Source: Sphingobacteriales bacterium (GTDB lineage Bacteria; Bacteroidota; Bacteroidia; Chitinophagales; CAIOSU01). Taken from it: a stretch of 64,000 nucleotides of DNA. Made by a program: the position numbers and the translations under genes. The stretch lies in contig JAIXUD010000004.1 in the NCBI GenBank assembly GCA_027483645.1, positions 1 through 64,000 on the forward strand, given 5' to 3'. Positions within the stretch are counted from its first letter, which is position 1, and each line of letters opens with the position of its first letter. The notes under the pieces were generated by a model that saw only the letters and a program-made list of their open reading frames with translations, had not been told where the DNA came from and did not search any database. Positions 1 through 64,000 of the stretch are shown here, piece after piece.

Positions 1-88
1 AATCAACCAATCAACCAATCAACCAATCAACCAATCAACCAATCAACCAATCAACCAATCAACCAATCAACCAATTAACCAATTAACC
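1..88. repeat. 8-bp tandem array (AATCAACC)n
   Basis: Eleven consecutive 8-bp units: nine AATCAACC followed by two AATTAACC. The array may continue left of the window. It ends two bases before a TATCTTTA promoter element. The same word family (AACCAAT / AATCAACC) recurs in other intergenic gaps at 12599, 20988, 31174, 38338 and 41651. It is a tandem repeat, not a CRISPR, because there are no spacers. Confidence 0.95.
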
Positions 89-89
89 T

Positions 90-98
90 TATCTTTAG
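90..98 (+). promoter_or_regulatory. Bacteroidota -7 element TATCTTTAG close to the start codon
   Basis: TATCTTTA matches the TAnnTTTG consensus of the Bacteroidota housekeeping sigma factor. It ends 7 bp before the ATG at 105, so the transcript would begin at or within a few bases of the start codon (near-leaderless). No clear TTG -33 box is visible because the upstream bases are tandem repeat. Confidence 0.55.
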
Positions 99-104
99 TA
101 CCGA

Positions 105-521
105 ATGTTTGAGCATATTTCTCATATAAGAGTACGGTACGGGGAAACCGACCAGATGGGTTATGTGTATTATGGCAACTATAGCTTGTATTATGAACAA
201 GGCCGTACCGATGCTATTAAAGCCTTAGGAATAAGCTACAAGAGCCTCGAAGAACAAGGTATTATGATGCCAGTAGCCGACCTAAAAGTGCGCTACAAAG
301 GCCCCGCAAAATATGATGAGTTGCTAAAAATTGTGAGCCATGTACGGGAAATGCCTTCCCGAAGCATGGTTTTTAACACGGCTATATACAATGAGGCTGG
401 CAAACTGATAAATGAGGGTGAGACACGCCTATTGTTTGTAAAAGCCGATACCCGCAAGCCGTGTAGTGCCCCAGCACAGCTAATTGCCGCACTGGAGCCA
501 TATTTTAAATTTACCGTATGA
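105..521 (+). CDS. Acyl-CoA thioesterase, 4HBT/YbgC-like hot-dog family
   Basis: A 138-residue single hot-dog domain protein, the usual length for the YbgC/4-hydroxybenzoyl-CoA thioesterase family, which hydrolyses acyl-CoA thioesters in the cytoplasm. The N-terminal block RYGETDQMGYVYYGNY carries the family signature with the catalytic Asp in TDQMG, followed by the usual Y-x-E-x-G-R helix. The ATG at 105 follows closely on a TATCTTTA promoter element. The stop overlaps the start of the next gene (ATGA, 4 bp), so the two are probably co-translated. The exact acyl substrate cannot be read from the sequence. Confidence 0.93.
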   Translation: MFEHISHIRVRYGETDQMGYVYYGNYSLYYEQGRTDAIKALGISYKSLEEQGIMMPVADLKVRYKGPAKYDELLKIVSHVREMPSRSMVFNTAIYNEAGKLINEGETRLLFVKADTRKPCSAPAQLIAALEPYFKFTV

Positions 522-1462
522 GCTTTGTGAAAAACATCATGTACAAAATTCCCGCCACACCAAAACTGGTGGAAATGAGTAAGCAGAAGAGCTTGCCTGG
601 GTTTAATGATGTTCCTATCTATGATGTAGTGAAGTACCTGATGAATGACATGAAGCAGGAATCGGTATCGATGATGGCTAGAGGTACTGCTTTTACGTTC
701 TTCTTGGCACTATTCCCTGCATTAATGTTCTTGCTCTCAGTTATTGCCTACCTACCGGTTGACAACTTGCAAGATACCCTTATGGGGCTGATGAAAGACG
801 TGCTGCCCACCGCTACCAGCAGCTTGCTCAATGGCATTATTGATGATATAGTGGTGCGCAGGCGGGTAGAAGTATTATCGTTGGTATTCTTCTTGGCCCT
901 GTTTATTTCCAGCAACGGTATGATGGGCATTATGAGCTCCTTCGACCGTTCGCAGAGCATGAGTGCGGTTTTCCGTGAGCGCCGCGGGTTGGCAAAACGC
1001 GCTACCGCCTTAAAGCTTACCCTAGTATTGTTAATGTTGATGGTGTTTTCGCTTACGCTGATTGTAGCGGGCAACAAGCTCATCGTAATACTCTTGGAGC
1101 GGTTCCATATGCTCAGTACATTCAACGTATTCTTGGTGAGCACCGTAAAGTATGTGATCATCCTGTTTCTGTTCCTCAATTCCATTTCTATTATCTACTA
1201 TTATGGCCCGGCCCTCAACAAAAAGTGGAAATTCCTTACTCCCGGCTCGTTGCTGGCTACCATTATCTCCATTGGTATATCCATCGTTTTCTCCGTATTC
1301 GTAAACCGCTTTGTGCAAACCAATACGCTCTATGGCTCCATTTGGGCCGTAGTGGCCCTCCAGATTTGGATATACCTCAATACCATGGCGCTCCTCATCG
1401 GCTTCGAGCTGAACGTGAGCATTGAGTACCATAAGAGGAAACGGTTGGCGGGGGTTGATTAA
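518..1462 (+). CDS. YihY/BrkB-family inner-membrane protein
   Basis: A 314-residue polytopic membrane protein with a cytoplasmic N-terminus of about 60 residues and then about six hydrophobic segments. The conserved early motif ARGTAFTFFLALFPALMF and the late segment LYGSIWAVVALQIWIY with the acidic GFELN motif are typical of the YihY/virulence-factor-BrkB family (formerly ribonuclease BN, now regarded as a membrane protein of uncertain role). Translation is coupled to the thioesterase by a 4-bp overlap. The function of the family is not established. Confidence 0.9.
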   Translation: MSFVKNIMYKIPATPKLVEMSKQKSLPGFNDVPIYDVVKYLMNDMKQESVSMMARGTAFTFFLALFPALMFLLSVIAYLPVDNLQDTLMGLMKDVLPTATSSLLNGIIDDIVVRRRVEVLSLVFFLALFISSNGMMGIMSSFDRSQSMSAVFRERRGLAKRATALKLTLVLLMLMVFSLTLIVAGNKLIVILLERFHMLSTFNVFLVSTVKYVIILFLFLNSISIIYYYGPALNKKWKFLTPGSLLATIISIGISIVFSVFVNRFVQTNTLYGSIWAVVALQIWIYLNTMALLIGFELNVSIEYHKRKRLAGVD

Positions 1463-1599
1463 AGGAGAAAATGTGCAAGTAATATTAATGTAAATTATTA
1501 TAAGCAATACGAAGAGACCTAAAGCCCTTTCCTTACTTTGGAAGATGTAGTTAGTTTACAGATAATTGAATCATAAACGCCTACCTAACCAAACTATTA

Positions 1600-1608
1600 T
1601 ATCTTTAG
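1600..1608 (+). promoter_or_regulatory. Bacteroidota -7 element TATCTTTAG
   Basis: A TATCTTTAG copy identical to the one at 90, lying 35 bp before the ATG at 1644 in a 181-bp gap. No convincing TTG box at the usual spacing, so the call rests on the -7 match and its position. Confidence 0.5.
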
Positions 1609-1643
1609 GCACAAGGTGTTTCGTGTTTTAGATAATCATACCC

Positions 1644-2414
1644 ATGCTAGCAACAGTTTTCATGATACGTGACGGAAACTTCGGTTCCGACTATGATTTC
1701 AAGCTAATTGGTGCCTTAATTGGTGCTTTTATTGCATGGTACTATTGGGCGCGATATAAAAAGCTCGATTATGTATGGGTATATGCTATTGGTTTTTTGA
1801 TGTGGTTTGGTGTAGAATGGTTTTTGCAGCTCATGGGCATTCGGGATATAAAAGATGCTTATTTGTTTGGTAGTCCCATCAGCTCATTTGTTCAGGCGTT
1901 GCTTCGCGGAGGTTTTGAGGGAGCGCTAGTAGCTGTTATGGGCATATTTTTTGCTGATGGGCTGATACGTAACGGCAAGGAACAATGGGCATTCGGAGTT
2001 GCACTATTAATAGTGCTGGCAGGTATTGCCAACCAATCGCTGATGCAGGCACTACCTATGAAAAATGCTGGTGGCGAGGTACTCTCTAGGCGCGATATGT
2101 TAAACCCCATTGGGTTGTTCCTGCTTTTCGGTGTGCTGGTCTTTACGCTTTGGTGGGCCAAAACAAAAGCTACTCCCCTTGCCCGGAAAAGGGCACTATA
2201 TATGTACTTAGTAATGGCAAGCATTGGTTTGGTATGGAACGTAGCAGAGTTTACCGCCAATACTCGTTGGATAGAAACAGGAACCTTTGAAAGTCCTGTG
2301 CGCGCCTCGCTAGTCATAGAATTTTTGGCACTAAGCTTCGATACATTTATAGAAATAGCTATGGCTTATATGCCATTCTTGGTATTCCCGTATTTGTTCA
2401 GGTTGATAAAGTAA
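1644..2414 (+). CDS. Polytopic membrane protein of unknown function
   Basis: A 256-residue protein with about seven strongly hydrophobic segments separated by short charged loops. The first is followed by the aromatic stretch IAWYYWARYKKLDYVWVY. I do not recognise a family. No catalytic motif, lipobox or signal peptidase site is evident. It stands alone with its own promoter-like element and ends a few bases from the 3' end of the convergent ABC exporter gene. It is clearly coding (long, uninterrupted, consistent membrane topology), but its role is unknown. Confidence 0.82.
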   Translation: MLATVFMIRDGNFGSDYDFKLIGALIGAFIAWYYWARYKKLDYVWVYAIGFLMWFGVEWFLQLMGIRDIKDAYLFGSPISSFVQALLRGGFEGALVAVMGIFFADGLIRNGKEQWAFGVALLIVLAGIANQSLMQALPMKNAGGEVLSRRDMLNPIGLFLLFGVLVFTLWWAKTKATPLARKRALYMYLVMASIGLVWNVAEFTANTRWIETGTFESPVRASLVIEFLALSFDTFIEIAMAYMPFLVFPYLFRLIK

Positions 2415-4265
2415 CTATACATACCCCTTCGCCTGCAAATTAAACAGCTCTGCATATTTACCGCCGAGCGCTAGCAGTTCCTCGTGGCTGCCGATTTCTT
2501 TCATTTCGCCATTTTCCAGTAATAGTATTCTATCCGCCATGCGCACGGTAGAGAAGCGATGCGAAATGAGTACCGCCGTGCGGCCTTCTATCAGCTCGGC
2601 AAAACGAATGAATACTTCGTTTTCGGCACGGGCATCCAAGGCGCTGGTGGGTTCGTCCAGTATCAAGAGTTGCGCATCGCCCATGTAGGCACGGGCCAGG
2701 GCTATCTTCTGCCACTCGCCGCCGGAGAGCTCAACGCCCTTGCTGAAACGCTTGCCCAGCATCTGGCCATACTTATCGGGGAACTTGGCTATCACCGAAT
2801 CGGCCAGGCTCTTGCGGGCGGAGGTTTCAATGCGGGGCGCATCGTTGCGGGCATCAATACGGCCTACAGCAATATTCTCGCTCACGTTCATCTGGAACTT
2901 TACATAGTCTTGGAAGATCACCCCGATTTCCTTGCGCAGTTCAGTCAAATCATATTCTCGGATGTCGATGCCATCCAGCATTATGCGGCCTTCCACAGGC
3001 TCATACAGGCGGGCCAAGAGCTTTACCAAAGTGGTTTTGCCGGCACCATTTTCCCCTACAAGTGCCAGCTTCTCGCCCGCCTGCAAGTGAAATGATAAGT
3101 AGCGGATAGCCCAACGTTCGTTGTTGAGATACTTGAAACCCACATTTTCGAACGTAAAGCCTTTTTGTATAGGCTTTGGTACTGGCAAACCCTTTTTATC
3201 CGCAGGGATATTGGGTTTAATGGCTAGGAAATCGAACAAATCTTGTAGATACAAAGCACCTTCAGCAATTTGCGAAAAGCGGCTCATAACGCCTTGCAAG
3301 ATGTTCCGCATCTGGTTAAATGAGCCCGCGAGGAATGTGAGGCTACCAATAGTAATGAAGCCTCCAACTGCTTGCAACACAATAAAAACGTACGCGCTAT
3401 AGTAGGCCACCGTGCCCAGAAACGATAGCAGACTGCCCCACAACGCTCGCTGTATGGTAAGCTTCTTGTTCGAATCGTAGTAGCGGTCGCTTAGGCGCTT
3501 GAAGCGGTCGGCAATAAAATCGGAGAGGTCGAAAATCTTTATTTCCTTGGCGGTTTCGTCGCTGGCACCAATGTAGCGTAAGTAATCCAGTTCGCGACGC
3601 TCGGGTGTCCAGCTACGCGAAAGGGAGTAAGAGCGCTCGTTAAAGTAGCTTTCCCCAACAAATGCCGGTATCACCGCCACTACCAACAGCAGCAGCAACC
3701 ATGGATTGAACGCCACCAAACCTGCCGCTAGAAATACAATGGTAATCATATCTTGGAACTGCGACATCACTTGCGATATAAGCATTACCCTACCAACGGT
3801 TTGCCTGCGGGCGCGCTCCAACTTATCATAAAAAGTGGGGTCTTCAAATTGCCATAGGTCAAGGGTAGCGGCATGTTTAATGAGCTGCACCGATGAGGCG
3901 TTGCTGAATTGGTCGCCCAATAAGCTGTCTACCAAAATGATGGCGCGGCTGAGGAACTCAGCGGTTACTACCAAACCCATTTCAATGGCGATAAGCCAAT
4001 ATAGCGGCGTAAGGTCGTCGGTATTTTTGTTATTGATGTGCCATACCACTTGATCAATAATCAGCTTACCCATATACAACATCACAACAGGCAAGGCTGA
4101 GCGTGTTAGGCGCAAGATGATGCTGGCGAAAGTAAGGCCTCTGCTGGTTTCCCATACCATACGGAAGAATGGCGGCAGATTCTTTAATGCACGAAATTGG
4201 TCTTTTACAAGTGGTTGGTCTTCTTGGCTTTTTACAGGCCTAAAGAAGGTATTGAAGATGGACAT
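2415..4265 (-). CDS. ABC exporter, fused permease and ATPase (MsbA/lipid-A-exporter type)
   Basis: A 616-residue half-transporter. The N-terminal ~340 residues form the six-helix ABC transmembrane domain; the C-terminal ~250 form the nucleotide-binding domain. Visible motifs are Walker A GENGAGKTT, Q-loop FQDY, signature LSGGEWQKIALARA, Walker B LLILDEPTSALD and switch His in ISHRFST. This layout belongs to type IV exporters, which dimerise and export lipids, drugs or peptides across the inner membrane. The substrate cannot be inferred. The gene is monocistronic and convergent with the unknown membrane protein; its 3' end abuts that gene with no spare bases. Confidence 0.95.
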   Translation of the reverse strand: MSIFNTFFRPVKSQEDQPLVKDQFRALKNLPPFFRMVWETSRGLTFASIILRLTRSALPVVMLYMGKLIIDQVVWHINNKNTDDLTPLYWLIAIEMGLVVTAEFLSRAIILVDSLLGDQFSNASSVQLIKHAATLDLWQFEDPTFYDKLERARRQTVGRVMLISQVMSQFQDMITIVFLAAGLVAFNPWLLLLLVVAVIPAFVGESYFNERSYSLSRSWTPERRELDYLRYIGASDETAKEIKIFDLSDFIADRFKRLSDRYYDSNKKLTIQRALWGSLLSFLGTVAYYSAYVFIVLQAVGGFITIGSLTFLAGSFNQMRNILQGVMSRFSQIAEGALYLQDLFDFLAIKPNIPADKKGLPVPKPIQKGFTFENVGFKYLNNERWAIRYLSFHLQAGEKLALVGENGAGKTTLVKLLARLYEPVEGRIMLDGIDIREYDLTELRKEIGVIFQDYVKFQMNVSENIAVGRIDARNDAPRIETSARKSLADSVIAKFPDKYGQMLGKRFSKGVELSGGEWQKIALARAYMGDAQLLILDEPTSALDARAENEVFIRFAELIEGRTAVLISHRFSTVRMADRILLLENGEMKEIGSHEELLALGGKYAELFNLQAKGYV

Positions 4266-4452
4266 AAGCTGGTAATGGTATTATGCGATTTTTCGTTTCA
4301 AATATAGTGTGTTTTTTACCGCCATTGCCGAAGGTAAGGCTGAGGAGAAGGCACGGAAAAAATACGGAATGTCTTATAGCTATGTTTCGTGTCTTTTACT
4401 TTTCACTTCCCTATTTTCTCCCTATCTTAATCGCCTCAACGCAACTACCGCT

Positions 4453-5883
4453 ATGAACCGCAGAGATATGATTAAAATGGCTGCCTTAGGCGCCGGCGCT
4501 ATGCTGATACCTAACGAAGCTTACAGCTATTTCCTCGATAAACCCGCTTTTACCAAAGCCGACTTTGGCCCCAACTTTAAATGGGGCGTAGCCACGGCAG
4601 CCTACCAGATAGAAGGAGCCTATCAAGAAGATGGCAAGGGCGTTTCCATTTGGGATACGTTTAGCAACAAAAAGAAGAACATCAAAACCGGTGAGAACGG
4701 CAATGTAGCTTGCGACTTCTACCATCGCTATCCGGAAGACATTGCCATGATAAAGGCGATGAACATGCAGGTAAACCGCTTTAGTATTGCGTGGACCCGA
4801 ATATTGCCCAACGGCACCGGCGAGGTAAACCAAAAGGGCATCGACTTTTACCATAAGATAATCGACCGCACCCTAGAGCTGGGCTTAGAACCCTGGATAA
4901 CCTGCTACCACTGGGACCTACCCCAAGCCTTGCAAGACAAAGGCGGCTGGGCCAACCGCGAAAGCGTGGAGTGGTTCAATAACTTTGTGGACATTATTAC
5001 CAAAGCCTATGGCGACAAGGTAAAGAATTGGATGGTATTGAACGAGCCGATGGCCTTTATTGGCGTAGGTTATCTACTGGGTATGCATGCGCCTGGCTAT
5101 ATGAGCTTTAAGAAATTCTATGCAGCCACGCACCACGCAGCCTTGGCACAAGCAGAGGGCGCTCGTGTGATACGCGCCAATGTAAAGGATGCCAACGTGG
5201 GTACTACCTTCTCTTGCTCCGCCATTACGCCAAAAACCAATGCACCCAAACACATTAAGGCCGCCGCTAAAATGGACGCGCTCCTTAACCGCTTGTTTAT
5301 TGAGCCTGCGGTGGGCATGGGCTACCCATTGGACGGCTGGAGTAAACTGAAAGGAATACTGAAGCATGTGAAGGAAGGCGATATGGAGAAACTGAAGTTT
5401 CAATACGACTTTATCGGCATACAGAATTATACCCGCGTTATGGTGAAGCACAGCCTGTGGCCGCCAATCATCTGGGCAAACCAAGTGAAGCCTAAGAAAC
5501 TAGTAGGCCCCGAAGACATTACCGATATGGGCTGGGAGGTATACCCAGAAGGCATTCACCAAGTATTGAAGAAGTTTGCCGCTTACCCGGGCATCGATAA
5601 GATATACGTAACCGAGAACGGCGCTGCCTTCCCCGATACAGTTGAAGCTGGTCAAGTCCACGATACCAAGCGCATACAGTTCTTTAAAGATTACCTAGCA
5701 CAAGTGCTGCGTGCCAAGAAAGAAGGTGTAAACATACAGGGTTACTTTGTATGGACACTGATGGACAACTTTGAATGGGCAGAAGGCTACATGCCCCGAT
5801 TCGGTCTAGTGCACGTCGATTTCGAAACCCAAAAGCGCACGATGAAAGACAGCGGCCTATGGTTTAAGGAATTTTTGAAGTAG
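4453..5883 (+). CDS. Family GH1 beta-glucosidase with a twin-arginine signal
   Basis: A retaining glycoside hydrolase of family 1. With the start at 4453 the protein is 476 residues. The acid/base Glu lies in LNEP (Glu198) and the nucleophile Glu in VTENG (Glu388); the N-terminal FKWGVATAAYQIEG and the C-terminal DNFEWAEGY blocks are standard GH1. The open frame extends upstream to 4309, but I prefer 4453 because it gives MNRRDMIKMAALGAGAML, a twin-arginine signal (RRDMIK) plus hydrophobic core and no lipobox. Most bacterial GH1 enzymes are cytoplasmic, so Tat export would place this one in the periplasm. The substrate is probably a beta-linked gluco-oligosaccharide (inference). Confidence 0.94.
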   Translation: MNRRDMIKMAALGAGAMLIPNEAYSYFLDKPAFTKADFGPNFKWGVATAAYQIEGAYQEDGKGVSIWDTFSNKKKNIKTGENGNVACDFYHRYPEDIAMIKAMNMQVNRFSIAWTRILPNGTGEVNQKGIDFYHKIIDRTLELGLEPWITCYHWDLPQALQDKGGWANRESVEWFNNFVDIITKAYGDKVKNWMVLNEPMAFIGVGYLLGMHAPGYMSFKKFYAATHHAALAQAEGARVIRANVKDANVGTTFSCSAITPKTNAPKHIKAAAKMDALLNRLFIEPAVGMGYPLDGWSKLKGILKHVKEGDMEKLKFQYDFIGIQNYTRVMVKHSLWPPIIWANQVKPKKLVGPEDITDMGWEVYPEGIHQVLKKFAAYPGIDKIYVTENGAAFPDTVEAGQVHDTKRIQFFKDYLAQVLRAKKEGVNIQGYFVWTLMDNFEWAEGYMPRFGLVHVDFETQKRTMKDSGLWFKEFLK

Positions 5884-5917
5884 ACGATGGACCAAGGACG
5901 ACGGACCATGGACCAAT
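5883..5917. repeat. 7-bp tandem array, word GACcatg/GACgatg
   Basis: Five consecutive heptamers (gacgatg, gaccaag, gacgacg, gaccatg, gaccaat) beginning at the last base of the GH1 stop codon. The first three bases GAC are invariant while the rest vary. The same word family recurs at 20931-20965 and, in reverse complement, at 31219-31246. Confidence 0.9.
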
Positions 5918-5980
5918 CAAAAAAGCACTTTTTCACCCTGTTCCCAGCACTTGATTTCCCACTGAAAGGCTTCACAGGCT

Positions 5981-6015
5981 TTGATACTTGATACTTGATA
6001 CTCACTACTTGATAC
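5981..6015. repeat. 7-bp tandem array, word TTGATAC
   Basis: Five heptamers: ttgatac three times, tcactac, ttgatac. The array ends 5 bp before the ATG of the APC permease, so it lies in that gene's translation-initiation region. A second array of the same word lies at 44288-44315. Confidence 0.9.
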
Positions 6016-6020
6016 TATAA

Positions 6021-7424
6021 ATGAAGCTCGAAGGTAAAATAGGTTTGGCAGGTGGCGTGGCGCTGGTGGTGGGCGGGGTGATAGGTATGGGCGTATATGC
6101 CTTGATACCGAACATTGCTGCCAAGGCGGGCTATGCCAGTTGGCTATCAATTGCCATAGCCTTGGGTGTTTCCATACTAGGGGTGCTGCCAGTAATACAA
6201 ATTAGCAGTGCTATACCAGTTGCCGGTGGCGGCTACTTATGGAATAGCCGCATGCTGAGCCCTTTAGCGGGACTATTGGCATCCTTTTGGGCGGTGTTGG
6301 GTGGTGGTGCATCGGTTTGTGTTGTGGCCTATGCATTATCAGAACTGTTACTGCCACTGGCCTCACCCTATTTGCCTGGTACTTGGAGCATACACCTCTT
6401 TGCTGCTCTAATTATTGCGGCCTTCTACGTTTTTTACTTAACTGGGTTGCGTATGCTTACCAGTGTGCAGATCATAATGTGCGCACAATTGCTGATAGCC
6501 CTAAGTATATATGCCGTAGTTATCGGTTTTAAAGAAGGCGTTGAGTTTCACTTTACCCTGCCCCAAACTAGCGGTTTTACCCAATCAATTATCCTCGCAT
6601 TCAATGTTTGCCTAGGTTTTCAAATTATTGCCGAATTGGGTGAGGAAATGAAAGACCCCAAGCGCAACATACCCCTCTCTTTATTAATTGGCGGCGTATG
6701 CATACTGGTGGCATACATAGGGGTAACTATGGCATATATCGGTATAGTAGGTATCGATAATCTTGAAGCCTTTAGCAAAGTGGACTCACCATTGTTAACC
6801 AGCTCTAAATTGGTGGTTTCTCCGTTTTGGGTGCAGTTTATTGGTTTAGGGGCTATTTTTGCTGCCCTCACTTCCTTTAATGCAGGTGCTATTGCCTTAC
6901 CTAGAGAAATATTCTCCATGGCAAGGGATAAAACATTGCCCGCAATTTTTGGCAAGGTAAACGCCAAAACACAATCGCCTAACTGGGCCGTAACGGTATT
7001 TTTTGCGTTTGTGATTTTCAATTTGGCACTAGGCCATTATTTGGATAGCACCGGATATTTGAATGACTATTTTCAGCTCACTATTGATTATTATGGCTTC
7101 TTGGCTGTGTGTGGTATTATGTTAATGACTACCCTAACCAGCATAGCCGCAATGCGGTTACCCAAGCTTTACCCTGCCCAATACATGGCTTCCTATTTTC
7201 GTATGAAGCCGTTGCTGCTCAATATAGTCTGTGTTTTCAGTATCCTTACCTCCGGTGGCTTTGTAGCGCTACTTTGTACCGAGGCCACTTTGGTAGGGCT
7301 TATCTATTTAGTATTTACAGCAATGGTTGTAAGCTACTATTTCTATCGCAAGCACTACCTTGCCAAGCAAGGGGTTAAAATTGGGCAATGCTATGATATC
7401 GTTACTGGACAGCTTAAAGCGTGA
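6021..7424 (+). CDS. APC-superfamily amino-acid/amine permease
   Basis: A 467-residue integral membrane protein with about 12 hydrophobic segments. The N-terminal helix contains GGVIGMGVYALIP, the unwound substrate-binding helix (G-x-I-G-x-G) of the amino acid-polyamine-organocation superfamily. Helix 6 carries FNVCLGFQIIAELGEEMKDP, another family landmark. It is likely a secondary inner-membrane transporter for an amino acid or amine; the substrate cannot be assigned. Translation begins immediately after a heptamer array. No partner genes nearby indicate a pathway. Confidence 0.88.
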   Translation: MKLEGKIGLAGGVALVVGGVIGMGVYALIPNIAAKAGYASWLSIAIALGVSILGVLPVIQISSAIPVAGGGYLWNSRMLSPLAGLLASFWAVLGGGASVCVVAYALSELLLPLASPYLPGTWSIHLFAALIIAAFYVFYLTGLRMLTSVQIIMCAQLLIALSIYAVVIGFKEGVEFHFTLPQTSGFTQSIILAFNVCLGFQIIAELGEEMKDPKRNIPLSLLIGGVCILVAYIGVTMAYIGIVGIDNLEAFSKVDSPLLTSSKLVVSPFWVQFIGLGAIFAALTSFNAGAIALPREIFSMARDKTLPAIFGKVNAKTQSPNWAVTVFFAFVIFNLALGHYLDSTGYLNDYFQLTIDYYGFLAVCGIMLMTTLTSIAAMRLPKLYPAQYMASYFRMKPLLLNIVCVFSILTSGGFVALLCTEATLVGLIYLVFTAMVVSYYFYRKHYLAKQGVKIGQCYDIVTGQLKA

Positions 7425-7569
7425 TTGATTTAGGCCTAATCCTGTTTTGCTTGTATTCTGCTGTTTTATATATGGTGCGGCAAATGTGGAGTATTCATAA
7501 TATACGCAAGCCTTTTTCGTTTGCTTATTTGGTATTATTATTGCCATGCATTTAGCCAAACTACCCCTC

Positions 7570-8151
7570 ATGAAAAAAGCATCATTGTTACTTTGTTTGT
7601 TGTGCCTGCTATGCGCTGGGCAAGCCATGGCCCAGAAGAAATCGGAAAAGAAGCAACGCAAGGAGCTGGCCGAAGTAGCCACCGCCGCTTGTGTAAGCCA
7701 CCTGGAATCTTCAGATGAATATAAAGGCCTGCGGGATGGGATAGAAGCAGCAGGTTATTGCAGCTGCATGATGGAGAACCTGTTTAACCAATATTCCCTT
7801 GAACAATTAGCGGAAATGTTCACCAATAAAGACAAGACGGACATGGCGCTTTCGTTTTTTGCTGACAAGGGCAACTATGGCAAAACTATGGATTGCATGC
7901 GCAGCAACGTAAAGAACGAAAAAATACTAAAGGCCTATATGTTGGGTAATTCGTTTGGCTTAGAGACCTGTGTAGCAAGTATTAAGGAGCAAGGCTTGGA
8001 TGAACAAATTAAAGCCGAAGGATATTGTGAGTGCATGTTCGATAAGATGCAATCGGAATTTACGCTAGATGAGCTGCTTTCAGAAAAGACCTACGAATCA
8101 GAGAAGTTCCAAGTGTTGGCGATGGAGTGCGTAGTAGCGAATGCGAAGTAG
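7570..8151 (+). CDS. Secreted Cys-rich protein with two CxC repeats, function unknown
   Basis: A 193-residue exported protein. The ATG at 7570 is preferred over 7546 because it starts directly with MKKASLLLCLLCLLC, followed by an AxA-type cleavage site (AMAQ). The mature part contains two related units of about 75 residues. Each has a single Cys near its start (AACVSHL, ETCVASI), a CxC pair (YCSCM, YCECM) and a later single Cys (DCMRS, ECVVA), giving eight Cys in two matched sets. This indicates an internal duplication with a conserved disulfide or metal-binding pattern in the periplasm. I recognise no named family. Confidence 0.82.
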   Translation: MKKASLLLCLLCLLCAGQAMAQKKSEKKQRKELAEVATAACVSHLESSDEYKGLRDGIEAAGYCSCMMENLFNQYSLEQLAEMFTNKDKTDMALSFFADKGNYGKTMDCMRSNVKNEKILKAYMLGNSFGLETCVASIKEQGLDEQIKAEGYCECMFDKMQSEFTLDELLSEKTYESEKFQVLAMECVVANAK

Positions 8152-8157
8152 TATTAA

Positions 8158-8192
8158 GACACAAGACACAAGACACAAGACACAAGACGCAA
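8158..8192. repeat. 7-bp tandem array, word GACACAA (left arm)
   Basis: Four perfect GACACAA units and one GACGCAA, starting 6 bp after the stop of the Cys-rich secreted protein. Its reverse complement occurs at 8253-8289, so the two arms can pair across the convergent gap. Confidence 0.93.
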
Positions 8193-8252
8193 GATAGCTT
8201 CATTTTTTTGTGTAAAACGCTAATTCACAACCTTAAGCATTAAAACTTTATA

Positions 8253-8289
8253 TTGTCTCTCATATATTTTGTCTCGTGTCTTGTGTCTA
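8253..8289. repeat. Inverted heptamer arm, word TTGTGTC
   Basis: Degenerate copies of ttgtctc / gtgtctt / gtgtcta, the reverse complement of the array at 8158. The arm reaches the stop codon of the leftward M23 gene. With the left arm it forms a long imperfect fold-back between two convergent genes, where it could act as a bidirectional transcription barrier (inference). Confidence 0.85.
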
Positions 8290-8883
8290 ATACTTCCTAA
8301 TAAACCAATCAGGATTGATGTACCCTGTGGTATCGGTTGAGTAACCACCGCCTAAAGGCAAACCTACTTCTTCTCGCAACTCCAGGTGCAAGTGCGCGTA
8401 ATACCGCCCATTGGCATCGCCAATGGTGCCGATGGGTGTGCCTATTTTAACCCAAGTACCCTCTGCTACAAACATCTCGCTCAAGTGGGCATACAACGAT
8501 TCCACCGCTGGGGCAAAGCCATGGTCTTTAGGTAGGTAATGGGCTATGCGCATTACATTTCCCCAACCGCCTTGTAGGTCTTCAGCTTGGGTTATGTAAC
8601 CATTGGCTATGGCATAAACCGTATCGCCATAGTCGGTATTGCCGCCGCCGGTGCCGTTCCAGTCGTCTCCAAGGTGGGTGTTTTCGCCAAAACCTTGGGC
8701 ATTGTAATAACCTTTAGCGCTGGGCGGACCAACGGGGAAGTCGAATTTGGTTGCAAAAAGCGTATCTGCTGGCGGGTTTTGGAGCGTAGCGGTGGCAATG
8801 GAAGACTCCGCTTGGCTGGGCGAATTATCGGGCGTACAGCTGATGAGTAAAATGGTCATTAGCACTAGCGCGTACATTTCCAT
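8287..8883 (-). CDS. M23-family (LytM) metallopeptidase, lipoprotein
   Basis: A 198-residue protein with a short signal ending in the lipobox LLISC, so it is probably membrane-anchored in the periplasm or outer membrane. The catalytic domain shows the M23 zinc motifs: HLGDD (H-x3-D) near residue 90 and HLHLELR (H-x-H) near residue 165, with an intervening YAHLSEMFV segment. M23 enzymes cut peptidoglycan cross-bridges; with the ligands intact an active endopeptidase is expected. Start and upstream stop overlap as TAATG with the next lipoprotein gene, so the two form a translationally coupled pair. Confidence 0.92.
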   Translation of the reverse strand: MEMYALVLMTILLISCTPDNSPSQAESSIATATLQNPPADTLFATKFDFPVGPPSAKGYYNAQGFGENTHLGDDWNGTGGGNTDYGDTVYAIANGYITQAEDLQGGWGNVMRIAHYLPKDHGFAPAVESLYAHLSEMFVAEGTWVKIGTPIGTIGDANGRYYAHLHLELREEVGLPLGGGYSTDTTGYINPDWFIRKY

Positions 8884-9545
8884 TATTTAAATGGTAATCT
8901 TACGCGGCCAAACAACGGTATGGTATCCGTTAAGGTAGAGTCGCTTAGCAAGGCATTCATCTCGAAGCGGGTGCGGCACTCGCCATCAACAACGCCTTCA
9001 ATCTCAATGGGTTGGTAACCAAAGCCTGGCGTTTGCCAGTTGTTCACTATATAAATACTCTCGGTGGTGTTGCCAGCATTGTCGGTGTAGAGGATGTTGG
9101 TTACCACAGCCACAGTGTCTTGCAGGCTGTTGCCTAGCCGGTGATAGTTGCTATCCAACAAAGTACAAATACTCTCTGGCGACATAAATCGAGTTGTGTC
9201 GGTTCCTGCAATAGTAGTCTGCACCAGGCTGTCGGGTGCAAAGAAGAACATGTCAAACTCCAGCTTGCCCACGCTGCTATCGCTATTCCAGATAGTGAAT
9301 TTGTTAACCAGCTTGGTAAAATAGTAGCTACCCAGCACGGTATCGTTCTCCACCGATTGCGTCAACGAATCAACGGTTATATACCAATCAATGCAAGGCG
9401 TAAGGGTATTGTATGCGGTGCCATTTAGGTCGATGTCAACCCAATAGGTTTCACTTTGGCAATTGGCATCTTCGCTTTTGGTACAGCCGATGACAATTGC
9501 AATCAGGTAAACTAGAAATAGATATAGTAGAAGTGGTGCTTTCAT
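8883..9545 (-). CDS. Lipoprotein of unknown function, coupled to the M23 peptidase
   Basis: A 220-residue protein starting at 9545 (MKAPLLLYLF...) with a hydrophobic segment ending in VIGC, a lipobox; a Met five residues upstream is possible but less natural. The mature part is Thr/Asp/Ser-rich with predicted beta character and no motif I recognise. Its stop codon TAA overlaps the ATG of the M23 gene (TAATG), so the pair is likely one operon and may act together at the envelope. The start lies almost back-to-back with the open frame leading to the ACP gene, so a divergent promoter must lie in 9546-9678. Confidence 0.78.
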   Translation of the reverse strand: MKAPLLLYLFLVYLIAIVIGCTKSEDANCQSETYWVDIDLNGTAYNTLTPCIDWYITVDSLTQSVENDTVLGSYYFTKLVNKFTIWNSDSSVGKLEFDMFFFAPDSLVQTTIAGTDTTRFMSPESICTLLDSNYHRLGNSLQDTVAVVTNILYTDNAGNTTESIYIVNNWQTPGFGYQPIEIEGVVDGECRTRFEMNALLSDSTLTDTIPLFGRVRLPFK

Positions 9546-9678
9546 GTGCTTTATCAACACAAAGATGGAATTAATATTGCGTTTGTGGTGGTTTTTTGTT
9601 CCAATTGATGTGCTTTCGTTACCAAATTTATCATTCGCCCATCTAAATTTTAGTAATTTAGCCTATACAACACCCGCT

Positions 9679-9915
9679 ATGCACCTTGATACCTTTATTG
9701 CCCACATCGAAGAAGAGTTCGATGGCTTGCCGAAAGGTACCATCACTGGAGATACCGCCTTTAGGAAATTGGACGTTTGGAGCTCGATGATGGCGCTGAT
9801 ATTGATTGCTCGAATCGATTCGGAATACAGTGTAAACCTTACTGCCGAAGAGTTGGCCGAAGCCACTACCATCAACGATTTGTTTGATTTGGTGAAAACC
9901 CGCGTTGCCGTTTAA
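9679..9915 (+). CDS. Acyl carrier protein-like, phosphopantetheine-binding
   Basis: A 78-residue acyl carrier protein. The 4'-phosphopantetheine attachment Ser is in LDVWSSM (Ser36), replacing the canonical DSL/DSM; this W-S-S variant is usual for specialised ACPs encoded in biosynthetic clusters. The open frame reaches 9544, but the first 45 codons are not ACP-like, so I place the start at 9679. Stop and next start overlap as TAATG, coupling it to the KAS III gene. It probably carries acyl chains for that enzyme rather than serving bulk fatty-acid synthesis (inference). Confidence 0.88.
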   Translation: MHLDTFIAHIEEEFDGLPKGTITGDTAFRKLDVWSSMMALILIARIDSEYSVNLTAEELAEATTINDLFDLVKTRVAV

Positions 9916-10976
9916 TGGCCATATTCTCCATACCCCATGTGAAACTGGCGGGCGTTGCCGCTACCGTGCCTCGAAACGAGGTGAGCAACATGGAGTTTGC
10001 CACCTTGCCTGAGGGCGAGCGCAAGCTATTTGTACGCACTACGGGTATAGATAAGCGCCGTGTGGCGAAGCCCGGCACCTGCACCAGCGACCTTTGCGAG
10101 CATGCGGCTAGGGAGTTGATGGCAGCCATGAACTGGCAACCCAGCGAAATACAGGTACTCGTTTTTCTTACCCAAACCCCTGATTACATTACGCCTGCTA
10201 CGGCCACCATTTTGCAGGCTAAGCTTGGCCTTCCTAAGTCGTGTATGGCGTTGGATGTTAACTTGGGATGTTCAGGCTACCCATATGGCCTATCGGTGGT
10301 AGCTGCATTATTGCGGCACATGCCGGGTGCGAAGGGGCTGCTATTGGCTGGAGATGTATCATCAGCCTGTTTGTCGGAGTTGGATAAAAGCACCGCTCCT
10401 ATCTTTTCTGATGCAGGCTCGGCCACGGCTTTGGTGCAAGATGATAATGCCGCACCCATGCACTTCAACCTAGAAACTGACGGTAGTGGCTATGACGCCA
10501 TCATCATTCCACAAGGAGGATATAGAAACCCGGTAAGCGCCGCATCGCTAGCATTGGAGGAGGAAAGCCCTGGCATTGTTCGCAATAAAACCCATTTAAT
10601 CATTAAGGGCATCAACGTGTTCAACTTCTCGGTGGTGGAAGCCCCGCAAAACATACGGGCCTTGCTAGAGCATCTGAATATGGAACGCGAGGCGGTGGAT
10701 TATTATGTTTTCCACCAAGCCAATATGGTTATTAATGAGTCCATTAGGAAAAAATTAGCGCTTACTGCAGAACAAACCCCACTTACTTTGGGTCGGTTTG
10801 GCAACACCAGTTCGGCTACTATACCGATCACAATTGCTAGTGAGCTACATGCTATTGTAAGCCAAAAACCATGCAGGCTGTTGCTTTCAGGTTTTGGGGT
10901 AGGCCTCTCTTGGGGTGCAGTGGTGGTGGAAACTGATGGGTTGCTTTGCCTGCCCGTACTGGAAGCTGACCTATAA
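9915..10976 (+). CDS. 3-oxoacyl-ACP synthase III-type ketosynthase
   Basis: A 353-residue thiolase-fold enzyme with the full KAS III triad: Cys119 in NLGCSGYPYG, His267 in FHQANM and Asn297 in GNTSSA. KAS III condenses an acyl-CoA starter with malonyl-ACP. It lies in a translationally coupled pair with a dedicated ACP and upstream of a glycosyltransferase and an acetyltransferase, so a role in making a special acyl group is plausible (inference), although a housekeeping fabH cannot be excluded. A clear intrinsic terminator follows the gene. Confidence 0.92.
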   Translation: MAIFSIPHVKLAGVAATVPRNEVSNMEFATLPEGERKLFVRTTGIDKRRVAKPGTCTSDLCEHAARELMAAMNWQPSEIQVLVFLTQTPDYITPATATILQAKLGLPKSCMALDVNLGCSGYPYGLSVVAALLRHMPGAKGLLLAGDVSSACLSELDKSTAPIFSDAGSATALVQDDNAAPMHFNLETDGSGYDAIIIPQGGYRNPVSAASLALEEESPGIVRNKTHLIIKGINVFNFSVVEAPQNIRALLEHLNMEREAVDYYVFHQANMVINESIRKKLALTAEQTPLTLGRFGNTSSATIPITIASELHAIVSQKPCRLLLSGFGVGLSWGAVVVETDGLLCLPVLEADL

Positions 10977-10985
10977 GCTAACGAC

Positions 10986-11025
10986 ATGTGGATTACCTTA
11001 GACGGTAATGCACATTATTTTTTTT
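10986..11025 (+). terminator. Rho-independent terminator after the ketosynthase
   Basis: Stem ATGTG-g-ATTACC, loop TTAGAC, then GGTAAT-g-CACAT, with a single G/G mismatch, followed by TATTTTTTTT. It begins 10 bp after the KAS III stop and separates ACP/KAS III from the glycosyltransferase gene starting at 11037. Confidence 0.85.
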
Positions 11026-11036
11026 AATTTTCACCC

Positions 11037-11954
11037 ATGCAGCGGGTTTCATACGCCATTATAGTACCAGTATACAACGGGGCCAACACCTTGGTTGAGC
11101 TATTTGAGCGCACGCGCGCTACGCTGGAGGGCATTGGCGCCACTTTCAAAATGGTGTTTGTGGATGATTGCAGCAAAGATGATAGCTGGGAGATCATTAA
11201 AATGCTGAAGAAGCAGTACCCCAAACATGTAACTGCCATTAAGCTCGCCCGAAACAGTGGCCAGCATAATGCTACCCTTTGTGGATTGCACCACGGCAAT
11301 GCCGATTACCTGATTACCATCGATGACGACCTGCAGATACCGCCCGAAGAGATTTTGAAATTGATTGAGCGCCAAACAGCCACAGAGGCCGATTTGATTT
11401 ATGGTACCTTCAATGACAAGAAGCATGCACCCGTGCGCAATTTCGGGAGTATGCTGGTTAATAAGTTCTTCTATTACTTTGCCAATACTTCTGGCAAAGG
11501 CTCTTCTTTTAGGTTGGTGAGTGGTGTGCTGGCCGAGCGGTTGAAAAACGTGAACCAAAAATACCTGTTGCTGGATGAGGTGCTAAGCTGGTATACCAGC
11601 AGCGTGGCCAACATAGCTGTGGACCATCAATTAAGGAAGAAGGGTAGGAGCGGTTACTCCACCTTTAAGTTAGTGCTGCTTACCCTTAACTACATCATCA
11701 GCTACACCGTAATACCACTGAGGCTAATGACGTATGTTGGCATTTTCGGCTCTATTACCTGTTTGGTTCTCAGTATTATCTACATCTACCAAAAGCTCTC
11801 CTTCGATGTTGAGCTGGGCTTTACCTCGCTTATTGTGGCCATCTTCTTTTCTACAAGCCTTATCTTGTTTTGCTTGGGCATTATTGGCGAATATATTAGC
11901 CGCTTATACAATAAGGATGGCTCAACTTATTACGTAATAAAAGAAATACGCTAG
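11037..11954 (+). CDS. Family 2 glycosyltransferase, DPMS/GtrB-like, membrane-anchored
   Basis: A 305-residue protein. Residues 1-220 are a GT-A domain: IIVPVYNGANTL, VFVDDCSKDDSW and the metal-binding ITIDDDLQ (D-x-D) are all present, with RNSGQHNAT between them. Residues ~225-290 contain two transmembrane helices, the layout of polyprenyl-phosphate glycosyltransferases such as GtrB, ArnC or dolichyl-phosphate mannose synthase. It probably transfers a sugar from a nucleotide donor to undecaprenyl phosphate at the inner membrane. It is followed 3 bp later by the acetyltransferase, so they form an operon. Confidence 0.92.
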   Translation: MQRVSYAIIVPVYNGANTLVELFERTRATLEGIGATFKMVFVDDCSKDDSWEIIKMLKKQYPKHVTAIKLARNSGQHNATLCGLHHGNADYLITIDDDLQIPPEEILKLIERQTATEADLIYGTFNDKKHAPVRNFGSMLVNKFFYYFANTSGKGSSFRLVSGVLAERLKNVNQKYLLLDEVLSWYTSSVANIAVDHQLRKKGRSGYSTFKLVLLTLNYIISYTVIPLRLMTYVGIFGSITCLVLSIIYIYQKLSFDVELGFTSLIVAIFFSTSLILFCLGIIGEYISRLYNKDGSTYYVIKEIR

Positions 11955-11957
11955 TAG

Positions 11958-12599
11958 ATGATCGTGAGCAGGTATGGGGTAAGGCTGGTAAGGTTGCGGC
12001 TGGAGCATATTGAGCTATTGCGAACGTGGCGCAACGCGGAGAAGATTTCGCGGTTTATGGAGTACCGCGAGCACATAACCCCTGAGATGCAGCAAAAGTG
12101 GTTCGAGGGGTTGAAGCCCGACAGCGATTTTTACTTTATGATTGAATACAGGGGCAACTTGGTAGGCATGATACACGCCAGCGGCATCGATTGGCAGGAT
12201 GGTAGGGGAGATGCGGGACTGTTTATCTTTGAAGACCGTTACCTAAGCACTTATACCCCAGTATTGGCTTCGCTCTGTATGGTAGATTTGTTTTTTGGAG
12301 TGCTTAGATTGGAGCGATTGTACGCCAAAGTAATGCGCAACAACCCGGTTGCAGCCGCATACAATGCCAGGTTGGGTTTTAAACTGCTGCCTGGCCAAGA
12401 AGAACAAGAGTACCAGATGTTTGAGCTAAGTAAAGCTGACTATTACAAAGCCACCGAAGTATTGCGGAACAAGGCCATAGCCGTGGAAGGAAATGGTTTT
12501 ACGCTACAAATAAGCCCAGATACCGAACATCTATTTAAAGAGTTGGCTGTTTTTAACAAGAAACCAGATTTCCATCCCAGCTTTGAGTCTTTAATGTGA
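11958..12599 (+). CDS. GNAT-family N-acetyltransferase
   Basis: A 213-residue protein with a RimJ/RimL-like acetyltransferase domain in residues 8-170: LRLEHIELLRTWRN at the start, the acceptor strand FYFMIEYRGNLVGMI, and the acetyl-CoA loop region ending in NPVAAAYNARLGFKL. The C-terminal 45 residues are outside the domain. Its place directly downstream of a polyprenyl-sugar glycosyltransferase suggests acetylation of an amino sugar (compare the PseH/WbdR types), but a protein N-terminus or small molecule is equally possible. Confidence 0.87.
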   Translation: MIVSRYGVRLVRLRLEHIELLRTWRNAEKISRFMEYREHITPEMQQKWFEGLKPDSDFYFMIEYRGNLVGMIHASGIDWQDGRGDAGLFIFEDRYLSTYTPVLASLCMVDLFFGVLRLERLYAKVMRNNPVAAAYNARLGFKLLPGQEEQEYQMFELSKADYYKATEVLRNKAIAVEGNGFTLQISPDTEHLFKELAVFNKKPDFHPSFESLM

Positions 12600-12655
12600 A
12601 CCATTAACCAATAACCAATAACCAATAGCGAATCAACCAATAACTAATAACCAAA
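12599..12655. repeat. 7-bp tandem array, word AACCAAT
   Basis: Eight heptamers (one an 8-mer) of aaccaat and close variants, beginning within the GNAT stop codon and ending 4 bp before the ATG of the next gene, so the entire 60-bp gap is repeat. The word family also builds arrays at 1, 20988, 31174, 38338 and 41651. Confidence 0.93.
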
Positions 12656-12659
12656 TAAC

Positions 12660-13106
12660 ATGGAAACCCTAGACCAACACCAAGTAGAGCACCAGCAACT
12701 TATTTCGCAAAAAGCTAGCAGCGACATGCGCTCCACCTCCCCATGGATGATGTTCGTAGGCATTATGTTTTTGATAACTGGCGCGCTAATGGGCGTATCT
12801 AGCATTGCTATTTTCGCCGCATCCGACCAATATAGCTCTATTGGCATGGGCAACACCTTTATTGGTGTTGCCGTTTTTTATCTAATAGCAGGCATCCTGT
12901 TTGGTGTAGCTGGTTTTTTCTTGATTTCTTCTGGCAGCAAGCTAAGCACCTTGGCGAGATACCCCAATACTACTGCATTTGAAGCATTTGTTGCTAAGCA
13001 AAAAGGCTTTTGGATACTGATGGGCATCTTCTGGATTGTAGGTATCATTGCTACCATTGCCATCATTGCCATGGCTGGCCGTGCGGCGAGTTTGTTGGCA
13101 AGTTGA
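12660..13106 (+). CDS. Small membrane protein, possibly DUF5362-like
   Basis: A 148-residue protein with a ~25-residue polar N-terminus followed by four hydrophobic segments in two hairpins, separated by a polar stretch near residues 95-110 (SKLSTLARYPN, then AFVAKQKGFW). The layout resembles the DUF5362 family of Bacteroidota, but I cannot confirm this from the sequence alone. No catalytic residues. The upstream gap is entirely heptamer repeat. Confidence 0.75.
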   Translation: METLDQHQVEHQQLISQKASSDMRSTSPWMMFVGIMFLITGALMGVSSIAIFAASDQYSSIGMGNTFIGVAVFYLIAGILFGVAGFFLISSGSKLSTLARYPNTTAFEAFVAKQKGFWILMGIFWIVGIIATIAIIAMAGRAASLLAS

Positions 13107-13208
13107 AAGTGTAGAATTTCGTTATAAGAGAAGCTGATCCTTAGTTTAGTATCCTTGTAAATACCGAACGAAGTTTAATCTTCTCATTAGGTAATAGCTC
13201 CGGCAGCG

Positions 13209-13257
13209 TGTCATGGTGAGCGGAGCCGAACCATCCATTACGTAGGTGGCATAGCAC
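13209..13257. repeat. Dispersed GTCATGGTGAGC-type repeat, copy A
   Basis: About 49 bp starting TGTCATGGTGAGCGGAGCC and ending GTAGGTGGCATAGCAC. Two more copies lie in opposite orientation at 38149-38197 and 44192-44240. Spurious leftward ORFs run through it. Confidence 0.85.
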
Positions 13258-13316
13258 AAGTCATTTTTCTTCATTATTTTCAAAGGTGAAGGATCTACTA
13301 TGTATAAAATAGCGGC

Positions 13317-13658
13317 ATGGAATTGACTCAGGAGCACTTAAGTAAAATTGGAAAGACCATAATATTTTTAGGTTGGATTGTTATGGCTTTAATTGTAATA
13401 TTTAGCGATAAAGAAGGGATTCAAAAAAAACGGTGCAGCAAGGAATACAGGGGAATAATTACAAGCAAGAGTATCAATGTTAAAGGGATGGAAGGGATAA
13501 CTATCGATAACGCCTATTCAATCATGGTTAACCATGAAATCTATCAGCTGGCGAAGGTTAATGATTCCCTTGTTAAGAAGGCCAATACTAATGATTGCCT
13601 TCTAAACAATGTACTATATAAAAATTGTGTTTCTGACTGTAATGAGCCGAAACAGTGA
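13317..13658 (+). CDS. Small single-pass membrane protein, unknown
   Basis: A 113-residue protein with a single hydrophobic segment (IIFLGWIVMALIVIF, residues ~15-29), then a polar domain containing three Cys. No family recognised. The base composition is more AT-rich than neighbouring genes and the gene is an orphan between a repeat-filled gap and the convergent DUF58 gene, 12 bp away. Coding status is likely but not certain. Confidence 0.6.
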   Translation: MELTQEHLSKIGKTIIFLGWIVMALIVIFSDKEGIQKKRCSKEYRGIITSKSINVKGMEGITIDNAYSIMVNHEIYQLAKVNDSLVKKANTNDCLLNNVLYKNCVSDCNEPKQ

Positions 13659-13670
13659 GAAGCCCAATGC

Positions 13671-15002
13671 TCAAATAAACCCTCTAGCCTTTAGCTCCAA
13701 ATACTTATTCACGGTATTAATGGAGAGCTCCTTTGGTTTGGTGAGGATGGATTGTATGCCATAGCGCCTTAGCTCTTGTACCATCTGCTGCTTCTCGGTA
13801 TGCTGTTTGCGGGCAACGGTCTTGTTGTATATCTCTTCCAAGTTCTGTGCCGGGGCATCCATGTAATCAATCAACTCGGTATTCTCAAAGAACACCACTA
13901 CCAGCAAGTGTTGGCGGTTTAGGCGGCGTAATACCGGCAATGCCCGCTCCAGCGCATACATGCTCTCGAAGTTGGTGAACAGCAGTATTAAGCTACGGTT
14001 CTTTATCATGTTGCGGCTGGCTTGGTACAGCAGCTCAAAGTTGGCTTCTAGCGACCGTTCTTTTTGGCGGTAAAGCCCTTCCAATATCATCTTTAGCTGG
14101 TTCTTTTTGCGCTCGGCCTTTAGGTAAGTACCTATCTTATCAGAAAAGGTCAACAGTCCAGCACGGTCATACTTTAGCAGGGCAATGTTGCTGATAACAA
14201 GGCTGGCGTTGATGGCGTAATCCAGCAAGCTCATATCCTCGAAAGGCATGCGCATGGCGCGGCTCTTATCAATAATGCAGTAGATTTGCTGCGAACGCTC
14301 GTCCTCGTACTGGTTTACCATGATGTCGCCTCGGCGGCCGGTGGCTTTCCAGTTGATGCTTCGGAAGTCGTCGCCCTGCACGTAGTTCTTTATCTGCTCA
14401 AACTCGTAGCTATGGCCTATTCTTCGGGTGCGCTTAATGCCATCGTTGGTAGAGATTTTAGCAAACGCCATCAGCTCGTACTGCTTCATCTGGATGATGG
14501 ACGGGTAGGCCGCCACATCTTGCTCAATGGAGAAGTTGATACGGCGCTGCACCAGCCCCAGGATAGAAGATAAGAACAACCTTACCTTACCAAACTTATA
14601 CACCCCGCGCTTTACGGGCCTTATGGCATACTCGATGGTCTTCTTTTCACCAGCATCAATGGTAAAAGCAAAGCTGAAGTCGCGTATCTGTAATTGCTCG
14701 GGCAGTTCGTCTATCAATTCTGCCTGCAACTCCATGGGGGCGTTGGTATCAAGCAAAATCTTGATATTGTTCTGGTCTGATAGAGAAAGCAAATTCGGCG
14801 TAATGCGCTGGGCACTAAACTTAAGATTGATGGCATGTAGCATCAAAAAATCAACCATGGCCATTACCGCAAACGTGCCCAACAAGGTTTGCCCTAGGTA
14901 GAACAACGGTTTCCATACAAAGCCAATGCTCAATACAAATATGAGCACCCCCAGTATAAAGAAAAACCGGCGCGTAAGGTATATGTTGACTAAGGTGCGC
15001 AC
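13671..15002 (-). CDS. DUF58 domain protein (MoxR-associated)
   Basis: A 443-residue protein with two N-terminal transmembrane segments (residues ~10-60) and a C-terminal DUF58/von-Willebrand-like domain. The DUF58 core is visible as the GDDFRSINWKATGRRGDIMVNQYEDERSQ region near residue 210. DUF58 proteins act with MoxR AAA+ ATPases in envelope-related complexes. The start codon is GTG and overlaps the moxR stop by one base (TAGTG), giving direct translational coupling. It is the last gene of the 20.1-13.7 kb leftward operon. Confidence 0.92.
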   Translation of the reverse strand: MRTLVNIYLTRRFFFILGVLIFVLSIGFVWKPLFYLGQTLLGTFAVMAMVDFLMLHAINLKFSAQRITPNLLSLSDQNNIKILLDTNAPMELQAELIDELPEQLQIRDFSFAFTIDAGEKKTIEYAIRPVKRGVYKFGKVRLFLSSILGLVQRRINFSIEQDVAAYPSIIQMKQYELMAFAKISTNDGIKRTRRIGHSYEFEQIKNYVQGDDFRSINWKATGRRGDIMVNQYEDERSQQIYCIIDKSRAMRMPFEDMSLLDYAINASLVISNIALLKYDRAGLLTFSDKIGTYLKAERKKNQLKMILEGLYRQKERSLEANFELLYQASRNMIKNRSLILLFTNFESMYALERALPVLRRLNRQHLLVVVFFENTELIDYMDAPAQNLEEIYNKTVARKQHTEKQQMVQELRRYGIQSILTKPKELSINTVNKYLELKARGFI

Positions 15003-16117
15003 TAGCGTGGAACCTCGATTTTGTTAAGTATATCCTTGATTACGTCTTCCACTTCTACGCCTTCCATTTCGCGTTCAGGGGCCAGTATCACGCGGTGGTT
15101 GAGTACTGGGTAGCACACTTGGCGAATATCGTCAGGCGTTACAAAGTCGCGGCCATTGATGCCCGCCATTGCCTTAGCGGTGCGCAAGATAGCCAACGAT
15201 GCACGCGGAGAAGCACCTAGGTATAAGTCTCCATTGTTGCGGGTATCATTAATGATGCGGGCTATGTAATCAATCAACTCATCCTTAATATAAATTTTCT
15301 CGATTTGGGAAGTACACCGCTGTAACTCTTCTGGGCTTATAACAGGGTTCACGCTATTTACGCTAATCAAGCTAAAGTCATCCCTAAACCGGCGCAGGAT
15401 TAGTTTCTCTTCCTCCAGGGTAGGGTAGCGCAACTTCACACGGAACAGAAAACGGTCCAACTGGGCCTCTGGTAGTTTGTAGGTGCCTTCTTGCTCAATT
15501 GGGTTCTGTGTAGCCACTACAAAGAAAGGGTACTCCATAAAGCGGGTTTCGCCGTCGATGGTTACCTGGCGCTCTTCCATCACCTCAAACATGGCTGCTT
15601 GGGTTTTGGCAGGGGCGCGGTTTATCTCGTCAATCAGTACTATGTTACTAAAGATAGGCCCTTGCTTAAAGTTGAAATCAGAGGTTTTCATGTTGAACAC
15701 CGAGGTACCCACAATATCGGTAGGCATCAAATCTGGCGTAAACTGAATCCTCGAGAAGTCGCTCTTGATGCACCTAGCCAACAACTTAGCAGTTAGGGTT
15801 TTGGCAATGCCCGGCACACCTTCCAACAACACGTGGCCGTTGGCGAAAATGGCAGCCAGCAACAGTTCTATGGTTTCATCTTGCCCAATAATAACCTTTT
15901 GTATCTCGCGCTTGATGCGGGTTACGGAGTCGTTGATATGGTTGAGGTCGGTTTTCGGCGACGACCATAGCGCGGCATTGCTATCCACCACGGGCTGCAC
16001 CGGTGCGGCATGCTCTGGCTCATGCGGGTTACTGCCTTCGTTATTCGGCAATGGTTGTTTCTCGTTGGGTTCGCCGCTGTATGGTGGTTGGTATCCTTCG
16101 TTCGGTTGCTCTTCCAT
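15002..16117 (-). CDS. MoxR-family AAA+ ATPase
   Basis: A 371-residue protein with a Pro/Asn-rich, probably disordered N-terminus of about 55 residues and then an AAA+ module. Walker A is GVPGIAKT, Walker B is IVLIDEINRAPAKTQ, sensor 1 lies in FFVVATQNPIEQEG, and the C-terminal lid carries GASPRASLA. MoxR ATPases are chaperone-like and act with vWA/DUF58 proteins; here DUF58 follows directly (1-bp overlap) and DUF4350 precedes by 12 bp. The target is not known. Confidence 0.95.
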   Translation of the reverse strand: MEEQPNEGYQPPYSGEPNEKQPLPNNEGSNPHEPEHAAPVQPVVDSNAALWSSPKTDLNHINDSVTRIKREIQKVIIGQDETIELLLAAIFANGHVLLEGVPGIAKTLTAKLLARCIKSDFSRIQFTPDLMPTDIVGTSVFNMKTSDFNFKQGPIFSNIVLIDEINRAPAKTQAAMFEVMEERQVTIDGETRFMEYPFFVVATQNPIEQEGTYKLPEAQLDRFLFRVKLRYPTLEEEKLILRRFRDDFSLISVNSVNPVISPEELQRCTSQIEKIYIKDELIDYIARIINDTRNNGDLYLGASPRASLAILRTAKAMAGINGRDFVTPDDIRQVCYPVLNHRVILAPEREMEGVEVEDVIKDILNKIEVPR

Positions 16118-16129
16118 TTTGAGGGTGTA

Positions 16130-17392
16130 TTATTTACAATTTTTATAAAAATATTCAAGTGATCGGTTAAAATCAATCAATTCTGTTTCTGAGATAGCCT
16201 CGCGGCCTATAAAGCCTTGCTGCTGGCCAAATATATACCTAATCTTTTCAGGCTCCAGCATACTATTCATAGCCAAGCGCTTCATAAATTCCTCATCCAA
16301 TTGTTGGGTATTGAGCCTATAACGGTTCCGCACAAAGGTGAGAAACAATTTAAATTGCTGGTCGGTCAATTTGCGGTGCTCCTGTTTCATAAAGTACAAT
16401 CCGCCAACGGTTTGCACGTATTCAACAGAAGTGTTGGCATAAGGTTCTACCACGGGTATTATCTTCTGCCTGCGCTTCATATAGAACATGATATACAGCA
16501 CCACACCCGCCAACAAGGTATAGAAAGCCCACTTCATGGCTGGCTCCGATAAAATGTACTTCAGTTGAGATTGGCCAAACGGGTTGCGGTCTCTGCTTTG
16601 CGGGCTCTCATCGTTGTAGTGGTAGTATCGAGAGCCTTCATCCCAATAGATGGCACCATCGGGCAAGTGGGCAAACACATTCTGCGCATAGGCTAGTGTG
16701 CTGCTATCGCGCATATAGTAATTGGTGAACACAATGGGGGTGGAGTGCAGGTAGAAAAAGCCATCCTCATAAGGCACCTTGATGAAGTTATGCTGTTTCT
16801 CAATTTTGCCCAGCTTAGCCACCCGGTCATTGGTTTCGCACCAAGAGTCTATAAAAAAGTATTTCCAGGTATAAGTCTTAGCCTTGTTTATGGGTTTGTA
16901 AACCAGCTTCAGTGGATCCTTTAACTTCAGATTGGGATGTATTAAGTTTAAGTTTGCTGCAGTATCAGTAAACGTTCGGTGTACATCATCTGCATCATGT
17001 TCCCCGCAATATGATATTTGTAGCGCATCACCCAAACCATAGCTTAGTTCGTTTACACTCAAAAAGGCATTGTTCCCGTTGGCAACAAACGCAAGCAGGC
17101 TATCTAAGTCTTCCCGGGTGTAGTGGTTTTGCACCCCAATAAAAACGTAGCTGGCCGGCCCAGTAATCTTGGATGGCTTTAAATCTTCCTCTATCGTCCC
17201 AGTCATATTGTAGAACGAGTCATCATCCGTGCGGGCTTGCAACAAATTGAAAATCAAATCATTGTCATACGGTTGGGTTTCATCAGGTTTGTGTTCTTGC
17301 TCCCAGTTGTATTGCTCTGCCGAATCCCTGAAAACCAATACCAATATCAGTATCACCACCATAACGCCGGCGCCGATACCAAATAAGAGCAT
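16130..17392 (-). CDS. DUF4350 domain membrane protein
   Basis: A 420-residue protein with an N-terminal transmembrane helix (residues 1-22), an extracytoplasmic domain of ~250 residues containing the DUF4350 segment (YVFIGVQNHYTREDLDSLLAFVANGNNAFLS region, split here for description), a second helix near residue 290 (MKWAFYTLLAGVVLYIMFYM) and a cytoplasmic tail. DUF4350 is almost always found in MoxR/DUF58/DUF4129 clusters, as here. The function of the domain is unknown. Confidence 0.87.
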   Translation of the reverse strand: MLLFGIGAGVMVVILILVLVFRDSAEQYNWEQEHKPDETQPYDNDLIFNLLQARTDDDSFYNMTGTIEEDLKPSKITGPASYVFIGVQNHYTREDLDSLLAFVANGNNAFLSVNELSYGLGDALQISYCGEHDADDVHRTFTDTAANLNLIHPNLKLKDPLKLVYKPINKAKTYTWKYFFIDSWCETNDRVAKLGKIEKQHNFIKVPYEDGFFYLHSTPIVFTNYYMRDSSTLAYAQNVFAHLPDGAIYWDEGSRYYHYNDESPQSRDRNPFGQSQLKYILSEPAMKWAFYTLLAGVVLYIMFYMKRRQKIIPVVEPYANTSVEYVQTVGGLYFMKQEHRKLTDQQFKLFLTFVRNRYRLNTQQLDEEFMKRLAMNSMLEPEKIRYIFGQQQGFIGREAISETELIDFNRSLEYFYKNCK

Positions 17393-17414
17393 ATTGTTAT
17401 TACGTGGTTTCAGG

Positions 17415-18257
17415 TTATCGTTTTTTCAAGGAATTAATGAATGATTCAAACTGCGGGCTCAGCACCTCATAGTGGTGCTTGGCAATTACTTCATCGCTAT
17501 ACCAAACCCTATCGAAAGCGATGGTAAGCTGCCTAAATTCACTGAAATTGGGCCTATCGCTCATTTCGCGTACGTACTGGCCATTGGTTTTATCGCGTTT
17601 CCAATGTATCCACTGTAGGCTTGATAGTTCTTTGATGATGGTGAGGTAGTAAATACGGATGGCCATACGGTAGTCGTTGGCCTCCAGCGCCATACGTAAA
17701 GCGCGGGCTAGGTCGCTTTCGTGCAGGTTGTCCTCAATGTCTTCCAGCAGTATGGCTTTACCGCCTTCACCTGCTATCTTCTTGTTGTTGGTAAGCCAAC
17801 CTTGTTTCACCAAAAGGAAAACTAAAAAGGCAAGCATCACTATCACACCGCCTATCAACAGTATTTGCACCAACGTGCCCAACCCCGCAAACCCTGAAAA
17901 TATGGATGAACCGCTATCGTCATCATCATCAGCTAAAGGGCCATTCCCATCCTCGTCCTTTTTCTCTTCGGTTTTTTCTTTCTTTTTGGGTTTGGTTTCA
18001 GGTGGCTTTTCGCCGTAGCCCATTCCTTCGCGGTTCTTATTCCAGGTTGCGCGGTCAAATGGCTTGGGCTCTATTTCGCTTTTTAGGTACTCGTCTTGTT
18101 GGTTTACCTGAGGCTCTTCTACAAACTCCTCGGTATAGTCTTCCACAACCACATCATCTTCTACATAGTAATCCTCATCCTGCCCCAGGGCGGGGAAGGA
18201 GAAAAGCAGGAGCAGTAAACTTAACATGTACCAGCTACACTTCCTGCTCAAAGCCAT
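17415..18257 (-). CDS. DUF4129 domain protein
   Basis: A 280-residue protein starting at 18257, where a signal peptide begins (MALSRKCSWYMLSLLLLLF, cleavage near ALGQ); the frame is open to 18287. An acidic, low-complexity region (~residues 18-120, many Asp/Glu/Lys) is followed by a transmembrane helix near residue 130 and a C-terminal DUF4129 domain ending FESFINSLKKR. The gene overlaps the 3' end of the SpoIIM-like gene by 23 bp. It belongs to the same MoxR/DUF58 membrane cluster; the role is unknown. Confidence 0.87.
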   Translation of the reverse strand: MALSRKCSWYMLSLLLLLFSFPALGQDEDYYVEDDVVVEDYTEEFVEEPQVNQQDEYLKSEIEPKPFDRATWNKNREGMGYGEKPPETKPKKKEKTEEKKDEDGNGPLADDDDDSGSSIFSGFAGLGTLVQILLIGGVIVMLAFLVFLLVKQGWLTNNKKIAGEGGKAILLEDIEDNLHESDLARALRMALEANDYRMAIRIYYLTIIKELSSLQWIHWKRDKTNGQYVREMSDRPNFSEFRQLTIAFDRVWYSDEVIAKHHYEVLSPQFESFINSLKKR

Positions 18258-20148
18258 AAACCCTCTTTTTGGTACCCAAATTTTCAATACGGCTCAGCAA
18301 GTCGGGCGCTTCGTTAGTTTCTTTGCCAGATTGCAATAATAACTTAACAGATGCAACCATAAGGGCAAAAAAGGTAGACATAACCACGCCCGCCAGCATG
18401 AAGGTGAAGAAGGCGGTAACCTTATTCATGTTGTTGCTGGAGAAATTAAACAATAGCTGTATGCTCTCTAGATAGAATGTAAACAGGAACGAGCAAAACA
18501 GCGAAACAAATAACCATATAAGCAACAGCAAGATGGCATTAAGCCCCACTAGGCTAAGGTAATTGCCTTTTAACAAAACAAAAGTACGCCTTAGCGCAGT
18601 TAGTCCATTTACTTTTTCACTATCCATTACCGTAACCACGCCTACAAAGAACAATACAATTGGCAATACCAACCCGAACCAAGCGGTAATGCTGGAAGAT
18701 AGGAGGAGGGTAACGATGGCGGCATAAATAATGATGCCCAGCCATCTTTGGCTTGCCACTTCCTTCCAGTGCGTTGATAGGCTATTGAGTTGGAAATCGT
18801 TGTTGCTTATTTTGCGATTTACGGCCAAGCCGAGGGTGAATAGCATGCTCCACAATGCTAGGTTGAATACAAAGAATAGGGGCTTATCGCTTAGGTTATA
18901 TACCTCAAACATATCTCGGCATAATTGGGCAACCTGATCAAAAATACCAATGAAGTTGAACACCCAAAACAAGGAGCCATCATAGTTAAAGGTAATTCCC
19001 ATTTTATCAGGATACACCGTAAGCGCAATAATGCCGTAAGCAGCGCCTACCAGCATGCCGATCGACATAAACCGGCCCATAAATGGCATAATGGCGGAGA
19101 AAGATTCTGCTACTACATCGCCAACCGAGCGTATGCGACCCCAATCGATTTCAATGTGCTGGTTGGCCTGTATCTCGTCTCGGCTATGGCGCTCAGCGAA
19201 ACCCATTTTTGATTTGCGCCAAGGGTAGTACACGTAGTAGAATAGGATGAAGAACAACGAAATGAAGATAATTGTACCTCGCAGCACGATGGGCGCATCG
19301 GTATAGCGGGTAATAAACGATTCGATAAAGCCTGCGATAATGAACAGCGGCAAGATGCCTACGATAATTTTGAGCCCCTTGCGTGCCGATTGAATGAATG
19401 CCTGACCGCGGCTGTAGGTGCCCGGAATGATAAGCCCAGAGCCAAACACGATGCCCGCGGCGCCGGCAATAATGATGGCGCTTATCTCCAATGTGCCATG
19501 CACCCAGACACTGAAAAACATCTCGACAAAGAGACCCTTGGTGATAAAATATTGCTGAAAGGCCCCCAGCATGATGGCATTTTTTATGAGTATAAATATA
19601 GTGCCGATGGAGGCAAACACCCCGAAAATAAAAGTGATGAAGCTAACGCGGATGTTGTTGAAGGTTATACTGAGGAACATAACATCTTCCACTTCGTTTT
19701 TATAAACGCCCATGGGGTCGCCCTTCTCGATGTTTTCCTCGGTCATTTGCATGTAGCCAGCACCCAGGATAAACTCGGTAAACTTAGTATCGTAACCGGC
19801 CGAGAGCATGCCTACGCCCATAAACAAAACAAACACCGTAAACGACAGCAGCAAAGCTTTGCGGCTCTCAAACATGATGCGGGGCAACTCATCGGTCCAA
19901 AAATCTACCAGACGGCCACGCTTGCCTTTTTTGTTTTTGTACAGACTAAGAAAAATATTTTGAGCGATAGTATTGAGATACACCCTTACCGAACGGTTGG
20001 GATAGAACGTTCGGGAATAAGAAAGATCGTCGGTAACTTGAACAAACAATTCGCTCATTTTGTCAGGATCACTATCCTTCCTTCGGAGCATTTGTTCAAA
20101 ATCATCCCACTTTTGCTTATTTTGGTTGATGAAATTGGTTTCTCTCAT
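18235..20148 (-). CDS. SpoIIM-like (stage II sporulation M) membrane protein with an extra C-terminal membrane domain
   Basis: A 637-residue protein. Residues 1-330 match the Bacteroidota SpoIIM-like family: a basic N-terminal region (RPSRTFYPNRS-type segment), then helices including the VWVHGTLEISAIIIAGAAG signature. Residues ~340-637 add a second, Phe/Leu-rich domain with six or so helices that standalone SpoIIM proteins (~330 residues) lack. The gene is first in the leftward operon, divergent from RDD. This organism would not sporulate; in this context the family is an envelope component of unknown role. Confidence 0.88.
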   Translation of the reverse strand: MRETNFINQNKQKWDDFEQMLRRKDSDPDKMSELFVQVTDDLSYSRTFYPNRSVRVYLNTIAQNIFLSLYKNKKGKRGRLVDFWTDELPRIMFESRKALLLSFTVFVLFMGVGMLSAGYDTKFTEFILGAGYMQMTEENIEKGDPMGVYKNEVEDVMFLSITFNNIRVSFITFIFGVFASIGTIFILIKNAIMLGAFQQYFITKGLFVEMFFSVWVHGTLEISAIIIAGAAGIVFGSGLIIPGTYSRGQAFIQSARKGLKIIVGILPLFIIAGFIESFITRYTDAPIVLRGTIIFISLFFILFYYVYYPWRKSKMGFAERHSRDEIQANQHIEIDWGRIRSVGDVVAESFSAIMPFMGRFMSIGMLVGAAYGIIALTVYPDKMGITFNYDGSLFWVFNFIGIFDQVAQLCRDMFEVYNLSDKPLFFVFNLALWSMLFTLGLAVNRKISNNDFQLNSLSTHWKEVASQRWLGIIIYAAIVTLLLSSSITAWFGLVLPIVLFFVGVVTVMDSEKVNGLTALRRTFVLLKGNYLSLVGLNAILLLLIWLFVSLFCSFLFTFYLESIQLLFNFSSNNMNKVTAFFTFMLAGVVMSTFFALMVASVKLLLQSGKETNEAPDLLSRIENLGTKKRVYGFEQEV

Positions 20149-20194
20149 GCTAACTTTACACCCTTTGCAGGGCTAAATTATAAAAAAGGCTTGA

Positions 20195-20926
20195 ATGCGT
20201 ACTATAGACATTACAACAACGCAAAATGTTACCATACAATATGAGCTTGCCGATTTAAAAGATCGTTTTTTCGCTTGGCTTATTGACGTGGTAGTATGGG
20301 TGGTGTTCATTATCCTGTTGCTGATTCTATTTTATTCTTTTTCCACCAGCGATAGGGTAGAAACGTACTTTTTATACATCGTAGTAATACCGGTGATACT
20401 CTTTTATACTTTGATATCAGAGATATTGCTGGATGGACAAACCCTTGGTAAAAAGGCACTTAAGCTTCGTGTGGTAAAGTTGAATGGTAGGCAACCATCT
20501 CTTAGTGATTACCTGTTCCGTTGGGCTTTCCGTGGGTTGGATATTTATTTTTCGCTAGGGGCATTAGCAGCAGTGCTGGTAAGCTCAAGCCAGCGTGCAC
20601 AGCGCATGGGCGATGTGGTAAGCAACACGGTGGTGGTGCGGATTATTCCCCAACTTAGTTTTCAGTTGGCTGATATTATGCGCATCAATACTATGGAAAA
20701 CTATGTGCCCAAGTACCCCGAAGTGAAGCGCTTTAGTGAAGATGATATGTTGCTGGTAAAACAAACAATAGAGCGTGCCCGCCGATACCCGAACGAGGCA
20801 CACCGCAAAGCCGTGCAACTAATGGTGCAAAAGCTCACCGACCAAATGGGCACCGAACTCCCAAAATCTGATTATCTGGGCTTTTTAAGGACGCTGGTTA
20901 GTGATTATATAGTGTTGACTAGATAA
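20195..20926 (+). CDS. RDD-family membrane protein
   Basis: A 243-residue protein. The N-terminal ~160 residues form an RDD domain with the motif YELADLKDRFFAWLIDVVVW (R-x-x-A-x-x-x-D) and a later GQTLGKKALKLRVV block; three hydrophobic helices follow the usual pattern. The C-terminal ~85 residues are soluble. It is transcribed divergently from the SpoIIM-DUF4129-DUF4350-MoxR-DUF58 operon across a 46-bp gap, a common arrangement, so it probably belongs to the same membrane system. Confidence 0.92.
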   Translation: MRTIDITTTQNVTIQYELADLKDRFFAWLIDVVVWVVFIILLLILFYSFSTSDRVETYFLYIVVIPVILFYTLISEILLDGQTLGKKALKLRVVKLNGRQPSLSDYLFRWAFRGLDIYFSLGALAAVLVSSSQRAQRMGDVVSNTVVVRIIPQLSFQLADIMRINTMENYVPKYPEVKRFSEDDMLLVKQTIERARRYPNEAHRKAVQLMVQKLTDQMGTELPKSDYLGFLRTLVSDYIVLTR

Positions 20927-20930
20927 GGCG

Positions 20931-20965
20931 GACGATGGACCTAGGACCAAGGACGATGGGCCAAA
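20931..20965. repeat. 7-bp tandem array, word GACgatg/GACcaag
   Basis: Five heptamers (gacgatg, gacctag, gaccaag, gacgatg, ggccaaa), starting 5 bp after the RDD stop. Same word family as 5883-5917 and 31219-31246. Confidence 0.9.
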
Positions 20966-20987
20966 ATGGGGGTCTCGCCACCGGCGA

Positions 20988-21022
20988 AATCAATAACCAA
21001 TAATCAATAATCAAAAATCAAT
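20988..21022. repeat. 7-bp tandem array, word AATCAAT
   Basis: Five heptamers (aatcaat, aaccaat, aatcaat, aatcaaa, aatcaat). The last unit overlaps the 3' end of the leftward M16-like gene. The array at 20931 uses an unrelated word but the same period; 22 bp separate them. Confidence 0.9.
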
Positions 21023-22751
21023 ATCCCGGTATTACTATCGATTCGTATTTCTCTTCTGTCCCTTCTTCTTCGTTGAGCAACACACCTGTACCAGTCAATT
21101 GCTTGGGCAGTACGCCTGTTTTAACTAGTGCTACTATCAACTTGGCAGTTCTATATATATCGAGCCTGAAGTTCTTTTTGCCCAACAGGTTTTTCGGGTA
21201 TAGATAAAAGCCTTCGTATTGGTTTAGCGCAATGCTCAGGGAGTCATCTTTTACATCCAACAACTCTGATTTGTAGGCTTTACTGTTGATTGAAACAATC
21301 ACATTACGGTTAATCATCAAAGTTTGGCTCAGGGCATTTAGCGTGCTATCCTCAGCACCGCTGGCGAAAATGGCGGTATTCTTTTCATAATGGAACGCTA
21401 TGTTCGCAATATTCGGATAGGTGGTGGTAAACCTATTTATATCGTAGCTAGTACTATCAGTATCATTAAGCAATAGCAGCGTGCTGTGTTTCTGGTTGTT
21501 CATATAGCGCTGCACCACCTCGCTCAGTTTGTTGTGGTCAATAGCTGCAACCATAGCAGGGTAGTCGTTTAACCAGTGCAGCACGCTCATGGTCCAGTAT
21601 TGGGCAATAAGGTACATTTTCTGTGAAGGGTGGTTGCGTACCGTTTCAAATTGCTTAATCATGTTGGCTTTGGCCGTTTCAATTTCCGTTGTTGGAATGA
21701 TGTTTTGGTTAGAAAGTTTGGCCAGCAACGTATCGAAATTGGCAAAAGCCACGTGCATGCTATCTTTAACGGGAAAAATGTGCCAAGTGAGGCTACTGGC
21801 AAACATCATGGGGTCGTGCGCAATGCGCAATTGTGCAATGCTCAAGCTATCAGCCAGCGCATCCAAAGTAGGCGATTGGATAAACAGATTTTTAAGCAGT
21901 TGGGCAGCCAGCGTACCTTCTGGGTCGAACGATACGTATGGGCCATGGTACATCTTCTGGTAGCGCGTGGGCGTTGCGGTACCTACGTTGTACACTATTT
22001 GGTTGGTCAGTTTCGGCTTGGGGAACAGGTTTGCCATTTTGGTATTGAACAAGTCGCCTCTGCAAGTAGAAATATACCCCAACAAATCCTGCACCTTGCT
22101 CCAAGAGTCGCGGAAGAAATTAGGGCCGCTAAATATCATCAATGCAAACTCAATACAGTAAGCATTGCGGTACAATTGGCGGGCTGCTAGTATAGTGGCG
22201 CTATCAGCTTGTGCTACCGTTCCATATATGCTCATAGCGGAGCTCCTGTTGCCCCATTGGTTACTTATCAGCGCCTGCTCGGCAGGGTACATTACCGTGT
22301 TCTGTATCACCCCTGTAAGAGTAGCGTTCTGTAATATGGCATTGGCAAACACGGCACTGTCAGGTTCTTTGGTGTAGTAGTTGGCTATCGCTTCCATCGC
22401 CTTATCAAATTTGCCTGTAGAAACTTTAAAGTGATAGGTGCATACTTCGTGGCTAAACCGGCCATCCAGCTTTATACCACCCTCAACCTGCTGTAGGCTT
22501 TTTTGCAGTCCGTTTACGAACACGGTGTGGCAAACATAAGCAAGGCCATCGGTAGCACTGTCCTCGGCCATTGAGCCAAAGCGGTAGGCCAACATTACCT
22601 CATACTCTTTGGCGCCATCCACTTGGGTGTAAAATAGGTTGAGACCATTGTTAAGGCGCTGCTGGTACTCGTTTGGTTTCAAGTAAGTTTGGCCCAAGCA
22701 AATAGTAGCACTACCAACCAGCAATATATGTAGCAAGTATAGTTTTCTCAT
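21018..22751 (-). CDS. M16-fold peptidase homologue with destroyed zinc site; OmpA-like C-terminal end possible
   Basis: A 577-residue exported protein (signal peptide to about residue 20, LGQ). The N-terminal half aligns with the M16 (pitrilysin/insulinase) start: NNGLNLFY, then AYRFGSMAEDSATDGLA. Where active enzymes have HxxEH, this protein reads Tyr72-Val-Cys-His75-Thr76, so all three key residues are replaced. It should be a non-catalytic, structural M16 member. The last ~120 residues, with a RTAKLIVALVKTGVLPKQL helix, recall the OmpA peptidoglycan-binding fold, but this is weak. Monocistronic, convergent with RDD. Confidence 0.75.
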   Translation of the reverse strand: MRKLYLLHILLVGSATICLGQTYLKPNEYQQRLNNGLNLFYTQVDGAKEYEVMLAYRFGSMAEDSATDGLAYVCHTVFVNGLQKSLQQVEGGIKLDGRFSHEVCTYHFKVSTGKFDKAMEAIANYYTKEPDSAVFANAILQNATLTGVIQNTVMYPAEQALISNQWGNRSSAMSIYGTVAQADSATILAARQLYRNAYCIEFALMIFSGPNFFRDSWSKVQDLLGYISTCRGDLFNTKMANLFPKPKLTNQIVYNVGTATPTRYQKMYHGPYVSFDPEGTLAAQLLKNLFIQSPTLDALADSLSIAQLRIAHDPMMFASSLTWHIFPVKDSMHVAFANFDTLLAKLSNQNIIPTTEIETAKANMIKQFETVRNHPSQKMYLIAQYWTMSVLHWLNDYPAMVAAIDHNKLSEVVQRYMNNQKHSTLLLLNDTDSTSYDINRFTTTYPNIANIAFHYEKNTAIFASGAEDSTLNALSQTLMINRNVIVSINSKAYKSELLDVKDDSLSIALNQYEGFYLYPKNLLGKKNFRLDIYRTAKLIVALVKTGVLPKQLTGTGVLLNEEEGTEEKYESIVIPGY

Positions 22752-22801
22752 GAGTTTGTAAAAATAGCATTAAATGCAGCGAAATGCGCATCTATTAAAG
22801 C

Positions 22802-23593
22802 TTACCAATAGTAAAGCTGTATATGCTGTGCTTGCCTTATTTCCTTCCTAAAAAAAATCATCCCCATACGATACAGGTCAAGGCTTAGGGTTACTTCGGG
22901 TCGGGCAATTATCTCTTGCCAAGCTTCCAACATCTCGGGGCTCCAGTGTATATCGTCAAATATCAGCACGGTATCGTTATGGGTGTAAGGCAGTATCTGC
23001 TCATAATATTGCAAGGTGGGAGCCTTTTGGTGGTTGCCATCAATAAAAGCCAGGTCAATGTTGCTTAATCTGCCCAAGGCGGTAGAAAGTGTGGAATCAA
23101 AGTCCCCACTTATCACTTCAATTTTGTTGAGTTTTAACTTATGTGCCTGATTTTTTGCCAAGCTAGCAAGGGCTGCATTTCCTTCTAAACTTATTAACTG
23201 ATTCACTACTGGTGCACTTCCTAAATATAGCGTGCTTATACCTGTGCCAGTGCCCATTTCCAATATTTTGTTGGCATTAAAGTAGGCTACGGTACGGTAC
23301 AGTAATTGACCATAAACGGGAGGTATGGCAGTCTGTTTTGCCTTATTCGCTACGGTGGAAAATGAGGATGGTGGGGTGGCTATTGCGCCAAACGATTGAG
23401 ACGGAATTGGGGTATGGTCATTTTTAAGTTCTTGCCTTACATTTTCTATCTTTTGCCAAATAGTTTCGTTTTTTTTATCGCGCAGTACTTGGTTGATGTA
23501 CCTAAACACGAAGTCGGAGTGCACATGGTAGCGGCTTTGGCCATGCCATAGGTAAGAGAGGAGGCTGCGGGTGCGGAACAGGAGGTGAGACAA
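22802..23593 (-). CDS. Class I SAM-dependent methyltransferase
   Basis: A 263-residue Rossmann-fold methyltransferase. Motif I is LEMGTGTGIST (residues ~113-123), an acidic residue follows in LISLEGN, and motif IV region is IDLAFIDGNHQ with DDIHW further on, as in class I O-methyltransferases. The N-terminal ~100 residues are an extra helical segment. The first in-frame start is TTG at 23593; no ATG lies nearby, so the exact start is uncertain. The substrate is unknown; it is not in an obvious biosynthetic cluster. Confidence 0.87.
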   Translation of the reverse strand: MSHLLFRTRSLLSYLWHGQSRYHVHSDFVFRYINQVLRDKKNETIWQKIENVRQELKNDHTPIPSQSFGAIATPPSSFSTVANKAKQTAIPPVYGQLLYRTVAYFNANKILEMGTGTGISTLYLGSAPVVNQLISLEGNAALASLAKNQAHKLKLNKIEVISGDFDSTLSTALGRLSNIDLAFIDGNHQKAPTLQYYEQILPYTHNDTVLIFDDIHWSPEMLEAWQEIIARPEVTLSLDLYRMGMIFFRKEIRQAQHIQLYYW

Positions 23594-23688
23594 CTTTTTA
23601 GGGCAAAAATAAGCCGATAAGCATTAGCAAGGTTAATTAAAATGGAATTAAACGACGGCATTGAAAAGCGATAGATAATATTGTTTGT

Positions 23689-23696
23689 TAATTTTG
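23689..23696 (+). promoter_or_regulatory. Bacteroidota -7 element TAATTTTG
   Basis: A perfect TAnnTTTG match 67 bp upstream of the beta-barrel gene. A TTG at 23661 lies at longer than usual spacing, so the -33 box is uncertain. Confidence 0.5.
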
Positions 23697-23763
23697 TGTA
23701 AGCCCTATGTAAATCGGGCACGGGGTTTGAAAAGGCAGCGGTACTATCACACAACAACTGAAC

Positions 23764-24558
23764 ATGAAAAAATTAATACTTCTACTTGCCCTATCTGCTG
23801 GCGGCTTGTCAACATTAAATGCACAGCGGGGCTTTGAAATTGCCTTAAGCGGCACCCCATCGGCAGTATTTATCGTCAATCAAAACAACTATGAAACTCT
23901 TGATGGCTGCCCTGTTATCAGCCGATCGGAGCTAGATTACACATCCAAATGGGGTTATTCGGCAGGGCTTTCGCTGGGTTGGAATTTCAAGAAGAATATG
24001 GGTTTGTTTTCGGGGGTGCAATATGTGCGCACGGGCCAAAACTACGAGGATACCTTTAACCCAGGTGCCAACTTTTGCCCAACTCCCTACCATGTAGTGC
24101 GCGAGGTAGATTTAAGATATTTGCGTGTGCCGCTCACCTTTAGGTACAAATTCGACTTTAACAATCCTGATTTCAAGATGTATTTTAGCGCAGGGCCTTA
24201 TATTGGTTGGTTGCTTGATGCGAGTGAAAAAGTAGAAATTAACGATGTAAACCGGACTGATTTAACGGCAACTAAGGATAAGTTTAACCGCAGGGATGTG
24301 GGCGCCAGCGTGGGTGTAGGTGGTGAATACCATATTGTAAAAGGCTTGTTTTTCAACGTAGGCCTAGCAGTTGATTATGGCATTACTGATATGAACGGAA
24401 CTACCGTGAAAGATTTGGAGTGGTTTAGCAAAAATGATGTAGACTATGCCCGTTCTAATAACTTTAATGCCGGCATCAACATTGGCCTCCATTACGTTTT
24501 TGGCTCAAAATTCAATCCTTTTAAAGAAAAAAGCGGCGATAATGCGCCTAATCCATAA
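23764..24558 (+). CDS. Outer-membrane beta-barrel protein (PorT/OmpW-like)
   Basis: A 264-residue protein with a signal peptide (MKKLILLLALSAGGLSTLNA, cleavage before Q) and a mature part of alternating hydrophobic/aromatic beta strands separated by turns: WGYSAGLSLGWNF, LRVPLTFRYKF, YFSAGPYIGW, VGASVGVGGEY, GINIGLHYVFG. This is the pattern of the eight-stranded outer-membrane barrel proteins common in Bacteroidota. The final ~15 residues (KFNPFKEKSGDNAPNP) are a soluble tail. The specific function is unknown. Confidence 0.87.
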   Translation: MKKLILLLALSAGGLSTLNAQRGFEIALSGTPSAVFIVNQNNYETLDGCPVISRSELDYTSKWGYSAGLSLGWNFKKNMGLFSGVQYVRTGQNYEDTFNPGANFCPTPYHVVREVDLRYLRVPLTFRYKFDFNNPDFKMYFSAGPYIGWLLDASEKVEINDVNRTDLTATKDKFNRRDVGASVGVGGEYHIVKGLFFNVGLAVDYGITDMNGTTVKDLEWFSKNDVDYARSNNFNAGINIGLHYVFGSKFNPFKEKSGDNAPNP

Positions 24559-24673
24559 GATAGTTAAGTATCTGTCGGAGCAAATTGTAGAAAATTCATC
24601 GTATTAAAAAAGATTAAGTTCCCGCTTATGGAATCATTCCACCTTATGCATCTTATAGCAAAACCCGAACGCT

Positions 24674-26263
24674 ATGAGATATTTCCTCTCCCTGATCACT
24701 TGTTTGCTGCTTGCGCTATTTGGCAACGCACAGAACACTGTAACTACTGCTATTGATGCCGTAACTGTTTATCGTCAAAATGCCCGGATCGGCCACAGTG
24801 GCACCGCTACCATACCCGCTGGTACCACCGAGATAGTTATTGACAAGCTAAGCGCTGGCATAGTATTGCCCAGCGTTCAGGTGCAACTAGATGGCGGGGC
24901 TACCATCCTCTCTGTTACCAGTCGCATCAACTACCAGCAGCCTGCGCCTAATATGGATTTGATGCAGGTGTTTTATGATACCATAGAAGACTTGGATTAC
25001 AAACTGGACTGGATAAACAACCAAACCACTGTGTACCAATCGGAGGAGGGGGTACTGAACAAAAAGCTGGATATGGTGGGCACTGAAACCGGCCTACCCG
25101 TAACCGAGCTTGAAAAGCTAGTAACCCTCTACCGTGCTCGACTGATGGACATTAGGGAACGACTGCTAAAGTTGCGCAAGGAGGCTAAAGACCATAACGA
25201 ACACAAGGCCAAGCTGCAAGTGAAGATAAATGAGCTAAAGAACCGAACGACCAACCCTACGGGCGAAATTGTAGTAACCGTGCTAGCTACCGCACCAGTG
25301 AAAGCGAAAATAACCTGCAACTATTTGGTAAGCAATGCCGGCTGGACACCTATCTATGATCTGCGCTGCAAGAGCATTGAAAAACCAGTATCACTTAACT
25401 ACTATGCGCAGGTGTACCAAAACACTGGCTTCGATTGGAAAGGTGTGAAGATGACCGTGAGCACGGGCAACCCTTCATTAAATAATAGTCGCCCCGTGCT
25501 GGTGCCATTGTATATCGACTTTCATGCGCCGTATATACATAATTACCAGAGCGATGATGTTGTTAACAGTGCTCTTTACAAAAACAAGGCAGATGTTGCT
25601 CGTACTGGTGTAACAGAGGATGGCCCTGCATATACCGTAACGGTAAACGAGACCCAACTAAATGCGGAGTATGACATAGCACTTGCGCAAACTATTCTAT
25701 CGGATGGCAAAACCCGCCAAGTACCGTTGAAAGAATACGAACTGCCTGCTACCTATGTGTACCACACTGTACCAAGCATGGATAACACGGCATTTTTACT
25801 TGCTAAAATAACCAATTGGGGCCAATACAATCTGTTGGCAGGTGTGGCAAATCTGTTCTTTGAAGAAAGATATATCGGCCAATCGAACATTAACCCTGTG
25901 GTGACTAGCGATACCTTACTATTATCTATGGGCCGCGATGACAAAATCAACATACAGCGCATCCCTATTATTGATAAAGAGTCGCACAGCTTCTTCGGCG
26001 GCACGCGTAAAGAGAAACGCACTTACGAAATAAGTGTGCGCAACAATAAGAACAAGGCTATTAAGATTGAAGTGCTAGACCAGATACCAGTATCGAACCA
26101 AGAAGACATTAAAGTAGTAGTGCTGGATGAAGGTGGGGCTGAGTATACCGCCGAAATTGGCAAGCTACTTTGGAGGCTCGATTTAGCACCCGGCGAAACC
26201 AAGAAGGTACGCTTTAGCTTTGAAGTAAGCTATCCGAAAGAGAAATCGGTTTCACCGTTCTAG
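24674..26263 (+). CDS. DUF4139/DUF4140 protein (mucoidy-inhibitor MuiA-like)
   Basis: A 529-residue exported protein (signal to ~residue 19, GNAQ). The N-terminal DUF4140 domain (AIDAVTVYRQNARI, ATIPAGTTEIVIDKLS) is followed by a coiled coil of charged residues (~95-170) and a DUF4139 domain: VSNAGWTPIYDLRC, YYAQVYQNTGFDWKGV and the late RNNKNKAIKIEVLDQIPVS block. The family is found widely in envelopes; its biochemical role is not settled. It ends 8 bp before a large fold-back repeat shared with the convergent HMG-CoA lyase gene. Confidence 0.92.
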   Translation: MRYFLSLITCLLLALFGNAQNTVTTAIDAVTVYRQNARIGHSGTATIPAGTTEIVIDKLSAGIVLPSVQVQLDGGATILSVTSRINYQQPAPNMDLMQVFYDTIEDLDYKLDWINNQTTVYQSEEGVLNKKLDMVGTETGLPVTELEKLVTLYRARLMDIRERLLKLRKEAKDHNEHKAKLQVKINELKNRTTNPTGEIVVTVLATAPVKAKITCNYLVSNAGWTPIYDLRCKSIEKPVSLNYYAQVYQNTGFDWKGVKMTVSTGNPSLNNSRPVLVPLYIDFHAPYIHNYQSDDVVNSALYKNKADVARTGVTEDGPAYTVTVNETQLNAEYDIALAQTILSDGKTRQVPLKEYELPATYVYHTVPSMDNTAFLLAKITNWGQYNLLAGVANLFFEERYIGQSNINPVVTSDTLLLSMGRDDKINIQRIPIIDKESHSFFGGTRKEKRTYEISVRNNKNKAIKIEVLDQIPVSNQEDIKVVVLDEGGAEYTAEIGKLLWRLDLAPGETKKVRFSFEVSYPKEKSVSPF

Positions 26264-26270
26264 AGTCGTG

Positions 26271-26373
26271 TTTTAACCACGAAGGACACTAAGGAAAGCA
26301 CTAAGGTCACAAAACCGATGTGTTGTTCTTAGTGTTCTTTGTGTTTTTTACTTTGTGTTCTTAGTGGTTTAAA
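26271..26373. repeat. Inverted CACTAAGG/CACAAAG fold-back between convergent genes
   Basis: Left arm (26271-26313) contains AACCACGAAGGACACTAAGG; right arm (26328-26373) contains CTTTGTGTTCTTAGTGGTT, its approximate reverse complement. The arms are ~43 bp with a ~14-bp loop and fill the gap between two convergent stop codons. A related pair lies at 33679-33788. Confidence 0.85.
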
Positions 26374-26392
26374 TTATTAACCACTGAGTTGA

Positions 26393-27262
26393 TTATACGG
26401 GAAATACCTGACCCGCCAATGCCATCGATTTTTCAAAAGCTGCCTTATCCAAGCCCGTATTCACATCTAGCTCTTCAAAGAAATCAACCAGGCGCTCGGT
26501 TGGCATGTTGCCCACCAAATCATCTTTAGCCATAGGGCAACCACCGAAGCCTTTTATGGCACCATCAAACCTACGGCAGCCACTATTGTATGCAGGCTCA
26601 ATTTTATCGCGCCAAGTGGCAGGGTTGGTATGGAAGTGTGCGCCAAACTCCATGCTCGGGAAGCGATTAATCAACCCATTATATAAGTAGGATATGGTCT
26701 CACCATCAGCTACACCAACAGTATCGGATAGAGAAAGGTATTTGATATCCAGCTTTTGCATTTCTGCCACCCATTTTTCAGCCACTTCAATATTCCAAGG
26801 GTCGCCATACGGGTTACCAAAAGCCATGGAGATATACAAAACGAACTCTTTATTGTGCTTGATGCAGGTTTCTTGAATGCCCTTTACGGTTTCCAATGCC
26901 TGCTCAATAGTGCTATTAGTGTTGCGCACCTGGAAGGTCTCCGAAATAGAGAATGGGTAACCCATAAAGCTTATCTGTTCAAACTTGGCCGCATCTATAG
27001 CGCCGCGCTTGTTGGCTACTATTACAGAGAGCCTGGTTTTGGTGTCGCTTAGGTCAAGCGCACGTATCACTTCGGCAGTATCGGCCATTTGCGGTATATA
27101 CTTAGCCGACACGAAGCTACCACAATCCAAAGCCTCGAAACCCACTGAGAGCAGGCTTTGTATGTACTTTACTTTGGTGGCAGTGGGTATAAAATCGTGT
27201 ATGCCTTGCATGGCATCGCGTGGGCATTCTATTATCTGAACTTTGTTAGCGGACTGTGACAT
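26393..27262 (-). CDS. Hydroxymethylglutaryl-CoA lyase
   Basis: A 289-residue HMGL-like TIM-barrel enzyme. The start block IIECPRDAMQG replaces the canonical PRDG(L/M)Q; LSLSDTVGVADGETI, GAHFHTNPATW and the diagnostic C-terminal GFGGCPMAKDDLVGN (catalytic Cys loop) identify HMG-CoA lyase, which splits HMG-CoA into acetoacetate and acetyl-CoA in leucine/ketone-body metabolism. The Gly to Ala change in PRDA is conservative. No neighbouring leucine-degradation genes are in the window, so it is monocistronic here. Confidence 0.92.
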   Translation of the reverse strand: MSQSANKVQIIECPRDAMQGIHDFIPTATKVKYIQSLLSVGFEALDCGSFVSAKYIPQMADTAEVIRALDLSDTKTRLSVIVANKRGAIDAAKFEQISFMGYPFSISETFQVRNTNSTIEQALETVKGIQETCIKHNKEFVLYISMAFGNPYGDPWNIEVAEKWVAEMQKLDIKYLSLSDTVGVADGETISYLYNGLINRFPSMEFGAHFHTNPATWRDKIEPAYNSGCRRFDGAIKGFGGCPMAKDDLVGNMPTERLVDFFEELDVNTGLDKAAFEKSMALAGQVFPV

Positions 27263-27290
27263 AGGGTTTCGGCAGCCAAATTACCAACTT

Positions 27291-27431
27291 TTTCTGAATT
27301 TGGATTCGTCAGATTAATGGATTAGCTGGATTCCTATTAAAGAATAAAGAGATTATTGGAAAAATTTAATCCCCTTTTGTCCCATAATCTGACGCACCAT
27401 TTCACGCTTCAGCGTAATCCAAATTCAGAAA
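27291..27431. repeat. Inverted repeat with perfect 16-bp arms, CTGAATTTGGATT family
   Basis: TTTCTGAATTTGGATT (27291-27306) and its exact reverse complement (27416-27431) flank a ~109-bp loop that itself contains the inverted words CGTCAGATTA and TAATCTGACG. The repeat fills most of the gap between HMG-CoA lyase and the dehydrogenase gene. A third related sequence (CTGAATTGGGATGCGTCAGATTTATGG) lies near 61269. Confidence 0.88.
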
Positions 27432-27435
27432 ATGG

Positions 27436-28539
27436 TTAATACCATATCCTATATATCTTCCCAGCATGATCATCGGATACTAAAATAGAGCCATCGTGCC
27501 ATTGCGCAATATCCACGGGTCGGCCCTTTACGTCACCATCGCCATCAAGCCAACCAGTGGCAAAATCGCCATATCCTTTCGATTGGTTGCCGTCTAGCTT
27601 AACCATAGTAATGCGGTAGCCAATCTTTTTATCGCGGTTCCAACTACCGTGCTCGGCAATTAACACTTGGTTTTTGTATTCAGCAGGGAACATATTGCCG
27701 GTGTAAAATAACATGCCCAATGGTGCCACATGGGGGCCAAGGGTTTGAACAGGTTTTACATAGTCGTTACAATTTTTACCTTCGCCAAATTTAGGGTCTA
27801 CTATATCGTTGCCATGGCAATAAGGGAAGCCATAGTGCTGCCCCACTTGCGCCACACGGTTCAGCTCGCAAGGTGGTATCTCATCGCCAAGCCAATCGCG
27901 GCCGTTTTCGGTAAACCACATCTCGCCTGTAGTGGGGTGCCAATCGAATCCTACCGAGTTACGCACGCCATGTGCTACGATCTCCAGGCCGCTGCCATCA
28001 GGGTTGATGCGGGCAATAGTGGAAAATATGGAGTCTTTCTCTTCACAAACATTGCAAGGTGCCCCTATAGGTACATACAGCTTGCCATCAGGGCCAAAGG
28101 CTATATACTTCCAGCCATGGTGCCCTTCGCCTGGGAAGCGATCGGTAACCAACACCGGGGTGGGAGGGTTGTCCAAATGGTCTTCAATATTTTCTAATCG
28201 ATAAATGGAGCTGGTAGCACTATAATAAAGGTGCCCGTCTTTAAAGGCTACGCCAGCAGGTTCGTTTACTTTTTTTGCCAGGGTGTAAACCTTATCGGCT
28301 ATAAAGTCGCCATTGGTGTCGCGCACGGCATACACTTTTCCTTCGCTTTTGCTTCCAACAAATACTGTCCCCTTGCTGCCTACAGCCATGCCCCTAGCAT
28401 TAGGAACTTTTTCAGCAAAAACGGAAATTTTGAAACCATTGGGCAAAGAAATTCCCAAATTATCAGCATTGTTTCCCGTACTGGCTTCTTGGCAAGATAA
28501 AAATAATACACTGATAATCAACAATATAGAGCGCGTCAT
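27436..28539 (-). CDS. PQQ-type sugar-dehydrogenase-like beta-propeller lipoprotein
   Basis: A 367-residue lipoprotein: from the ATG at 28539 the signal is MTRSILLIISVLFLSC with a clear lipobox. The mature protein is a six-bladed propeller of the soluble glucose/L-sorbosone dehydrogenase family: PNGFKISVFAEKV, GEGHHGWKYIAFGPDGKLYVPIGAP, TIARINPDGSGLEIVAHGVRNSVGFDWHP and a C-terminal AEHGSWNR-x-GYR loop. Family members oxidise sugars with PQQ, but many of this subtype lack confirmed activity. A CNVC pair and other Cys are present near the active face. Probably periplasmic. Confidence 0.88.
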   Translation of the reverse strand: MTRSILLIISVLFLSCQEASTGNNADNLGISLPNGFKISVFAEKVPNARGMAVGSKGTVFVGSKSEGKVYAVRDTNGDFIADKVYTLAKKVNEPAGVAFKDGHLYYSATSSIYRLENIEDHLDNPPTPVLVTDRFPGEGHHGWKYIAFGPDGKLYVPIGAPCNVCEEKDSIFSTIARINPDGSGLEIVAHGVRNSVGFDWHPTTGEMWFTENGRDWLGDEIPPCELNRVAQVGQHYGFPYCHGNDIVDPKFGEGKNCNDYVKPVQTLGPHVAPLGMLFYTGNMFPAEYKNQVLIAEHGSWNRDKKIGYRITMVKLDGNQSKGYGDFATGWLDGDGDVKGRPVDIAQWHDGSILVSDDHAGKIYRIWY

Positions 28540-28697
28540 AAAATTAGGTGTTGACAAACTTGAACAAACGTATTAATTAACAGACAGAATTGAGCGATAA
28601 TCATTCCAATTTACGTAACAAGAAAATGAATATAACGTAAAAAAGGAAGAATAGCGAGCGAGGAGATAGAAAAAACTATAAACGGAGGAGAACGATT

Positions 28698-29087
28698 ATG
28701 AGGAAGGTGATTTACTTAACTATGTTGGCTATGGTATTTGCGTTGGTACACGCATGTTCGCTAAACAATGAAATCCTAAGGCCCAGTTGCGAAGTTTTTG
28801 AAGTGGAGATGGTCGACAAATGGTGGTCGCCTCAAGGTACCCACAAGAGTAGCAACAAAATAATGTTCAAATCTAACGGCCAAATAGAGGAAACCATTCC
28901 TGATAATGGATGGATGCACAAAAGCGCTGGCGACAGCGTAAGCTACAGCCTTACTGATTGCAACAAGCTGGTTATCACTAACCATACCTCTGGCGACATT
29001 GAGGAGATGGAAGTATTTGACCTAATGCCTGATGTAATGATTATACAAGCAACGGCCGATAAGCAAATAACATTTAACAAGCAATAA
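28698..29087 (+). CDS. Lipocalin-like lipoprotein, unknown
   Basis: A 129-residue lipoprotein: the signal MRKVIYLTMLAMVFALVHAC ends in a lipobox. The mature part has the rhythm of a small lipocalin-like barrel (KWWSPQGTHKSSNKIMFKSNG, ETIPDNGWMHKSAG), but the family cannot be fixed. It has a clear Shine-Dalgarno-like GGAGGAG 7 bp upstream of the ATG, unusual in this window. A strong terminator follows. Confidence 0.77.
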   Translation: MRKVIYLTMLAMVFALVHACSLNNEILRPSCEVFEVEMVDKWWSPQGTHKSSNKIMFKSNGQIEETIPDNGWMHKSAGDSVSYSLTDCNKLVITNHTSGDIEEMEVFDLMPDVMIIQATADKQITFNKQ

Positions 29088-29118
29088 CTAACGACATAAG
29101 GTTTTTTGGTGAATGGTG

Positions 29119-29154
29119 AAAGCCGAGCTGTGGTGAGCTCGGCTTTTCTTTTTT
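29119..29154 (+). terminator. Rho-independent terminator after the lipocalin-like lipoprotein
   Basis: Stem AAAGCCGAGCT / AGCTCGGCTTT with loop GTGGTG, followed by TTCTTTTTT. Positioned ~30 bp after the stop of the lipoprotein gene. The convergent leftward gene ends at 29226. Confidence 0.93.
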
Positions 29155-29225
29155 AGTGATTAGGACTTTTAGGATAATATTATCTTTTTCATTTTGACAA
29201 TAGAACGACTATGCAATTTTGAGCT

Positions 29226-29849
29226 TTATTTTTTTAATAAAGGCTCCCATACACTGTTGTCCGCTTTGTCACCATTAGGCTGTTTGAGCGCATTTAGAAT
29301 AAAATCGTTTTCATTTTTGCCCGATCCGCCTTGCATAGATACCAAAAGCATATTTACTATAGGCAAATGTGACACAAGGTTGATTTTCCATTGCCCATTT
29401 TCTTTATTAAAAACAAAGTGCGGCGTCTCTCTATCTTCAATAACTTCAAGATAGCCATTGGCTGTGTTTCCATTAACTTGTATGGTGCTTAAATAATCAG
29501 AAAAGATATTGGTTATCAAACCCTTGTCTATTATGGAAGCAAAGAATGCTTTGCCTTCCATTTTTTTCAAATCATTTGCCGACATATTAACCCGTATTGA
29601 CAAAATGGTCAATTTGTCTAGCATTGAGTAAGTTGTAAGCTCTTCTTGAGTAGCATATACGGCAAGCATACGAATGTTATCGTAAAATGCTATGGTTGCG
29701 GAATCGACCAATGAAGCGGCTTTTTTACCATTTAAATTTTTTAGGGCTACGCTATAATCAACTAATGTTCTCTTGATACTATCTGTTTGGGCAGATGCAG
29801 CAGCAAACCCAAAAAGCACAAACCATATGGCTAGCACTAAGTTTTTCAT
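29226..29849 (-). CDS. Secreted protein, NTF2-like fold possible, unknown
   Basis: A 207-residue exported protein from the ATG at 29849: signal MKNLVLAIWFVLFGFAAASA, cleaved before Q. The remainder is helix followed by strands: DSIKRTLVDYSVALKNLNGKKAASLVDS near the N-terminus and HFVFNKENGQWKINLV in the middle, the pattern of NTF2/SnoaL-like small domains (inference). No catalytic residues are identifiable. The ORF extends three codons further to 29858. Confidence 0.72.
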   Translation of the reverse strand: MKNLVLAIWFVLFGFAAASAQTDSIKRTLVDYSVALKNLNGKKAASLVDSATIAFYDNIRMLAVYATQEELTTYSMLDKLTILSIRVNMSANDLKKMEGKAFFASIIDKGLITNIFSDYLSTIQVNGNTANGYLEVIEDRETPHFVFNKENGQWKINLVSHLPIVNMLLVSMQGGSGKNENDFILNALKQPNGDKADNSVWEPLLKK

Positions 29850-29972
29850 GGGAAACATTTGTATAGTTGTAAAATAGGGAACTCCTGTAAAATAATTTCA
29901 AAGTATCCAACGGAACTATTTCAGGCCACAATCAATTATTCCGTTGCTTACACCAAAGCTACAGTAATTTAT

Positions 29973-29980
29973 TACCTTTG
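29973..29980 (+). promoter_or_regulatory. Bacteroidota -7 element TACCTTTG
   Basis: A perfect TAnnTTTG match, 38 bp before the ATG of the deoxyhypusine-synthase-family gene. The upstream TTG at 29944 is farther than the usual spacing. Confidence 0.5.
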
Positions 29981-30018
29981 CGGCGCGTTTATAACAATCA
30001 GTAAAAAACCAAACTGAA

Positions 30019-31071
30019 ATGCAAAAAACTAAACAGGATTACCTTAAGGAAACAATTGAGCATATTGACATCACTAAGTATGACGTGGTTCCAATGGTAG
30101 ATGCTATGGGTAATATGGCCTTCCAGGCGCGCAACCTACAGAACGCGGCCCGCATTTTTGATATGATGCAGCAAGACAAGGATGCCGTGGTGTTCCTTAC
30201 CTTGGCTGGCTCACTGATTAGCGCTGGCTTGAAAAAGACCATCCTTACTTTGGTGGAGAATAACATGGTGGACTCTATCGTATCTACCGGTGCTAACATT
30301 GTTGACCAGGATTTCTTTGAGGCCCTTGGTTTTAAACACTACAAAGGCACCCAGTTTGTTGATGACCAAGAGCTACGCGCCTTGATGATTGACCGTATTT
30401 ATGATACCTATATCGATGAGGAAGACCTGCGCATTTGCGATGACGTGATTGCGAAGATTTGCGATAGCCTTGAGCGCCGCCCATATAGCAGCCGTGAGTT
30501 TATCTTTGAGATGGGTCGTTACCTTGCGGATAACGAGCAATATGCCGAGAGCCGTGAAGAATCTATTGTATACCAAGCATACAAAAAAGGCCTGCCTATT
30601 TTTGTACCTGCGTTTAGCGATTGCTCTGCCGGTTTTGGCTTAATATATCACCAGTATCACACCAAGGGCCCTAAAGTGACTTTAGACTCAGCTGCCGATT
30701 TCCTAGAGATTACCAAAATCAAGCTGGAGCACCAAGATAGCGGCCTATTTATGATTGGCGGTGGTGTACCTAAGAACTTTGTACAAGACGTGGTAGTTGC
30801 TACCGAAATTTTGGAGAAAGACGCACCAATGCACAAGTATGCGGTACAGATTACCGTTGCCGACGAGCGTGACGGCGCCCTTTCTGGCTCAACCTTGAAA
30901 GAGGCTTGCAGCTGGGGTAAAGTGGACACAGTAAATGAGCAAATGGTGTGGGCGGAAGCCACCATTGCTATGCCTTTGATTGCGGGCTATGCTTACCATA
31001 AAAAGAATTGGAAGCACCGCATCGAGAAGCGTTTGAATGACATCTATGTTAATGAGAACGTGAACGCGTAA
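30019..31071 (+). CDS. Deoxyhypusine-synthase-family enzyme
   Basis: A 350-residue protein of the deoxyhypusine synthase (DHS) family. The NAD-binding region (TLAGSLISAGLKKTI, STGANIVDQD) and the C-terminal active-site block CSWGKVDTVNEQMVWAEA are conserved; Lys301 in SWGKV corresponds to the catalytic Lys (Lys329 in the human enzyme). Bacteria lack the eIF5A substrate, and bacterial members are thought to make polyamines such as homospermidine by the same aminobutyl-transfer chemistry (known for the family), so a polyamine role is the best inference. It has its own promoter and terminator. Confidence 0.93.
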   Translation: MQKTKQDYLKETIEHIDITKYDVVPMVDAMGNMAFQARNLQNAARIFDMMQQDKDAVVFLTLAGSLISAGLKKTILTLVENNMVDSIVSTGANIVDQDFFEALGFKHYKGTQFVDDQELRALMIDRIYDTYIDEEDLRICDDVIAKICDSLERRPYSSREFIFEMGRYLADNEQYAESREESIVYQAYKKGLPIFVPAFSDCSAGFGLIYHQYHTKGPKVTLDSAADFLEITKIKLEHQDSGLFMIGGGVPKNFVQDVVVATEILEKDAPMHKYAVQITVADERDGALSGSTLKEACSWGKVDTVNEQMVWAEATIAMPLIAGYAYHKKNWKHRIEKRLNDIYVNENVNA

Positions 31072-31094
31072 GCGATTCTGCTTCAATAAATACC

Positions 31095-31129
31095 AGCGGC
31101 CATCCAAGTTTTGGGTGGCCGCTTTTTTT
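31095..31129 (+). terminator. Rho-independent terminator after the DHS-family gene
   Basis: Stem AGCGGCCATCC / GGGTGGCCGCT with loop AAGTTTT, followed by TTTTTTT. Located 24 bp after the stop codon. Confidence 0.93.
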
Positions 31130-31211
31130 GGTTGATTGGTTAATTAGTTGATTGGTGATTGGCAGTAAGGTTTACCAATCAACCAATTAACAAGTCAACT
31201 AATAACCAAAT
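31127..31211. repeat. Inverted pair of 7/8-bp word arrays (GTTGATT / AATCAACC)
   Basis: Left arm 31127-31162 repeats ggttgatt/ggttaatt; right arm 31174-31211 repeats aatcaacc/aattaaca/aataacca, its approximate reverse complement. The fold-back starts inside the T-tract of the terminator and lies between the convergent DHS and carboxypeptidase-regulatory genes. Confidence 0.88.
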
Positions 31212-31218
31212 TGAAGCA

Positions 31219-31246
31219 ATCCATGGTCCATCGTCTATCGTCCATG
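31219..31246. repeat. 7-bp tandem array, word GTCCATC
   Basis: Four heptamers (atccatg, gtccatc, gtctatc, gtccatg), the reverse-complement word of the GACgatg arrays at 5883 and 20931. Confidence 0.85.
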
Positions 31247-31253
31247 GTGTGCG

Positions 31254-32063
31254 TTAGCGCAACACCTTCACATTAAAACCCAAGTCAAAGCCCTTTATCA
31301 ACTCCCAGTTGCCTTGGCTGGTTACTCGGGAGTAGATGGAGCCTAGGAAGGCTGCCGAGAAAAAGAGAGCGCGGTTCGGGCACGGACGGATGAACTCTAG
31401 GCATATCACGAAGTCGTCGTTCACTTCAAGTCCGTATGGGAGGAGATCCACCGTTATCAGGCCGCTCTTTCTTCGGCTGCCGATTAGCACATTTTCTTGT
31501 AATAGGTTGCTATCGGGTATTTCGTTTTTCAAACTGTAAATATTTACCCTAAAGAGCAGGCTATCGCAGTTATTGCGGGCAATGTGGAAGCTAAAGTTCT
31601 CTAGGTATACTGGCTTCTTGCCCACATTAATGCGCACGCCTATTTCGTTGCCCAAGTCGTTGGAAGTAAAGCCGCCCGTAAAGCCAAAACTGGTAGTTGT
31701 GCTGCCCAATACTTTGGACGTAAGGCGGGTGCTATTGATTTCAACAGGCTTTAGCTGATGGTTTTGTTCTTTAAGTTTGATTACATTATCGGCTAAGTAC
31801 TTGAAATCGAACACCTTCCAGTTGCGGCTTTCGTAGCCTATAAGTGAAATGCGAATGCTATCATTATCGTTTGCATCCGGCAACTCCAATTGAAATCGCC
31901 CCTCAAAATCGGTAACGGTACCTACGTTTTTGCCAACTATGCCAACGTTTGCGTAAGCCAGTGGTTCACTGGTACTGGCATCTACCACCTGGCCTTTGTA
32001 AAGGTTTTGGCTATAGGCAAATGTTGACACAAGTAAGATTAAGAACAAAAGGGGCAAACGCAT
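31254..32063 (-). CDS. Secreted protein with CarboxypepD_reg-like domain
   Basis: A 269-residue exported protein (signal MRLPLLFLILLVSTFAYSQ). Residues ~20-100 match the carboxypeptidase-regulatory-like beta-sandwich found at the N-terminus of SusC/TonB-dependent receptors (KGQVVDASTSEPLAYANVGIVGKNVGTVTDFEGRF region, split here for description). The remaining ~170 residues are a beta-rich domain with no recognised function. It is probably an envelope protein; it lacks a TonB plug or barrel. Confidence 0.88.
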   Translation of the reverse strand: MRLPLLFLILLVSTFAYSQNLYKGQVVDASTSEPLAYANVGIVGKNVGTVTDFEGRFQLELPDANDNDSIRISLIGYESRNWKVFDFKYLADNVIKLKEQNHQLKPVEINSTRLTSKVLGSTTTSFGFTGGFTSNDLGNEIGVRINVGKKPVYLENFSFHIARNNCDSLLFRVNIYSLKNEIPDSNLLQENVLIGSRRKSGLITVDLLPYGLEVNDDFVICLEFIRPCPNRALFFSAAFLGSIYSRVTSQGNWELIKGFDLGFNVKVLR

Positions 32064-32071
32064 GTAATAGT

Positions 32072-32106
32072 CAATTTTGAATTTTCAATTTTCAATTTTC
32101 AATTCA
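32072..32106. repeat. 7-bp tandem array, word CAATTTT
   Basis: Five heptamers (caatttt, gaatttt, caatttt, caatttt, caattca). The last unit overlaps the stop codon of the substrate-binding protein. The array fills the entire gap between this gene and the carboxypeptidase-regulatory gene. Confidence 0.92.
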
Positions 32107-33790
32107 CTTTAACTTTCCTCAAATCCAGCAGGTTCATGGCGTTAGGCTCTAGGCCAGTTACACCTTTGCGCACAAATCGAAGTACCTCATCGTAATATAG
32201 CGGTATAATCGGCGCCTCCTCAATAATGATACGGTCCATGGCTTGGTACAGCTCGAAGCGCTTGCTCTGCTCAGTTTCTTTTAGACTGGTCACATATAGG
32301 CTATCGAAAGTGGCATTTTTAAATCGGGTATAGTTTGGCGGGGCGGGCACATTGCCATAGAAAACGGATAGAAAGCTTTCGGCATCGGGGTAATCGGCTA
32401 TCCAAGAGCCGCGGAAGAAGGCCGCCTTGCTTTTTAGCATTTGGTCTCGCAACAGCGACGGCTGCATTATCTCCACATCCACAGGTATGCCAACTTCGGC
32501 CAGTTGCTTTTGAAGGTACTCGGCAATGTCTTTATAGGTGGGATTGGTAAGTAACTTGATAGGAGGTAGACCCTTGCCGCCGGGGTAGCCAGCTTCACTA
32601 AGCAGTTGCTTAGCCTTGGCCACATCGTAAGTATAGCCGGGCGTGGCTTTATCATCAAACGACGGCAAACCATATGGCACAAACCCTCCCGTAGCGGGCC
32701 TGCCTGCATTGTTGCGCAGGTATTGCAGCATTTCCTTCCTATCGAAGGCATAGTTGATGGCTTGGCGTACCTGCTTGTTCAGCACCGCTTTGTTGGCCGC
32801 GGGGTTGGTTTCGTCTAGCAAAAAGCCTAAATACTCGCTGTTCAGGAACGGTATTTTGTACAGCGTCATCTTGCCGTTGTGCTCGGGTTTTAGGCCGCCG
32901 TCGGTAGCCAGTAGCTCGTTTACTGTGGTGGCATCTACGCTGCTTATGAAGTCCAAGCCGCCTTGGGTAAACTCTAGGTATTCCGAGTACTTGTTCTGGA
33001 TGAAGTAGACCTGCACATTATCCAAATAGGGTAGGCGCTCCTTACCTTCAAACTCAAAGTAGTCGGGGTTTTTGTCCATTACCAACTGGTTGCCTTCGGC
33101 CCACATATTCAGTTTAAATGGCCCCGTACCTACTGGGTGCATCCGGAAATCTTTACCATAGTGCGCTACCACTTCTTGGGGAACTATGTAGGTATATTGT
33201 AGCGTAAGCAAGCTCAGCATTGGCCCGAAAGGCTCTTTCAAGCGCAGGATAAAGGTAGAATCATTGAGCGCTTCGAAGGGGTTACTTTCTGCCACACGGT
33301 CATTGAATATCCATGCGCCCGGCGATGCGGTATTTGGGTCAATGAGGCGATTGTATGAGTAAACTACATCGCTAGCCACGAACTTTCGCTTGCCGTTAAG
33401 ATTTTGGTTTTCATGGAAGTATACGTCGCTACGTAAGTTGAAGGTGTAGGTGATGCCGTCTTCGCTAATGGTCCAGCTTTGGGCGAGGGAAGGCTTTAGG
33501 TTTAGCTCTTCATCAAACTGCACCAGCCCATTAAAGAGCGCGTTCACCATCCAGATGTTGGCTTGGTCTCGGGCAAATGCAGGGTCTAGCGAAGTAACCC
33601 CGCTAGTCATGTTGAAGCGGAAAGTGTTAGTCTGGTCTTTGGTTTTGTTGCCGTTACAAGCTGTAATTGTTATGATAGTTAACCACAAAGTGCACAAAGA
33701 AATTACTCTAAGAGCACTAAGCCCGCTTTGTGTTGCTTGCCTCGCCTTAGGCGATGGTGATTTGCCTTTGTGTTCTTCGTGCTTAAACAT
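32099..33790 (-). CDS. Family 5 extracellular solute-binding lipoprotein (OppA/DppA-like)
   Basis: From the ATG at 33790 the protein is 563 residues (the open frame reaches 33826). The mature part after the lipobox Cys (TITAC) is a type II periplasmic binding protein: LKPSLAQSWTISEDGITYTF near the N-terminus, then FKLNMWAEGNQLVMDKNPDY and the LSEAGYPGGKGLPPIKL block, the SBP_bac_5 pattern for oligopeptide or related ligands. It has no cognate permease or ATPase in the window, so it is an orphan binding protein or lipoprotein. The signal-peptide core is encoded by repeat DNA (see findings). It starts 13 bp downstream of the FMN reductase stop. Confidence 0.92.
   Translation of the reverse strand: MFKHEEHKGKSPSPKARQATQSGLSALRVISLCTLWLTIITITACNGNKTKDQTNTFRFNMTSGVTSLDPAFARDQANIWMVNALFNGLVQFDEELNLKPSLAQSWTISEDGITYTFNLRSDVYFHENQNLNGKRKFVASDVVYSYNRLIDPNTASPGAWIFNDRVAESNPFEALNDSTFILRLKEPFGPMLSLLTLQYTYIVPQEVVAHYGKDFRMHPVGTGPFKLNMWAEGNQLVMDKNPDYFEFEGKERLPYLDNVQVYFIQNKYSEYLEFTQGGLDFISSVDATTVNELLATDGGLKPEHNGKMTLYKIPFLNSEYLGFLLDETNPAANKAVLNKQVRQAINYAFDRKEMLQYLRNNAGRPATGGFVPYGLPSFDDKATPGYTYDVAKAKQLLSEAGYPGGKGLPPIKLLTNPTYKDIAEYLQKQLAEVGIPVDVEIMQPSLLRDQMLKSKAAFFRGSWIADYPDAESFLSVFYGNVPAPPNYTRFKNATFDSLYVTSLKETEQSKRFELYQAMDRIIIEEAPIIPLYYDEVLRFVRKGVTGLEPNAMNLLDLRKVKVN
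33679..33788. repeat. CACAAAG-type fold-back repeat inside a signal-peptide region
   Basis: Left arm at 33679-33720 (AACCACAAAGTGCACAAAG and following CTAAGAGCACTAAG) and right arm at 33761-33788 (TTTGTGTTCTTCGTGCTTAAA) are partial reverse complements, related to the pair at 26271-26373. The element lies within the N-terminal coding part of the solute-binding lipoprotein gene. Confidence 0.8.
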
Positions 33791-33803
33791 ATGTACCACC
33801 AGT

Positions 33804-34331
33804 TTAAAACGCTTTAAAACCCTCAATCTGCCCGCGCAGCATCTTCAGTGTGCCTTCTTTATGTAGGCGGCCGTTCTCATCTAGTTCGCCATTGATTTGT
33901 GCCAGTGGCTGGCGCAGGTGGTATACGTTCATCTTCATGTGCAGCATCAGGCCGCTCAAGTGCTCCAACCCGCGTAGGTTGCCGCCACGGCCATCGGCAA
34001 CGCCTACCAGGCATATCTTTTTGTGGTTCCAGTAGTTCTTTACATCCGTGGCATCAATAAACAGCTTAGTAATGCCCGCAAAGCTGCCGTTGTATTCTGG
34101 CACAATCATTACCAGCTTATCCGCGCTCAAGTACTCGTCCTGTATGCGTTTCAGTAGCGGGCTTTGCTCGTCGTACATTACCAAATCAATGATTGGCTCA
34201 CCGTTCAGCACTTCCAAACTAAGTAGCTTGGCCTCGATACCGGCCTCCCGCATTAGTTCTTGGTAATGCTTGGCCACCTTGAGCGTATTGCTGCCGGGGC
34301 GGTTGGTGGAGGAGATGATGGTGTAAGTCAT
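33804..34331 (-). CDS. NADPH-dependent FMN reductase-family flavoprotein
   Basis: A 175-residue flavodoxin-like protein of the NADPH-dependent FMN reductase family (chromate/azo/quinone reductases): TIISSTNRPGSNTLKVA at the FMN phosphate loop and VPEYNGSFAGITKLFIDA in the flavin-binding centre. The frame is open to 34379, but the extra N-terminal residues (MYLPVRQAG...) only translate the palindromic repeat, so I place the start at 34331 (MTYTIISS). Typical members reduce FMN or quinones with NADPH in the cytoplasm; the natural substrate is unknown. Confidence 0.9.
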   Translation of the reverse strand: MTYTIISSTNRPGSNTLKVAKHYQELMREAGIEAKLLSLEVLNGEPIIDLVMYDEQSPLLKRIQDEYLSADKLVMIVPEYNGSFAGITKLFIDATDVKNYWNHKKICLVGVADGRGGNLRGLEHLSGLMLHMKMNVYHLRQPLAQINGELDENGRLHKEGTLKMLRGQIEGFKAF

Positions 34332-34338
34332 GATTGAT

Positions 34339-34394
34339 GTACGATTTACGATGCCTGCCTGCCGGACAGGCAGGTACAAAGTACGATGTAATTG
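34339..34394. repeat. GTACGAT heptamer array interrupted by a 21-bp palindrome
   Basis: Units gtacgat, ttacgat, then a GC-rich 21-bp sequence (GCCTGCCTGCC...GGACAGGCAG) equal to exactly three heptamer lengths, then gtacaaa, gtacgat, gtaattg. The palindrome itself is a familiar dispersed element in Bacteroidota genomes. It directly precedes the true start of the FMN reductase. Confidence 0.9.
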
Positions 34395-34472
34395 GCAAAT
34401 GTATGGATTGTAGGTATTCTAAGGTTGCGCAGATATTACGGTTATGTTGATAACCTTGTGCCGACGAAGGCT

Positions 34473-35129
34473 CTACTGTTTCAAGTAAAAGTACTGCCCA
34501 AGCCCAACGGTAAATATCCAGTTGCCAATAAGGCCGTGGATGATGGAGGCGATGAGGATGGATTTATAGCGGTAGTAAAGCCAAGCATAGATAAAGCCGC
34601 CCAAGGTGGACAGAAACACCGTGAGCCAGTGCCTGAACATGAGGTGTGCCAAGCCAAAGATGAGCCCGTTTACCACAATTAGCACCCAAGGGCTGGAGAA
34701 CAGTTTTTTGTACCGCTCCATGAAAAAGCCTCGGAACAGCAGCTCTTGCGTAATGCCCGAAAAGATGGGGTAGAACACCATAATGCCCAGCCACCGTAGC
34801 GGATGCTGTAGCGGCATAATAAAGAGTTGGTCGGGCGTGGTGAGGTATACAAATACGATACTGGCCGTGGCAAACAGGGCAAAGAACGCCCAAACGTACT
34901 TCCAATCATTAAACCCGTTGAGCCCAAAAACCTTGTTGCTCACCCTCGGGTGCCGATAGATATAAGTAACCGCCATCAGCGAAAGAACCCCCATGGTAAA
35001 GATAAAATGGAACGGTAGTAACCTATAATAATGCAGGAATGGGATGCCTACAAACAGCACCGCCATTTCTGCCCAAAGTAGGGTTTTGTGCAGTGGGGGT
35101 AGGGTGGTTTCTTGAAGAGGTAAGTTCAT
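34473..35129 (-). CDS. CPBP-family intramembrane metalloprotease
   Basis: A 218-residue protein with about six to seven helices. The CPBP (CAAX-protease/Abi) motifs appear in order: QELLFRG near residue 128 (canonically EExxxR, here with Gln in place of the first Glu), FGLAH near residue 160 and HGLIGN near residue 202. Family members are membrane peptidases in prenyl-protein processing or peptide maturation and bacteriocin immunity. The Gln substitution may weaken or alter activity. No bacteriocin genes are nearby. Confidence 0.9.
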   Translation of the reverse strand: MNLPLQETTLPPLHKTLLWAEMAVLFVGIPFLHYYRLLPFHFIFTMGVLSLMAVTYIYRHPRVSNKVFGLNGFNDWKYVWAFFALFATASIVFVYLTTPDQLFIMPLQHPLRWLGIMVFYPIFSGITQELLFRGFFMERYKKLFSSPWVLIVVNGLIFGLAHLMFRHWLTVFLSTLGGFIYAWLYYRYKSILIASIIHGLIGNWIFTVGLGQYFYLKQ

Positions 35130-35190
35130 ATTTACAGGGCTTTCAAAGCACGCCCGAAACTATGGAATTGCTAGGGTTATTCATAATAAT

Positions 35191-35221
35191 GGTTATTAGT
35201 TATTGGCTAATTGGGTTAATT
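35191..35221. repeat. Degenerate GGTTATT word array
   Basis: Degenerate units ggttatt, agttatt, ggctaatt, gggttaatt with ~7-9 bp period in the gap after the CPBP gene. It gives the short, unconvincing ORF around 35160-35251 its repetitive look. Confidence 0.55.
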
Positions 35222-35261
35222 GGTGTTGCTAACTTTGCAATAGGTCGGTGAAGTAGTTTTT

Positions 35262-35463
35262 TCGTCCACGAAGTGAGTATTGGTTAGGGTTTGCGAATGG
35301 TTTAAAATTAATTACATTTCAAAATTGCCGTCATTGCGAAGGCCTACTTGATGTTGCGGTTTGTGATGCCTTCCAATGGCCTGTGGCAATCCCCTGCGCT
35401 AAGTGTGACCGTTCACGTACCTAGGGTTTTGTCGTCCACGAAATGAGTATTGGTGAGGGTTTG
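35262..35463. repeat. Pair of 32-bp direct repeats in a gene-free 500-bp gap
   Basis: TCGTCCACGAAgTGAGTATTGG... at 35262-35293 and 35432-35463 agree at 30 of 32 positions. Between them lies a CCGTCATTGCGAAGGCC / GGCCTGTGGCAATCCCC sequence (35329-35395), a divergent copy of the dispersed GTCATTGCG element at 46344 and 58639. Otherwise the gap 35130-35625 shows no gene. Confidence 0.85.
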
Positions 35464-35625
35464 AGACTATTGACGAAAGTCGAAAACAGAAAATGCAAAC
35501 AGTTGATTATGAGTTAGTTGTAACTTGCTGCAACATCTTAAAATGCTGATAATAAAGCAATTACATTATCCCCAGTTGAACCTGCGCTCTCTTTTCTTTA
35601 TATTACACCCACAAACCCACCCACC

Positions 35626-36006
35626 ATGCAGATGCAACCCGGTATAAACCACCTCGAAATTTGGGTGAAGGATGTGGCTGAAACAATGGCGTTTTTTGCA
35701 CCAATAATGGAGATTATTGGCTGGCGGAAACTCAACGACCTAGCCTTTAGTACCCCGCATATGGAGATTTACTTTATCCGCAGCGAAGCGCATTTGCAGC
35801 CAACTTTGGGCGTTCGGCACCTGTGTTTTCAAGCTACCACTAAAGAGCAGGTTGACCAAGTAGGGGAGTACCTTACCAGCATCCAAGCCCACATCATCCG
35901 CGGACCGAAAGAAATGACCTACTCCAAAAACTACTACACCATCGATTTCCGCGACCCGAACGGGGTGATCTATGAGGTTGCGTATACGCCGGAGATGGTG
36001 ATGTGA
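35626..36006 (+). CDS. VOC-family (glyoxalase/dioxygenase fold) protein
   Basis: A 126-residue single-domain vicinal-oxygen-chelate protein: INHLEIWVKDVAETMAFFAPIM at the first beta-alpha unit, LGVRHLCFQATTKEQVDQV at the second and YYTIDFRDPNGVIYEVAYTP at the C-terminal metal/ligand strand. His near position 9 and Glu near position 120 are plausible metal ligands. Substrate not determinable. It is flanked by repeat-rich gaps on both sides. Confidence 0.88.
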   Translation: MQMQPGINHLEIWVKDVAETMAFFAPIMEIIGWRKLNDLAFSTPHMEIYFIRSEAHLQPTLGVRHLCFQATTKEQVDQVGEYLTSIQAHIIRGPKEMTYSKNYYTIDFRDPNGVIYEVAYTPEMVM

Positions 36007-36028
36007 CCACCTTATACCTGTCTACCTA

Positions 36029-36154
36029 GCGCAAGTTTTATTACTTGTGCTTTATTAGGGCAAGTATTTACTTGCTATCCGCACCACATACTTTTTATAT
36101 TCTTTCGCAAGTTAAAACTTGCTCCATTGTAGACACAAGTTGAAAAACTTGCGC
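36029..36154. repeat. REP-like cluster of CAAGTT palindromes
   Basis: Four short hairpins within 125 bp: GCGCAAGTTTT..ACTTGTGC (36029), GCAAGTATTTACTTGC (36060), CGCAAGTTAAAACTTGC (36107) and ACACAAGTTGAAAAACTTGCGC (36133, as two arms). The outermost words GCGCAAG and CTTGCGC are inverted. The cluster lies directly upstream of the AT-rich DUF262/HEPN cassette. Confidence 0.88.
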
Positions 36155-36292
36155 CAGATAATATACATACTTAGGCTAAATGGGGGGAGGTTTTACCACA
36201 AAGACCATTAAGACTTGGTATTGTAAGAATAAATTATTTTATTCGCCTTGAAAAGAAAATTAATTAGGTTAATAGTATTGAAGCCTTTGCAA

Positions 36293-37327
36293 ATGAGTGT
36301 AGATAAAGTTGAAGAACAAATAAAGGAGAAACAAAAGACTGTGGACTACGATGTTAAAGAGTTCACCATTGAGATTATTGTTTCAAAATATCTTTCAGGT
36401 TTTGAAAATGACGAAAATGAAATATTCATACCTTCGTACCAACGTGAATTTGTGTGGGATAATAAAAGGCAATCTCGATTTATAGAATCTGTGATTTTAG
36501 GATTGCCAATACCATATATTTTCACGGCTGATACAGAAGAGGGAAGATTGGAAATTGTCGATGGTACACAACGTGTAAGAACCCTTTCAAATTTTTTAAA
36601 TAATACTTTACGCTTAGAAAGCCTGGAAATACTATCCAATTTAAATGGCATGTTTTTTAAGGATTTTGGATTACCAAGACAACGCAAGATTAGAAATGTC
36701 AGCTTACGGATGATTGTCCTTTCCGATAAAAGTGATGACGAAGCAAGATTTATGCTATTTGAAAGGCTAAATACAGGTAGTGAGCTACTCAATAGCATGG
36801 AAAAACGCACGGGAAGTTACACAGGTGATTTTACAGATTTTCTGAACAGCTCTATTAGCAATATAGAGTTTAGAAAGGCCACAAAATTTACTCCTTTAGC
36901 AGAAAAGCGTAGAGAACCTCAAGAATTATTATTGCGATTTTTCGCCTATTCAGACCACTATCTAGATTTCAATGGTAATGTTAATGATTTTATGAACGGA
37001 TACATAAAGCATATGAATTCTAATGATTTTAACTCAAACCACTATACAGAACGATTAACAAAAACGATGCGCTTTGTAAATGAAAACTTCCCCAATGGCT
37101 TTGTAAAAAAAGATCAACATAATTCCACCCCTAGGGGAAGATTTGAAGCTTTATCGGTTGGGACTTGCCTGGCATTACAAGAAAATCCAAAAATACAAGT
37201 TAGCAATGTGAAATGGTTGGACTCCAAAGAATTTGAAGGCTTAGTAACTGGTGGTTCTACAAATACCCGTTCTAAAGTTATAGCAAGGATAGAATTTGTA
37301 AAGAATAAACTGACAGCTAAGTCATGA
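36293..37327 (+). CDS. DUF262 (ParB/GmrS-like) domain protein, probable defence component
   Basis: A 344-residue protein with the DUF262 core: IPSYQREFVWDNKRQSRFIES (Y-Q-R, residues ~47-65), LGLPIPYIF and LEIVDGTQRVRTL, where DGTQR (90-94) replaces the classical DGQQR motif. DUF262 is the ParB-like NTPase/nuclease domain seen in GmrSD-type and other phage-defence proteins. The ATG at 36293 is preferred over an upstream TTG at 36248. Translation is coupled (ATGA overlap) to a HEPN-domain gene. Base composition is markedly AT-richer than flanking genes, consistent with recent acquisition. Confidence 0.9.
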   Translation: MSVDKVEEQIKEKQKTVDYDVKEFTIEIIVSKYLSGFENDENEIFIPSYQREFVWDNKRQSRFIESVILGLPIPYIFTADTEEGRLEIVDGTQRVRTLSNFLNNTLRLESLEILSNLNGMFFKDFGLPRQRKIRNVSLRMIVLSDKSDDEARFMLFERLNTGSELLNSMEKRTGSYTGDFTDFLNSSISNIEFRKATKFTPLAEKRREPQELLLRFFAYSDHYLDFNGNVNDFMNGYIKHMNSNDFNSNHYTERLTKTMRFVNENFPNGFVKKDQHNSTPRGRFEALSVGTCLALQENPKIQVSNVKWLDSKEFEGLVTGGSTNTRSKVIARIEFVKNKLTAKS

Positions 37328-38097
37328 GCGATTTTCTCGATAGTTTCAAAATAAAATCAGAGGAGATTTATGAGTATATAGAATTGGTTTGGGTATTTGA
37401 TAATTTACCTGAATTTCAGTTCAATAGAGATGTTCCTAACAAGAGTTTGGATAGAAAGCAGTTGAAAAGGATTCTTGAAGACCAAACATATAGAGTTTCA
37501 TCTGAGCAACTAAGAATATTAAAAGCAAATTGTTTTTTGCTGCTTTATAATTTGGTAGAAGGCTCCCTAACAGCGAGCCTTAACGAATTGTTTGCCTCAA
37601 TAGAGGGAAATGGAGTTAGATATTCTGAATGTATAGATATTTATAAAGATGTTTGGATTAAGTATAGGTATACTGGTAAATCCATTGATAGGAGTCTTGT
37701 AAATACAATTGAAACAATAGCTAACGATGTGTTTTCAATTGCACGGACAGAACGTAAAAACGAAAAAAAAGAAATCATTGGTTATTGGGAGAACTATCAG
37801 GCATATACAAATACAATAGGGAAAACTGAAATATCAGGAAATATTGATGCTAGACAGATTGGGGTGATTTCTAAAAATTATGGTTTCGACTTGGGCCGAA
37901 ACCGGAATTGTGATGATTTATTGCTTGTGAAGCGAAACCGGAACAGACTAGCTCATGGGGAAATTACATTCTCTGAATTAGGACAGGATTATACTTTAGA
38001 GCAAATTAATGGAATAGCTAAGGAAGTCATTAAGTTTATGGAGAATTTTTTAAATGTTGTAGATGAATATATAGTACAGCAAAAGTACAGAGTATAG
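37324..38097 (+). CDS. MAE_28990/MAE_18760-like HEPN-domain protein
   Basis: A 257-residue all-alpha protein with the HEPN RNase motif RNRLAH (Arg206-x4-His211), the R-x4-6-H signature, followed by GEITFSELG; this resembles the MAE_28990/MAE_18760 HEPN family. HEPN domains are frequently RNA-cleaving toxins. The gene overlaps the DUF262 gene by 4 bp and shares its low GC content, so the two likely form a toxin-antitoxin-like or abortive-infection unit (inference). Which protein is the sensor and which the effector is not known. Confidence 0.88.
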   Translation: MSDFLDSFKIKSEEIYEYIELVWVFDNLPEFQFNRDVPNKSLDRKQLKRILEDQTYRVSSEQLRILKANCFLLLYNLVEGSLTASLNELFASIEGNGVRYSECIDIYKDVWIKYRYTGKSIDRSLVNTIETIANDVFSIARTERKNEKKEIIGYWENYQAYTNTIGKTEISGNIDARQIGVISKNYGFDLGRNRNCDDLLLVKRNRNRLAHGEITFSELGQDYTLEQINGIAKEVIKFMENFLNVVDEYIVQQKYRV

Positions 38098-38148
38098 TTT
38101 ACCCCACAATCTAATAACCCTCCTCATGCAATACGGTAAGCTATTTGC

Positions 38149-38197
38149 ATTATGCCACCTACACTACGTATGCTTCGGCTCCGCTCAGCAAGACATG
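38149..38197. repeat. Dispersed GTCATGGTGAGC-type repeat, degraded copy C
   Basis: Contains TATGCCACCTACACTACGTA and CGGCTCCGCTCAGCAAGACAT, an inverted and partly diverged version of copies at 13209 and 44192. It lies between the HEPN gene and parA; the ORF running through it is not believed. Confidence 0.75.
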
Positions 38198-38260
38198 TGG
38201 CGGGAAGCCATGCCAACATCAAGAGCACACATCCGTCCACCATACAATACACAAAATCCG

Positions 38261-38269
38261 TTATCCACA
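38261..38269 (+). promoter_or_regulatory. Perfect DnaA-box match TTATCCACA
   Basis: A single TTATCCACA lies 230 bp upstream of parA. One box does not make an origin; no second box, AT-rich unwinding element or dnaA gene is visible, so it is recorded only as a site of possible interest. Confidence 0.35.
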
Positions 38270-38337
38270 AAACCTAAAATGCCTTTAAGGCCGGAGCGTC
38301 TAAAATGTAATCACAGCAACCGTTTCACCTCCATTCC

Positions 38338-38372
38338 AATCAACCAATAACCAGTCAACCAGTAACCAAATC
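38338..38372. repeat. 7/8-bp word array (AATCAACC/AATAACC)
   Basis: Units aatcaacc, aataacc, agtcaacc, agtaacc alternate 8 and 7 bp. The array is in the ~405-bp gap 38098-38502 along with copy C and the DnaA-box match. Confidence 0.85.
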
Positions 38373-38431
38373 CTGTGCATATCCTGTTCATAATTTAACA
38401 GTCTTCTCACGGGAAATCAGGCGAATTGTCG

Positions 38432-38439
38432 TATCTTTA
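38432..38439 (+). promoter_or_regulatory. Bacteroidota -7 element TATCTTTA before parA
   Basis: TATCTTTA 63 bp before the parA ATG, with the same TATCTTTA sequence as the promoters at 90, 1600 and 43313. Confidence 0.5.
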
Positions 38440-38502
38440 CACCTACCTTAAAAGTACGGCACATTGGTGCTGAACACCAATAAAATCAAGGGTTTCATAT
38501 AG

Positions 38503-39312
38503 ATGGGCAAGATAATAGCGATTGCAAACCAGAAGGGTGGGGTAGGAAAAACCACTACGGCCATTAACTTGGCCGCGAGCTTGGCGGTGTTGGAATATAA
38601 AACCTTGTTGGTGGATGCCGACCCGCAGGCGAATTCTACCTCGGGCGTGGGCATCGACCCTAAAAACGTGCGCACGAGCCTGTACGATGTACTGGTAAAC
38701 GATACCCGTGCCGAAGACCTAGTGCTGGAGACCGAGGTGCCGAACCTGTGGATTATCCCGTCTCACCTAGATTTGGTGGGTGCGGAGATTGAACTGATCA
38801 ACCACCCCAACCGGGAGCGCATTATGAAAGGCGCCTTCCACGAGTTGAAAGAGAAATACGATTACATAATTGTGGACTGCTCGCCATCGCTGGGCTTGGT
38901 AACGGTGAACGCCCTTACCGCCGCCGATGCGGTGCTGGTACCGGTACAGTGCGAGTACTTCGCCTTGGAGGGCTTGGGCAAGTTGCTCAATACCATTAAG
39001 ATTGTACAGAGCCGCCTGAACAACGACTTGGAGATTGACGGTATTCTGTTGACCATGTACGATACCCGCCTGCGCCTAAGCAACCAAGTGGCTACCGAGG
39101 TAAAGCGCCACTTTGATGAGCTGGTGTACGAAACCATAGTGCACCGCAACACCAAATTGGGCGAAGCGCCTAGCGTGGGCAAGCCCGCCATCTTGTACGA
39201 TGCGGATAGCTCGGGCAGTATTAACTACATGAACCTTGCCCGCGAGATTGTGCAAAAGCACGACAATACTTGGGTAAAGACCGCTGATAAAATTTTGGAC
39301 TTCGAGGAATGA
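38503..39312 (+). CDS. parA: Chromosome-partitioning ATPase ParA
   Basis: A 269-residue Walker-type ATPase. The deviant Walker A KGGVGKTTTAINLA is at residue 11 onward; A' motif is DADPQANSTSG and Walker B is YIIVDCSPSLGLV. ParA binds nucleoid DNA and moves ParB-parS complexes during chromosome segregation. The next gene, parB, overlaps it by 4 bp (ATGA). The operon order parA-parB-DUF5683-dapB-lepB is one seen repeatedly in Bacteroidota (family knowledge). A -7 element precedes it. Confidence 0.97.
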   Translation: MGKIIAIANQKGGVGKTTTAINLAASLAVLEYKTLLVDADPQANSTSGVGIDPKNVRTSLYDVLVNDTRAEDLVLETEVPNLWIIPSHLDLVGAEIELINHPNRERIMKGAFHELKEKYDYIIVDCSPSLGLVTVNALTAADAVLVPVQCEYFALEGLGKLLNTIKIVQSRLNNDLEIDGILLTMYDTRLRLSNQVATEVKRHFDELVYETIVHRNTKLGEAPSVGKPAILYDADSSGSINYMNLAREIVQKHDNTWVKTADKILDFEE

Positions 39313-40205
39313 GCGCAAAGAAAGAAGATTTGGGAAAAGGCATCCGTGCCTTGCTGGGTGGCATCAATGATGACATGAAGGCCAATCCGGCCGTGGCTGC
39401 TGAGCTGCGCGACAAAGTGAACAATACCATGGTGCTGCTGGAAAATATAGAGGTAAACCCCTTCCAGCCCCGTGCCGATTTTGACCCGAGTGCCCTGGAA
39501 GACCTTTCAGAGAGTATCAAAAACCATGGCGTAATTCAGCCAATTACCGTGCGCTCGTTGGGCAACAATAAGTACCAGCTAATTAGCGGCGAGCGCCGCC
39601 TGCGTGCCAGCAAAATGGCAGGCTTGAAGGAAGTACCTGTGTACCTTCGCAAAGCCGACGACCAAGAGATGCTGGAGATAGCATTGATTGAGAACATACA
39701 GCGCGAAGACCTGAACGCCATCGAAATCTCCATTAACTACAAACGCTTGATGGACGAGTGCAGCCTTACGCAGGAAGACCTAAGCAAGCGCCTGGGCAAA
39801 AATCGTACTACGGTCACTAATTACCTGCGCCTGCTACGCTTGCCACCGGAAATACAGAGTGGTATCAAAAACAAAGAAGTGACCATGGGCCACGCCCGTG
39901 CGCTGATTACCATTGAGCAGCCGGAGATTCAGTTGGCCATTTACCAAGAAGCGGTAAAGAAGGGCTTATCGGTAAGGCAAGTGGAGGAAATGGCCAAGAA
40001 ACAGGCTGATGGTACCACGAGCAAAAAGTTAAAAGATACTAAAGTGGCCCAGCCGCTGGCGTACCGCAAAATACAGGACAAGCTTACCACGTTGTTAAGC
40101 ACCAAAGTGGAAGTGAAGGCGCGCAAGGGCGGTAAGGGGGAAATAACCATCTCTTACTACTCTGACGATGACCTGGACCGCATCCTTGATGTACTGAATG
40201 CATAA
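39309..40205 (+). CDS. parB: Chromosome-partitioning protein ParB (CTPase)
   Basis: A 298-residue ParB/Spo0J-family protein. The NTP-binding boxes are visible as NPFQPRADFDPSAL, ISGERRLRASKMAG (GERR motif) and ENIQREDLNAIE, followed by the helix-turn-helix (LTQEDLSKRLGKNRTTVTNYLRLL region) and a basic C-terminal dimerisation part. It binds parS and slides as a CTP clamp. Start overlaps parA by 4 bp and its stop overlaps the DUF5683 start by 8 bp. No canonical parS was located in the window. Confidence 0.97.
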   Translation: MSAKKEDLGKGIRALLGGINDDMKANPAVAAELRDKVNNTMVLLENIEVNPFQPRADFDPSALEDLSESIKNHGVIQPITVRSLGNNKYQLISGERRLRASKMAGLKEVPVYLRKADDQEMLEIALIENIQREDLNAIEISINYKRLMDECSLTQEDLSKRLGKNRTTVTNYLRLLRLPPEIQSGIKNKEVTMGHARALITIEQPEIQLAIYQEAVKKGLSVRQVEEMAKKQADGTTSKKLKDTKVAQPLAYRKIQDKLTTLLSTKVEVKARKGGKGEITISYYSDDDLDRILDVLNA

Positions 40206-40818
40206 CAGCCCGCTATCTAACCACCGTTTCCTGCTCTCGGCACTGCTGATGCTTAGCCTGTGGATTTTGCCGCAGCAAGCCCAAGCGCAGATTGAAACCC
40301 CCACGGATACTACCTACGAGTACGATACCACTAAGCCCAAAAGGATAAGTTTCAAAGGCCGCCATTCCCCCCGGAAGGCGGCTATTTTGTCTGCTGCATT
40401 GCCGGGCCTAGGGCAGATATACAACCGCAAGTACTGGAAATTGCCCATAGTATATGGCGGCTTTGCCGGTTTGGGTTATGGCGTGGGCTTCAATCACAAA
40501 AACTTCCGTACCTATAGCGATGCCTTTAGGATAGTGGCAAATGATACCGCCATTGCCAGCTACCCGCTAGATGGGCGAACCTATAGTGAGAGCCAACTTA
40601 GGGAGCTGAAAAACTATTATAAGCGCAACCGCGACATGTTTATTATTTTTACCGGCGTGCTGTACATATTGAACATTGTGGACGCCACAGTAGATGCCCA
40701 TTTGTTTGACTTTGACGTGAGCGACGACCTGAGTATGCACATTGAACCTGTTTGGCAACCAGATATGGGCAGCATGAACGGATTTACAGGGGTGCGAATA
40801 CAATTGAAACTGCGATGA
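40198..40818 (+). CDS. DUF5683 membrane protein
   Basis: A 206-residue protein with a signal peptide-like N-terminus (HNSPLSNHRFLLSALLML..., cleavage near AQAQ) and the DUF5683 domain: SPRKAAILSAALPGLGQIYNRKYWKLPIVYGGFAGLGYG with two hydrophobic helices. It overlaps parB by 8 bp and dapB by 4 bp. The family's function is unknown; its conserved place in the partition operon is typical for Bacteroidota. Confidence 0.92.
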   Translation: MHNSPLSNHRFLLSALLMLSLWILPQQAQAQIETPTDTTYEYDTTKPKRISFKGRHSPRKAAILSAALPGLGQIYNRKYWKLPIVYGGFAGLGYGVGFNHKNFRTYSDAFRIVANDTAIASYPLDGRTYSESQLRELKNYYKRNRDMFIIFTGVLYILNIVDATVDAHLFDFDVSDDLSMHIEPVWQPDMGSMNGFTGVRIQLKLR

Positions 40819-41537
40819 AAGTAGCCTTGCTAGGATATGGAAAGATGGGCCAAGCCATCGAAAGCGTGATAAACACCATGCCCGAGCATGAGGTGGTGCT
40901 GCGCGTGGATGCTAATAACGCCGATACCTTTACAATAGATGAACTGAAAGCCGCCGATGTGGCTATTGAGTTCAGTACGCCTCATACGGTGGTGCGCAAT
41001 ATTTATAAGTGCTTTGAGGCTGGCGTGCCGGTGGTGGTGGGCACTACGGCTTGGTACGATTTTCTGCCAGAGGTACAGGAGCGCGCCGAGCAAGGCGGGC
41101 ATACGCTCTTCCATGCCAGTAACTTCAGCATCGGAGTGAATATCTTTTTTGCCCTAAACCGCCACCTAGCCAAGATAATGAACGAGCAGGAGCAGTACGA
41201 TATAGAGCTGGAAGAGATACACCACTTGGAAAAGTTGGATGCGCCCAGCGGCACGGCATTAACCTTAGCAAGAGGAGTTTTGGATGAAGTAGATCGCAAG
41301 CACGAGTGGGTAAACCAACCCGCAGAAGGAGAGGAGCAACTTACCATCATTAGTAAGCGCGAGCAGGGTGTACCGGGCACACACTTGGTAACCTACAAAA
41401 GCGACATTGATACTATCCAGATTAGCCACGTGGCGCACAGCCGCCTAGGTTTCGCCAAAGGCGCGGTGACTGCGGCGCAGTGGGTAATTGGGAAGAGGGG
41501 AGTGTTTGAGATGGGGGATTTGCTGCAATTTGGTTAA
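40815..41537 (+). CDS. dapB: 4-hydroxy-tetrahydrodipicolinate reductase
   Basis: A 240-residue enzyme of lysine/meso-diaminopimelate biosynthesis, reducing hydroxy-tetrahydrodipicolinate with NAD(P)H. The nucleotide loop is VALLGYGKMGQAIE; the substrate/catalytic block is IHHLEKLDAPSGTALTLA, and the C-terminal block is KGAVTAAQWVIGKRGVFEMGD. The frame is open to 40752, but the ATG at 40815, overlapping the preceding stop by ATGA, gives the standard N-terminus. Its stop codon lies inside the first unit of an 8-bp repeat array. Confidence 0.97.
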   Translation: MKVALLGYGKMGQAIESVINTMPEHEVVLRVDANNADTFTIDELKAADVAIEFSTPHTVVRNIYKCFEAGVPVVVGTTAWYDFLPEVQERAEQGGHTLFHASNFSIGVNIFFALNRHLAKIMNEQEQYDIELEEIHHLEKLDAPSGTALTLARGVLDEVDRKHEWVNQPAEGEEQLTIISKREQGVPGTHLVTYKSDIDTIQISHVAHSRLGFAKGAVTAAQWVIGKRGVFEMGDLLQFG

Positions 41538-41569
41538 TTGGTTAATTAGTTGACTGGTTAATTAGTGTA
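41530..41569. repeat. 8-bp tandem array, word TTGGTTAA (left arm)
   Basis: Five 8-bp units (ttggttaa twice, ttagttga, ctggttaa, ttagtgta). The first unit contains the dapB stop codon. It pairs as an inverted arm with 41651-41684 across a ~80-bp loop. Confidence 0.92.
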
Positions 41570-41650
41570 GAATAATATAAACGTTAAATAAGCATAAATG
41601 TAAACCGTGGTTGCCCGTTAGTACGTACTTGTTTTTAGCTTTAATCCTGA

Positions 41651-41684
41651 AACCAATTAACCAATAACCAGTAACCAATCAACT
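41651..41684. repeat. 7/8-bp array, word AACCAAT (right arm)
   Basis: Units aaccaatt, aaccaat, aaccagt, aaccaatc, aact; reverse complement of the 41530 arm. Ends 9 bp before the lepB ATG. Confidence 0.9.
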
Positions 41685-41692
41685 AAAAAAAA

Positions 41693-43219
41693 ATGTGGTT
41701 AGTCCTAATATTCGGCCCGCTGTTGTTCATGAGTGGCATCACTATGTTGATGGGCCAATTTTTTACCAAAGCGGGCATTGATGCTGGCAAATCGAAGGTG
41801 CCGGTGCTCAACATCCTGCAATGGATAAAGATGATAGACCGCAAGCCGTGGTGGCTTGTTTTCTTGTTGTTGCCATATTTCAACATCATCCTGATCATTT
41901 GGATGGTTACGGAGTTGTTGAAAGTATTCGGTAAGCGTGGCTTGGGCCAGCAGGCATTGGGTATCTTCTTTTACCCTATCTATTTGCCCTACCTCAACTT
42001 CAAGGAAAACTTGAAGTACGAAGGCCGTGTGGAGGTGAAACGCAGCACTTTAGTGGAGTGGGCCGATGCCTTGATGTTCGCCATAGTGGCTGCTACCATC
42101 ATTCGTACCTTTGTATTTGAGGCGTATACCATCCCTACCTCATCCATGGAAGGCACCTTGCTGGTGGGCGACTTCTTGTTTGTAAGTAAGATACATTACG
42201 GCCCGAGGATACCGAATACGCCGTTGACGTTTCCGCTGGTGCACCGTGAGCTACCAATAATTGGGGGTAAATCATTTCTTGAAAGACTACACTTGTCATA
42301 CTATCGTTTGCCTGGTTTCCAAAAGGTGGAGAGAAACGATATGGTAGTATTTAACTACCCAATGGAGGACCAGTTTCCAGTAGATAAAAAGGAGAATTAC
42401 ATTAAGCGCTGCGTTGGGCTTCCCGGCGATACCCTGAGTGTTGACCTTGGCACTTTGTATATTAATGGCGAGAAGGCTTTTGAAGCAAAAAACTTGCAGA
42501 AGCGGCATTTGGTTGGATACAAAGATGGCGTGAGCCCTATGCACCACAGGATGTACAATTTCCGCAGTAAGGATGGCTTTTTCGATTTGAAGAAAATGTA
42601 TCAGTTAGATCCATACTTGAAGCAATTGAATGAGCTAGGTATAAACTTAGGCGATATTACCCCGACCCACCCTGGTGGAATTGATTTTAACAGTAAGGCC
42701 GAGTATATGTACTTGCCCGTGAATAAACCAGAGGTTATTGAAGCAATTCGCAATATTCCTGGCGTTAACTATGTAGTTATGGATACTTTTCGAGGTAGGT
42801 TGTCGCCCGACCAACCATTATTCCCTGAGAATACGGATGCCTACCCTTGGACTGGTGACATCTATGGCCCATTGTTTATCCCATACAAAGGTTATACAGT
42901 AAAACTGGATGACACCGCCTGGACGCTGTATAAACGAACCATTACTATGTATGAAGGCCGTAAACTGGAGCGTGTAAACGGTAAGTTTTTATTGGATGGT
43001 GCTGAGGTAACGGAATATACCTTTAGGATGGACTATTACTTTATGATGGGCGACAACCGCCACAACTCATTGGATTCTCGCTTTTGGGGCTTTGTGCCGG
43101 AAGACCATATTGTAGGCAAGGCTTGGCTTATTTGGTTGAGCATGGATAAATTCAAGGGTTGGTTTGATGGTAAAATCCGTTGGAGCCGTAGTTTCAACTT
43201 AGTTCATAATATGGAGTAA
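41693..43219 (+). CDS. lepB: Signal peptidase I with an N-terminal extension and a long internal insert
   Basis: A 508-residue S26 signal peptidase I, longer than the ~320-residue E. coli enzyme. N-terminal helices (residues ~1-75) plus a membrane-associated region precede the catalytic Ser151 in TIPTSSMEGTL; the general-base Lys238 is in YIKRCVGLPGD; box E is GDNRHNSLDSRFWG near residue 463. Between the Lys box and box E lies an extra ~190-residue domain. It removes signal peptides at the outer face of the inner membrane. It follows dapB after a fold-back repeat gap and ends before a strong terminator. Confidence 0.96.
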   Translation: MWLVLIFGPLLFMSGITMLMGQFFTKAGIDAGKSKVPVLNILQWIKMIDRKPWWLVFLLLPYFNIILIIWMVTELLKVFGKRGLGQQALGIFFYPIYLPYLNFKENLKYEGRVEVKRSTLVEWADALMFAIVAATIIRTFVFEAYTIPTSSMEGTLLVGDFLFVSKIHYGPRIPNTPLTFPLVHRELPIIGGKSFLERLHLSYYRLPGFQKVERNDMVVFNYPMEDQFPVDKKENYIKRCVGLPGDTLSVDLGTLYINGEKAFEAKNLQKRHLVGYKDGVSPMHHRMYNFRSKDGFFDLKKMYQLDPYLKQLNELGINLGDITPTHPGGIDFNSKAEYMYLPVNKPEVIEAIRNIPGVNYVVMDTFRGRLSPDQPLFPENTDAYPWTGDIYGPLFIPYKGYTVKLDDTAWTLYKRTITMYEGRKLERVNGKFLLDGAEVTEYTFRMDYYFMMGDNRHNSLDSRFWGFVPEDHIVGKAWLIWLSMDKFKGWFDGKIRWSRSFNLVHNME

Positions 43220-43271
43220 GCAGGCTGCTTGAACCGAAGTCCGGCAACTGTGGTTATAATATATGAAAGGT

Positions 43272-43307
43272 AAAAATGGCCGCCTTTGGGTGGCCATTTC
43301 CTTTTTT
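43272..43307 (+). terminator. Rho-independent terminator after lepB
   Basis: Stem AAATGGCC / GGCCATTT with loop GCCTTTGGGT-type bases and following CCTTTTTT. It covers the first ATG of the desaturase open frame, which is therefore not the real start. Confidence 0.88.
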
Positions 43308-43312
43308 GTGTT

Positions 43313-43320
43313 TATCTTTA
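43313..43320 (+). promoter_or_regulatory. Bacteroidota -7 element TATCTTTA before the desaturase
   Basis: TATCTTTA 30 bp before the ATG at 43351, immediately after the lepB terminator. Confidence 0.5.
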
Positions 43321-43350
43321 GTAAGTTCTCATACTGCCAAATTTTCCTTA

Positions 43351-44085
43351 ATGGTTTTTGTAATTGTCTTTTTCTTTGCCCACTGGTACCTTTCGTTGTT
43401 TGCCCAAACGTTTTTTCACCACCGGTATGCAGCACACCAAATGTTCAGCATGTCGCCATTTTGGGAGAAATTCTTCTTTGTGTACTCCTACTTTGTACAA
43501 GGCTCATCTTACCTTAGCCCATATGTATATGGTGCCATGCACCGCATGCACCATGCCTATGCCGACACGGAGCTGGACCCGCATTCGCCAAAATACGATA
43601 GTGGCATGATGAAGATGATGATGCGCACCCGTAGGGTATATCTCGATATCGAGCGTAAAATCACCCCGAATGTTGGCTCTTTTTACAAAAACCTACCAAC
43701 TTGGGAGTGGTTCGATAAAATGGCATCCAGCAAACTGAATCGTTTGGTTTGGATTGGTATTTATATTACCCTTTACGTACTTTTTGCGCCATCGTTATGG
43801 TGGTTGCTGCTGGTGCCCGCACATATTGTTATGGGTCCCTTGCATGGTGTGGTTATCAACTGGTTTGCGCATAAGTATGGCTATACTAACTTCGAGGTAA
43901 AAGACACTTCCAAAAACCTAATGCCTGTTGACATCTTAATGCTGGGCGAAGGTTTCCATAACAACCACCATAAATATGGCGCAAGGCCCAACTTTGGGGT
44001 AAAGTGGTTTGAAATTGATCCGGTGTATCCGTTTATTTGGGCGTTTGATAAATTGGGGATTGTGAAGTTGGTGCGTCAGGTTTGA
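43351..44085 (+). CDS. Membrane fatty-acid (acyl-CoA) desaturase
   Basis: A 244-residue integral membrane desaturase with the three conserved His boxes: HHRYAAH (His24/His29, first box), HRMHH (His64-His68) and HNNHH near residue 210 in GEGFHNNHHKYGA. These bind the diiron centre that inserts a double bond into acyl chains. The start at 43351 is chosen because the upstream ATG lies inside the lepB terminator and this one follows the -7 element. It is monocistronic, followed by repeat DNA. Confidence 0.93.
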   Translation: MVFVIVFFFAHWYLSLFAQTFFHHRYAAHQMFSMSPFWEKFFFVYSYFVQGSSYLSPYVYGAMHRMHHAYADTELDPHSPKYDSGMMKMMMRTRRVYLDIERKITPNVGSFYKNLPTWEWFDKMASSKLNRLVWIGIYITLYVLFAPSLWWLLLVPAHIVMGPLHGVVINWFAHKYGYTNFEVKDTSKNLMPVDILMLGEGFHNNHHKYGARPNFGVKWFEIDPVYPFIWAFDKLGIVKLVRQV

Positions 44086-44111
44086 CCTTAACTACTACTT
44101 GAATTTCCAAC

Positions 44112-44240
44112 ATGTCATGGTTAGCCTCGGCAAAAGCTAAGGATAAAACTTGCTACGGGTTGAATACTTTCTGGAATGTTGTAAATGATGGGTGTTATGC
44201 CACCTACATTGTTAATGGTTCGGCACCGCTCACCATGACA
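44112..44240. repeat. Inverted GTCATGGTGAGC-type repeat, copy B
   Basis: Left partner CATGTCATGGTTAGCCTCGG (44112-44131) and full copy at 44192-44240 (GTGTTATGCCACCTACATTG... ending GCTCACCATGACA) point in opposite directions. The gap 44086-44325 contains no gene. Confidence 0.83.
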
Positions 44241-44287
44241 CATTATTAATAATATCCATCTTCAACTTTCCCTACTTGCAGCAGGTC

Positions 44288-44315
44288 TTGATACTTGATA
44301 CTTGCGTCTTGATAC
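44288..44315. repeat. 7-bp tandem array, word TTGATAC
   Basis: Four heptamers (ttgatac, ttgatac, ttgcgtc, ttgatac) ending 10 bp before the stop of ald. Same word as 5981-6015. Confidence 0.9.
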
Positions 44316-44325
44316 TAACAACAAG

Positions 44326-45549
44326 CTACATACTCGCAGTGAAAAGCAAATCAATATCCGTGTGCTTTATGTTGAATTTTTCGCCTAGGTGGCGATTGGT
44401 AAGGCAGCCTTTATAGATGTATACCCCGTGTCGGCTGGCATGATCGTAGTGTAGCATTTTCTCCAGTCCGCCAGTTTCACCGCAGCGCAGTAGGGTAGGG
44501 CTAAGCAAGTTACTCATCGCATAGCTGGCTGTACGTGCCACACGGCTCGCAATGTTCGGTACGCAATAGTGTATCACCCCAAATTTTTTAAAGGTAGGGT
44601 TTTGGTGGGTGGTGATTTCAGAGGTCTCGAAACAGCCGCCTTGATCAATACTTACATCAATGATTACTGAGCCAGGTTTCATGTGGCTTACCATTTCCTC
44701 GGTAACCAAAACTGGCGTGCGGCCCGATTCGGAGTGGATGGCGCCAACAGCCACATCGGCCATAGCAAGCTCGCGCTTCAATACTTCTGGGTATAGGCTA
44801 CTGGTATAAATGCGCTGGCCGAGGTTATTCTGCAGGCGCATCAGTTTATAGATGTTGTTATCAAAAACCCTTACGCTTGCACCCAAGCCTAGCGCAGCTC
44901 TAGCCACAAACTCGCCCACAACACCCGCACCTAGAATGACCACATTAGCAGGCGGAACACCAGAAATGCCGCCAATCAATATTCCTTGCCCGTTGCGGGT
45001 GGTACTTAGGTATTCGGCAGCCAACAACATTACGCTGCTACCGGCTATTTCGCTCATGGAGCGCACAAAAGGGTAAGTGCCCGATTCGTCTTTAATATAC
45101 TCCACGGCCAATGTAGTTACCTTCTTGGCCATCAGTTTGTGTATGTACTCGTCTTTAAGGGTTGGTAAGTGAATGGGCGAGATAAGGATTTGATGCATCT
45201 TGATCATCTCAATTTCCTCATCGGTTGGCGGGGCAACCTTTACAACTACCTCAGCTTCATAAACCTGTCTATTGTCGTATGCTATTTCGGCACCCGCTTC
45301 GGAGTAGTCATTGTCTGTAAAATGAGAACCTACGCCCGCTTTGGTTTCTACCACTACACGGTGGCCATTGCTGGTTAATATCTGTACCGACTCCGGGGTA
45401 AGGGGTATCCTGTTTTCTTGAAAGCTCACTTCCTTCGGCACACCGATGTAGAGTTTTTGGCCTTTCGTGCCCATCATTAGCGGTGCTTCTTGCGGCTCCA
45501 GCCCAAACTGTATGGCATAACCGGATATAGTAGGTTTCTTTTCAGACAC
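44326..45549 (-). CDS. ald: Alanine dehydrogenase
   Basis: A 407-residue NAD-dependent dehydrogenase. The N-terminal block LYIGVPKEVSFQENRIPLTP and AGVGSHFTDNDY, the Rossmann motif GAGVVGEFVARAA, and the IDVSIDQGGCFETSE catalytic/substrate region identify the alanine dehydrogenase / pyridine-nucleotide-transhydrogenase alpha family. The enzyme interconverts L-alanine and pyruvate plus ammonia. The track start is a GTG at 45549; no nearby ATG gives a better N-terminus. It lies beside tsaE and porX in the leftward direction, a neighbourhood common in Bacteroidota (family knowledge). Confidence 0.93.
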   Translation of the reverse strand: MSEKKPTISGYAIQFGLEPQEAPLMMGTKGQKLYIGVPKEVSFQENRIPLTPESVQILTSNGHRVVVETKAGVGSHFTDNDYSEAGAEIAYDNRQVYEAEVVVKVAPPTDEEIEMIKMHQILISPIHLPTLKDEYIHKLMAKKVTTLAVEYIKDESGTYPFVRSMSEIAGSSVMLLAAEYLSTTRNGQGILIGGISGVPPANVVILGAGVVGEFVARAALGLGASVRVFDNNIYKLMRLQNNLGQRIYTSSLYPEVLKRELAMADVAVGAIHSESGRTPVLVTEEMVSHMKPGSVIIDVSIDQGGCFETSEITTHQNPTFKKFGVIHYCVPNIASRVARTASYAMSNLLSPTLLRCGETGGLEKMLHYDHASRHGVYIYKGCLTNRHLGEKFNIKHTDIDLLFTASM

Positions 45550-45571
45550 GGCGGTTCAGATTTTATTTGAT

Positions 45572-45618
45572 GTACGATGTGCAAACTGATATACGATGTA
45601 CAAAGTACGATGTAAAAT
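45572..45618. repeat. GTACGAT heptamer array (left arm)
   Basis: Units gtacgat, gtgcaaa, a 5-bp break, atacgat, gtacaaa, gtacgat, gtaaaat. Partnered with 45720-45747 in inverted orientation across ~100 bp; a third fragment (TCGTACATTC) lies between them. Confidence 0.9.
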
Positions 45619-45719
45619 TTGTGTTTGCGTTTATTGACGCTTAATACTTATCTACACCCACTCCCACAAATCGTACATTCAAAATTACATTTACTAATCA
45701 TCGCTATTGAAAATCACAA

Positions 45720-45747
45720 TGTACTTTGTACATTGTACATCGTACAT
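45720..45747. repeat. TGTACAT heptamer array (right arm)
   Basis: Four heptamers (tgtactt, tgtacat, tgtacat, cgtacat), reverse complement of the 45572 array. Ends just before the tsaE stop codon. Confidence 0.9.
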
Positions 45748-45754
45748 CAAAAAA

Positions 45755-46180
45755 TTAATAAGCATTAACCCTTCTCAGCCCGTTTTCTTCCGTCTCGATA
45801 AATACTTTAACCACATCTAGGGGTAACAAGGTTTCAATAAGCTGCGGCCATTCGATAAATATATGGGCATTCTTATTAGATAAATAGTCTTCAATACCCA
45901 TATCCAGTGCTTCTTCCAAGCTATTGAGGCGGTACAAATCCATGTGGTAAATTACCTTATCGCCAATCGAATATTCGTTTACCAAGGAATAGGTAGGGCT
46001 CGAAAGCGCGTCGGTAGTACCCAAGGCTTCGCATAGTGCTTTGATGAAAGTGGTTTTACCAACACCCATTTCTGCATAAAAAACAAACACCCTGCTGAAC
46101 GGGAAACACTTCAACAAAGCACCTGCCGCATGAGGCAAGGCTTCAGGGTTTCTTATTTCTAGGTTGAATTGTGCGCTCAT
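45755..46180 (-). CDS. tsaE: tRNA threonylcarbamoyladenosine biosynthesis ATPase TsaE
   Basis: A 141-residue P-loop ATPase of the t6A tRNA modification pathway. Walker A is AEMGVGKTTF, followed by the family motif SSPTYSLVNEY and the YHMDLYRL and FIEWPQ blocks. TsaE works with TsaB and TsaD in the cytoplasm. The open frame reaches 46267 because an upstream repeat is readable, but the ATG at 46180 (MSAQFNLEI) gives the standard N-terminus, so the first ~29 codons are rejected. Confidence 0.95.
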   Translation of the reverse strand: MSAQFNLEIRNPEALPHAAGALLKCFPFSRVFVFYAEMGVGKTTFIKALCEALGTTDALSSPTYSLVNEYSIGDKVIYHMDLYRLNSLEEALDMGIEDYLSNKNAHIFIEWPQLIETLLPLDVVKVFIETEENGLRRVNAY

Positions 46181-46197
46181 GCTTCTAATATAATGTT

Positions 46198-46401
46198 CGT
46201 CATTGCGAAGGCTTACCTGATTTATGTTTACCAATACCTTCTGAATGCCTGAAGCAACTATTTTCAATGCCTTGGCATTAATCCCTCTGCTTTCGGTGTT
46301 GTGTGTTTAGTCTAGTTGTTAATGGACATCATTCTCCGTGGCAGGGGATTGCCGCGTCACTCAGTTGCGCGAAGGGCGCAAATTCGTTCCTCGCAATGAC
46401 G
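46198..46401. repeat. GTCATTGCG-type repeat pair; right element is a 58-bp copy
   Basis: CGTCATTGCGAAGG (46198-46211) and the block 46344-46401 (GGGGATTGCCGCGTCACTCA..., ending CCTCGCAATGACG) face each other. The 58-bp block matches 58639-58696, inverted, at 55 of 58 positions. The 5' end of the tsaE frame reads into the left element. No gene between tsaE and porX. Confidence 0.9.
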
Positions 46402-46415
46402 TACATTATTGGGTT

Positions 46416-47981
46416 TTATTTACTCCCATACACCGCAAACGGTATAATAATCTCTTCCAACGAGATACCACCATGCTGGAACGTATCGCGGAAGTAATTT
46501 ACAAAATGGTTGTAGTTATTGGGGTAAACAAAGAATTTATCCTCCCTAGCAAAAATAAACGTGCTGCTTACGTGCTGGCGCGGTAGGCCGGCATCCAGCG
46601 GGTTCTTCACTTCAAATACATCACGGTTCTCGAAGTTTAGGTTCTTACCGCTTTTATAGCGCAGGTTGGTAGTAGTGGCGCGGTCGGCAATACACTTGCT
46701 CGGGGTGTTTACGCGCTTGGTGCCGTGGTCGGTAGTAAAGATGATGTTCACCTTTTTACCGGCCAACTTTTTAAGCGCATTGTGCAATGGCGAGTGATCG
46801 AACCAAGAATAGGTTAGCGAGCGGTAAGCAGCCTCATCGCTGGCTAGTTCTTTGAGTACCTCCATCTCCGTACGGGCATGCGACAGCATATCCACGAAGT
46901 TGTATACGATAACGGTCAGTTGGTTGTTCAAGTAGTTTAGCACGTTGTCCTCCAGCTTCTTGCCGTCAGCGTGGTTGGTTACTTTGATATACTCGCTTTT
47001 AATAGTATCTCGAAAAGTACGCTTCATAAACGAGCGCAAGTACACCTCTTCTGAAAGGTTTTTACCGCCCTCGTCCTCATCGTTCTTCCAATTGTTAGGG
47101 AACTGCTTTTCAATATCAATAGGCAGCATACCTGCAAAAATGGCGTTACGCGCATATTGGGTAGCCGTAGGCAAAATGCTATAGAACGTCTCATCTTCCA
47201 CCATGCGGAAGTTTTCATTTACCAAGGGCTGAATAATGCGCCATTGGTCAAGGCGAAGGTTGTCAATCAGCACTAGTATGGTTGGCGTGTTGGTATCGGC
47301 ATTTACTACCGGCACTACCTTTTTCTCCATCAATTGGTGGCTCATAATCGGCGCCTCGGCACCACGGCCTTTCACCCAATCAATATAATGCTTAATAATA
47401 AACTTGTTGAACTCCACATTTGCCTCATGCTTCTGCATGTTCAGCACTTCCTTCATGCCCGTGTCGCTGTTGCTCTTCTCCAGCTCCAGCTCCCAATGGA
47501 TAAGGTTTTTATATAGCTCTACCCACTCCTTGTGGTCCAGCTTATCTTGTATGGTGCTGAATATGCGCTGAAACTCCTTTTGGTAGTCGCTGCTGGTTTT
47601 GGCGCTTACTAACCGTTTGTTGTCGATGATTTTCTTGAGCGTGAGCAGTATTTGGTTTGGCTTTACCGGCTTAATCAGGTAATCGGCAATTTGCGAGCCG
47701 ATCGCCTCTTCCATTATATCCTCTTCTTCGTTCTTGGTTATCATTACCACTGGTAGGCCGGGGTTGTTTCGCTTAATCTCCGTGAGCGCTTCCAGGCCAC
47801 TGATGCCCGGCATGCTTTCATCCAAGAAAACCACATCTACCTGCTCGGCCTTGCAATGGTCAATAGCATCGCGGCCATTGGTTACAGGTATAATAGTATA
47901 GCCTTTGCTTTCCAGAAACATGATTTGCGGTTTCAGCAAATCAATCTCATCATCCGCCCATAGTATGTTTATATTGTTCAT
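46416..47981 (-). CDS. porX: PorX, response regulator-PglZ protein of the type IX secretion system
   Basis: A 521-residue protein. Residues 1-115 are a receiver domain: acidic Asp10/Asp11 in LWADDE, phosphoacceptor Asp54 in VFLDESMPG, Thr82 in VMITKNEE and Lys104 in YLIKPVKP are all in place. The remaining ~400 residues are a PglZ (alkaline-phosphatase-like) domain with VLIDNLRLDQWRII and IIFTTDHGTKRV blocks. PorX regulates T9SS genes with the kinase PorY (family knowledge). It is divergent from the HD hydrolase across 58 bp. No T9SS structural genes or PorY lie in the window. Confidence 0.96.
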   Translation of the reverse strand: MNNINILWADDEIDLLKPQIMFLESKGYTIIPVTNGRDAIDHCKAEQVDVVFLDESMPGISGLEALTEIKRNNPGLPVVMITKNEEEDIMEEAIGSQIADYLIKPVKPNQILLTLKKIIDNKRLVSAKTSSDYQKEFQRIFSTIQDKLDHKEWVELYKNLIHWELELEKSNSDTGMKEVLNMQKHEANVEFNKFIIKHYIDWVKGRGAEAPIMSHQLMEKKVVPVVNADTNTPTILVLIDNLRLDQWRIIQPLVNENFRMVEDETFYSILPTATQYARNAIFAGMLPIDIEKQFPNNWKNDEDEGGKNLSEEVYLRSFMKRTFRDTIKSEYIKVTNHADGKKLEDNVLNYLNNQLTVIVYNFVDMLSHARTEMEVLKELASDEAAYRSLTYSWFDHSPLHNALKKLAGKKVNIIFTTDHGTKRVNTPSKCIADRATTTNLRYKSGKNLNFENRDVFEVKNPLDAGLPRQHVSSTFIFAREDKFFVYPNNYNHFVNYFRDTFQHGGISLEEIIIPFAVYGSK

Positions 47982-47991
47982 CAGGATTGGC

Positions 47992-47999
47992 TAGTTTTG
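47992..47999 (+). promoter_or_regulatory. Bacteroidota -7 element TAGTTTTG before the HD hydrolase
   Basis: A TAnnTTTG match 40 bp before the TTG start at 48040 in the porX/HD divergent gap. Confidence 0.45.
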
Positions 48000-48039
48000 T
48001 TGCTAAGTTAGTAATAGTTACCCTTATCTGTCCGTCCAC

Positions 48040-49287
48040 TTGCAAACGCGCATCAATAAAAGAAAGATATTCAACGACCCCGTGTACGGGTTTATTACAA
48101 TCCGTCATGAAGTAATCTACGACCTTATTGAGCACCGCTACTTCCAGCGGTTGCGCCGCATTAAGCAATTGGGCATGAGCCACTACGTATACCCAGGCGC
48201 ATACCATACCCGTTTCCACCATGCGTTGGGCGCTTTGCACCTCATGCAGTTGGCGGTGGATGAACTATGTTTTAAAGGGCATGAGATTACGCCTGAAGAG
48301 CAAGAAGCTGTCTGCATCGGCATTTTGCTGCACGATATTGGTCATGGGCCTTTCAGCCATGCACTGGAGCGCTGCTTGGCACCGGGCATTTCGCATGAGT
48401 TTTTGAGCGAAGTGATTATGGACTCGCTCAATCAAGAGTTTGACGGGAAGCTTAGCTTAGCTATTGAAATCTTTCAAGGCAAGTACCACAAGCGTTTCCT
48501 GCAGCAGCTTATCAGCAGCCAATTGGATATGGATAGGCTGGACTACTTGGTGCGTGACAGTTTCTATACTGGCGTACAAGAAGGCTCCATCGGCTTCGAC
48601 CGTATTATTAAGATGGTGGAGGTAAAGAACGATGAGTTGGTGATTGAGGCCAAGGGCATTTACTCCGTCGAGAAATTCTTAGTTGCCCGCCGGTTGATGT
48701 ATTGGCAGGTATATCTGCATAAAACCGTGCTTTGCGCCGAGCAGATGATGGTAAAGGTATTAGAGCGAGCCAAAGAACTGGCCGTAGAAGGCGCCGAGCT
48801 TTTCGCTACGCCGAGCTTTAGGTTCTTCCTATACCACGATGTGCAGAAGGAAGACTTTGAGTCACCGTATACCGATGCGTTGGAGCAGTACCTGCGAATG
48901 GATGATAACGATGTAATGGCCAGCATCAAGCAATGGGTATATAACGACGACCCTGTGTTGCGCCGCCTTTGCAAAGGCTTGGTGGAGCGCCGCCTGTACC
49001 GCTCAGAGCTGTATAATGAGCCCATCGACCCGGCCTATATCGAATCCCTTAGAGCTAAAGCTACCGAGCACTTCAATGTAGGAGCCGAACAACTGGATTA
49101 TTTGGTAATACAGGGCAGCACTAGCAACAGCGCCTACAGTATGGACAAGGGAAACACTATCAACATCTTGTTTAAAGACGGCACCCTAAAAGACGTTGCC
49201 GAAGCCAGTGACCAATTGAATATACAGTACTTAGCAAAGCCTGTGGTGAAGTACTATGTGTGCTACCCGAAGGAGTTGGTTGTCTGA
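48040..49287 (+). CDS. HD-domain phosphohydrolase (dNTPase/SAMHD1-like)
   Basis: A 415-residue HD-superfamily hydrolase. The metal ligands are visible: HTRFHHALG (His61), LLHDIGHGPFSH (His98-Asp99) and LDMDRLDYLVRD further on, the SAMHD1/dGTPase-like arrangement. The annotated start is TTG; no ATG lies nearby and the N-terminus NKRKIFNDPVYGFI matches the family, so the TTG is probably used. The likely role is hydrolysis of dNTPs or another nucleotide. Its last codons and stop are part of the 40-bp inverted repeat. Confidence 0.92.
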   Translation: MQTRINKRKIFNDPVYGFITIRHEVIYDLIEHRYFQRLRRIKQLGMSHYVYPGAYHTRFHHALGALHLMQLAVDELCFKGHEITPEEQEAVCIGILLHDIGHGPFSHALERCLAPGISHEFLSEVIMDSLNQEFDGKLSLAIEIFQGKYHKRFLQQLISSQLDMDRLDYLVRDSFYTGVQEGSIGFDRIIKMVEVKNDELVIEAKGIYSVEKFLVARRLMYWQVYLHKTVLCAEQMMVKVLERAKELAVEGAELFATPSFRFFLYHDVQKEDFESPYTDALEQYLRMDDNDVMASIKQWVYNDDPVLRRLCKGLVERRLYRSELYNEPIDPAYIESLRAKATEHFNVGAEQLDYLVIQGSTSNSAYSMDKGNTINILFKDGTLKDVAEASDQLNIQYLAKPVVKYYVCYPKELVV

Positions 49288-49451
49288 ATCAGAATTTACA
49301 GAATTTAAGAATTATAGAATCAAAATAGCAATAAAAAATTATTGGGTTGAACTTCTTATAAAAATATTTGCCCTTGACAATTACAATTTGGCATATTTTG
49401 TGGTTAAATGAATTCTATAATACTAAAATTCTGTAAATTCTGATTCAGACA
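49281..49451. repeat. 40-bp inverted repeat around a 91-bp loop
   Basis: Left arm 49281-49320 and right arm 49412-49451 are reverse complements at 38 of 40 positions. The left arm begins in the last Val codon and stop of the HD gene, the right arm ends 15 bp before the SH3 gene start. Built from AGAATTT-like words. Confidence 0.93.
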
Positions 49452-49466
49452 AAAGGGGCATTCTCC

Positions 49467-50435
49467 ATGAAACACCTAACGCTATTCCTAATCTCTTGCT
49501 TGTTACTTGGCTTAAACAGCAAGTCCCAAACTTTCGTTGACCACTCAACATTGGAAAACACCAACCCAAGGTATTCGACCGGGTATCTAATTGCAGATAA
49601 GGTCTCGCTGCGGAGTGGGCCCTCTGCCAATTCAAAGTTTCTTAAAACATTGCCCATTGGTACGGCTCTGGTATTGATAACCAAGTCGGACAGTGCTTCA
49701 GTTATCGACAGTATCCATAGTCATTGGTATCAAACGGAAGTAGAAGGCTTGAAGGGTTGGGTTTGGGGCGGATTTGTTGCTATGCGTGCCCAAGGTAGCA
49801 ACGGAGATCCATCAGTTAAGTTTTTAGTTGGATTTAGCCATGTGGAGTATGAGAAGTCCGATAATTCAGAAAGGAAGCGTTTGGTTTTAATGGGTCAGAT
49901 ACGTGTTGTAAAGAATAACATTCAATTGGATAAAATTACATTTTACCTGGCACGTGCATCTGCCGATCTTCATTACATTGATATTGAGTTTAATGGTAGT
50001 AAAGGCATTGCTGGAATTGACGATGTTTTAAGGGTTCACATTCCTTGTTTGGGAGGTTGCGGTTGCAGCGGTGGTACGCACTACATATTTTTGGACGGTA
50101 AAAAACTTCATCTTGCTAAAACCACATGGGGAACAGCAGATGCTGATTATAGTGAGGGTGAGGAGCTTATTTTCCCATCAGATATGGATGGTGTGGAAGG
50201 TTATGTTAAGATGGAGAAAGATTTTATACTGTATGATGAAGAAGAGGATGAGGATGCTTATATGGCCGATATAATGAGGAGGCAGGTTAGCCTTATTTAT
50301 CACTATTGGAATGGGAAAGAGTTAGTAAAAGCTACCAATATACCAGTAGAAAAGGAAATACAATATTACGATACGGAAAACCACAAGTTTATAGAGGAGC
50401 CCACGAAACCAATTGAAATAGAGGAAGAAGAATAG
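49467..50435 (+). CDS. Secreted SH3b-domain protein
   Basis: A 322-residue exported protein (signal MKHLTLFLISCLLLGLNSKS, cleavage near SQ). Residues ~40-105 are an SH3b domain (SLRSGPSANSKFLKTLPIGTALVL, then GLKGWVWGGFVAM), a peptidoglycan or ligand-binding fold. The middle part contains a CLGGCGCSGG Cys cluster near residue 193 and the C-terminal ~60 residues are strongly acidic. I recognise no catalytic domain. It probably acts at the envelope. Confidence 0.85.
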   Translation: MKHLTLFLISCLLLGLNSKSQTFVDHSTLENTNPRYSTGYLIADKVSLRSGPSANSKFLKTLPIGTALVLITKSDSASVIDSIHSHWYQTEVEGLKGWVWGGFVAMRAQGSNGDPSVKFLVGFSHVEYEKSDNSERKRLVLMGQIRVVKNNIQLDKITFYLARASADLHYIDIEFNGSKGIAGIDDVLRVHIPCLGGCGCSGGTHYIFLDGKKLHLAKTTWGTADADYSEGEELIFPSDMDGVEGYVKMEKDFILYDEEEDEDAYMADIMRRQVSLIYHYWNGKELVKATNIPVEKEIQYYDTENHKFIEEPTKPIEIEEEE

Positions 50436-50501
50436 AGAAGACTCACACAAACATCACCCTAACCACTGATGCAAGTCATCATTTCCACCTGCTGGTGCAG
50501 C

Positions 50502-50509
50502 TAACTTTG
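50502..50509 (+). promoter_or_regulatory. Bacteroidota -7 element TAACTTTG next to the ATG
   Basis: TAACTTTG ends 4 bp before the ATG at 50514, so a leaderless transcript is expected for this gene. Confidence 0.5.
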
Positions 50510-50513
50510 CAGC

Positions 50514-50945
50514 ATGAAAACCCTCTTGAAAGTTGTAGCTGGATTACTGCTGCTTATTAATGGCCTAGGCGCCTTGTATGGTGGCTGGAATTTAATGACC
50601 TTCCCCGATGGCAGTGGGTTTGGTTTGCCATTGAGTATATTGCAGCACTCACCATTCACCGATTTCTTTTTGCCGGGCCTTATTCTGTTTGTTTTCAATG
50701 GCCTATGCAGTATTGCAGTGTTAGCGGCCTTGTGGCTCAACCGGGCACAGTACCCTTGGTTGGTGATAGGGCAGGGGGCCATACTAGTGGGTTGGATAGG
50801 TATTCAAATATTGTTGATACGAGGCACCGGTACCCTGCATTGGATTTTCGGCGGCATAGGTTTGTTATTAATGGTGAGCGGCGCGCTACTGGTGAATGCT
50901 AATCGTAAATACGCCAATTTTAGAAGGGAGCCTCATACTCGGTAA
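50514..50945 (+). CDS. Small four-helix membrane protein, unknown
   Basis: A 143-residue protein with four hydrophobic segments (MKTLLKVVAGLLLLINGLGAL, then FFLPGLILFVFNGLC, WLVIGQGAILVGWIGI, IFGGIGLLLMVSGALL) and a short basic C-terminal tail. No family recognised. A -7 element abuts its ATG, which suggests a monocistronic leaderless transcript. Confidence 0.8.
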   Translation: MKTLLKVVAGLLLLINGLGALYGGWNLMTFPDGSGFGLPLSILQHSPFTDFFLPGLILFVFNGLCSIAVLAALWLNRAQYPWLVIGQGAILVGWIGIQILLIRGTGTLHWIFGGIGLLLMVSGALLVNANRKYANFRREPHTR

Positions 50946-51023
50946 AGCAAGCTAAATAAATAATTAGTACAAAAACATTTTCAACAAAGTGTTTTTTTAA
51001 CTAATTTTCAACAAAATTATCCT

Positions 51024-52790
51024 ATGCGTATACGCTTGCTTTTCATCGCTACATGTGCTATTGTACTACTATTTGCCGCCTGCAAAAAAGAGGAGAATGG
51101 CGCAACAGGCTCAATTATAGAGGCTACAGAAGTACTCGATAAAGCGGAAGAAAAATTTGCAGAACTAGGTGCTGCAAACGCACTAACCCCGCAGCAAGCA
51201 TTAATGGAAACCGCTGCTTGGCTAGAAGGGCAAGATGGTGTGGCCAGCTTATACACCATAGATAGCATGATAATAATGATGGAAACGGATGGTGGGTTAC
51301 AACTGCAATATCAATACATGCCAGTAGACGCCAATGGCCGTAGCCTTTTTAGGGGCGGCGGCGGTGGGGGTGTGAGCTTTAAACAGTTTGCGTCAGGTAG
51401 CTGCAGCGACCCTATAGATAACGATAAGGTACTGCTGCTGGCGCCTTCAGAGGCGGAGTTTTATGGCGCTGGAGAACTTGATGCCTTGGCAGCAAGGATA
51501 GGCTCAACGAGCAAAAACCTGCAAGTAACGGTATTGAGGGATGTGCAGTGCAGCCCTGCCATTATGAAACAGTTCGGCAATTATGGCTTGGTGATATTGG
51601 ATACCCACGGCGTTCCGGATGGGTTTCTTACTGGCAGCTATATTACCTTCCTCAAAACAAATAAACCTGCAGATGAGCAAGCATTTAAAGATGCCATTAA
51701 CACTCAGGTGGGCAGCGATGCGGTAGCTAAGATAAACTCAGGCGAATACAGATTAAGCGCGCTAACCTTTATAAAGGAGGGAAAGGTAAACTGGTGGCCC
51801 GCCACTGTTGAGCCAAATGTGAAGTACAACATCTATGTTACTTCCAAGTTTATTAAAACCATGCCTAAGCTTACCAATACCGTGCTATTGGCCAACATGT
51901 GCTATAGTGGATACAACAATAATACTTATGAAAGTAAGGGCATTGAACCCATTCGGCCAGCATTCCTGAGCTTAGACCCTTTAAGTTATTATTGCTATGC
52001 CATGAGCAATGGCACCGCTAATGCCGTATCTAATATTTTTGCCACTAAAATGGAAAATGCTTTAGTAGGCAGACTTGTTATTGACATTGACAGCACCATG
52101 ATTGCACACTTGAAAGCGGATAATGTTACGGAGTACTTAGACAGCATACCACCATCGTATAAAATTCCTTTGAACAACTTTAAGCATTTTGGGAAAGATA
52201 CTTATTGTTACACTTGTGGCGGCACGCTGGTAGATACGCGCGACAATAAAAGATACAAAACGGTATGTATCGGCAACCAGGTTTGGATGGCCGAAGACCT
52301 AAAGTATAATGCACCGGGCAGCTATTGTTATGATAACAACACGGCTAATTGCAACAGTTACGGGCGTTTATATAGCTGGACCACCAGTATGAATGGCGAC
52401 TCGGCCAGTAGCTCGGTGCCCAGTGGCGTAAGAGGTATTTGCCCAACAGGATGGCATATACCAAGTAAGGCTGAGTGGGATGTATTGGTTACGTATTTAG
52501 GTGGGATTAATGTGGCCGGTGGTGCACTACGCGAAACCACAGGCTGGGATGCTCCTAACGTCGGCGCCACCAATAGCGCAAACTTTGATGCCAAGCCAAC
52601 GGGCTACTACAACACCACCATATTTAGCTCACTTGGCTCGCAAGTAAGCTGGTGGACATCCACATACAATACATTTACACCTGGCTATTATTACTATGTT
52701 ACTACCGGCTCATACTATGCTTCAATAAGCACAATATATAGCGCCGAACCAAATAGCCTTTATACCTCGTGCCGCTGCGTGAAGGATTGA
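51024..52790 (+). CDS. Lipoprotein with caspase-like (clan CD) domain and C-terminal FISUMP domain, copy 1
   Basis: A 588-residue lipoprotein: the signal MRIRLLFIATCAIVLLFAAC ends in a lipobox Cys20. Residues ~130-360 have the hallmarks of a clan CD cysteine-peptidase/CHAT-like fold: a hydrophobic strand ending YGLVILDTHG (His195-Gly196) and, about 95 residues on, VLLANMCYSGYN (Cys293 followed by SG). The C-terminal ~190 residues (TLVDTRDNKRYKTV, IGNQVWMAEDL, ICPTGWHIPSKAEWDVL, ending SCRCVKD) are a FISUMP domain (Fibrobacter succinogenes major paralogous domain). Probably surface- or periplasm-exposed. The next gene is a paralogue 41 bp away. Confidence 0.85.
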   Translation: MRIRLLFIATCAIVLLFAACKKEENGATGSIIEATEVLDKAEEKFAELGAANALTPQQALMETAAWLEGQDGVASLYTIDSMIIMMETDGGLQLQYQYMPVDANGRSLFRGGGGGGVSFKQFASGSCSDPIDNDKVLLLAPSEAEFYGAGELDALAARIGSTSKNLQVTVLRDVQCSPAIMKQFGNYGLVILDTHGVPDGFLTGSYITFLKTNKPADEQAFKDAINTQVGSDAVAKINSGEYRLSALTFIKEGKVNWWPATVEPNVKYNIYVTSKFIKTMPKLTNTVLLANMCYSGYNNNTYESKGIEPIRPAFLSLDPLSYYCYAMSNGTANAVSNIFATKMENALVGRLVIDIDSTMIAHLKADNVTEYLDSIPPSYKIPLNNFKHFGKDTYCYTCGGTLVDTRDNKRYKTVCIGNQVWMAEDLKYNAPGSYCYDNNTANCNSYGRLYSWTTSMNGDSASSSVPSGVRGICPTGWHIPSKAEWDVLVTYLGGINVAGGALRETTGWDAPNVGATNSANFDAKPTGYYNTTIFSSLGSQVSWWTSTYNTFTPGYYYYVTTGSYYASISTIYSAEPNSLYTSCRCVKD

Positions 52791-52831
52791 TATTGATAAA
52801 ACGATTTAGGTTGACCCGTAAAATCCGCATT

Positions 52832-54595
52832 ATGCGTACTCGACTGTTGTATTTTTTGATTGCACTTACTGTATTGTTTACTGCCTGCAAAAAAGACGAA
52901 GGTGATGACGGCACCGCCATATTGGAAGCTACCAACGTGCTGGATATGGCTGATGAGAAGTTTTTGGAATATGGCGCGGCCAACGTATTGTCTCCGCAAC
53001 AAGCATTAATGGAAACAGCCATGTGGTTAGAGACCCAAGAGGGGGTGGCTAGTTTGTACACCATCGATAGTATGATTATCATGGTTAAAACCACTGGCGG
53101 ACTAGAAGTGAGCTACCAATACATGCCTGTGGGTGCCAATAGCCTGAGCCTTTACAGAGGCGGAGGCGGCTCGGGGGTGAGCTTAAAGCAATTTGCGGGC
53201 GGCAGCTGCACCAACCCTCTTGAAAATGACAAAGTGCTGCTATTTGCCCCTGCAGAAAATGAGTTTTACAAATACGGTGACCTTGAGGATTTGGCCACTA
53301 GGATCGGCTCTACAAGCAAGCAGTTGAAGGTAACCATATTAAGGAATGCGCAGTGCACGCCAGCCAAAGTAAGGGAGTTTGCCAATTATGGTTTGGTAAT
53401 AATGGATACACACGGCGTGCCTGATGGTTTTCTAACGGGTAGCAATGTTTCCTTTACCAAAAAGAATAAACCCGCTGATGAAGCAAGCCTTCGGAATGCA
53501 GTAAACAACCAAGTGGGCAGCGATGCGATTAGCAAGATAAACTCGGGCGAGTATCGCTTAGGCACGATCACCCAAATTAAAGATGGACAATTGAACTGGT
53601 TGCCAAGCAGCGTTGCAACAGATACGAAATACGACATTTATGTTACCTCCAAATTCATCAAAACCATCCCTAAGCTTAGCAATACCATCGTGCTGGCCAA
53701 TATGTGCTATAGTGGCTATAACCTAAATACCTACGAAAGCAATACAATTGATCCTATCAGGCCAGCATTTTTGGGGTTGGACCCTTTAAGCTATTACTGC
53801 TTCGCCAGGGCTGATGGTAGCGCTAACGCAGTAAGCAATATTTTTGCCACCAAAATGGAAAATGCATTAGTTGGTAGGCTAATAATAGCAGGCGATAGCA
53901 CCAAAATTTCTCACCTGAAAACGGATAACGCTACCGAATATTTAGACAGCATACCGCCATCCTACAAAATACCATTGAATAATTTCAAGCACTTTGGCAA
54001 AGACACTTATTGCTACCAATGCGGCGGCACGTTTGTAGATGCCCGCGATGGCAAAAGCTATAGAACGGTATGCATTGGCAGCCAGGTCTGGATGGCCGAC
54101 AATCTAAATTACGATGCACCGGGCAGTGTATGCTACGATAACGACCCTGCCAACTGTACTACCTATGGTAAGCTGTATGATTGGGCAACGGTACTGGCTG
54201 GTGCGCAAGGCAGCTATGCAAGCCCTAGCGGAGTGCAAGGAGTATGCCCACAGGGCTGGCATCTGCCTAGCGAAAACGAATGTCTGCTGTTATTTTTCAA
54301 CCTTGGCGGAGGAAGCGTTGCCGGTGGTGCAATGAAGGAAACCACTGGCTGGAATCCCCCGAACGTTGGCGCCACTAACAGTTCAGGCTTTAATGGAAAG
54401 GCTGGCGGTGAATTTCTGGGTGGCCCTTTTGGTTTCACGTACAAAGGAGAATTTGCTATGTTGTGGACAGCTACTCCTAGTGTCAATTCTTCCACCTCGG
54501 CGCTTAGCGTACGCTTAAGTAATGCCGATGCATCTGCAAGTATATTCGGCAATTCCAAAACAGAAAAGCTCTCGTGCCGCTGCGTGAAGGATTGA
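52832..54595 (+). CDS. Lipoprotein with caspase-like domain and C-terminal FISUMP domain, copy 2
   Basis: A 587-residue paralogue of the preceding gene, starting at 52832 (MRTRLLYFLIALTVLFTAC, lipobox Cys19); the longer frame to 52769 reads into the gap. The same elements are present: YGLVIMDTHG (His194), VLANMCYSGYN (Cys292), the block NALVGRLII, and a C-terminal FISUMP domain ending SCRCVKD. The core is closely similar throughout while the FISUMP tail differs more, suggesting tandem duplication followed by divergence of the tail. Function unknown; a surface protease or ligand-binding role is inference. Confidence 0.85.
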   Translation: MRTRLLYFLIALTVLFTACKKDEGDDGTAILEATNVLDMADEKFLEYGAANVLSPQQALMETAMWLETQEGVASLYTIDSMIIMVKTTGGLEVSYQYMPVGANSLSLYRGGGGSGVSLKQFAGGSCTNPLENDKVLLFAPAENEFYKYGDLEDLATRIGSTSKQLKVTILRNAQCTPAKVREFANYGLVIMDTHGVPDGFLTGSNVSFTKKNKPADEASLRNAVNNQVGSDAISKINSGEYRLGTITQIKDGQLNWLPSSVATDTKYDIYVTSKFIKTIPKLSNTIVLANMCYSGYNLNTYESNTIDPIRPAFLGLDPLSYYCFARADGSANAVSNIFATKMENALVGRLIIAGDSTKISHLKTDNATEYLDSIPPSYKIPLNNFKHFGKDTYCYQCGGTFVDARDGKSYRTVCIGSQVWMADNLNYDAPGSVCYDNDPANCTTYGKLYDWATVLAGAQGSYASPSGVQGVCPQGWHLPSENECLLLFFNLGGGSVAGGAMKETTGWNPPNVGATNSSGFNGKAGGEFLGGPFGFTYKGEFAMLWTATPSVNSSTSALSVRLSNADASASIFGNSKTEKLSCRCVKD

Positions 54596-54636
54596 GGATT
54601 ATCAGTCAAATGGGAAAGTACAAAAGGCTTAAAACC

Positions 54637-55218
54637 TTAGTTGGATCGAAGTCTTACTATTTTCAGCAAATAGCTATAGTATCCTACCACCTCCCTTAAT
54701 ATCGAATACGGATCTCGCCACTCAAAGTGCCTAGCATGAGCACCAGTTACGTTTTCAAATCCTAGCTTGCGATATATCATTTTTGTGCGGGAGATGTGAA
54801 AGTACTGGGTAACTACGACTACCGATTCAAAACTGTGTATTTTCAGTAGCTCACGGGTATTTTGGGCTGTTTGATAAGTATTGTTGCCGTAGTCGTCAAC
54901 AATTATATCGTCCTTCGGTACGCCCCACAATTCCAAATAGTTGGCCATCACTGTTCCTTCGGGGTGGCCTTCTTTGCCTGTACCGCCGCTTACCATCAGC
55001 ATTTTCACCTGCCCCGTGCGGTAAAGTTCGTATCCTTGTTTTAAGCGGGCCTCCAGCCGAGGGGAGAGGGTGCCATCTTCGCTTACCTTGCTACCCAATA
55101 CTACGGCCACATCTGCGGGCGTGCCTTCATCGGTAAGGCCATCTATGATTATGGCTATAGCATGTGTGGTAAACCCGAGCAAGCCGATAGCTATGAGATA
55201 TTTGAGTGCTTTTTTCAT
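54637..55218 (-). CDS. YdcF-family (DUF218) membrane-anchored protein
   Basis: A 193-residue protein with an N-terminal hydrophobic anchor (KYLIAIGLLGFTTHAIAIII) and the DUF218 domain: VAVVLGSKVSEDGTLSPRLEARL, VKMLMVSGGTGKEGHPEG and VVVTQYFHISRTKMIYRKLG. This is the SanA/YdcF fold, whose members bind nucleotides such as SAM or act in envelope polysaccharide metabolism; the substrate is uncertain. Convergent with the second FISUMP lipoprotein. Confidence 0.92.
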   Translation of the reverse strand: MKKALKYLIAIGLLGFTTHAIAIIIDGLTDEGTPADVAVVLGSKVSEDGTLSPRLEARLKQGYELYRTGQVKMLMVSGGTGKEGHPEGTVMANYLELWGVPKDDIIVDDYGNNTYQTAQNTRELLKIHSFESVVVVTQYFHISRTKMIYRKLGFENVTGAHARHFEWRDPYSILREVVGYYSYLLKIVRLRSN

Positions 55219-55342
55219 TGGTATAAAGGTAATAATTAACGCTTTCCCAATCTGAATCTTATGGGTCTGAGAAGATTATAGGTCTGTTGGCAAATCCATC
55301 GCAATTTCTACTAACCCCCACGCACGTTCCCTGCTTTTCCCT

Positions 55343-55350
55343 TATTTTTG
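55343..55350 (+). promoter_or_regulatory. Bacteroidota -7 element TATTTTTG before the M1 peptidase
   Basis: A TAnnTTTG match 26 bp before the ATG at 55377. Confidence 0.45.
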
Positions 55351-55376
55351 AGCTACTTGTTCACTAAGCCGTGTGT

Positions 55377-58300
55377 ATGTTTTATAGATTGATGTTTGCT
55401 CTATTGGGCCTATTGTTGGCTACCATTTCCCTTTCCGCCCAAAGTAAAGTAGGCTACGACCCTTTGCAGAAGCCCAATACCTTTCAACACCCCGACAACC
55501 CGCACTATTGGAAGAACAAGATGCCACACCCCGGCTATTGGCAGCAGGATGTGTACTACAACCTGAAAGCCGATATTGATGAAAAGACAGACATTATAAC
55601 CGGTTCAATTGAGCTTACCTATACCAACAACTCGCCCGATACGCTGTATGTGGCTTACTTTCATTTGTACCAAAATGCCTTTCAGCCTTGCAGCTACTTG
55701 GACGACCTTACCGAGCACAACCATGTGAAAACCGAGTTTGGCCATTATGAAGCACAGGGCCTCGGCACCACAGTAGAGAACTTAAAAAGCAACGGTATTG
55801 TGTTGAAAACGGAGATAGAGAACACCATAATGAAAGTGTATCTAGATGAGCCGATATTGCCTGGGCAAAACAAGGAGTTTAGCCTTGATTTTAAGACTTA
55901 CTTTGATGCCGGCAGCATGCGCAGGCGGATGAAATACTTTAAGGTAGATGGCTTTAAGCACTACAACGGAACCCATTGGTACCCACGTATTTGTGTGTAC
56001 GATGCTAAGTTTGGCTGGAGTACCGACCAGCACTTGGGCCGTGAGTTTTATGCCGACTTTGGCGCTTACGATTTGGAGCTTACTTTCGCCAGCAACTATG
56101 TGGTAGAGGCCACCGGAAATCTGATTAATAGGAGCGAGGTGCTGCCCGATAGCCTGCGCGAGAAGCTAGACATTAAGAACTTTGCCAAAAAGCCTTGGGG
56201 CGAGGCATCTAGCATTATCACCCCTTATGATAGTACCCAGCGCAAAACCTGGAAGTTTCACGCAGAGAATGTACACAACGTGGCCTTTACCGCTGGCCCT
56301 ACCTACCGTATTGGCGAGGCGGAGTGGAATGGGGTGCAGATTATTGCACTAGTAGCAGAGCCACACGCCGGCAGTTGGCAAGGTGTGGCAGACTACACCG
56401 CAAAGGTGGTGGAGCTATTCTCCAACGACTTTGGTATGTATGGCTACCCAAAAATGGTGGTAGCCGATGCCGAGGATGGCATGGAATACCCAATGCTAAC
56501 GCTTTGCGGCGGTGCTTTCCCAAGCAACAAAGGGTTGATAGCTCACGAGGTGGGGCACAACTGGTTTTATGGTATGGTGGGCAATAACGAAACTTACCGG
56601 GCCGCACTGGATGAAGGTTTTACCCAATTCTTAACCGTATGGGCGCTGGAAACCTTGGATGGCAAAGAAGTGCCGATGGGCAAAATAAAATCAAAGTACA
56701 AGCGCAAGTTTAAAAAGCCAGATTTGATCATGAACCTGCGGGCTTGGGATAGCTACCTATCGGATGCTATTAACGAGAACGACCCGCCGTTGAATACGCA
56801 TTCCGACGGCTTTAGCGGGGCACTGGGGCAGGGTGGGGGCTACCGACATGTATATAGCAAAACCACGGTAATGCTGTACAACTTGCAATATGTGCTAGGC
56901 GATACGCTCTTCCAGAACGCGATGAAGAACTACTTTGATGAGTACAGCTATGCCCACCCTTACTTTGAGGATGTACGCCGTAGCTTTATTCAATACACTA
57001 AGGTAGACCTCAACTGGTTCTTCGACCAATGGCTGGAAACCAGTAAGAACATCGACTATGGCGTAAAAAGAGTGAAACGCAACGGCAAGGGTACCGATGG
57101 CAAACAGGAGTATAACATAACCTTCGAGCGTAAGGGATTGATGCAAATGCCGCTTGACTTTATCGTAATCACCACCGATGGCGACACCACCAGCTACCAC
57201 ATACCCAACGGCTGGCACCAAAAGGAAACCGATGCCACCATACTACCACGCTGGATTGGGTGGGACAATAACCTAAAGCCTGAACACACGGCTACCATAA
57301 CCGTGAATGGAAAAATAAAGGATGTTATCATCGACCCAACGTATCGACTGGCGGACATTAATATGCTGAACAACAGCAAAAAGATACCATGGGATTTGCA
57401 GTTCGATCATAAGATATACAACCGTCCCAATTGGAAGAAGTACGAAGCCTTTATGCGCCCCGCACTTTGGTGGAATGCTTATGATGGCTTGAAAGTAGGT
57501 CTACATTTCAACAGTGCTTACTATAGAGATCGGCACAAGGTGAGTTTTGGCATCCTAGCGCCAACCGGTAACTTACTGCAGGGCAGCCCCAGCAGGTTTG
57601 GCTTCCCCGAAGCAGACAAGAAGGGCTATGATAAGTTTAACTATTACTTTGGTTACGAAACCCGGTTGGATAAGTATGTGAAAAAGCTTTCTGGCTTTTA
57701 CTACAGTGAGTATTGGGATGGACTGGAGTTGTATAAGTTTGGGGCGAAACAAGGCATCAGGCAGCGCTCCAGCATTACTGTGTATGCCAAGCTTTTTGCT
57801 CGCCCGTATGCCGAAAAACTAAACCACCTGCTGTACCCCGGCGAGTGGCAAGTTGCAAAGTGGAACACCTCCCTTAACCTGGAATGGGACCACAGCTACA
57901 ATTACCCTAAAGGCAAAGGCACCATCAACGCGAGCCTGCGTAGCTCTGCCCTGTTTTCTGATTTTGACTATCACTACCTTACCGCTACTGCCATCAACCA
58001 TACCAAGCTTTGGAAGCTGGAATTGCGCAGCCGTGCTTACCTGCGCATTGGCACAGGTAGCAACCAAGCGCCAGAGTCGGCATTGTACCTGGCAGGCGCT
58101 AGCCCCGAGGAGTTGATGGATCATCCACTTACCCGCTCTATTGGCTATGTACCACCAACTTGGGTAGGTAGCTATGGTGCCGAGACCAATCACTTTCATG
58201 CTGGGGGTGGGCTCAACCTACGAGGCTACAGTGGCTACTATGTAGTGGAAGAAGACGGTGGCAAAACCTATGCCGCCTACAAAGGCCAAAGTGGCGGTGC

Positions 58301-58619
58301 CATAAACGCTGAGCTGGACTTTGACGGCCTCGTAAAATGGCAACCCAAGAAGCTCAGCAAATTCTTTAAGTTGGATACTTACCTATTTGGCGATGCTGGT
58401 ATGTTGATGGCCGAGAATAGGGCAGGGGAGAACACGTTCGGCAACTTCCGCATAGATGCCGGCGCTGGCTTGGCTTTAACTATTAAAAAGTTCGGTCCAT
58501 GGGAAACCATCAAGCCGCTAACGCTGCGTTTTGATGTCCCCTTCTACCTAAGCCATGCGCCGTTTGGTGAAGAGAACGTACAGTTTCGGTTTGTGGTGGG
58601 GGTGAATAGGGCATTTTAA
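55377..58619 (+). CDS. M1-family metallopeptidase fused to a probable outer-membrane barrel
   Basis: A 1080-residue exported protein (signal MFYRLMFALLGLLLATISLSA; the frame begins at a GTG at 55371 but the ATG at 55377 is preferred). The catalytic part shows the M1 motifs: DGMEYPML (GxMEN equivalent), the zinc site HEVGH (His390, His394) and downstream Glu413 in DEGFTQF. The last ~430 residues are outside the normal M1 enzyme: they contain repeated amphipathic beta strands (YYRDRHKVSFGI, GRFDLYLFGDAGML-type blocks) and end FRFVVGVNRAF, an outer-membrane barrel signature. The protein probably exposes or anchors an aminopeptidase at the outer membrane. Confidence 0.9.
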   Translation: MFYRLMFALLGLLLATISLSAQSKVGYDPLQKPNTFQHPDNPHYWKNKMPHPGYWQQDVYYNLKADIDEKTDIITGSIELTYTNNSPDTLYVAYFHLYQNAFQPCSYLDDLTEHNHVKTEFGHYEAQGLGTTVENLKSNGIVLKTEIENTIMKVYLDEPILPGQNKEFSLDFKTYFDAGSMRRRMKYFKVDGFKHYNGTHWYPRICVYDAKFGWSTDQHLGREFYADFGAYDLELTFASNYVVEATGNLINRSEVLPDSLREKLDIKNFAKKPWGEASSIITPYDSTQRKTWKFHAENVHNVAFTAGPTYRIGEAEWNGVQIIALVAEPHAGSWQGVADYTAKVVELFSNDFGMYGYPKMVVADAEDGMEYPMLTLCGGAFPSNKGLIAHEVGHNWFYGMVGNNETYRAALDEGFTQFLTVWALETLDGKEVPMGKIKSKYKRKFKKPDLIMNLRAWDSYLSDAINENDPPLNTHSDGFSGALGQGGGYRHVYSKTTVMLYNLQYVLGDTLFQNAMKNYFDEYSYAHPYFEDVRRSFIQYTKVDLNWFFDQWLETSKNIDYGVKRVKRNGKGTDGKQEYNITFERKGLMQMPLDFIVITTDGDTTSYHIPNGWHQKETDATILPRWIGWDNNLKPEHTATITVNGKIKDVIIDPTYRLADINMLNNSKKIPWDLQFDHKIYNRPNWKKYEAFMRPALWWNAYDGLKVGLHFNSAYYRDRHKVSFGILAPTGNLLQGSPSRFGFPEADKKGYDKFNYYFGYETRLDKYVKKLSGFYYSEYWDGLELYKFGAKQGIRQRSSITVYAKLFARPYAEKLNHLLYPGEWQVAKWNTSLNLEWDHSYNYPKGKGTINASLRSSALFSDFDYHYLTATAINHTKLWKLELRSRAYLRIGTGSNQAPESALYLAGASPEELMDHPLTRSIGYVPPTWVGSYGAETNHFHAGGGLNLRGYSGYYVVEEDGGKTYAAYKGQSGGAINAELDFDGLVKWQPKKLSKFFKLDTYLFGDAGMLMAENRAGENTFGNFRIDAGAGLALTIKKFGPWETIKPLTLRFDVPFYLSHAPFGEENVQFRFVVGVNRAF

Positions 58620-58638
58620 GTATGATTTACACAACGAG

Positions 58639-58846
58639 CGTCATTGCGAGGAGCGAATTTGCGCCTTTCGCGCAATTGAGTGACGCGGCAATCCCCTTAC
58701 GAAGCTAGTGAAGTGCCTTAACCTAGGAGCCATACATTATACATAACTTATCCAGCGGTTAGTGCACATCATTCTCCGTGGCATGGGATTGCTTCGTCGT
58801 TCCAATGCCGATGAAAAATCGGCAAAGTTACTCCTCGCAATGACGA
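58639..58846. repeat. GTCATTGCGAGGAG inverted repeat pair
   Basis: CGTCATTGCGAGGAG (58639-58653) and CTCCTCGCAATGACG (58832-58846) are exact inverted arms. The first 58 bp equal 46344-46401 in inverted orientation (55 of 58 match), and 58756-58790 repeats CATCATTCTCCGTGGCA from 46316-46349. The gap after the M1 gene has no gene. Confidence 0.93.
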
Positions 58847-58864
58847 ATGTTATGTTATTATGGT

Positions 58865-59770
58865 TTATCTCCCCAGCACCGCCCTCAAATACCCCTCCGT
58901 AAACAGCATCACTCCTTCGCTATTCAAGTGGTGGTTATCATAGTACAAGCGAGGCTCTTTAATTACCTCAGAGAAATCATAGCAAGGCTTGCCGAGCTTT
59001 TGGAAGTACGCCAACGTCTCGGCATGGCCGGGCCATTGTCCGAATAGGGCAGGAGGGAAGAAGAAAATAACCGCAGTGTTGTGCTGTTCGGCCAAGGCGA
59101 TGGTGGCTTCCATCTGTTGGGCATTGTATTGGAAGATAGTATCGTTGAAGCCGTCTTTATAGGAGTCTTTAAAGCCTTGCTGTACCACCAAAGAGTCTAA
59201 GCCGGTTAAGCTATCGGTCATTACCTCCTTGGTATCGGGAGCAGTTCGCACCCAGTGCGGACCAAACTTACTGCGCATGTACGACCATATTCGGACCTGT
59301 TTGTTCTCGGCTGGGAAACGCAAGTACTGCCATAAAAAGCCAAATTCAAAAGGCTCGCTGTTGAAGGTATCCGTGGCGCGGTTCAGGAAACCGGCATACA
59401 TCAGCACAGGCGATACCACATACACCAGCGTATCAATCTTCACGCCTTGGCTGTAGGCATATTGTAGGTAGAACAGCTGTTCGTTCACCCCACAAGAGCC
59501 ACCACCACGGCCAAGGTTCAAAATATCTTTCCCCAAAATGGCTTCAACCTTGGGGTGGTTGGCATAGCGCGAGAACATCCGCGCATGAGAGATGCCCATA
59601 AATGCCAAGTCGTAATGGTGGTCGGGTTTGATGACGAGGAGGTTGCCCTCGGTATGCTGGTTTTCGAAGTGGTTGCGCTTCACCCATACCGATATACCTA
59701 CCAACCCACTGGTGAGCAACCCCACAAACAGGCAAGTAATCAATACCGTTTTTAGCAAAAACTTCTTCAT
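58865..59770 (-). CDS. SGNH/DltD-like protein paired with an MBOAT acyltransferase
   Basis: A 301-residue protein with an N-terminal membrane anchor. The block GISHARMF near residue 57 resembles the GxSH nucleophile motif, and the C-terminal DNHHLNSEG (D-x-x-H) completes an SGNH-like catalytic set, as in DltD and AlgJ/AlgX-like partners of O-acyltransferases. The downstream-facing neighbour is an MBOAT gene with a 2-bp gap, so the pair probably transfers acyl groups onto an envelope polymer (inference). Leftward, convergent with the M1 gene. Confidence 0.86.
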   Translation of the reverse strand: MKKFLLKTVLITCLFVGLLTSGLVGISVWVKRNHFENQHTEGNLLVIKPDHHYDLAFMGISHARMFSRYANHPKVEAILGKDILNLGRGGGSCGVNEQLFYLQYAYSQGVKIDTLVYVVSPVLMYAGFLNRATDTFNSEPFEFGFLWQYLRFPAENKQVRIWSYMRSKFGPHWVRTAPDTKEVMTDSLTGLDSLVVQQGFKDSYKDGFNDTIFQYNAQQMEATIALAEQHNTAVIFFFPPALFGQWPGHAETLAYFQKLGKPCYDFSEVIKEPRLYYDNHHLNSEGVMLFTEGYLRAVLGR

Positions 59771-59772
59771 TG

Positions 59773-61212
59773 TTAGAATGCAAAATAGATAAACTCCGTC
59801 TTCCCGAAATTACCGAATAGGAAAATCAGCAACATTATACCCAAGTACATGCACCAGCGCAAAACCTTTTTATCCTGCAACCAGGTAATTTCCAACCCAT
59901 GTTGCTTATCGCGGTGCACCCATTCAACAGCCAGCATAAAACCAATTAACCCCAATAAACTTATAGGAAAAATAGCTAGTGCCTCCAATGGGGCCTTGGT
60001 AAATATGCCCAGTATATATTCGAATGCATGGGTAATGCTCTTTGCCCTAAAGAATATCCACCCGAAGGTAACCAACAGAAAAGTAAATAATATGCGTAAC
60101 ACGTCCATCGGGCTTACCCATTGGTTGCCGTGGGCTACAATGTTTATGTTCACGCGGTTTTTACCCGTAAGTTGCAGGGGTATAAAATATAGCGCATGCA
60201 GAAAGCCCCAAGCGATAAACGTAAGGTTGGCGCCATGCCAGAAGCCGCTGAGCAAGAAGATGACAAAAGTATTACGAATCTTCATCCACGTGCCGCCCTT
60301 ACTGCCGCCAAGGGGGATGTACACGTAATCTCTAAACCAAGTGGAGAGCGAGATGTGCCAGCGCCGCCAGAATTCGGCAACATCCCTGCTGAAGTATGGG
60401 TAGGCAAAGTTCTGCATCAAGCTAAAACCAAAGAGCCTGGCAGTGCCAATGGCGATATCGGAGTAGCCGGAGAAGTCGCCATAGATTTGAAAGGCGAACA
60501 GTACAGCACCCAAAAACAAAGTGCCGCCATTATAATCGGCTGTGTTGCCAAAGATGTCATTAACGTATGACGCGCAGTTGTCGGCAATTACTATCTTCTT
60601 AAAGAAGCCCCAAAGCACCTGCCGCATACCATCGGTGGCGAGGGCGTAATCAAAGTGGCGCTTGGAAGTAAATTGCGGTAATAAATTGGTAGCCCGCTCA
60701 ATAGGGCCTGCCACCAGTTGAGGAAAGAAGCTTACGTAAGCGAGGAAGGCGACCAAATCACGCGTCGGCTCAATGTTGCGGCGGTATACATCGATGGCAT
60801 AGCTGATGCTCTGGAAGGTATAAAAGCTAATACCAACGGGCAAAATGATGTTTAGCGTATTCACATCTAGATGAACCCCGAGGTGCGAGAAGGCATCAAT
60901 AAACTCGGTAACAAAGAAGTTGTAGTACTTAAAGAAGCCTAGTAAGCCTAGGTTGGCCACCAAGCTGGCTACGAGTAGTAGCTTCCGGCGACTGGGATTA
61001 ACGATTCGCGCCAGCCCAAGCCCCACATTATAATCTACAAACGAACTGGCGAAGAGCAAGCCGAGGAAACGCCAATCCCACCAGCCATAAAAGAGGTAGC
61101 TGAGTGCTACGATGAGGGCGTTCTGTGCTTTTAGGTGCCGGTTGAAAACGAACCAATACAGCACAAAGGCCAACACTAAAAAAATCAAAAACTCAGGGGA
61201 ATTGAACAGCAT
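59773..61212 (-). CDS. MBOAT-family O-acyltransferase (AlgI/DltB-like)
   Basis: A 479-residue polytopic membrane enzyme with about eleven helices. The AlgI/DltB signature includes YGWWDWRFLGLLFASSFVDY near the N-terminus, SISYAIDVYRR, GYSDIAIGTARLFGF and the catalytic-His region SGFWHGANLTFIAWG. Members acylate polysaccharides or lipoteichoic-type polymers across the membrane. It is translated 2 bp before the SGNH-like gene, completing a likely acylation pair. The acceptor polymer cannot be identified here. Confidence 0.95.
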   Translation of the reverse strand: MLFNSPEFLIFLVLAFVLYWFVFNRHLKAQNALIVALSYLFYGWWDWRFLGLLFASSFVDYNVGLGLARIVNPSRRKLLLVASLVANLGLLGFFKYYNFFVTEFIDAFSHLGVHLDVNTLNIILPVGISFYTFQSISYAIDVYRRNIEPTRDLVAFLAYVSFFPQLVAGPIERATNLLPQFTSKRHFDYALATDGMRQVLWGFFKKIVIADNCASYVNDIFGNTADYNGGTLFLGAVLFAFQIYGDFSGYSDIAIGTARLFGFSLMQNFAYPYFSRDVAEFWRRWHISLSTWFRDYVYIPLGGSKGGTWMKIRNTFVIFLLSGFWHGANLTFIAWGFLHALYFIPLQLTGKNRVNINIVAHGNQWVSPMDVLRILFTFLLVTFGWIFFRAKSITHAFEYILGIFTKAPLEALAIFPISLLGLIGFMLAVEWVHRDKQHGLEITWLQDKKVLRWCMYLGIMLLIFLFGNFGKTEFIYFAF

Positions 61213-61465
61213 TAAATGTACCTTTTAGCATCCTAAATTGCTGCTATCGGTACAAAGGTAATTTTATCTGAATTGGGATGCGTCAGATTTATGGATAAAA
61301 TGGATTCTCAATAAAGCTGTTGCATTTAGTAGTGCAGACCAACACTTATTTCAAAGACACACTTTCGCTTTTGTTCTATATTTAGCACCATTGTTGTCCG
61401 ACCAATCAACAAGAGCTTTTCCTCTTTTTATTTCCTATTTCTCATTTCATATTTCAGCTCTTATC

Positions 61466-61750
61466 TCAGTCCCACTTATCGCAGAAGCGTTTCTTGAAGG
61501 CTTCTTTCTCCTCTTCACTTATGTTGGTAAAACGCTCCTTCATACGGGCTTTCCAGCTATCTTTATCAGGGCTTTTATGGCAGCCACCCACCAGCAACCT
61601 GCCTAGCAACATCAAGCCCAATGCCTGCTCAAACCTAATCTCTGGCCCTTGAAAGAGCTCTGGTACCAGCCAGTTCCACAAAAACATGGTAACGAAACCC
61701 ACTACAGCGAGAAACACCAGTGCCAATATTACAAAACGAAGTATGCGCAT
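61466..61750 (-). CDS. Small single-helix membrane protein downstream of the sigma factor
   Basis: A 94-residue protein with one or two N-terminal hydrophobic segments (MRILRFVILALVFLAVVGFVTMFLW) and a charged C-terminal half (KDSWKARMKERFTNISEEEKEAFKKRFC). It lies 95 bp downstream of the ECF sigma gene in the same direction; such small membrane proteins often accompany Bacteroidota sigma genes, but no anti-sigma domain is visible. Function unknown. Confidence 0.78.
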   Translation of the reverse strand: MRILRFVILALVFLAVVGFVTMFLWNWLVPELFQGPEIRFEQALGLMLLGRLLVGGCHKSPDKDSWKARMKERFTNISEEEKEAFKKRFCDKWD

Positions 61751-61765
61751 GTCCTAAAATTTGAT

Positions 61766-61800
61766 GTACGAAGTACGATGTACAAGGTACAATGTACCCC
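61766..61800. repeat. 7-bp tandem array, word GTACGAA/GTACGAT
   Basis: Five heptamers (gtacgaa, gtacgat, gtacaag, gtacaat, gtacccc) between the small membrane gene and the sigma gene. Same word as 34339 and 45572. Confidence 0.92.
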
Positions 61801-61845
61801 AATTGTTATTATTCTCTAAGTTTTCTTTCTTAATTCCTTACAAAA

Positions 61846-62430
61846 TCAACTGCCCAGCTCATCGTAAAGATCCTGCAGCCGGACTCGAAGATACCTTACC
61901 GCATAATGCTTTCTACTAAGGGCAGTATTTACGGTTACGCCTGTTGCTTCGGCAATTTCTTTAAAGCTCTTGTCCTCAAACTCATGGGCAACAAACACGT
62001 TGCGTTGCTCTTCGGGTAGTTCTTCTAGGGCTTCAGCAATGCGGCTCATGATTATGCCACGGGCATATTGCTCATCGGGCATGCCGCTTAAGTCTGGTAT
62101 TAGCTCTTCCAAGCCTGGGCCATCACCGTCCTCATCATCGCCACCGGCAAATATGAGATTGCTAAAGGTCTCCGGTTTCTTTTTACGGCTCTTATCTATG
62201 ATTTTGTTGCGGGCTACTGTATAAAGCCAAGCGCTGCTGCGGTCAATGCCCTCAATAGTGCGGTATACTTCCACAAACTGCGAGAACACATCTTGCATAA
62301 TGTCTTCCGCATCTTCGGCCACGCGCACCCGTTGGCGGATGAATCGCATCAATTGGCCTTTCATGGAATTGAAAATACCGACTATCTCACGGTCCTTATC
62401 AGGCATCTGGGTTGTGGTCACGTGTTCCAT
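61846..62430 (-). CDS. ECF-type RNA polymerase sigma factor
   Basis: A 194-residue sigma-70-family factor. Region 2 is GQLMRFIRQRVRVAEDAEDIMQDVFSQF with WLYTVARNKIID; region 4 is ALEELPEEQRNVFVAHEFEDKSFKEIAEATGV ending in a helix-turn-helix-like NTALSRKHYAVRYLR. It directs RNA polymerase to a specific promoter set, likely an envelope or stress response. The downstream 94-residue membrane protein is a candidate anti-sigma or signalling partner. Confidence 0.95.
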   Translation of the reverse strand: MEHVTTTQMPDKDREIVGIFNSMKGQLMRFIRQRVRVAEDAEDIMQDVFSQFVEVYRTIEGIDRSSAWLYTVARNKIIDKSRKKKPETFSNLIFAGGDDEDGDGPGLEELIPDLSGMPDEQYARGIIMSRIAEALEELPEEQRNVFVAHEFEDKSFKEIAEATGVTVNTALSRKHYAVRYLRVRLQDLYDELGS

Positions 62431-62544
62431 TACGGTTATTGACGAGCCGCCTCTGGAAATATTTTATCGGGGGTAAAGTTAGAAGTAAATAAAGTAATCG
62501 TTGGCCGTTAGATAGAACCTTGAATGGCCGGATGGGTACAAACT

Positions 62545-62592
62545 AAAAACCCGGCAGCATGTTTTCTTATACAGAAGTCATGGCCTGCCGGG
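62545..62592 (-). terminator. Rho-independent terminator overlapping the ytxJ stop codon
   Basis: On the minus strand CCCGGCAG (62592-62585) pairs with CTGCCGGG (62557-62550) across a 27-nt loop, followed by TTTTT. The stop codon of ytxJ lies inside the loop. Confidence 0.7.
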
Positions 62593-62899
62593 CAGATATT
62601 GTATTGTGCGAATCGCTATAAGTAACTTCACCGTTTTTAATAACGATCAGTTGGGGCGATTGATGTTCAATATTAGTATCCTTAGCTATTGCATTGGATA
62701 TATCTCGAAACCGAATAAGGTCGAGGTAGTAAACTGGGAAACCTGGCTCGTTGCCTTGCCAATCTCTCTCCAGCCGGCCTTTGGCCATACTGCTTATGCT
62801 GCACCTAGTGCTATGCTTAAATACTGCTACTGGAGTTTGCCAGGATTGCTGCAGCAATTCAGCCCATTGGGCCAACGATGTCAGTTCCTGCCAATGCAT
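62567..62899 (-). CDS. ytxJ: YtxJ, bacillithiol-linked monothiol redox protein
   Basis: A 110-residue thioredoxin-fold monothiol protein. The active-site motif FKHSTRCSIS has a single Cys, matching the YtxJ family linked to bacillithiol in Bacillota and Bacteroidota. The ATG at 62899 (MHWQELTSL) is chosen because it falls 4 bp after the stop of a newly found 44-residue lipoprotein gene; a longer frame to 62917 would overlap that gene. It probably de-bacillithiolates proteins or manages thiol redox in the cytoplasm. Confidence 0.9.
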   Translation of the reverse strand: MHWQELTSLAQWAELLQQSWQTPVAVFKHSTRCSISSMAKGRLERDWQGNEPGFPVYYLDLIRFRDISNAIAKDTNIEHQSPQLIVIKNGEVTYSDSHNTISARQAMTSV

Positions 62900-62903
62900 T
62901 GGC

Positions 62904-63038
62904 TTAGCACTGTTCAACTACAACCACATCGGCCTTAGTGATTTGACCTGGGCAACCTTCGCGGTGGCAAGAGGTAAAAGTTAGAGCCAACATTGCTATA
63001 GCAACAATCATGGTAACGGGCTTGCGGAACATTTTCAT
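62904..63038 (-). CDS. 44-residue lipoprotein upstream of ytxJ
   Basis: On the minus strand, ATG at 63038 gives MKMFRKPVTMIVAIAMLALT then FTSC, a compact lipoprotein signal with lipobox, followed by a 20-residue mature peptide (HREGCPGQITKADVVVVEQC, split for description). It stops at 62904, 4 bp before the ytxJ start, so the two are probably one transcript. No family is known. Small size and a strong lipobox make it a good but unproven gene. Confidence 0.62.
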   Translation of the reverse strand: MKMFRKPVTMIVAIAMLALTFTSCHREGCPGQITKADVVVVEQC

Positions 63039-63183
63039 GGTGATTTATTTTAGTATCGGTTTAATAACGTAATTTAGTTTCAACTTGTTTTCTGGTACGT
63101 TCAAATGTTGTACCTAATTTTTTTGCTGCCACAAAATTACAACAAAATTTATCTCGTCATAATTAATGCGTAAAGGTTTCTAC

Positions 63184-64000
63184 ATGAATGTCCATTTTAT
63201 TGCGATTGGGGGAAGTATCATGCACAACCTTGCCATAAGTTTACGGCGGAGTGGGCATATTGTTACAGGATCGGACGACGAAATTTTTGAACCGGCTACC
63301 ACGTTGTTAGATAACGAAGGCATACTCCCTGCTAACTTAGGCTGGCACCCAGACCGCGTTACGGCCGATTTGGACGCCGTAATATTAGGCATGCACGCCA
63401 AAAAAGACAATCCGGAATTGCTACGTGCACAACAATTGGGGCTAAAAATCTACTCTTTTCCTGCTTTTGTGGGGCAGCAGATACAAGATAAGACAAGGGT
63501 GGTGATTGGGGGCAGCCATGGCAAGACTACCGTGACCGGAATGATAATGCATGTGCTAAGGGCCTGCAATAAAAATTTCGATTATCTAATAGGCTCGCGC
63601 ATTGAGGGTTTTGACCTTACTGTAAAAATAACCAACGATGCCCCAATAGTGGTTATAGAGGGTGATGAATATCTCTCCTCGGCATTGGAGCGGATACCTA
63701 AGTTTCACTTATATAGGCCGCATATAGCTTTGCTTACCGGTGTTGCGTGGGATCACATTAACGTTTTTCCTACATTCGAGAACTACGTGGCGCAGTTTGC
63801 CATATTTGTGGATACTATTGTAAAAAAAGGCAAACTAATATACAACCTTGAAGACCACATACTTAGGCAGATAGCCTTGTATTCCGATAGCTCCATATTG
63901 AAACTGCCATATTGCACACCAAGCTATGTGGTGCGAGACAATAGAACTTATATACTACAAGATGGCCAAGAGCGACAGTTGGAGGTATTTGGTAAACACA
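63184..64000 (+). CDS. mpl: UDP-MurNAc:L-Ala-gamma-D-Glu-meso-Dap ligase (partial, runs off the edge)
   Basis: An N-terminal 272-codon fragment of a Mur ligase, open to the end of the window. The start MNVHFIAIGG and the P-loop GGSHGKTTVT are standard; EGDEYLSSALERIPKFHLYRPHI (short fragments of it) and TGVAWDHINVFPTF match Mpl, the recycling ligase that attaches the tripeptide to UDP-MurNAc. It is divergent from the ytxJ transcript. Its C-terminal half lies outside the window. Confidence 0.95.
   Translation, partial: MNVHFIAIGGSIMHNLAISLRRSGHIVTGSDDEIFEPATTLLDNEGILPANLGWHPDRVTADLDAVILGMHAKKDNPELLRAQQLGLKIYSFPAFVGQQIQDKTRVVIGGSHGKTTVTGMIMHVLRACNKNFDYLIGSRIEGFDLTVKITNDAPIVVIEGDEYLSSALERIPKFHLYRPHIALLTGVAWDHINVFPTFENYVAQFAIFVDTIVKKGKLIYNLEDHILRQIALYSDSSILKLPYCTPSYVVRDNRTYILQDGQERQLEVFGKH

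What the first reader, a model, noticed from the sequence alone, without database searches (positions are those of the whole stretch)
51024..54595. Tandem caspase-like lipoproteins carrying C-terminal FISUMP domains
Two adjacent paralogues join a lipoprotein signal, a clan CD-like domain (HG at 194-195 and NMCYSG at 292-293) and a FISUMP domain, known from Fibrobacter and Bacteroidota surface proteins of unknown role. A caspase/CHAT-like protease at the cell surface with this tail is not a combination I recognise. Both copies keep His, Cys and Ser-Gly, so both may be active.
Basis: partly seen in the sequence, partly recalled or inferred. Interest (0 to 1): 0.78.

Follow-up and report, generated by a model that had tools for sequence, protein, structure and literature searches.

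The report
Surface caspase-like proteases with lectin-like tails
Two side-by-side bacterial genes encode lipid-anchored, probably surface-exposed proteins that join a caspase-like protease domain to a variable, probably ligand-binding tail; they belong to a previously unmodelled protein family found patchily across one bacterial phylum, and no one has yet shown what they cut.

Summary
Two adjacent genes (51024-52790 and 52832-54595, 71% identical before the tail) encode lipoproteins with a central clan CD domain and a C-terminal FISUMP domain. A 34-sequence AlphaFold model (pLDDT 88) matches separase (Z 14.6), gingipain RgpB (13.8), SAVED-CHAT (13.6) and caspase-3 (9.8) over residues 124-399. 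Profile comparison puts the His half nearest to CHAT (92%, E 7e-7), not C25. The His-Gly is kept in all 33 members that cover it and the Cys in all 34. Pfam and NCBIfam have no model that matches the protease part.

It is not a one-off. All 19 close relatives (11 genomes) carry FISUMP, often in tandem arrays. A sister branch (15 genomes) joins the same protease domain to another tail (choice-of-anchor L in both members scanned). Both window proteins fit the Capnocytophaga surface-export signal C-X-K-(D/E)2 exactly.

The FISUMP tip is hypervariable (11% pairwise identity between flanks at 49% and 91%), as in the diversified targets of diversity-generating retroelements, but this genome has no recognisable reverse transcriptase.

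Most likely: a surface-tethered, P1-specific cysteine endopeptidase aimed by a lectin-like tail. Activity, substrate and possible self-cleavage at a conserved Arg-Gly-Gly linker are inference.

The parts
51024..52790 (+). Gene 1: lipoprotein, N-domain, clan CD (CHAT/caspase-like) domain, FISUMP; 588 aa
52832..54595 (+). Gene 2: paralogue, 587 aa, 41 bp downstream; the two are each other's closest relative in the tree
51024..51098 (+). Gene 1 signal peptide, lipobox (C20) and surface-export motif C-K-K-E-E-N
   Evidence: C-X-K-(D/E)2-X optimum from PMC5080379
52832..52906 (+). Gene 2 signal peptide, lipobox (C19) and surface-export motif C-K-K-D-E-G
   Evidence: PMC5080379
51111..51341 (+). Gene 1 N-terminal domain (res. 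30-106): two helices and a beta meander, mostly confident in the model; candidate pro-domain
51342..51404 (+). Gene 1 conserved R110-G-G followed by a Gly-rich linker, low confidence at 111-121; candidate processing site
51405..52223 (+). Gene 1 clan CD domain (res. 128-400)
53210..54028 (+). Gene 2 clan CD domain (res. 127-399)
   Evidence: alignment to gene 1
51606..51611 (+). Gene 1 catalytic-type H195-G196
51900..51902 (+). Gene 1 catalytic-type C293 (VLLANMCYSG)
53411..53416 (+). Gene 2 catalytic-type H194-G195
53705..53707 (+). Gene 2 catalytic-type C292 (IVLANMCYSG)
52224..52787 (+). Gene 1 FISUMP domain (res. 401-588)
54029..54592 (+). Gene 2 FISUMP domain (res. 400-587)
52662..52763 (+). 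Gene 1 hypervariable FISUMP tip (res. 547-580), followed by conserved SCRCVKD
54470..54568 (+). Gene 2 hypervariable FISUMP tip (approximate limits)

Best explanation
Each gene makes a lipoprotein that is flipped to the outside of the outer membrane. A small N-terminal domain sits next to the lipid anchor, then a flexible Arg-Gly-Gly/Gly-rich linker, then a clan CD cysteine protease domain most akin to CHAT, then a C-terminal FISUMP domain. The protease domain cuts one or a few proteins after a specific P1 residue, using a His195-Cys293 dyad. The FISUMP domain works like the related C-type-lectin-like Lcl domain: it binds a glycan or protein ligand through a variable tip and so brings the protease to its target or holds it in place. 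Tandem duplication and a fast-changing tip give different copies different targets on one reusable protease. Shown here: lipobox and export motif, predicted fold, universal conservation of His/Cys, FISUMP membership, recurrence of the architecture, hypervariable tip. Inferred: protease activity, surface exposure, the lectin-like fold and ligand binding of FISUMP, zymogen or self-release at R110.
For: Fold: pLDDT 88.2, pTM 0.81; residues 124-399 match separase Z 14.6, RgpB 13.8, activated SAVED-CHAT 13.6, DdvA 12.2, Csx29/Craspase CHAT about 10-12, caspase-3 9.8. Sequence profile: His half vs CHAT 92%, E 6.6e-7, with YGLVILDTHG placed on the CHAT THG/THA motif; both branches match CHAT independently (47%, 74%); controls with C25 and FISUMP give 0.1-0.2%. 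H195/G196 in 33/33, C293 in 34/34. FISUMP. Surface signal C-K-K-E-E-N, C-K-K-D-E-G and, in the congener, C-K-K-E-D-G match the optimum C-X-K-(D/E)2-X (PMC5080379). All 19 branch-A proteins keep FISUMP. The tip has 11% pairwise identity against 49-65% before it and 91% after. DUF1566/Lcl_C, weakly matched by gene 2 (E 0.012) and reported similar to Fib_succ_major (PMC4159848), is a C-type-lectin-like glycosaminoglycan binder (PMC11162425).
Against: No activity data. The Cys half gives no significant profile match to CHAT (0.9%), and the His-Cys spacing (87-101 residues in branch A members that cover both, 77-78 in branch B) is longer than in YabG (46, from the residue numbers in PMC12445089) and, from memory, than in the other solved clan CD enzymes. 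The His-Cys distance was not measured. Residue 193, two before the His, varies (D/N/A/S/T). The FISUMP fold was not matched to a solved structure, and the fold search was filled by the protease domain. No partner gene or operon is shared beyond the genus, so no substrate is suggested by context.
Confidence: 0.62

Rival explanations
1. Self-processing surface protein: the clan CD domain mainly cuts itself (for example after the conserved R110 in the Gly-rich linker), either to become active or to release protease plus FISUMP from the lipid-anchored N-domain; its key substrate is its own linker.
For: R110-G-G is kept in every branch-A row that covers it, and the position is Arg or Lys in 10 of 13 branch-B rows that cover it (Leu in the other three); the Gly-Gly is in all. 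It lies at the start of the main low-confidence linker, between two confident domains. Several clan CD families cut after Arg (PMC12445089).
Against: Three branch-B proteins have Leu at that place; RGG may be structural; P1 specificity is unknown; N-terminal release has not been seen.
Confidence: 0.3
2. Sensor-effector conflict protein: the variable lectin-like tail senses phage, rival or host surfaces and switches on the protease, like the diversity-generating-retroelement targets that pair a CLec domain with CHAT or peptidase effectors.
For: Fib_succ_major lipoproteins are reported DGR targets (PMC4159848) and CHAT-bearing CLec targets exist (PMC10907252); hypervariable tip between conserved flanks; tandem arrays; one relative lies between two TIR-domain genes.
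Against: No reverse transcriptase in the window's genome; the RTs in two relatives lack DGR signatures and the one scanned is retron-like; no template repeat in the window; no PADLOC match; the protein is outside the cell, where it could not trigger cell death directly.
Confidence: 0.12
3. Catalytically dead scaffold: a clan CD fold kept as a structural or adhesive module.
For: No measured activity; unusual spacing between His and Cys.
Against: His, Gly and Cys are kept without exception across two branches joined by long internal branches (1.6 and 1.0 changes per column), while most other positions vary.
Confidence: 0.08

Closest known systems
CHAT peptidases (PF12770; Csx29/Craspase, SAVED-CHAT)
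   Same: Fold (Z 10-13.6); significant profile match of the His half with the His aligned
   Different: No Pfam CHAT match; lipoprotein outside the cell instead of cytoplasmic; longer insertion between His and Cys; no TPR; FISUMP tail
Gingipains and PorU (peptidase family C25)
   Same: Clan CD fold (RgpB Z 13.8); extracytoplasmic proteases of the same phylum; the window's genome has two C25 genes of its own
   Different: No sequence-profile similarity (0.1-0.2%); lipid anchor instead of a T9SS sorting domain; tail is FISUMP
Separase (C50)
   Same: Best structural score of all (Z 14.6)
   Different: Eukaryotic cohesin protease; no detectable sequence similarity
FISUMP / Fib_succ_major lipoproteins, including reported DGR targets with Mfa2-FISUMP
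   Same: Lipoprotein with C-terminal FISUMP whose last part is variable (PMC4159848)
   Different: Here the body is a clan CD domain, and no DGR reverse transcriptase is found in the genome
Lcl C-terminal domain (DUF1566, PF07603)
   Same: Weakly matched by gene 2's tail; related to FISUMP per PMC4159848; C-type-lectin-like ligand binder per PMC11162425
   Different: Below Pfam's cut-off here (16 against 35 bits)

Membership tests
Peptidase clan CD | Caspase/gingipain-type alpha/beta/alpha fold | tested here: met
   pLDDT 88 model; residues 124-399 match separase, RgpB, CHAT and caspase-3, Z 9.8-14.6
Peptidase clan CD | His-Gly and Cys placed after core strands, invariant | tested here: met
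   strand 189-193 then H195-G196; strand 287-291 then C293; His in 33/33, Cys in 34/34
Peptidase clan CD | P1-specific endopeptidase activity | not testable with these tools
   needs purified protein
CHAT (PF12770) | Match to the Pfam model | tested here: not met
   no CHAT hit at E up to 5 for window proteins or relatives
CHAT (PF12770) | Profile-profile similarity with catalytic His aligned | tested here: met
   92%, E 6.6e-7 for the His half; 79% for the whole domain
CHAT (PF12770) | Cys half alignable to SACxTG | tested here: inconclusive
   NMCYSG falls on SACETG but at 0.9% probability
Gingipain / C25 (PF01364) | Pfam or profile-profile match | tested here: not met
   no Pfam hit; 0.1-0.2% against 12 C25 domains; only the fold is shared
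FISUMP (PF09603 / TIGR02145) | Match above the curated cut-off | tested here: met
   106.9 and 86.2 bits against 33.9; 157 and 147 against 41.65
Bacteroidota surface lipoprotein | Lipobox Cys followed by C-X-K-(D/E)2-X | tested here: met
   C-K-K-E-E-N and C-K-K-D-E-G (consensus in PMC5080379); actual exposure untested
DGR target | Reverse transcriptase in the genome | tested here: not met
   no RVT_1 match in the 97.85% complete genome
DGR target | Template repeat matching the gene's 3' end | tested here: inconclusive
   none within the window; the rest of the genome was not scanned for it
Known anti-phage system | PADLOC model match | tested here: not met
   no hit

The most novel reading that the evidence does not exclude
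A previously undescribed clan CD family works at the bacterial surface as a modular, evolvable guided protease: one protease core is aimed by exchangeable surface tails (hypervariable lectin-like FISUMP in one branch, choice-of-anchor L in the other), multiplied in tandem arrays, and possibly released or activated by self-cleavage at the conserved Arg-Gly-Gly.
Probability: 0.25. Interest if true: 0.75.

Novelty: new variant of a known kind. Interest (0 to 1): 0.56.

Why it matters
FISUMP domains are widespread with no known role, and most bacterial CHAT/caspase-like proteins studied are cytoplasmic. A conserved fusion of the two on the cell surface gives FISUMP a testable job (targeting a protease) and extends caspase-like proteolysis to the outside of the cell. 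The Pfam and NCBIfam libraries searched have no model matching the protease domain, so such proteins are likely annotated only as 'FISUMP domain-containing protein'.

Tried and rejected
First structure job with 3 sequences failed (pLDDT 34) and was not used. Collection scans of genome contigs and viral contigs by back-translated motifs found nothing. Plasmid tblastn: none. PDB sequence searches with P0001, the clan CD profile and the FISUMP profile gave no meaningful relative. The lipase hit 3g7n (E 0.07) spans residues 370-421 across a domain border and was dismissed. DGR hypothesis: no RT in the genome; RTs in G022 and G731 carry PQG(S/A)PTS and are not beside the genes; the G022 one matches retron models. 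Conserved partner gene: only a 143-aa membrane protein shared with the one congener that has the gene. Promoter and terminator scans gave no more than chance. Gingipain-family membership rejected by profile comparison. Literature: 'FISUMP' occurs in no held paper, and I found no report of this architecture; the library is open-access only, so this is weak evidence.

Full report
What is there. Two consecutive + strand genes, 51024-52790 (588 aa) and 52832-54595 (587 aa from ATG), lie 41 bp apart. Each has a lipoprotein signal peptide with a lipobox Cys (C20/C19), a middle region with DTHG and NMCYSG, and a C-terminal FISUMP domain (PF09603 E 2e-30 and 4e-24; TIGR02145 E 7e-46 and 8e-43). FISUMP is the only significant Pfam or NCBIfam match. 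The finding's residue numbers are slightly off (H195-G196 and C293 in protein 1; H194-G195 and C292 in protein 2). The two proteins are 71% identical over the first 399 residues and are sisters in the tree with full support, so they arose by local duplication.

Relatives. Searches of about 1,100 genomes gave two branches. Branch A: 19 proteins in 11 genomes, every one with a FISUMP tail, including arrays of two (G856), three (G682, ending at a contig edge) and at least five copies (G731). Branch B: 15 proteins in 15 genomes without FISUMP; two that were scanned carry choice-of-anchor L instead. The distribution is patchy: 2 of 299 genomes of the window's order had a match with the single-sequence query, and 24 of 294 in the class of G451 with the six-row profile. 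The window pair and its congener group with G856, a genome of that other class (98/96 support). This fits horizontal transfer or heavy loss; the direction was not tested.

Fold. A 34-sequence AlphaFold model of protein 1 has mean pLDDT 88.2 and pTM 0.81. A structural comparison of Foldseek's top 1000 chains gives, over residues 124-399, separase Z 14.6, RgpB 13.8, activated SAVED-CHAT 13.6, the anti-sigma factor DdvA 12.2, Csx29 and Craspase CHAT about 10-12, and caspase-3 9.8. The leading matches are clan CD domains, well above the tool's stated background of 7-8. H195 follows strand 189-193 and C293 follows strand 287-291. The extra segment between them (about 200-285) is the least conserved part of the domain in branch A (27% pairwise identity). 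The tool returns no coordinates, so the His-Cys distance was not measured.

Sequence kinship. No solved structure is detectable by sequence, but profile-profile comparison with CHAT domains taken from the same phylum gives 79% (E 1.6e-5) for the whole domain and 92% (E 6.6e-7) for the His half, with YGLVILDTHG placed on the CHAT His motif. Branches A and B match separately (47%, 74%). Controls against C25, C25 against CHAT, and against FISUMP give 0.1-0.3%. So this is a CHAT-like clan CD family that the CHAT Pfam model does not catch. By a strict test it is not a member of PF12770 or PF01364.

Activity. H195 and G196 are kept in 33/33 rows and C293 in 34/34, though the branches are separated by internal branches of 1.6 and 1.0 changes per column. 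This argues for selection on catalysis. Clan CD enzymes are P1-specific endopeptidases (PMC12445089). Which residue is preferred here is unknown.

Location. C-X-K-(D/E)2-X is the optimal surface-export signal in Capnocytophaga (PMC5080379). Protein 1 has C-K-K-E-E-N, protein 2 C-K-K-D-E-G, and the congener C-K-K-E-D-G. The branch-A proteins from other families (C-S-S, C-G-T and similar) do not show this motif. The window's phylum is inferred to be Bacteroidota from a PglZ-domain response regulator of PorX type in the window and C25 genes in all 21 genomes of the relatives search. The export claim is a prediction.

Tail. In FISUMP, residues 547-580 have 11% mean pairwise identity, against 49-65% for the domain before residue 531 and 91% for the terminal SCRCVKD. 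Between the two window genes amino-acid identity falls to 20% there, while the last 25 bp are identical. Fib_succ_major lipoproteins have been reported as DGR targets, and the domain resembles DUF1566 (PMC4159848); the DUF1566-containing Lcl domain is C-type-lectin-like and binds glycosaminoglycans (PMC11162425). Here no DGR is found: no RVT_1 in the genome, RTs in only two of ten relatives, with non-DGR motifs and, where scanned, retron-like, and no template repeat in the window. The variability is therefore best read as ordinary rapid evolution of a ligand-binding tip, or as an old DGR relic.

Linker. R110-G-G precedes the Gly-rich low-confidence linker between the N-domain and the protease domain. 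It is kept in every branch-A row that covers it; in branch B the position is Arg or Lys in 10 of 13 rows and Leu in three, with Gly-Gly in all. A zymogen or release cleavage there is a testable guess (about 0.3).

Verdict. The result is a new, unmodelled CHAT-like clan CD family with two alternative surface tails, most likely acting as ligand-guided surface proteases. Function is unproven.

Noticed in passing
L003:1483-2049 (own genome, contig C16:69061-69510): Third FISUMP protein of the genome, short (about 189 aa) and without a protease domain; a GTA/phage-type 3TM holin gene (PF11351) lies on the other strand nearby.
   Followed up: partly
window 46416-47981 (-): Response regulator with a PglZ domain (PorX-like, a type IX secretion regulator by general knowledge), about 3 kb upstream.
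   Followed up: partly
window 50514-50945: 143-aa membrane protein directly upstream; a 58%-identical homologue sits directly upstream of the family gene in the congener G022, and not in the other loci.
   Followed up: partly
L051:2528-4198 and 7976-9697 (G687): The family gene lies between two TIR-TPR genes, a possible link to conflict systems, seen in one genome only.
   Followed up: no
L047:2667-11434 (G731): Array of at least five family genes in a row; one 1045-aa open frame joins a partial copy, whose end looks frameshifted, to a full one.
   Followed up: partly
L063:1342-2382 (G022): Retron type VI-like reverse transcriptase beside an HTH gene, unrelated to the FISUMP gene.
   Followed up: no
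L026, L027, L029-L039 (branch B): About 700-aa proteins with a further N-terminal region of 150-200 residues, the same protease domain, and a choice-of-anchor L tail in the two scanned; frequent in one family (f61).
   Followed up: partly
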